20,137 bases of DNA, taken from positions 1 through 20,137 of the IMG/VR virus record IMGVR_UViG_3300032360_000065; one strand, written 5' to 3'. The notes under the pieces were generated by a model that worked only from the letters and a program-made list of their open reading frames with translations, did not search any database and had not been told where the DNA came from. Shown here piece after piece: positions 1-20,137 of the stretch; positions within the stretch are counted from its first letter, which is position 1; every line of letters starts with the position of its first letter. This DNA is from a virus. The translations under genes were made by a program, and so were the position numbers.

Positions 1-927
1 ACATTCCATCATTATCTCAGTTAAACAAGCTACCATATTGACTTCTTGATCTGCTACAAAGGCCGACTTATAAGAATAATCAGCAATTGTTAATACTGCT
101 TGTGGAATACTTTGCTTTTCAAATTTTACATTTAAATTATCATAAATTTGACGATACAATCTCACATGATCATTATCAATATTTTGTGCTACCCATTTCC
201 TCATACTGGAAAAATCTTTTCCTTTCAAAGCTACAAATAATTCATTAAAGTTTTCATCAGATGATTGTTTAAGAATACCATCATCAATAATACCATTTAA
301 AGAATACTTTTGTAACTCATTAATCACTCTACGAAAATCTGGAAAATGTTTCATAATCAATTCTACTAAAACACTTTCTTCGTATTTTACTCCCTCTTCG
401 GTTAATATTCGTTTAACATTTACCAACATCTCCATACCAAGAGGCGGTTTATCATCTTTGCTAATGATAAAATCAACAACTGAACATCGAGAATGTAATG
501 CTGGTATAATTCGATTCTTAAAATTACAAGTAAATATAAAGCGACAATTCTTTGAAAATTCTTCTATGACTCCCCTCAATGCTGGTTGCACAGAATCTTT
601 ATTCATGTAATCAGCCTCATCAATAATAATGACCTTCTTCCCACCGGAGAGACTTACAGTGCTGGCATAATTCACAACGGTTGTTCTCAAGGTATCAATC
701 ATACGACCTTCATCACTTCCGTTTATCATCAACCAATCACAATCCAATTGATTGCATAATGCCTTTGCTACCGTAGTCTTTCCAATCCCGGGACATCCGG
801 TGAGAAGAAGGTTCGGCACCTCTTTCGAATCAACAATACTCTGAAACATAGTTTTAAGTTGATTTGGTAAAATACAATTTGCAATCTTATCTGGTCTATA
901 CTTTTCTACCCATAATGTATTATTCAT
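1..927 (-). CDS. 44: Clamp loader large subunit gp44 (3' end cut by window edge)
   Basis: This is the ATPase subunit of the T4-type clamp loader, which with gp62 opens the gp45 ring and loads it on primer-template DNA. The translation starts MNNTLWVEKYRP, the usual clamp-loader opening. It has Walker A GCPGIGKT at about residues 44-51, Walker B VIIIDEAD at 99-106 and the clamp-loader SRC motif (HSRC) at about 145-148. Only 309 codons are visible before the window ends. T4 gp44 has about 319 residues, so just the last few are missing. The start ATG has a GGAG ribosome site 6-7 nt upstream, inside the end of the small ORF before it. It follows gp45 and two micro-ORFs in one minus-strand operon, and gp62 would be expected next, outside the window. 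Confidence 0.95.
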   Translation of the reverse strand, partial: MNNTLWVEKYRPDKIANCILPNQLKTMFQSIVDSKEVPNLLLTGCPGIGKTTVAKALCNQLDCDWLMINGSDEGRMIDTLRTTVVNYASTVSLSGGKKVIIIDEADYMNKDSVQPALRGVIEEFSKNCRFIFTCNFKNRIIPALHSRCSVVDFIISKDDKPPLGMEMLVNVKRILTEEGVKYEESVLVELIMKHFPDFRRVINELQKYSLNGIIDDGILKQSSDENFNELFVALKGKDFSSMRKWVAQNIDNDHVRLYRQIYDNLNVKFEKQSIPQAVLTIADYSYKSAFVADQEVNMVACLTEIMMEC

Positions 928-929
928 AA

Positions 930-1091
930 TCACTCCATACTTTTAGGTCTATCATCTTCAAACATCTCTGTCATTTCTTCTTCCATACTTTTATCCGTTG
1001 GATATAAAATTTTATTCTTATGTTTCTTTTTCTTCTTCTTCTTATCTGTTAATGTCACCATTTCCCATTCCCTACCAAATTTATCTTTCAT
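930..1091 (-). CDS. 53-aa lysine-rich small protein between gp45 and gp44
   Basis: A short ORF runs from an ATG at 1091 to a TGA just before gp44. It encodes about 53 residues: a short N-terminal stretch (MKDKFGREWEMV), a run of seven lysines at about residues 17-23, then an acidic, methionine-rich tail (SMEEEMTEMFEDD). Its ATG overlaps the stop of the preceding 30-aa ORF (ATGA), and its stop is 2 nt from the gp44 start, so it fills the interval with no waste. It is not RpbA by size or sequence. I recognise no domain. The basic-then-acidic layout would fit a small nucleic-acid or protein-binding factor, but that is inference. It is likely a real gene because of the exact packing, though small ORFs can be spurious. 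Confidence 0.6.
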   Translation of the reverse strand: MKDKFGREWEMVTLTDKKKKKKKHKNKILYPTDKSMEEEMTEMFEDDRPKSME

Positions 1092-1180
1092 AATCTACCC
1101 ACCCATCCCATAAAAAAGATTAAAGCTATAATTGATCCTAAACCAAGAACACAATCTCTCAATTTTTCCCAATCACTCAT
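1088..1180 (-). CDS. 30-aa putative single-pass membrane micro-protein
   Basis: An ATG at 1180, overlapping the last 8 nt of gp45, opens a 30-residue ORF. It has a polar N-terminus (MSDWEKLRDC) and one hydrophobic segment (LGLGSIIALIFFMGWVG) able to cross a membrane. Its TGA overlaps the ATG of the next small ORF. A longer upstream extension of this frame runs antisense-like through gp45 coding sequence and is not believable. No good ribosome site is seen, so expression would depend on coupling to gp45 translation. The tight stop/start overlaps on both sides support it, but its size makes it tentative. Confidence 0.42.
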   Translation of the reverse strand: MSDWEKLRDCVLGLGSIIALIFFMGWVGRL

Positions 1181-1841
1181 AATCACTAGTAGGTTCCAAT
1201 GCAATCCAATATTCCAACTCCAACTCAGTATGTTTAAAATGCGAAATACCCTTAGAGGATATAGCAACATTATAATCACCCGGAATGATTTTAAGATTCT
1301 CTTTCTTCAAAACAACATTAAATTTATTCGTAACACCTTCCCCAACTTCCATTGAAAGTCCATGTTCCGAATCATTCTTTTTATTTGTTGCGCCCATAAT
1401 AATCTTACCAGACTTTTCACAACCTTTAAAATAAATATCATTTAACTGAAGAACAGTTGCTGAATTTTCCATGCTGGTAAAGACATCCTTTTTAAGTGTA
1501 AACTGAATTTCACACTCGGGCATATCAATATCTTTTTCTGGTTTTACAATATAATCTATATCTGCATAACGATAATCACATTTTGTTGTACCGGAGGAAA
1601 TGGTAACGTCATTATCATTGAAAGACAAATCAGGATCATCCATTGTAGATAACAGACCTAAAAATTTAGTTAAATCATAAATAGCAAATCCTTTTGGAAA
1701 ATCTTCTTCGACTTTGGCGTGCGCAAGAATATTCTTTAAAGAATTAACTGTTTTAAGTTTACTGCCTATTGTGACTGCAATAGATTGGTTAATATTAGAA
1801 AAGTTTTTTAAAACCTCAAGTGTTGCCGAACTTAATTTCAT
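1173..1841 (-). CDS. 45: Sliding clamp gp45
   Basis: This is the T4-type DNA polymerase processivity clamp. It forms a trimeric ring loaded by gp44/62 and also acts as the mobile activator of late transcription through gp55 and gp33. It is 222 residues long, close to the 228 of T4 gp45. The N-terminus (MKLSSATLEVLKNFSNINQSI) and the pattern of beta-rich segments (FAIYDLTKFLGLLSTMDDPDL, CDYRYADIDYIV) match the family. The start overlaps the stop of the upstream 151-aa gene by ATGA and has an AAGGGAGAG ribosome site. The order 45 then 44 in the same operon agrees with the T4 core. Confidence 0.93.
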   Translation of the reverse strand: MKLSSATLEVLKNFSNINQSIAVTIGSKLKTVNSLKNILAHAKVEEDFPKGFAIYDLTKFLGLLSTMDDPDLSFNDNDVTISSGTTKCDYRYADIDYIVKPEKDIDMPECEIQFTLKKDVFTSMENSATVLQLNDIYFKGCEKSGKIIMGATNKKNDSEHGLSMEVGEGVTNKFNVVLKKENLKIIPGDYNVAISSKGISHFKHTELELEYWIALEPTSDYE

Positions 1842-2293
1842 GAATCTCTCCCTTTCAACATGTCATCCTTATCATATGGTTTTGGTTGTTCAAATGTAAC
1901 TGCTCCAGAGGCTGCATCAGAATGAGTTTCAAATTCATTACCAAGTGAAGGTTTTGTATCAGGATCTAAAACTGGTTCTTCAATTTTTGCTTTGCCTACC
2001 GTCTTATCTTTATCAATAGCCGCTTTTGCAGCTGCTTCCATTTTAGTAAAATCATTCTTTGCTTCTTCACCAAAGTATCCTTCACGAACACAATTCTGAA
2101 AATTTACAATCAAATTATGCATCAGATCCGGATCTTTCTTTGCCCAAGCTGCAGAAAATAAAATAACAGGATTAATGTTTCCTTTAGAATCCATCATTGG
2201 CTTATCACCAACACCTGCTAGTTCAACTGATCCGTCACTTCTAATTTTTAATGCAACATCACCTTTTCTTAACTTTAACATCTCGCGAGGCAT
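1838..2293 (-). CDS. Conserved-type phage protein of unknown function upstream of gp45
   Basis: This 151-residue soluble protein begins MPREMLKLRKGDVALKIRSDG. A folded-looking N-terminal half (ELAGVGDKPMMD, NPVILFSAAWAKKDPDLMHNLIVNFQN) is followed by a low-complexity acidic and lysine-rich tail from about residue 85. I believe similar proteins occur beside gp45 in marine T4-like phages, but I cannot name a function. Its position directly before the clamp suggests a role with replication or late transcription. I looked for a C-terminal hydrophobic clamp-binding motif as in gp33 or gp55 and did not see one (it ends DDMLKGRDS), so I do not call it gp33. The start has an AGGA ribosome site overlapping the previous gene's stop region. 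Confidence 0.85.
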   Translation of the reverse strand: MPREMLKLRKGDVALKIRSDGSVELAGVGDKPMMDSKGNINPVILFSAAWAKKDPDLMHNLIVNFQNCVREGYFGEEAKNDFTKMEAAAKAAIDKDKTVGKAKIEEPVLDPDTKPSLGNEFETHSDAASGAVTFEQPKPYDKDDMLKGRDS

Positions 2294-2294
2294 A

Positions 2295-3452
2295 TTACCA
2301 TCCTATTCTTATATTAACATTACCATGATAACCTCTTTGTCTTGCTTTCCATCTATCTATAAAAAATGGTCTACGCAAAGGACCTAGACCTATATCATTC
2401 TTATAAAATGTTCTGAACTTTACTGGTTGTTGGAAGGTTCTTTTTGGTTGTATCGGTTGTGAGGCAACAGATTTATTAATTCTTTTTCTTGCGTTAAAAG
2501 AAACGCTAAGTAATTCTAATCGTCCAAATAAATTCTTTTTTAAAGAATGATTAAAATGTCTTTCAAAAGTCTGTAAATCAACAACAGCTTTTATAGAAAT
2601 ATCAGCATCATCTACATGAGCCACTTTTGTTATTCTTGGATTCACCACACACTCACCTACTCTATTACAAAGTATTCTTTCACTATAACGATTGTACCCG
2701 CTAGAAAATTTAATTGGAAAGTTCTTTATACCTCTCCCATTATACATAGCACGAACATTTAAATATATCTTAGATACAGTTAATGTCTTATTTACTTTCT
2801 CAAGATAAATATTATCTACAATATTTAGAATCTTCTCTCTAAATAAAATACCATACTCATTTTTATATTCATTAACCATTATAACACTATTATAGGTCTG
2901 AATACAAGGAAGAAGTTTCTCACTTTCTTTATAACCATCATAATAATATACTAACGCTTTTATAATATCACCATTAACATAAAATGCATCTCCTTGACGT
3001 AACATTAATGCAACACTTTGTAGTATATTATCAATGATTGCTTTTAAGGTTTCAAGAACAAGCTTCCTTTCAATAACAACAAATGAATAGTATAAATTAT
3101 TTCTAGAATCATACCATCCATCTTTTACTTGTGAACCCTCAAGAAGGAAATCTGTTTCTGACATAATAGAAGATTCAGAAACAGATTTGTCCCGACTATT
3201 ATAATCCAACGCAACAGAATTAACTTTAACTCTAATAGACTTAATTAATTCTGCTCGCGCAGATTCTGATGCGGTAATAGGACTCTTATCAGAAAGTCCA
3301 ACACCAACTAAGTACTTAGAATCAGGAAAACTCTTATGTCCTTTTCCAAGTACCCAGTCAGGAGCATCTGCATTTGCGATTGATGTATTGATTAAGAAAA
3401 TAAATGTAAACCAAAACATAACCACCAAAATAAATGTAAATAGCTCTTTCAT
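2295..3452 (-). CDS. Exported protein with LPP20/FlgT-like N-terminal domain
   Basis: The likely start is the ATG at 3452. It sits 1 nt past the upstream stop with a GAGGA ribosome site, whereas an earlier GTG in frame lies inside the previous gene. The 385-residue product has a signal peptide: a charged start, a hydrophobic stretch at about residues 4-22, and a plausible cleavage after SIANA (residues 24-28). The mature N-terminus has the pattern PDWVLGKG ... YLVGVGLS ... ASESARAELIKSI (about residues 31-74), which resembles the LPP20 lipoprotein/FlgT N-terminal family of outer-membrane-associated proteins. The remaining 250 residues are unrecognised and end in a basic, proline/arginine-rich tail. 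It follows two other exported proteins. A link to CsgG/LPP20-type envelope complexes is inference from domain resemblance and context. Confidence 0.75.
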   Translation of the reverse strand: MKELFTFILVVMFWFTFIFLINTSIANADAPDWVLGKGHKSFPDSKYLVGVGLSDKSPITASESARAELIKSIRVKVNSVALDYNSRDKSVSESSIMSETDFLLEGSQVKDGWYDSRNNLYYSFVVIERKLVLETLKAIIDNILQSVALMLRQGDAFYVNGDIIKALVYYYDGYKESEKLLPCIQTYNSVIMVNEYKNEYGILFREKILNIVDNIYLEKVNKTLTVSKIYLNVRAMYNGRGIKNFPIKFSSGYNRYSERILCNRVGECVVNPRITKVAHVDDADISIKAVVDLQTFERHFNHSLKKNLFGRLELLSVSFNARKRINKSVASQPIQPKRTFQQPVKFRTFYKNDIGLGPLRRPFFIDRWKARQRGYHGNVNIRIGW

Positions 3453-3453
3453 A

Positions 3454-4068
3454 CTATTCATCCTCAGCAAAGAAACCACGATTCTGATTTAATCGATTTG
3501 CTTCATCTTGCATTTCCACATGAAGCTTATCAGCTCTTTCTTTAATATCATCACGTATCTTTTGAGGGAGCTGTTGGAACTCTTTATTATTCTCAACATT
3601 TCGCTTAAAAGCATCGTAATCTAAACGAGCTAAAGAAAGAAACTCTTGGCGAGCGGGGATCTCAAAATGATCCACAATCACTACACCACGAAGTGTTTGA
3701 TGAACTACAACCTGCAATGCTACCTCTGCATTTTGTTCTTCGTTAGAAGCACCAAAGCCACCCATTGTAGTATGTGCTTGATAATCTTTTGTTAAAGAAG
3801 TCATATAAACTTCAAAAACTTTTCCAAGATCACCCCTTGCTCTATCATCTGCAATAGTTCTCTGTAGCGAATAGTTTTTAATACCGGTAGCAGATCCCAC
3901 ACCATAAAATGCTTTACCTTTAGAATCCGACCATGCGCCGCCACCTAAAAGAACCCATTTTGGAGGATCATATTCCACCAAAGCTTTTGGTGGTTCTGGC
4001 ATTGTTGGAATACCGGCACAAGCCGTTCCCATCAATATCAGAATTGTAATCATAATAAAATTTTTCAT
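3454..4068 (-). CDS. LPP20-like probable lipoprotein
   Basis: A 204-residue exported protein with an N-terminal hydrophobic segment and a cysteine at about residue 17 (LILMGTAC, followed by AGIP). This resembles a lipoprotein signal, although the position -3 residue (Gly) departs from the usual lipobox. The mature part carries the LPP20-type pattern: PPKWVLLGGGAW, then AFYGVGSATG, then RTIADDRARGDLGKVF (about residues 35-85). Its middle section contains a beta-rich stretch, VALQVVVHQTLRGVVIVDHF. The start overlaps the previous stop by ATGA and has a GGAGAGGG ribosome site. This gene and its downstream neighbour share the same domain pattern, so they may be ancient paralogues working in one envelope complex. 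Such proteins are unusual in a replication operon. Confidence 0.78.
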   Translation of the reverse strand: MKNFIMITILILMGTACAGIPTMPEPPKALVEYDPPKWVLLGGGAWSDSKGKAFYGVGSATGIKNYSLQRTIADDRARGDLGKVFEVYMTSLTKDYQAHTTMGGFGASNEEQNAEVALQVVVHQTLRGVVIVDHFEIPARQEFLSLARLDYDAFKRNVENNKEFQQLPQKIRDDIKERADKLHVEMQDEANRLNQNRGFFAEDE

Positions 4069-4445
4069 CTTACTGCCCTCTCCATCTGATTAAAAATAAC
4101 TGCTTTCTTCTTTCGGAAATACTCTGCAATTTCCATTTCATACCGCCTACTTCTTTCAATAATATTTTGAATCTCTCTATCATATTGTGCTTGAGAAATT
4201 CGACCTGTATTATATCTAGAACAGAGTTCTTGATATTCAGCAACCATATACTGCACACTTCCGCTCCAATCAACACCCCGTGAATCTTTGAATGCGATTT
4301 CAGGTCCAACTCCAAAACCCCATCCACCAAACTTCCATCCCAATGCTATAGCAAATTCTTTTTTATCCATGACCTCGCAGTCCTGTTTCTCAACAGCATC
4401 TGCTATTCCGGTCATGAATAATAATAGAAATAATATGTAACGCAT
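4065..4445 (-). CDS. Small exported protein, first of the secreted trio
   Basis: This 126-residue product begins with a clear signal peptide (MRYILFLLLFMTGIADA, likely cleaved after ADA). The mature protein has a short glycine-rich section (ALGWKFGGWGFGVGPEIAF, about residues 34-52), two cysteines (Cys23 and one near residue 75), and a helical, charged C-terminus with a YQELCSRYNTGRIS segment. Proteins of this kind are, to my recollection, found next to LPP20/CsgG-like genes in bacteria. I cannot name the family with confidence. Its ATG overlaps the stop of the AAA+ gene (TAATG), so all three secreted genes are co-transcribed with that ATPase. An alternative 86-residue frame in the same place is a shadow. 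Confidence 0.75.
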   Translation of the reverse strand: MRYILFLLLFMTGIADAVEKQDCEVMDKKEFAIALGWKFGGWGFGVGPEIAFKDSRGVDWSGSVQYMVAEYQELCSRYNTGRISQAQYDREIQNIIERSRRYEMEIAEYFRKKKAVIFNQMERAVR

Positions 4446-5686
4446 TAGAACGGTACCTGATCGTCTTTATTCTCAATTGGCTTTGCATCTTCTGTATCAT
4501 CCGATTCTACATCACCCTCTAATGATACACCCGCATCAACCTTTGTATATAAATCCGAAAAGGATTCTTTTGTCTCTGTGTCAAAACGTTCAAGACACAT
4601 CACTACAGATTTCATTTTATCACCAAAGATGACAAATGATTTCGTAATATCAATCAACCTTCGGGTGGTGATAATTTCATCAACAGCACCTTCTTTATAA
4701 GATTGTCGAATTACATCCGCCCATTTAACTAACTTATCTACAAAGTCATCTTCCTGAATATCATGAACGGAAAATTGCTTCTTAAGTATTTTAGCTTCAT
4801 AAGCAGCTGAAGGATATTCTTGATAAAAGGTAGCTGAAAAACGATCAAGAAATGCTTCATTCAAGATATTGGTTCCCATGAAACGTCCATCTTCAGAACC
4901 CTTACCTTTTGTATTAGCCGTTGCCACAATATTAAAACCGGGCTTCGGATAAACCACTTCATTAATCTTCTTCAAATAAATTGGCTGACCTTCCATGATC
5001 GGTTGTAAGCACATAATCTTATGTGATGCTAAGTCAATTTCATCAATAAGTGCAACAGCACCGGTTCGCATAGCGACGATGATAGGACCATCCTGCCAAA
5101 CCGTTTCACCGTTAACTAATCGGAAACCACCAAGCAAGTCATCCTCATCCGTCTCAACAGTAATGTTAACACGAACGAAGTCACGTTTAAGTTTAGCACA
5201 AACTTCCCGAATCATGGAGGTCTTGCCGTTACCAGAAAGACCAGTAACAAACAGCGGATAAAATATTCGCTTCTCTAAAACGGTCTTAATGTCTTTAAAA
5301 TGTCCCCAAGATACATATTGAGGATCTCTTTTAGGAATGAGGTTAATAATAAAAGGAGCCGCATTAGCAACTACTTTCGGTTTCACCGGAGCTTCAGATA
5401 AAACTTCCCAATCAGATTCGAGAGTTTTTTGCTTCTCTTCCACTTTACTTGCTTCAATGCTAACTGTAGCATTCCCAGCAAATGAAAATAGACCCGGTTC
5501 AACTTCACAATGTCTTTTCAAGACGATTTTATAAATGGCAGGCCATTTACTTTTTAAATCCTCACCACATGAAACGAGCGCACTTTTGGCTTGTTCCAAT
5601 GTGAATGCTCCAACACCATAGAGCTTATCAATTTCTGCTTTGAAAGCTCTGCGAGTTGAAGTTGAATTCATATCAAGCTTCTTCAT
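4445..5686 (-). CDS. cobS: CobS-like MoxR-family AAA+ ATPase
   Basis: A 413-residue AAA+ ATPase of the MoxR/CobS type, the version often labelled cobS in marine T4-like phages. The sequence has an N-terminal domain of about 110 residues, Walker A GLSGNGKT at 149-156, Walker B VALIDEID at 211-218, sensor-1 NIVATANT at about 252-259 and LDRFS at about 280-284. MoxR-type ATPases pair with VWA-domain proteins, and the VWA gene lies immediately upstream. No other cobalt-chelatase subunit is visible, so a protein or metal-remodelling role is more likely than cobalamin synthesis. The start ATG has AGGAG 11 nt upstream. The gene has its own consensus promoter at 5730-5758. The acidic C-terminus (ESDDTEDAKPIENKDDQ) is a flexible tail. 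Confidence 0.9.
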   Translation of the reverse strand: MKKLDMNSTSTRRAFKAEIDKLYGVGAFTLEQAKSALVSCGEDLKSKWPAIYKIVLKRHCEVEPGLFSFAGNATVSIEASKVEEKQKTLESDWEVLSEAPVKPKVVANAAPFIINLIPKRDPQYVSWGHFKDIKTVLEKRIFYPLFVTGLSGNGKTSMIREVCAKLKRDFVRVNITVETDEDDLLGGFRLVNGETVWQDGPIIVAMRTGAVALIDEIDLASHKIMCLQPIMEGQPIYLKKINEVVYPKPGFNIVATANTKGKGSEDGRFMGTNILNEAFLDRFSATFYQEYPSAAYEAKILKKQFSVHDIQEDDFVDKLVKWADVIRQSYKEGAVDEIITTRRLIDITKSFVIFGDKMKSVVMCLERFDTETKESFSDLYTKVDAGVSLEGDVESDDTEDAKPIENKDDQVPF

Positions 5687-5729
5687 AATGTATGTAACTC
5701 CTATCAGTTAATATTCAATTCTTATATAT

Positions 5730-5758
5730 ATTATAACAAATTTTCACGGGTTTGTCAA
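5730..5758 (-). promoter_or_regulatory. Consensus sigma70-type promoter for the AAA+ gene
   Basis: On the minus strand TTGACA (5758-5753) is followed after exactly 17 bp by TATAAT (5735-5730), with TG one base before the -10 (extended -10). Both hexamers are perfect consensus matches. Transcription would start near 5723, giving a leader of roughly 35-40 nt. This is how a strong early phage promoter read by host polymerase looks. Confidence 0.9.
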
Positions 5759-5807
5759 GGAAAAAGCGCCATTGTAACCCATTGAAAACAAACAATAAGT
5801 GAAAATA
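5753..5807 (-). repeat. 55-bp direct repeat, copy A (upstream of the AAA+ gene)
   Basis: These 55 bp are identical, base for base, to 8325-8379. In both copies the minus-strand 3' end of the repeat is the TTGACA -35 box, so the repeat covers the -35 and about 50 bp upstream of it, while the -10 regions and leaders differ. It contains a GTTACA motif, and a second GTTACA lies just outside at 5810-5815. It is most likely a shared promoter/operator or UP-like element. Confidence 0.95.
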
Positions 5808-5851
5808 AATGTAACTCCTTATATTTAAAGGTTTTATTGGCTCGTTTAACG

Positions 5852-5919
5852 GCGATATAAGGCGATGTTATTTGACCCATATCCTACTATGTATTGAGGT
5901 AAATATCGCATTAAATCGC
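5852..5919 (-). repeat. Imperfect inverted repeat downstream of the VWA gene
   Basis: GCGATATAAGGCGAT (5852-5866) and ATCGCATTAAATCGC (5905-5919) are inverted copies with 13 of 15 positions matching, separated by 38 nt. It lies directly after the VWA stop codon. It could fold in the transcript as a 3' structure, or be four GCGAT protein-binding half sites. There is no U-tract, so a simple rho-independent terminator is not supported. Confidence 0.5.
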
Positions 5920-5925
5920 TGTATA

Positions 5926-8262
5926 TTAAGCCGTAATTAGATCCACGAATCTAGACAGGATAACCCTCGTTGATTTAAACTGGCTATTTTGTCTAGAAAA
6001 GAGGGTAGACATCTTACGAGTGGTCATCTTTTCGTCGATTTCACCAATCGCCTGATTCTTGTTCAATGCTTGAATAACATAATATTCATCATATCCTGAT
6101 TCCGTCTTTATAAAGAAACCAGCTTTCTTTGCTTCAGAAATCCAATTTCTAAATTTCTCTTTACCAGCCGGATGATTCTTATTATAATCTCTAGGAGAAA
6201 ATCTCCATAATGCGTTTGGAGTAAATCTTGGAATAATATAAAAACCGACAATATTGATATCCAGTCTTGATTTAACCACATCGAAAAGTGAAGGGGTAAG
6301 ACCATGCTGTCCACCACTCTTTCCTATTATATGGTTCTTCTTCGTTTTCTTATCCTGCAAATACAATGTATCGTATTGACGGCGAATATATGTACCTTCC
6401 ATTTTTTTCGCATCCCATTCATAAGTACTACCATTTGCTTCACCATCAGTTAACCATACTGCATTAACATTTTGCAGATTATTTCGTTTCGTAAAATCTC
6501 GAATAATATGCTCTGATAATAAGATAGCACCATTCAACGGTGTTCCGTGTAATTCTTCCTCTTGTGGAACTGGATAATTATGGTTATAACTTCCATAAGA
6601 ACCACCCCGTGTATAGTTATAACGATTTGCTAAAATACAAAGATTACGCAATGCGTTATTAAATTCAACCTTTGACATTCTGCTAGAAAGAAAATTTCTC
6701 AATCCAACATGCCTATCAACTGATAAATCGCCATGCTTACATTTAAAGATTGGTTCTTTCTTTCTAACCTTATCACCATCTACATTATAAACACTTCGTT
6801 CTGTAAAACTGTATACTTCAAAAGGAATGTTTACTTTTTGACAAAACATAGACAACTCAATTAACTGTCGAATGGTTCCATATAAATTTTCAGACATCGA
6901 ACCAGACCAATCAACAAACATCACTAAACCATGATTTTTGCCATCAGCAACACGAACGTTCTTTTTAAATACATCATCATTATATGACGCAGAAAACATT
7001 TTATTGGTATCTAAAATACCAGTTTTGGTCACCAATGTTCTTTTATATACATCAGCTGCTTTCTTCCTCTCAAATTCCATAGCAATATGATTTACATTCT
7101 TGCCGGATTCCTTTTTAATTGCCTCTAAGGTTTCCCTTGCATAACCATAAACGCGGTCTCTGAGATCCTTATGTGACGCATCATTATAATAAGTACCACC
7201 AGTTTTCCAAAATATATGATCCTTAGAATCATAAAACTCGTTAATGTTTCGATGTACTTCCTTATAATCAACAATCGCACTTTTCCAATTAACATTATCC
7301 GGTACTGTGATATAATGTACTTTATGATCCACATGTGCAAATGACTCTATACGTTCTGCAAAATTTCGTTGGGTCTCAGCACGAACAGGATCATCATCAT
7401 CATTTGGCTCTGGAGGCTCGTCAGACATTTTTTCATCAATGAGAACTTCATCATCTTCATCTTTTATCTTATTAAAAGCATCATCCAACTCTTCTTCTTC
7501 AGTTTTGGGTTTTTCTTCCCAATCACCATCATCTTCACCATCTTCATCTTCTTCGCCTTCTTCTTCACCATCTATTTCATCTTCTGATTCTTCTTCATCT
7601 TCACCTTCTTGAAGTTCGGCAGATTCTCCTTCTTCACCTGACTGAGGGAAATCATCATCATTATATTCCGTGGGAGGTTGGTCAGTCGGAGTACCCTGCT
7701 CAAATAATTCGTTATCCTTTATATATTGGTGAATTTCTTTTGCTACGGCTTCAACATCGGCGAATGTTTTTACATCCGCTACCTTATCAACCATTTTCTG
7801 TTCGTCATCATTAAAAGAAACAGAAACCGCCTGATTAAGTTTAAAACGCAAATTAATACGATCCAAAAAAGGCAGCTCATTTACAATCTTGTCTTTCACA
7901 CCAAAAAAGTCGTTTTTATTTAAATGATCATATCCACGATAGAATTGTTTTCTCAAACCCGGATATTTGTTTTTAACGAGTTTTTCAATTCTAGCATCTT
8001 CAATTACATTGACGCAATCTTTGGAGGTTTCTTTATTAATCTTCTTGAGACGATCGGGATTAGTAGGGGTGAAAAGAGCATGTCCAACCTCATGACCTAA
8101 AAGTAAGTCATATAAATGATTAGGCATATCTTTCCAAACAGGTAAGATGATACATCGATTCTGAACATCAAACATAGCCGTTTTAACTTGTCTATGTTGA
8201 ACATCCAAATCTTCGACTGCTAACAATTTTGCTAGCTTTTCTTTTGATTCAATCTTCATCAT
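5926..8262 (-). CDS. cobT: CobT-like protein: HExxH peptidase-type domain plus VWA domain
   Basis: A protein of about 778 residues with three parts. Near the N-terminus is a zinc-peptidase-like motif HEVGH (about 57-61), followed by EDARIE (about 88-93) as the possible third ligand region. A very acidic linker of Asp/Glu runs from about 200 to 290. A C-terminal VWA domain carries a complete MIDAS set: DWSGS (about 451-455), a GTPL segment and LTDGEAN. The segment before the VWA (MEFERKKAADVYKRTLVTKTGILDT) is typical of CobT-like VWA proteins. The start is the ATG at 8262, with AAGGA 8 nt upstream. The longer frame begins at a TTG within the ribosome-site region. It is the natural partner of the AAA+ ATPase immediately downstream, and both are driven by twin promoters. 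The MIDAS looks able to bind metal. The real substrate is unknown. Confidence 0.9.
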   Translation of the reverse strand: MMKIESKEKLAKLLAVEDLDVQHRQVKTAMFDVQNRCIILPVWKDMPNHLYDLLLGHEVGHALFTPTNPDRLKKINKETSKDCVNVIEDARIEKLVKNKYPGLRKQFYRGYDHLNKNDFFGVKDKIVNELPFLDRINLRFKLNQAVSVSFNDDEQKMVDKVADVKTFADVEAVAKEIHQYIKDNELFEQGTPTDQPPTEYNDDDFPQSGEEGESAELQEGEDEEESEDEIDGEEEGEEDEDGEDDGDWEEKPKTEEEELDDAFNKIKDEDDEVLIDEKMSDEPPEPNDDDDPVRAETQRNFAERIESFAHVDHKVHYITVPDNVNWKSAIVDYKEVHRNINEFYDSKDHIFWKTGGTYYNDASHKDLRDRVYGYARETLEAIKKESGKNVNHIAMEFERKKAADVYKRTLVTKTGILDTNKMFSASYNDDVFKKNVRVADGKNHGLVMFVDWSGSMSENLYGTIRQLIELSMFCQKVNIPFEVYSFTERSVYNVDGDKVRKKEPIFKCKHGDLSVDRHVGLRNFLSSRMSKVEFNNALRNLCILANRYNYTRGGSYGSYNHNYPVPQEEELHGTPLNGAILLSEHIIRDFTKRNNLQNVNAVWLTDGEANGSTYEWDAKKMEGTYIRRQYDTLYLQDKKTKKNHIIGKSGGQHGLTPSLFDVVKSRLDINIVGFYIIPRFTPNALWRFSPRDYNKNHPAGKEKFRNWISEAKKAGFFIKTESGYDEYYVIQALNKNQAIGEIDEKMTTRKMSTLFSRQNSQFKSTRVILSRFVDLITA

Positions 8263-8301
8263 TCCAATTGTCCTTCTCAATTAATCATTAAATATACTAC
8301 C

Positions 8302-8330
8302 ATTTTAAAGCAATTGGAAAGGAATGTCAA
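8302..8330 (-). promoter_or_regulatory. Sigma70-type promoter for the VWA gene
   Basis: On the minus strand TTGACA (8330-8325) is followed after 17 bp by TAAAAT (8307-8302), a near-consensus -10. The start would be near 8295, giving a leader of about 33 nt that includes the AAGGA ribosome site. The -35 is the end of repeat copy B. Confidence 0.88.
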
Positions 8331-8379
8331 GGAAAAAGCGCCATTGTAACCCATTGAAAACAAACAATAAGTGAAAATA
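8325..8379 (-). repeat. 55-bp direct repeat, copy B (upstream of the VWA gene)
   Basis: Identical over 55 bp to 5753-5807, and placed identically relative to a TTGACA -35 box. Similarity continues weakly upstream: a GTTACA motif at 8383-8388 (spacing 38 bp, versus 37 bp in copy A) and the CCTTATATTTAAAGG motif at 8429-8443. Between those two motifs copy B has about 40 bp more than copy A, and that extra stretch is the hairpin at 8398-8435. Confidence 0.95.
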
Positions 8380-8397
8380 CTTTGTAACGCCTTTGTT

Positions 8398-8435
8398 TAT
8401 AAGGGGTTATATTTTAAAGCATATAACCCCTTATA
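8398..8435 (-). terminator. Perfect 15-bp stem-loop just after hsp20
   Basis: TATAAGGGGTTATAT (8398-8412) and ATATAACCCCTTATA (8421-8435) are perfect inverted copies around an 8-nt loop. The hairpin begins 14 nt after the hsp20 stop codon. It is probably a transcription barrier separating hsp20 from the next promoter, or a 3' RNA-stabilising structure. No U-tract follows on the minus strand, so terminator activity is inferred, not shown. Confidence 0.6.
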
Positions 8436-8449
8436 TTTAAAGGACTTAT

Positions 8450-8872
8450 TTACTTAATATCTATGATTTTTGGCTTATCCGACACCCTCTTCGGCAAAGT
8501 AATCGCCAAAACACCATTTTCCATCTCAGCAGATACTTTATCCGCATTAACGGCGCGTGGAAAGTTATTGAAAGTCTGATCGGTTTTTACACCATAAAAT
8601 TGTGAATCATTATCAGATACTTCCTTCTTACATTTAATAGTAAGTGTTCCCTCTTTAAATGTAAGATCAATATCCTTCTTGGTCATACCCGGCATAACAA
8701 TATCCAAAGTATAAGCTTCATCGGTTTCATTCCAACGATACTTATTATGTGGACGATGTGATACGCTAGTTGTCCATGGATCATTATTCATAAGATAATT
8801 ATCAAAACGATCCCAATTTGTCCAAGCTGGAAAAATATCATCAAAAAGGTTATTATGTTTAATTAAGTTCAT
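8450..8872 (-). CDS. hsp20: Hsp20-family small heat-shock protein
   Basis: A 140-residue alpha-crystallin-type chaperone. The alpha-crystallin domain is clear: YRWNETDEAYTLDIVMPGMTKKDIDLTFKEGTLTIKC, then NFPRAVNADKVSAEMENGVLAITLPK, ending with a short tail containing an I-x-I-like IDIK. The N-terminal region (IKHNNLFDDIFPAWTNWDRFDNYL) is the variable part. The start is the ATG at 8872, with an AAGGAG ribosome site 6 nt upstream. The longer frame starts at a TTG upstream of that site. Hsp20 is a common passenger of marine T4-like phages, thought to protect proteins or help assembly. It has its own promoter at 8923-8951 and a hairpin after the stop. It sits just before the VWA/AAA+ pair, which may be its functional partners. 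Confidence 0.95.
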   Translation of the reverse strand: MNLIKHNNLFDDIFPAWTNWDRFDNYLMNNDPWTTSVSHRPHNKYRWNETDEAYTLDIVMPGMTKKDIDLTFKEGTLTIKCKKEVSDNDSQFYGVKTDQTFNNFPRAVNADKVSAEMENGVLAITLPKRVSDKPKIIDIK

Positions 8873-8897
8873 TCTATTCTCCTTCAATTAAGGTTAT

Positions 8898-8913
8898 CGG
8901 CAGTTTTCTACCG
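8898..8913 (-). promoter_or_regulatory. Small hairpin in the hsp20 leader
   Basis: On the minus strand CGGTAG-AAAA-CTGCCG can form a 6-bp stem with one U-G pair and an AAAA loop. It lies between the promoter and the ribosome site. It is too short to claim more than a possible mRNA 5' stabiliser or regulatory fold. Confidence 0.4.
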
Positions 8914-8922
8914 TCTATATAT

Positions 8923-8951
8923 ATTATAAGATCGCAAATCGCATTTGGCAA
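8923..8951 (-). promoter_or_regulatory. Sigma70-type promoter for hsp20
   Basis: On the minus strand TTGCCA (8951-8946) is followed after 17 bp by TATAAT (8928-8923). That is five of six plus six of six consensus positions at ideal spacing. The start is expected near 8916, giving a leader of about 44 nt. The -35 is preceded by CC, as in the other promoters of this window (CCTTG). Confidence 0.87.
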
Positions 8952-8957
8952 GGTTCA

Positions 8958-9122
8958 TTAAAAAAATTTAATTTTTCCTGTACATGTAGGACGAGTATCC
9001 TCCGCCGTACAGGGTGGTCTTCCCTTACCAACAAGACCCTCTATTGGCCACCACTTAAATGGATCCAATACAAACATCAAACCAAAAAATAAGAAAATAC
9101 CAGCAATTATAAATTTCTTCAT
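8958..9122 (-). CDS. 54-aa small membrane-anchored or exported protein
   Basis: An ATG at 9122 overlaps the stop of the FmdB-type gene (ATGA) and opens a 54-codon frame. The product has a Lys-Lys start and a hydrophobic segment of about 17 residues (FIIAGIFLFFGLMFVLD), then WWPIEGLVGKGRPPC with a second Cys ten residues further on, and a lysine-rich end. It looks like a single-pass membrane or secreted peptide with two cysteines outside the segment. I recognise no family. The stop-start overlap, the coding-like composition and the position just before the hsp20 promoter favour a real gene. Confidence 0.6.
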   Translation of the reverse strand: MKKFIIAGIFLFFGLMFVLDPFKWWPIEGLVGKGRPPCTAEDTRPTCTGKIKFF

Positions 9123-9361
9123 TCTTTTTTCTTCTCCTCTTTCTTCTCCTCTTTCTTCTTAGGTTTCGGTTTTTTACTATATCCATCTTTATACCAACAA
9201 TCACCCTTTAATTTAAATGATGATATATCGGTTCCGTCTCTTCCCATTACACCGGTACACTGGTCTTGTTCACAAGGAAATTTTTTATCTCTCTTCTTAA
9301 CATCTATTATAAATTCATCTATATAACCGCACTGCGTACATCTATAAGTATATAACGGCAT
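9119..9361 (-). CDS. FmdB-type zinc-ribbon protein
   Basis: An 80-residue protein beginning MPLYTYRCTQCGYIDEF, the characteristic start of the FmdB regulatory-protein family, with Cys pairs at 8/11 and about 30/35 forming one zinc ribbon. A conserved-looking FKLKGDCWYKDGYS segment follows. The last 18 residues are an almost pure Lys/Glu tail (KKKEEKKEEKKKE), flexible and probably not folded. Such proteins occur widely in phages as presumed transcription or nucleic-acid-binding factors, and no function is proven. Its ATG overlaps the preceding stop (TAATG). Confidence 0.85.
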   Translation of the reverse strand: MPLYTYRCTQCGYIDEFIIDVKKRDKKFPCEQDQCTGVMGRDGTDISSFKLKGDCWYKDGYSKKPKPKKKEEKKEEKKKE

Positions 9362-9570
9362 TATTTAATCCTATTAAAACATCTTCGAACAATATATATT
9401 CTAATAACAGATGTAACAGTTAATATCATTACTATCTGAATATTCTGAAATAAAGTAATATCTATATTATATAAGGGGAAAATTAATAACTGCACAGCAA
9501 GGGCTACAAAGAATCCAGAACCGACTGTAACAACAGACTCAATAAAACTTTGCAATTTACTTTGTTTCAT
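9361..9570 (-). CDS. 69-aa two-helix membrane protein (DUF7220-like)
   Basis: The start is taken as the ATG at 9570, which overlaps the stop of the upstream oxygenase gene (ATGA). The longer frame begins with a TTG inside that gene. The product MKQSKLQSFIESVVTVGSGF... has two hydrophobic segments (about residues 14-33 and 42-58) and a basic C-terminus (RIYIVRRCFNRIK). The opening and the RxYxxRRxFxxI ending match my memory of the DUF7220 family of small phage and bacterial membrane proteins. Its function is unknown. It lies in a run of four overlapping genes after gp46. Confidence 0.75.
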   Translation of the reverse strand: MKQSKLQSFIESVVTVGSGFFVALAVQLLIFPLYNIDITLFQNIQIVMILTVTSVIRIYIVRRCFNRIK

Positions 9571-10199
9571 TGCAATTTTTCCCAATGATCTTTTTTCATG
9601 TCATTAATACCCTTTTCATAACCTTCAGAATTAACCAAATCAAAACCAATTGTAATTCTTTCTATATCATTTAGAGCAGCATCTGTATAATGTTTTACCC
9701 AACTAGGAAATAATGTTATCTTACCATCCTTATTTTTTGATTCATAAATTTCTTCAAAATAAGGAGTTAAATAGTATGTCGATGTTTCAATAGTTTGAAC
9801 AGCAATATTTCCACTTAAATAAGCGTGCATACCTATAGCATGTGAATGTGTACCTATTGCTTCGCCTTTCCTCATAACATTAGCCCAGCATTGACCATAT
9901 AATATAGAATTATCCTTTGTATATAATTGAACCTCATTCTTTACAATCTCACCTAAAAATTTAGTTTCTTCTATTTGAAATAAATTAAATTGTGCAAATC
10001 TGCTAGTTAAACTATCTTTACCTAAACCGGTGTCTCCATCATATGCTCTTGATTTCTCCGTTTCATCTAAAATTGATTTTTCTATTTCTAAAATCGTATT
10101 TGCCAATCCTTCTACATTAATTTGACCTTCCCATATATCATATTCATACCACGGATTAAATTTATGATATGGCTTCGCGCTTTTAAATTTTATAATCAT
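9567..10199 (-). CDS. Putative 2-oxoglutarate/Fe(II) oxygenase, PF13759-like
   Basis: A 210-residue protein with the pattern of the 2OG-FeII_Oxy_5 group: CWANVMRKGEAIGTHSHAIGMHAYLSGN (His118 and His120 as metal ligands), later GKITLFPSWVKHYTDAAL (His170) and ERITIGFDL (Arg181 for the co-substrate). The double-fold helix core therefore appears complete. The HxH in place of HxD fits this subgroup as I remember it. The substrate is unknown. The start overlaps the gp46 stop (ATGA). Marine T4-like phages often carry several oxygenases, and another of a different type lies at 14548-15150. Confidence 0.82.
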   Translation of the reverse strand: MIIKFKSAKPYHKFNPWYEYDIWEGQINVEGLANTILEIEKSILDETEKSRAYDGDTGLGKDSLTSRFAQFNLFQIEETKFLGEIVKNEVQLYTKDNSILYGQCWANVMRKGEAIGTHSHAIGMHAYLSGNIAVQTIETSTYYLTPYFEEIYESKNKDGKITLFPSWVKHYTDAALNDIERITIGFDLVNSEGYEKGINDMKKDHWEKLQ

Positions 10200-11896
10200 T
10201 CTTGTACTAATTGTGTAAAATTATTAACTTTCTCTACTGTAATCTTAGATGGAAACTTATCATCAAGTATATCTAACTTATGTGATATAACAAACAAATT
10301 TGTTCCTTTTAATATATTAAATAATTTCATTAGATCATCCACACCAGCTTGATCCAAACTAGCATCAAATATTTCATCAAGAATTAATAAATTAACATTA
10401 ACACTATTTCTCATGGATGCAATATCTCTCCATGTCAATAACAAAGATATATCAATTCGTTTCTTCTCTCCCTCTGAAAAGGAATAATATGAAAAATCAT
10501 CTCGATGTCTACTTTTAATAGTTTCATTAAAATTTTCATCTAATTGAAAATTCACAAAGAAATCCATATCCTTGAGATAATTATTTACATGCTTATTAAT
10601 AACGGGAAGATACTTTCGTATTACTCTTGTCTTAATTCCCTTATCATTTAATATAGTATTTAATATGTCATAATATCTTCTTTGTTCTACATATCGTAAT
10701 CTGGATTTTTTATTTTCATCCAATTCATTTTCCATTATTCTTTTTTTATCATCATCTATATGAAAATTAGCTTCTGATATCTCCTCCTGAAGTCTACTAA
10801 CTAATGTTTGATGTGATTGTATATCACTATGCCTTCTTGTAATAAGTCTTTCTTGATCTTGTATCTTATCACTACAAATTGCAATTTCATCTAAACGATC
10901 CATTACTTTATCCACTTCCATGTTTAGTTTACTTACACCCTCATTCATGTCATTAATATTAGCGGATATTTGTTGTAATTTATCCTTTTTAAATATTTCA
11001 TCAATATCTTGTTCACAAGTAGGGCAATTCTCATTATCTTCAAAAAACTTATTTTCTTTATTTAACTTCTTTAAGTTTTTATCAATCTGTATTTTATAGC
11101 TATCCAAATCTTTATGCTTTTTTATAATATCAGTTTGATCATTAATCTCCATACGAAGTTCGCCTGCCTTTTCGTGATGTACCGAGATTTCAACTTGTAT
11201 TGCTTCAATAACTCTTCTCAGTTCTTTAATTTTATCATTATTATCTTCTCTTTTCTTAGAGGACTTAGCTTTCAATTCCTCTATATGTTTTTCATATAAG
11301 CTAATCTTCTCTTTCAATAATTTAATATTATATTCTAACTCAGTAATCTCTTCTTTCAAAGAATTTATTCTTTCTTTAAGTAAATTCTTCATAACTGAAA
11401 ATATACCAATATCCAATATATCCTCAATAATAATTCTACGATCATTAGCTGTTAATTGCATAAAAGGAACAAATGATGCAGAACCCAATACTACAATTTG
11501 TGTAAATGTCTTAAAATTTAATTTAAGAATATTCTCTTCTAAATATTTTTGATAATCAGTCGATCTTGCGTCTTGATTTATTATTTTTCCATTATGATAT
11601 ATTTCAAATATAGCGGGTTTAATACCTCTGCGAACTTTCCATTCCGCTTTACCAACAGAAAATTCAATTTCTGTTAACAATTCTTTTTCATTGACAGTAT
11701 TCAACAACTGCCCTTTATTAATCTTCTTGAATGGTTTCCCAAACAAAGAAAAAGTAATAGCATCAATCAAAGTAGATTTACCAGCACCATTCTTACCAAC
11801 GATTAACATCATTGGTTCTTTATCTAACTCTACTTCTAAAAATCTATTACCAGTCGCTAAGAAATTCTTAAACCTTACCGTCTTTAATTTAATCAT
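10196..11896 (-). CDS. 46: Recombination endonuclease subunit gp46 (Rad50/SbcC-like)
   Basis: This SMC-type ATPase partner of gp47 resects DNA ends for recombination-dependent replication and host DNA breakdown. At 566 residues it is close to T4 gp46 (560). Walker A GKNGAGKST at about 34-42; coiled coils from about 165 to 285 and 305 to 400 flank a zinc-hook CPTC at 291-294; signature motif SFSEGEKKR at about 472-480; Walker B LLILDEIFD at about 503-511; and the H-loop VISHK near the C-terminus. The start overlaps the gp47 stop by 8 nt. All ATPase motifs are intact, so it should be active. Confidence 0.96.
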   Translation of the reverse strand: MIKLKTVRFKNFLATGNRFLEVELDKEPMMLIVGKNGAGKSTLIDAITFSLFGKPFKKINKGQLLNTVNEKELLTEIEFSVGKAEWKVRRGIKPAIFEIYHNGKIINQDARSTDYQKYLEENILKLNFKTFTQIVVLGSASFVPFMQLTANDRRIIIEDILDIGIFSVMKNLLKERINSLKEEITELEYNIKLLKEKISLYEKHIEELKAKSSKKREDNNDKIKELRRVIEAIQVEISVHHEKAGELRMEINDQTDIIKKHKDLDSYKIQIDKNLKKLNKENKFFEDNENCPTCEQDIDEIFKKDKLQQISANINDMNEGVSKLNMEVDKVMDRLDEIAICSDKIQDQERLITRRHSDIQSHQTLVSRLQEEISEANFHIDDDKKRIMENELDENKKSRLRYVEQRRYYDILNTILNDKGIKTRVIRKYLPVINKHVNNYLKDMDFFVNFQLDENFNETIKSRHRDDFSYYSFSEGEKKRIDISLLLTWRDIASMRNSVNVNLLILDEIFDASLDQAGVDDLMKLFNILKGTNLFVISHKLDILDDKFPSKITVEKVNNFTQLVQE

Positions 11897-12965
11897 CTAT
11901 ATTTAAAGCCTCATCATATATAACTTGCAATAATTTCTTAACTTTAGTTCGCTCATTTTTCTTAACATTATCATCCGGCATACTATCCACATATTCATTG
12001 AGAAAAGTAGAGGTATTTCCTACTTCTAAATCTTCTTGAGTTTCCTCCGCATACCTCATAGAATATTCTGATAAATCTTCAAGTATAGTTAAATCAATTA
12101 AATCACATTTATATAACCGATCAACAAAATCTTCAAAATTAGCTAAATTAGTTTTTTCTTCTACTATTAATTTTATAATTTTATTTTTATAATAACTTGT
12201 ATCTAGTTTTTTATAATCAACATTACCACTATCATCATAATAAATCTTTTCAAATAATCGATACTTATTACGAATAAATTCCAATTCTCTTGTTTCAGTA
12301 TCAAATATATGAAAACCTCTAGGATCATCATAATCATTCCAAGTAATTTCATATGGAGCACCAAGATAATGTATATTATCCTTACTAGACTTATGATGGT
12401 AATGTCCCGAACATACTATCTCATACCTATTAAATAACTTTTTAGGAAGTCCTGAATTAGCTACATATCCTTTATACATAGCAAATCCATCAATCTCTAA
12501 ATGGCCAAGCATAACTTGTGCTTTCGAATTTTTAATAAAATACATCACCTCATCATAATTTCCAGAATTAATCCAAGGAATCAAATCAATAATTGTACCA
12601 TCAATAGATATTGGAGTAGGGGATGCATATGTATACACATTATCATAATATCCATATAATAAATCAGAACTATTAACATCATTTGTGTTTCGATAATAAG
12701 TAGAATGATTACCAACAATAGAATGTAGTTGGATATGATTTTCTCTCATAACATCAAAATAAAATCGTCTTACCTGATGCAGTGTATGGAAATTTACATA
12801 CTTTCGGCGATCAAAGGTATCACCCAAATCTATTACTGTATGAATATGATTTTCTTCTAAGTATGGAAAAAATTGGTTGGCGTAAAATCTTTCAAGATAA
12901 TCGCTAAATGATTGACTATCCTGTTTTCCTCCGAAGTGTTGATCAGTTATCAGGGCTATCTTCAT
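11889..12965 (-). CDS. 47: Recombination endonuclease subunit gp47 (Mre11/SbcD-like)
   Basis: Metallophosphoesterase nuclease that works with gp46. The start is set at the ATG at 12965, which gives MKIALITDQHFGG, with an AAGGAAA ribosome site about 8 nt upstream. The longer frame would add 15 residues absent from the family. The 358-residue product shows the metal-binding series: D8 and H10 (DQH), D49 (LGDTFDRR), GNH (85-87), GHLEIDG and CSGHYHHK. T4 gp47 has 339 residues. The N-terminal codons overlap the end of the small zinc-ribbon gene by 23 nt. Confidence 0.95.
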   Translation of the reverse strand: MKIALITDQHFGGKQDSQSFSDYLERFYANQFFPYLEENHIHTVIDLGDTFDRRKYVNFHTLHQVRRFYFDVMRENHIQLHSIVGNHSTYYRNTNDVNSSDLLYGYYDNVYTYASPTPISIDGTIIDLIPWINSGNYDEVMYFIKNSKAQVMLGHLEIDGFAMYKGYVANSGLPKKLFNRYEIVCSGHYHHKSSKDNIHYLGAPYEITWNDYDDPRGFHIFDTETRELEFIRNKYRLFEKIYYDDSGNVDYKKLDTSYYKNKIIKLIVEEKTNLANFEDFVDRLYKCDLIDLTILEDLSEYSMRYAEETQEDLEVGNTSTFLNEYVDSMPDDNVKKNERTKVKKLLQVIYDEALNIDD

Positions 12966-13137
12966 GATAATATTTCCTTGTCCATTTAAAGTGACATCTA
13001 GTACATTCAAACGTTTGTGTTGCTATACCATCTATATGTTCTACATCATAACTACAATTTGTAAATGCATGATCTGGTTCATGCTCTTTACATCTTGGAC
13101 ATTCTTCCATAGCCATTATGTTATAATCAGTGGCCAC
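12943..13137 (-). CDS. 64-aa zinc-ribbon protein between proline dehydrogenase and gp47
   Basis: A small protein with four zinc-ribbon cysteines in two pairs, CPRC near the N-terminus and CTRC near residue 46, plus a Cys in the loop (FTNC). It ends in a basic and acidic tail (KWTRKYYHEDSPDN). The start is a GTG at 13137, supported by an AAGGA ribosome site 8 nt upstream. Later ATGs (13116, 13110) lack one. It overlaps proline dehydrogenase by 11 nt and gp47 by 23 nt. A nucleic-acid or protein-binding adaptor is the likely type of role. No named family is recognised. Confidence 0.75.
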   Translation of the reverse strand: MATDYNIMAMEECPRCKEHEPDHAFTNCSYDVEHIDGIATQTFECTRCHFKWTRKYYHEDSPDN

Positions 13138-14023
13138 TAAAGAATTCCTTTATAATATTAGTAAAAACAAATTTTAAATTTTTAAACTCTCTTAATCTCC
13201 GTAAAGTATATGGTAACCAATCTTCACCGAATGGTACATATAGTCTAACACAATATCCTTGTTTTTTCAAGGAAGAACTTAAATCGCGTCGTATCCCGTA
13301 TAACATTTCAATAAACAAATCATCTTTAGCTATATTAAATCGATTTAAATAACCAAGGATATCATCTATTAACGGTTCATCATGTGTTCCTATAGATGGT
13401 ATCGGTGATGTATCATTCTTATAATGATAATAAGTTCGACATCTATCTGTTACCAACCGCAAAGCTTGTTTCAAAAATATATCATATAATAAATCTTTTC
13501 TCTGATATGCTATATCAATATCTTCTTTATATGCGCCCTTTACCAATCTAACCGACACACCCTTTTCCATCATATAAGTTAAATCTTGTTCTGTCCTATA
13601 AAGATTCGCCTGAAGAGCAATCCCAATATTGGGATAGTCTTTATGTAATTTTAAGCATAAATCAATTGTGTCTTGTGTTACGGCCGAACCCTCCATATCC
13701 AAACGAATAGTTAAACCATGCTCATATGCCTTAGCAACCAAATCAATCAAACGAACATGACAGTCTGTTTTATCTAACAATAAACCTAATTGAGTTGGTT
13801 TAATTGATATGTCAATAGGGATATGAAGTGTTCCATAATATTCTATAATATCAACATACTGTTGCCATGCCTTTTGACAATCTTCTTCAGTCTTACTTAA
13901 TTCACCAAGATAATCAATTGTTATATCATAACCATCCCATATCAACTTAGAGATTACAGGTATAGCAGACTCAAAATTATGTCCAGCAATAAATCTTTTT
14001 GCTAACGGATATAAAAATTTCAT
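13127..14023 (-). CDS. Proline dehydrogenase (monofunctional PRODH)
   Basis: FAD enzyme that oxidises L-proline to pyrroline-5-carboxylate and passes the electrons to quinone. The 298-residue length is right for monofunctional bacterial PRODH (about 300). The barrel motifs occur in order: SIKPTQLGL (Lys75), RLDMEGS (Asp109), LQANLYRTEQDL (about 137-147), VRLVKGAYKE (Arg159, Lys162), GTHD (about 212-215), FIEMLYGIRRDL (Glu239) and RLYVPFGEDWLPYTLRRL (Tyr262, Arg275, Arg276, the proline-carboxylate site). No key residue is missing, so it is probably active. There is no P5C dehydrogenase domain or partner gene. It lies between gp55 and gp47, overlapping gp55 by ATGA, so it is expressed with the middle/recombination operon. 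It is best read as an auxiliary metabolic gene from a bacterial host. Confidence 0.93.
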   Translation of the reverse strand: MKFLYPLAKRFIAGHNFESAIPVISKLIWDGYDITIDYLGELSKTEEDCQKAWQQYVDIIEYYGTLHIPIDISIKPTQLGLLLDKTDCHVRLIDLVAKAYEHGLTIRLDMEGSAVTQDTIDLCLKLHKDYPNIGIALQANLYRTEQDLTYMMEKGVSVRLVKGAYKEDIDIAYQRKDLLYDIFLKQALRLVTDRCRTYYHYKNDTSPIPSIGTHDEPLIDDILGYLNRFNIAKDDLFIEMLYGIRRDLSSSLKKQGYCVRLYVPFGEDWLPYTLRRLREFKNLKFVFTNIIKEFFSGH

Positions 14024-14541
14024 TTCATGAAGTGTTCAAGTTTAGATCTTTTTTTTGGTTTCTTTGGTTGAGGATTCTCAGCATACTTCTCATGCGTTTT
14101 TAAATATTCTACATACCGTCTTGTAACTCTTTTATTATCTTCGATACTTACATCAATCTGTTCCATTATACCAGAACGTTCTACATGAAGATATTTTAAA
14201 TGCATTTGTTTCTTTTCTTTTGTAATCCGTCTAACATAAGCATGGTGGATGATTTGAGTAAAATAAGAAAAAGGATTTTTAGATTTCTCAGGAGAAAAAT
14301 TATGTGCATAGAGTAAACAATTCTCTATACCATCACTCACTAGGTCATCTCGAAAAGTATAGTTAATAAAGTTGGGACGCCAAGCTAAATTTTCAGATAT
14401 CTTTAAAAAACATTCACCCATATATTCTGTACTAGGGGGATCTGGTTCATCAACCTCTCTAGCATCAATGACAGCCTGTTTCCATTTTTTCATTTCTTTA
14501 AAGAACTTTTCGTTATCAACGTAGTGTTTTGGATTAGACAT
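14020..14541 (-). CDS. 55: Late-transcription sigma factor gp55
   Basis: The T4-type small sigma that lets host RNA polymerase recognise TATAAATA late promoters together with gp45. It is 173 residues (T4: 185). The sigma-region-2-like core is visible at about 45-110: NLAWRPNFINYTFRDDLVSDGIENCLLYAHNF, then NPFSYFTQIIHHAYVRRITKEKKQ. The extreme C-terminus, after a basic proline/lysine stretch, is SKLEHFMK, which resembles the hydrophobic sliding-clamp-binding end of gp55. Its position between UvsW and gp47 follows the T4 core order. Its presence agrees with the late promoter motif at 18392-18399. Confidence 0.93.
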   Translation of the reverse strand: MSNPKHYVDNEKFFKEMKKWKQAVIDAREVDEPDPPSTEYMGECFLKISENLAWRPNFINYTFRDDLVSDGIENCLLYAHNFSPEKSKNPFSYFTQIIHHAYVRRITKEKKQMHLKYLHVERSGIMEQIDVSIEDNKRVTRRYVEYLKTHEKYAENPQPKKPKKRSKLEHFMK

Positions 14542-14547
14542 TTTCGA

Positions 14548-15150
14548 TTATTTAAAAGTAAAAACGCATACAATGCGATCACCAAATTTAGGATAATGTT
14601 GATAATGGGGAAGGTTCTCAAAACAAACCCCTTTATATTTTTCTGGAACTATTCTTTTCAATTGATGTTTCTCCTCATCTGGAAATAAAATACCATCACT
14701 ACCATATTTGCCAAGTGGTGTATCCTTATCCATAATTACTGTATGACTTTCCTTATCTAGAGGATCATTTAAATAAATCATTAATTGTTTATGATACTCT
14801 GGATGATCTACATGGGGAAAGCATTTCTCTTGACCATTATTATAAGTTAAATTTATTGCTCCTCTAATAACTTCATTACATATTATTTGATTCTTATTAC
14901 AAAAAGTAAATAACATATCTTCAAAAATTTTAGCATAGTCAGAATTATAATAGTTTTTCGTACGTGCTTCCGCTTGTTGCTCTGGTCTATATATTAATAC
15001 ATGACATAATAATGTATGTGTAAAAGGTTTATAAAACATAGGTTCAAAACTCTGCTGATAAAAATATGGGATTCCATCTGCCCTTTGAACCGCTTCTATA
15101 ACTTGCTTATGCTCATCTGTTAAAAAATTATTATCTTCAATAAAAAACAT
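14548..15150 (-). CDS. 2-oxoglutarate/Fe(II) oxygenase (prolyl-hydroxylase-like fold)
   Basis: A 200-residue protein with the HxD...H iron triad: INLTYNNGQEKCFPHVDH (His113, Asp115), then a jelly-roll core QLMIYLNDP and HTVIMDKD, then LPHYQHYPKFGDRIVCVFTF (His182 or His185, Arg192 for 2-oxoglutarate). The order and spacing fit the family. Oxygenases of this kind are frequent in marine T4-like phages, and their substrates are mostly unknown. Its ATG overlaps the dUTPase stop (TAATG), and gp55 follows 6 nt later. It is different in sequence from the oxygenase at 9567-10199, so the two are unlikely to be recent duplicates. Confidence 0.85.
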   Translation of the reverse strand: MFFIEDNNFLTDEHKQVIEAVQRADGIPYFYQQSFEPMFYKPFTHTLLCHVLIYRPEQQAEARTKNYYNSDYAKIFEDMLFTFCNKNQIICNEVIRGAINLTYNNGQEKCFPHVDHPEYHKQLMIYLNDPLDKESHTVIMDKDTPLGKYGSDGILFPDEEKHQLKRIVPEKYKGVCFENLPHYQHYPKFGDRIVCVFTFK

Positions 15151-15578
15151 TATTTAACTCCCGTTGAACCAAGACCTCCTCCTCGATCATCATCTTTATC
15201 TAACTCATACACTTCTTCAAGTTTTGCTTGAGTCATGGGACTAATAACCAACTGTGCAATACGATCACCCTTCTTTACGTCATATGCCCAATGATTATGA
15301 TTTATCAATATAACTTTAAGTTCATCACGATAACCAGAATCAATAGTACCCGGTGAATTTAAAACTTGTAATCCATACTTAGCAGCTAGTCCAGACCTCG
15401 TACGCATTTGACCTTCATAACCAAATGGTATAATAATGTAAAGACCTGTTCCAATTGTTTCCCAACTAAAAGCACGAACTTTCTTATCTTCATTTGATCT
15501 AATATCCATACCAGCATCACCCTTGTTTTGATACTCTGGTAATGGATTATCAGTTTCCCTGTAAATTTTAATTTTCAT
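15150..15578 (-). CDS. dut: dUTPase (trimeric dUTP diphosphatase)
   Basis: Hydrolyses dUTP to dUMP, keeping uracil out of phage DNA and feeding dTMP synthesis. All five motifs of the trimeric family are present in 142 residues: DAGMDIRS (1), RTRSGLA (2), NSPGTIDSGYRDELKVIL (3), KKGDRIAQLVI (4) and RGGGLGSTG (5, the C-terminal P-loop-like arm). The catalytic Asp in motif 3 is intact. The start overlaps the preceding stop by ATGA. T4 itself uses a different enzyme (gp56), so this trimeric type marks the marine-type gene content. Confidence 0.97.
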   Translation of the reverse strand: MKIKIYRETDNPLPEYQNKGDAGMDIRSNEDKKVRAFSWETIGTGLYIIIPFGYEGQMRTRSGLAAKYGLQVLNSPGTIDSGYRDELKVILINHNHWAYDVKKGDRIAQLVISPMTQAKLEEVYELDKDDDRGGGLGSTGVK

Positions 15579-15790
15579 AACTCAATTCCTATTGGTGTAT
15601 AAATTGTCGAAGCAACAGAAAATTCAGTCACCCATAGTGGATCAGGTGCACATGTGTTACATTTCACTGCTTTAAAATATCCGCATGTAGTACATTTATA
15701 ATCTATATACCAATCCTTACCAGCAAAACCTTCACTTACTTGTATGCAAGTTCTCGTTTGACATTTCGGACATTTCCGAGGTCTGTTCAT
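15575..15790 (-). CDS. 71-aa zinc-ribbon protein upstream of dUTPase
   Basis: A small protein starting MNRPRKCPKCQTRTC, with a second pair YKCTTCGYF and a third CNTC, giving six or seven cysteines in the first 48 residues. At least one zinc ribbon is likely and a second metal site is possible. The C-terminal 20 residues are non-polar and unlike the ribbon. The ATG has a strong GGAGG ribosome site about 5 nt upstream, located inside the preceding 54-aa ORF. It is probably a nucleic-acid-binding or transcription-related accessory protein, with the function unknown. Confidence 0.78.
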   Translation of the reverse strand: MNRPRKCPKCQTRTCIQVSEGFAGKDWYIDYKCTTCGYFKAVKCNTCAPDPLWVTEFSVASTIYTPIGIEL

Positions 15791-15896
15791 ATTCCTCCCG
15801 CTCCTTTATAATTTTACGTTTCACTCTGAACTCTTTCCATCTACGTTTTATCTTATTCGGTCTTTCTGATCGTGCTTTGCGATACGTTTTACCCAT
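15732..15896 (-). CDS. 54-aa highly basic small protein between uvsW and the zinc ribbon
   Basis: An ATG at 15896, 13 nt after the UvsW stop with an AAGGA ribosome site 10 nt upstream, opens a 54-codon frame. The first 35 residues are strongly basic (MGKTYRKARSERPNKIKRRW, then KRKIIKERE) and would bind nucleic acid or be structurally helical. The end is Ser/Glu/Asn-rich. Its last 59 nt overlap the next gene in another frame. No family is recognised. The gap would otherwise be empty in a tightly packed operon, which supports it being real. Confidence 0.58.
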   Translation of the reverse strand: MGKTYRKARSERPNKIKRRWKEFRVKRKIIKEREEYEQTSEMSEMSNENLHTSK

Positions 15897-15909
15897 TTTT
15901 AATGTATCC

Positions 15910-17397
15910 TTATAATGGTATTAAATTATATTCGTAATCGAACTTTTCTTTTAAATAAATATTCAATCGTTCCTTCCAATGCTTGAGACCATAATTATCA
16001 CGCTTCTTCCAATGTAGATCATCAATAATATCATATAACACAGCTTTATTATTTTTATCATCCAACCTCAACACCCTACCAATAGATTGTAAATTTCTTA
16101 CTTTAGCTTTAAATGGATGTGCAAATATTAAACTTTGTAAATTCCTGATATTGACACCTGTTGATAAGACACCAGAACTTGCAACAATGATTGCGTTCTT
16201 TTCTTCTTCTGTTGCTTTCCTAATTGCCTCTCTTTGTTCAACATCAGTTTCACCAGCAATAAAATATACTTTTCTTTTCGAATCTTTTTCCTTTAATAAC
16301 TTTAATAATACTTTCCCATGTAGTTCAATAAAATTAAAAAGTATTAATGTATTACCTTTTTGATCTAAAGCTAAATTACATAAAAAATTATTTCGTCTTT
16401 TATGTGCTACAATATAAGCTATCTCTTCAGCATATGATGCACTCTTCATAAACTTACGTTCTTCTTCAGGATACTCCAATTGCAAACATTGTATATTTAA
16501 TTTGGAAATATGTTTATCATCCATCAATTCCTTCGATGTAATAGCCGTGTATGTTTTTCCAAATAATCCCTCAAGAACTAATTTATGTGTCTTAGAATCT
16601 GTTAATGTTCCTGTGGTACCAAAACGGTACCTACAAGCAGTTGATCTTTCTAATATATTCTTTAATGAGGTTGCTGTAGCTAAATGTGCTTCATCACCTA
16701 CAATCACAGAAAATTGTTCAAAATACTTTTTTGGTAACCTATAAAGGCTCTGCCATGTACTTATATATATCTGTTGATTTGAATCCTTTTCTCTACCAGA
16801 ATATATTTTATGACATTCATCATAAACATTCCAATCTTTATCTTGTTGTGAATACTCCTTAAAATCACCGAACATTTGTGAAACAAGATTAGTAGTAGGA
16901 ACAACTATTAACATCTTATCATCATCTAAAAATTTTTGATACCATCTTATTAATGAGTATATAACTAAACTTTTTCCAGATGATGTTGGAGATAATAATA
17001 ATGTACGATCCGATTTAACACAATGTAAAAAAGATGCTATCTGATAATCTCTCGGTGTAATTGGTTCACCCTTACAATGTAAATTTAACGAATCAAAAAA
17101 TTCTTTAATCTTATTTATATCACCTTCTTTTAAATGTCTCGCCTCAACAATATCTGTCTGCATTTTGTACGAATGTTTTTCTGCCCATTCTTTAAGATAG
17201 GGAAGCAGACCAAAATATAATTGTCCTGTTTGTATATTAAATAAACGTATCTTCCCATCCCACATTCTAGCTTTGACCTTTGGATGGAATTGTGCATTAG
17301 GAACTAAAAAAGAAAAATATTCATTTAATTCATATGCAACATGTTTATCACACGACAATTGTAAAAAAGTTTCATTTAATTTACCAACTGCAATCAC
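15910..17397 (-). CDS. uvsW: RNA-DNA/branch-migrating helicase UvsW
   Basis: SF2 helicase of T4 type that unwinds R-loops and branched DNA and switches replication from origin to recombination mode. The start is set at the GTG at 17397, which overlaps the UvsY stop (GTGA), has GGGGA upstream, and aligns with the T4 N-terminus. The longer frame adds 10 unsupported residues. The product has about 495 residues (T4: 503). N-terminal domain (FSFLVPNAQFHPKVKARMWDGKIRL), Q-motif-like TPRDYQ, Walker A SPTSSGKS at about 136-143, DEAH at about 235-238, TGT motif III, and the C-terminal helicase motifs STGVNIRNLQ and QSIGRVLR. Confidence 0.95.
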   Translation of the reverse strand: MIAVGKLNETFLQLSCDKHVAYELNEYFSFLVPNAQFHPKVKARMWDGKIRLFNIQTGQLYFGLLPYLKEWAEKHSYKMQTDIVEARHLKEGDINKIKEFFDSLNLHCKGEPITPRDYQIASFLHCVKSDRTLLLSPTSSGKSLVIYSLIRWYQKFLDDDKMLIVVPTTNLVSQMFGDFKEYSQQDKDWNVYDECHKIYSGREKDSNQQIYISTWQSLYRLPKKYFEQFSVIVGDEAHLATATSLKNILERSTACRYRFGTTGTLTDSKTHKLVLEGLFGKTYTAITSKELMDDKHISKLNIQCLQLEYPEEERKFMKSASYAEEIAYIVAHKRRNNFLCNLALDQKGNTLILFNFIELHGKVLLKLLKEKDSKRKVYFIAGETDVEQREAIRKATEEEKNAIIVASSGVLSTGVNIRNLQSLIFAHPFKAKVRNLQSIGRVLRLDDKNNKAVLYDIIDDLHWKKRDNYGLKHWKERLNIYLKEKFDYEYNLIPL

Positions 17398-17825
17398 GTC
17401 AAATCCCCGCTCATAAATTTTTTCCACTTGATAGCGTTATTAATATTAAAAGAAGCGTTCTGAATAAGTCTAGTTGTGTCCTCAATCAACTTAATCTTTT
17501 CTTCTTGCTCATCTATTTTATTTTTAGCTAATAGAAGATCCTCATCACTATCTAAAAACAAATCCATATCATTTTTTAATACTTTCAGATCAAATGGTTT
17601 TGCTTCATATTCAGAAGGATCAGCCTTTCCTGAATAGTATTTCCACTTCTGAAGTTTTAAAACTTTAAATTGACTTTGAAGAAAGCGCAATAAATTTTTC
17701 TCATCATGTCTTAATTGGTGATATTTGTTAGCTATTTCTGGAATGGAAATAGAATATCCATCTAGATCAACACCGTCAATTTTAGTGTCTTTAAGACACA
17801 TCTCTTTCAGCTCATTCATATTCAT
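17394..17825 (-). CDS. uvsY: Recombination mediator UvsY
   Basis: Loads the UvsX recombinase onto gp32-covered single-stranded DNA. It has 143 residues (T4: 137), is rich in lysine and largely helical (DEKNLLRFLQSQFKVLKLQKWKYYSGKADPSEY), with the family's typical LKNDMDLFLDSDEDLLLAKNKIDEQEEKIKLIEDTTRLIQN segment near the C-terminus. Its position immediately before UvsW agrees with T4. The first ATG (17825) has no ribosome site and coincides with the start predicted for the promoter at 17832-17860, so the message may be leaderless. The second in-frame ATG at 17819 is an alternative. Confidence 0.92.
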   Translation of the reverse strand: MNMNELKEMCLKDTKIDGVDLDGYSISIPEIANKYHQLRHDEKNLLRFLQSQFKVLKLQKWKYYSGKADPSEYEAKPFDLKVLKNDMDLFLDSDEDLLLAKNKIDEQEEKIKLIEDTTRLIQNASFNINNAIKWKKFMSGDLT

Positions 17826-17831
17826 ATAATA

Positions 17832-17860
17832 ATTATAACAAATAACTGAGGATAATACAA
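17832..17860 (-). promoter_or_regulatory. Extended -10 promoter in front of uvsY
   Basis: On the minus strand TTGTAT (17860-17855), 17 bp, then TATAAT (17837-17832) preceded by TG one base upstream (extended -10). The -35 is weak (three of six), but it is preceded by TTCC as in the other promoters here (CCTTG). The start would be near 17825, on the first codon of uvsY. Expected to be used by host polymerase early or in the middle period. Confidence 0.75.
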
Positions 17861-17869
17861 GGAAGAATA

Positions 17870-18373
17870 TTAAGTGATTTTTTCGATAGTAAATGCGCCC
17901 GTATATCTGAATATAGCGTTGACAACTATGGGCTCTAGGGAGGTTGCGTTAGTGTCAAAATTAATAGCACCTAAGGCTACTGGAAATATATCCTTAAAAT
18001 TGACCACATAATTTGGATTAGATTTGTTGGTGTGTATGACTATATTTACATCAGATTTGAGTTCTTCTTCCTGACTGTTATATTGCCCAAAATTATCAGG
18101 AAATCCTATCGCTTTTAACCAATCAAATATTTCTATATAATTTTTTAAATCCTCATCAACAATAAAATCTACACTCAAATCTTCAAAAACTAAATGATCG
18201 CCTTCTATAGGAACGTCTGCAAATGGGGTTGTTTGTACAATACTGCTAGACGTAATTCCGGGTATAGATACCCTTTGACAGAAATAATCCACCATAGGCA
18301 TTCTAAGGAAGTTTGTTTGAAAGCTTATTACATTTAATTGATTAAGATTTTCTGGTTGGTTTTGTATAGCCAT
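17870..18373 (-). CDS. Tail-tube-fold structural protein (gp19-like; could be the gp3-position gene)
   Basis: A 167-residue protein with the pattern of the T4 tail-tube family: FCQRVSIPGITSSSIVQTTPFADVPIEGDHLVFEDLSVDFIVDED (about 28-72), then YIEIFDWLKAIGFPDNFGQY. This beta-rich strand order is shared by gp19 and its relatives such as the tube-associated baseplate proteins. The position between gp23 and uvsY is where marine T4-like phages, as I recall, often have a tail completion gene (gp3), so the exact role (tube subunit, initiator or completion protein) is unsettled. A T4-type late promoter precedes it, consistent with structural use. The start has an AAAGGA ribosome site. Confidence 0.75.
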   Translation of the reverse strand: MAIQNQPENLNQLNVISFQTNFLRMPMVDYFCQRVSIPGITSSSIVQTTPFADVPIEGDHLVFEDLSVDFIVDEDLKNYIEIFDWLKAIGFPDNFGQYNSQEEELKSDVNIVIHTNKSNPNYVVNFKDIFPVALGAINFDTNATSLEPIVVNAIFRYTGAFTIEKIT

Positions 18374-18391
18374 TAGTATTCCTTTTATTAT

Positions 18392-18399
18392 TATTTATA
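18392..18399 (-). promoter_or_regulatory. T4-type late promoter TATAAATA
   Basis: The minus strand reads TATAAATA exactly (18399-18392), the gp55-dependent T4 late -10 motif, 18 nt upstream of the start codon of the tail-tube-fold gene. The resulting leader would be about 10-12 nt and includes the AAAGGA ribosome site. It matches the presence of gp55 and gp45 in the window. Confidence 0.8.
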
Positions 18400-18434
18400 A
18401 TATATATAAACCTCCGAACCACTCTAACATAATA

Positions 18435-18463
18435 ATATTACCATATTCAAAAAGGCAATACAA
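18435..18463 (-). promoter_or_regulatory. Candidate sigma70-like promoter upstream of the tail-tube-fold gene
   Basis: On the minus strand TTGTAT (18463-18458), 17 bp, then TAATAT (18440-18435). The hexamers are imperfect, but spacing and the preceding TTTTTCC (giving TTTTTCCTTG) match the -35 context of the uvsY, AAA+ and VWA promoters. It would give an early start near 18428, upstream of the late promoter. Confidence 0.5.
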
Positions 18464-18476
18464 GGAAAAACTTCAT

Positions 18477-18509
18477 AAAAAAAGGGGATAGGGAAAAATC
18501 CCCATCCCC
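18477..18509 (-). terminator. Rho-independent terminator after gp23
   Basis: On the minus strand GGGGATGGGG (18509-18500) pairs with CCCTATCCCC (18493-18484), a 10-bp GC-rich stem with one G-U pair and a short T-rich loop, followed at once by a run of seven T. It lies 22 nt after the gp23 stop. The G-U pair becomes an A-C mismatch on the plus strand, so the structure is designed for minus-strand transcripts. Confidence 0.93.
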
Positions 18510-18531
18510 TCTAATTTAAGTAAAATTAAGA

Positions 18532-19791
18532 TTACATTAGGTTAGTAACATTAACTTTCCTGTAGTACTGATTACCATTACTGGTAGTCGTACCAGCTTG
18601 GTTGGCGGTTACGAATGGATTATCAACAATTCCATACCGAGTCTTGAAACCAATTTTCGGTTGGAAAGTGTTCTCACCCATTGCACGTACCATCTGCAGC
18701 GGAACGTAAGGACAATAAAACATTCCTGCATCATAAGGACTGGTGCCCTTATAACCAACAACATAAAATTGACCAGCGGTTGAGCCATAGTAAGGATCAA
18801 CAAATACTTTCATACCGTTGAACGTGCCAACATAGGTATTAGCATGAGAATCCCCAGCAACTGGATGTCCAGTTTCGAGCATTCCAGCCATAGCCAATGC
18901 AGAAGCGATATCAGCAGAACAGATCATAAAATTACCTCGGCCTCGACGGGTGTCAAAACCAATTTCGTTACGATCGCGTTCAATCTGATACATCAAACCT
19001 TTAAATTTCTCAACTGACCATCGGCCGTTAGAGTCAACATCAAGGTTAAAATGACCAGGCGTTGCCGTATTCGTAGCTGCACCATAACGTGCATTTTTAT
19101 AAACTCTACGAATAATCTCGCGGTTAATTTCATGGAGAATTTCAGTAGAAAGAATATTTGACAATTCTGTCTCTGCATCCAAACCATGAACAGCTTTCAA
19201 GTCTTGAGCAAGTTCCGTTGAATACTCGGCTTTGAGGGCACGAGACTTTGCAGTTACGGAAGTTTTGTCAATACTGAATGCCATCTCTTGGAAAATAATT
19301 CCACCAGAAGAACCCTGTGCTTCGGCGACTGACGTTTCAACTGCTTCACCAGATGTCCAAGTTCCCTCAAACGGGTTGTTGGTGCCATCTATTGCAACGT
19401 GAGCAGGCGTACCATCGTTATCACCAGAGAAAGCTGTGTTGGCTTCGCCATGAAGCGCTTCAGTTCCATCCTGTGTAGAATAAGCTGATTTCATTGCAAA
19501 AATCAATCCGGTAGGTCCAGACATAGGCTGAACACCACAGACGTCATAAGCAATCAGATGTGGCATGGCTCGACGAACCAAAGACATCAAAATAGGATCC
19601 CAAGCATCAACGTTAGTACCAGACACAGGATGTTGACCTGAGTTAATTGGTGCGGCTTCTGAAAGGAATTGTGCTTGATTCTCAAGTAGTCGTAAAGTTA
19701 CATCCCGTCTATAGGAATCTTTAATTTCAGGAAGGTCTTTGTGCTCCATTACTGGTGCCCATTTTTCCTTCAAAGTTTCAGATAAATACAT
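18532..19791 (-). CDS. 23: Major capsid protein gp23
   Basis: T4-type HK97-fold capsid precursor, 419 residues. Family signatures include AWDPILMSLVRRAMPHLIAYDVCGVQPMSGPTGLIFAM near the N-terminus, and YSTELAQDLKAVHGLDAETELSNILSTEI, FKGLMYQIERDRNEIG, RGRGNFMICS and ARYGIV-type segments after it. The N-terminal 45 residues form a scaffold-like propeptide ending in FLSE, a match to the prohead protease gp21 site (Leu-x-Glu), so the mature chain likely starts at Ala46. A strong AAAGGAG ribosome site lies 8 nt upstream. The gene is preceded by gp22 and followed by a terminator, which fits a highly expressed late gene. Confidence 0.97.
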   Translation of the reverse strand: MYLSETLKEKWAPVMEHKDLPEIKDSYRRDVTLRLLENQAQFLSEAAPINSGQHPVSGTNVDAWDPILMSLVRRAMPHLIAYDVCGVQPMSGPTGLIFAMKSAYSTQDGTEALHGEANTAFSGDNDGTPAHVAIDGTNNPFEGTWTSGEAVETSVAEAQGSSGGIIFQEMAFSIDKTSVTAKSRALKAEYSTELAQDLKAVHGLDAETELSNILSTEILHEINREIIRRVYKNARYGAATNTATPGHFNLDVDSNGRWSVEKFKGLMYQIERDRNEIGFDTRRGRGNFMICSADIASALAMAGMLETGHPVAGDSHANTYVGTFNGMKVFVDPYYGSTAGQFYVVGYKGTSPYDAGMFYCPYVPLQMVRAMGENTFQPKIGFKTRYGIVDNPFVTANQAGTTTSNGNQYYRKVNVTNLM

Positions 19792-19842
19792 TATTGTACT
19801 CCTTTAATATTAATTAATTAGTTTATTCTCAATCATTCCATT

Positions 19843-20137
19843 TTATGATTTAGATAAATTTGAAATAGCACTTAAGATACTATCCATTTTGGGATCACTT
19901 GTTCCATCAGCAACTGGATTATTAGTACCGGCTGTTTGCTTATTATCTGTACTGTCTTTCTTGTCTGATTTGAAATAACTATTCTTAATTACATTTAGTT
20001 TTTCACGGTACTGTTCATCAGTATCGTAATCAACATCTTCTGCAAGTTCAGTAAATTTTTCAACATCAGTATCAACCATTCCCTGTGAGATATCTCGGAA
20101 TGCATCTTTAGCTTTATACGAATTAAGTTCTTTCACA
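19843..20137 (-). CDS. 22: Prohead core scaffold gp22 (C-terminal part, 5' end outside window)
   Basis: The visible 97 residues continue off the right edge. The codon at the edge (GTG) is probably an internal Val, not a start. They contain a charged helical segment (AFRDISQGMVDTDVEKFTELAEDVDYDTDEQYREKLNVIKNSYF), characteristic of the gp22 C-terminal domain, then a Lys/Asp/Thr/Asn-rich linker and a final helix (MDSILSAISNLSKS). gp22 forms the internal core around which gp23 assembles, and it is destroyed by gp21 afterwards. Placement directly before gp23 confirms the call. Confidence 0.88.
   Translation of the reverse strand, partial: VKELNSYKAKDAFRDISQGMVDTDVEKFTELAEDVDYDTDEQYREKLNVIKNSYFKSDKKDSTDNKQTAGTNNPVADGTSDPKMDSILSAISNLSKS

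Follow-up and report, generated by a model that had tools for sequence, protein, structure and literature searches.

Promoters assisted by IHF include lambda pL, Mu Pe, and ilvPG, and classical IHF sites are located at about -85 to -90. IHF also co-activates phage-like GTA promoters in an alphaproteobacterium (PMC11150451). In T4-like phages, a further type of control region is known as the PeSL (promoter early stem-loop) cassette (PMC4503421). A PeSL is an intergenic unit that joins an early-type promoter to a stem-loop; each genome has a number of similar copies, which seem to have spread by recombination and adjoin genes that vary between relatives. The locus described here resembles PeSLs in these respects, most clearly in its promoter and its copy number. 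It lies beside a pair of genes for CobS- and CobT-like proteins, which occurs in the cyanophages and pelagiphages examined.

We analyzed a window of 20,137 nucleotides (positions 1 to 20,137 of IMG/VR virus record IMGVR_UViG_3300032360_000065), in which each gene of such a pair is preceded by a copy of a 55-bp repeat. Sequence comparisons suggested that the locus is probably a promoter/stem-loop cassette of the PeSL kind, in which a helically phased site would bind a DNA-bending protein of the host, with IHF as the leading candidate. It differs from PeSLs in that its most conserved part consists of a phased CAA-N4-TTACA motif and dyad units upstream of the -35 box, in that one copy (A) has no corresponding stem-loop, and in accompanying cobS/cobT-like genes instead of a dense hyperplastic region. 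The concept of PeSLs as mobile promoter cassettes would gain a regulator site. As in IHF-assisted promoters, including the alphaproteobacterial GTA promoters (PMC11150451), a site resembling the IHF consensus WATCAANNNNTTR (taken from PMC8942017) appears to lie upstream of the -35 and -10 boxes in a preferred rotational position. Unlike classical IHF sites, this candidate site is centered near -57, closer in and within dyad units.

The CobS/CobT-like pair of Kyanoviridae (cyanophages, HTVC008M, Mosig) comprises the same two genes in the same order, and HTVC008M has, as here, a sigma70-like promoter before each of them. No phased site or dyads were found in HTVC008M, Mosig, S-T4, and S-CREM1, all of which carry the gene pair. 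A tentative reading, on the doubtful side, is that a marine T4-like clade placed its CobS/CobT-like pair under a 29-bp dyad array and a phased site for a host factor, which would be a mode of early-promoter regulation undescribed for T4-like phages, with cassettes kept alike within a genome by gene conversion.

Identical Cassettes Upstream of the AAA+ and VWA Genes

All genes of the region, namely gp23 (18532-19791), UvsW, gp47/gp46, Hsp20, CobT-like VWA, and CobS-like AAA+, were located on the minus strand, as were all features of the window described below. The gene for a CobS/MoxR-like AAA+ ATPase (phrog_249, PF07728) spans positions 4445-5686. That for a CobT-like VWA/peptidase protein (phrog_459) spans 5926-8262, with an ATG start at 8262, although its longest open reading frame starts with TTG at 8280. 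A proline dehydrogenase gene (PF01619) at 13127-14023 is kept in several relatives.

Comparison of the window with itself showed that copy A of the cassette (5753-5807, upstream of the AAA+ gene) and copy B (8325-8379, upstream of the VWA gene) are identical at 55 of 55 positions, as an earlier note on this DNA had reported. This repeat, which on the minus strand reads TATTTTCACTTATTGTTTGTTTTCAATGGGTTACAATGGCGCTTTTTCCTTGACA, is by far the longest exact non-simple-sequence repeat in the window. The outer pieces that the earlier note described as shared were also recovered, both as units containing GTTACA (5810-5838 and 8383-8411) and as CCTTATATTTAAAGG, common to both outer regions, in which 5809-5838 pairs with 8421-8450. 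The -10 boxes and leaders of the two copies are unlike, and the conserved portion lies upstream of the -35 box, again in agreement with that note.

The repeat ends, as had been claimed, at a TTGACA box with a good -10 box 17 bp away. Core promoter A (5730-5758) combines TTGACA (5753-5758) with TATAAT (5730-5735), matches the consensus at 12 of 12 positions, and has a TG preceding its -10 box. Core promoter B (8302-8330), with TTGACA (8325-8330), a 17-bp spacer, and TAAAAT (8302-8307), matches at 11 of 12. Among 109 sigma70-like matches in the window, promoter A ranked first and promoter B within the top four. Since this total was not above the 104.6 expected in shuffles, most of the other matches are noise. 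From sequence alone, the cassettes thus contain the early sigma70-type promoter expected of a PeSL, and A and B are predicted to act as the promoters of the AAA+ and VWA genes that the earlier note took them for. Elsewhere in the window (18429-18512), gp23 is followed by a clear terminator, beyond which lies another TTTTTCCTTG site that resembles a promoter but lacks the phased motif.

A Third Copy and Copying Between Cassettes

The earlier note overlooked a third cassette and the loss of exact identity in sister genomes. Copy C, with four differences in 55 positions, was found on PBHE01000047, ahead of small genes of unknown function, so that the repeat is not confined to the AAA+ and VWA genes as that note had envisaged. 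PBHE01000046 represents the window's own species (97-99% nucleotide identity). Because metagenome 3300027677 shows an equivalent pairing of A/B-type and C-type contigs (17 kb + 22 kb), the three cassettes A, B, and C are most likely carried by a single phage, which gives the three conserved copies per genome that a PeSL-like organization implies. PBHE01000046 and PBHE01000047 (L037, L062, L072) derive from a T4-like phage that was apparently misbinned into the MAG Acidimicrobiaceae SP304.

An exact search of IMG/VR with the 55-mer matched the sister contig only. Copy B was unchanged across three sister sequences, and copy A, at ~97% identity between genomes, had one mismatch in C43 and two in the IMG contig. 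These mismatches indicate that perfect identity is peculiar to this sequence and that strong selection does not act on every one of the 55 bases, contrary to one proposal of the earlier note.

Its suggestion of recent copying or conversion fared better. Between the window and L137, three core positions had undergone the same change in A as in B (CAATGGG to CAACGAG; AATGG to AAAGG), and at no core position did the two genomes share a difference between A and B. Gene-specific letters were kept in the adjacent upstream dyad unit, which has GGAG in A and GGCG in B in either genome. Copying limited to ~55 bp best explains these parallel changes beside a gene-specific unit. The identity of A and B therefore looks like the outcome of recombinational copying (duplication or gene conversion) rather than of base-by-base selection, with conversion as the presumed mechanism. 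In L138, L140-L144, L146, and L158, copies A and B have unlike N4 letters. The VWA gene was present in every AAA-bearing contig that extended far enough upstream, which lends no support to the idea of a recombination hot spot that deletes it.

Conserved Architecture in Relatives

With the VWA and AAA+ proteins as queries, ~18 related genomes were retrieved, with VWA identities from 97% to ~43%. The 55-mer was present only in the window lineage and, altered, in L137/L148; deeper relatives retain both genes without the 55-bp repeat. Such relatives, which the earlier note would have counted against its interpretation, thus exist with respect to the 55-mer but not with respect to the underlying architecture. 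The order of a stem-loop (on the VWA side), one to three ~29-bp dyads, CAA-N4-TTACA, and a -35 box was found across the ~18 relatives and persists down to 43-47% VWA identity. Throughout the close group, both genes are preceded by CTTTTTCCTTGnnn-17-TATAAT or a near form, and CAA-N4-TTACA or a near form upstream of the -35 box is common to all promoters. In L138 and L143, the phased site before the AAA+ gene overlaps the VWA stop codon (CAACGGYTTAG). A recent chance duplication without regulatory meaning would account for perfect identity in one genome and for the divergence of copy A between sister genomes at about the genome-wide rate. It is nevertheless largely refuted by this retained architecture and by the near-perfect promoters at both ends, and is highly improbable.

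Between copy B and the hsp20 small heat-shock protein gene (8450-8887), which lies just upstream of that copy, a terminator-like stem-loop was identified at 8385-8448 (arms 8385-8412/8421-8448; MFE -26.4 kcal/mol, z -6.1), in keeping with the hairpin that the earlier note had placed at copy B. All 16 sequences folded showed a strong stem-loop before the VWA promoter. Its arms co-vary (GGGGTTA/TAACCCC, GGAGTTA/TAACTCC, GGGTTTA/TAAACCC, GGACTTA/TAAGTCC), and L141, L161, and L166 contain G-U pairs. A terminator-like TTATTTTA follows the stem-loop in relatives; the corresponding tail in the window is poor in T. The structure probably ends transcription from hsp20. Copy A lacks a stem-loop of this type; at some distance upstream of it, between the VWA stop codon and promoter A, lies a hairpin that is larger but imperfect (5849-5922, z -2.2). 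Similar hairpins in L137, L140, L144, L146, and L158 have changed arms and a partly kept loop, which is GACATACC in L140, L144, and L146. An Rfam search of the window gave no match.

Apparent Helical Phasing of the CAA-N4-TTACA Site

Phased sites A (5773-5784) and B (8345-8356), both CAATGGGTTACA, end 14 nt before their -35 boxes. Among 29 non-redundant promoters, the distance from the end of TTACA to the -35 box was 14 nt in 23 cases, including two degenerate sites that were placed by alignment (L139_A, L147_B), 24 nt in four, and 35 and 36 nt in one each. Three genomes that were found later and took no part in defining the spacing rule (L201, L203, L234) had 24 nt before the AAA+ gene and 37 nt before the VWA gene. 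The steps of 10 and 21-23 bp correspond to approximately one and two helical turns, with 36 and 37 nt (+22/+23) lying 1-2 bp off phase. The distance between the two upstream units also changes by about ten (offsets 51-52 versus 61-62). Spacing by helical turns is what a protein that needs to face RNA polymerase would impose, which, with about four to six independent spacing changes, is suggestive rather than proof. As the promoters are homologous, the fixed 14-nt spacing partly reflects descent. Overall, promoter and phased spacing are well supported as sequence features, and conserved motif and spacing together favor the upstream regulator site proposed in the earlier note. The 12-bp site and its spacing rule provide a concrete handle for finding the controlling factor.

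The spacing data also bear on the possibility that the locus is a plain PeSL-type recombination cassette, whose motif would be a by-product of shared ancestry and palindromic repeats and would bind no factor. Stem-loop and promoter do occur in one intergenic unit in three copies, L141 and L142 have a different gene ahead of the cassette (without visible shuffling junctions or deletions), and PeSLs are known in T4-like phages (PMC4503421). Such a cassette would predict neither spacing steps of a helical turn, nor near-invariant CAA and TTA around N4 letters that are free to vary between genomes, nor the presence of the core 19-mer in unrelated phages described below, and we regard it as quite unlikely.

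Dyad Units and a Candidate Binding Factor

Upstream of the -35 box, 29-bp dyads of the form TGTAAsTCCTT-N7-AAGGAsTTACA are repeated one to three times. The window contains one such unit upstream of copy A (5810-5838, AATAAAACCTTTAAATATAAGGAGTTACA, 23.2 bits) and two upstream of copy B (8383-8411, TATAACCCCTTATAAACAAAGGCGTTACA, 32.6 bits; 8422-8450, 22.7 bits), the second of which touches the hsp20 3' end. At a threshold of at least 16 bits, the dyad model matched 92 times in 505 kb of relatives and never in reversed sequence. Nearly all matches were located before VWA/AAA+ genes or at the copy-C site. Arms as in these units also occur in a near-perfect palindrome array, TGTAAGTCCTT-N7-AAGGACTTACA, in an unrelated phage (L194:4380-4780, IMGVR_UViG_3300010883_000115).

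The phased site itself resembles an IHF site. In copy A, TTTCAATGGGTTA has one mismatch to the IHF consensus. Of the 29 promoters, 21 carried this consensus with at most one mismatch at the phased site, which precedes the core promoter, versus 0.18% of positions elsewhere in the same upstream regions and 0.16% in shuffles. The remaining eight sites, with at least two mismatches, count against IHF, as do the conservation of TTACA beyond what the consensus requires and the dyad shape of the units, which is unexpected for an IHF site.

The core 19-mer TTGTTTTCAATGGGTTACA was present in 27 IMG/VR stretches and its reversed form in none. Together with two Roseobacter phages, the matches represent 11 contexts that are unrelated to one another. 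These include direct repeats next to a RepA-type helicase gene (CRP-811/823), the vicinity of primase/DnaB genes (L011 group), a divergent intergenic region in phages with a T4-type terminase (L010 group), and positions beside gp32- and gp23-like genes. Nucleotide searches of annotated phages gave short matches only, which revealed the 19-mer in Roseobacter, Rhodobacter, and Paracoccus phages; in the latter two, shorter perfect matches adjoin primase genes. With small changes, the 19-mer was also found in alphaproteobacterial genomes. A site common to unrelated phages suggests a host protein, and the phage contigs examined yielded no HU/IHF homologue. The motif was rare in Rhodobacteraceae-type genomes, the family of Sulfitobacter (8 of 120, two of which had been found via the motif; control 0), and therefore does not represent a widespread host promoter element in that family. 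Among candidate factors for the phased site, IHF fits best, an assignment that is plausible but falls a little short of probable. Beside replication genes of unrelated phages, the 19-mer may mark a host-factor site of many alphaproteobacterial replicons.

Near confinement of the dyads to these promoters keeps a phage regulator in consideration. The phased site and the 29-bp dyads would then be operators through which an activator or repressor encoded by the phage sets the timing of the CobS/CobT-like genes, in line with the repetition of the dyads and with conserved letters that reach beyond the IHF consensus. Such a regulator appears unlikely in view of the identical 19-mer in unrelated phages and its slightly changed form in alphaproteobacterial genomes; moreover, the promoter-proximal unit in the window lineage has lost its dyad, and a candidate regulator was not found in the fragments.

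Taken as a whole, we lean with modest confidence towards an upstream promoter half in at least three copies, with a helically phased host-factor site and with identity due to recombination. The 55-mer would form the upstream, controlling half of an early promoter of the sigma70 type, placed before the VWA gene, the AAA+ gene, and a cluster of small genes elsewhere in the phage. Its working core, CAA-N4-TTACA, would lie on the same helix face as the -35 box, with related dyad units further upstream. A host DNA-bending protein, most likely IHF, may bind the phased site, and the bent upstream DNA may strongly recruit host RNA polymerase. With a cassette before each partner gene, each would have its own promoter under common control, and this common phased element suggests that both proteins are meant to be made together. 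Recombination between cassettes, by duplication or gene conversion, would produce the letter-for-letter identity of A and B.

A literature search on the motif letters returned unrelated papers only. In L011, L014, L017, L018, L020, L027, L028, and L033, the 19-mer lies ~15-20 bp from a stretch that resembles a tRNA 3' half. An attP site was considered for the L011 group and dropped, as ARAGORN calls no tRNA there. In two alphaproteobacterial contigs (L036, L068), the motif adjoins a palindrome, TGTTTCGCGCGCGAAACA, that resembles a plasmid partition site.
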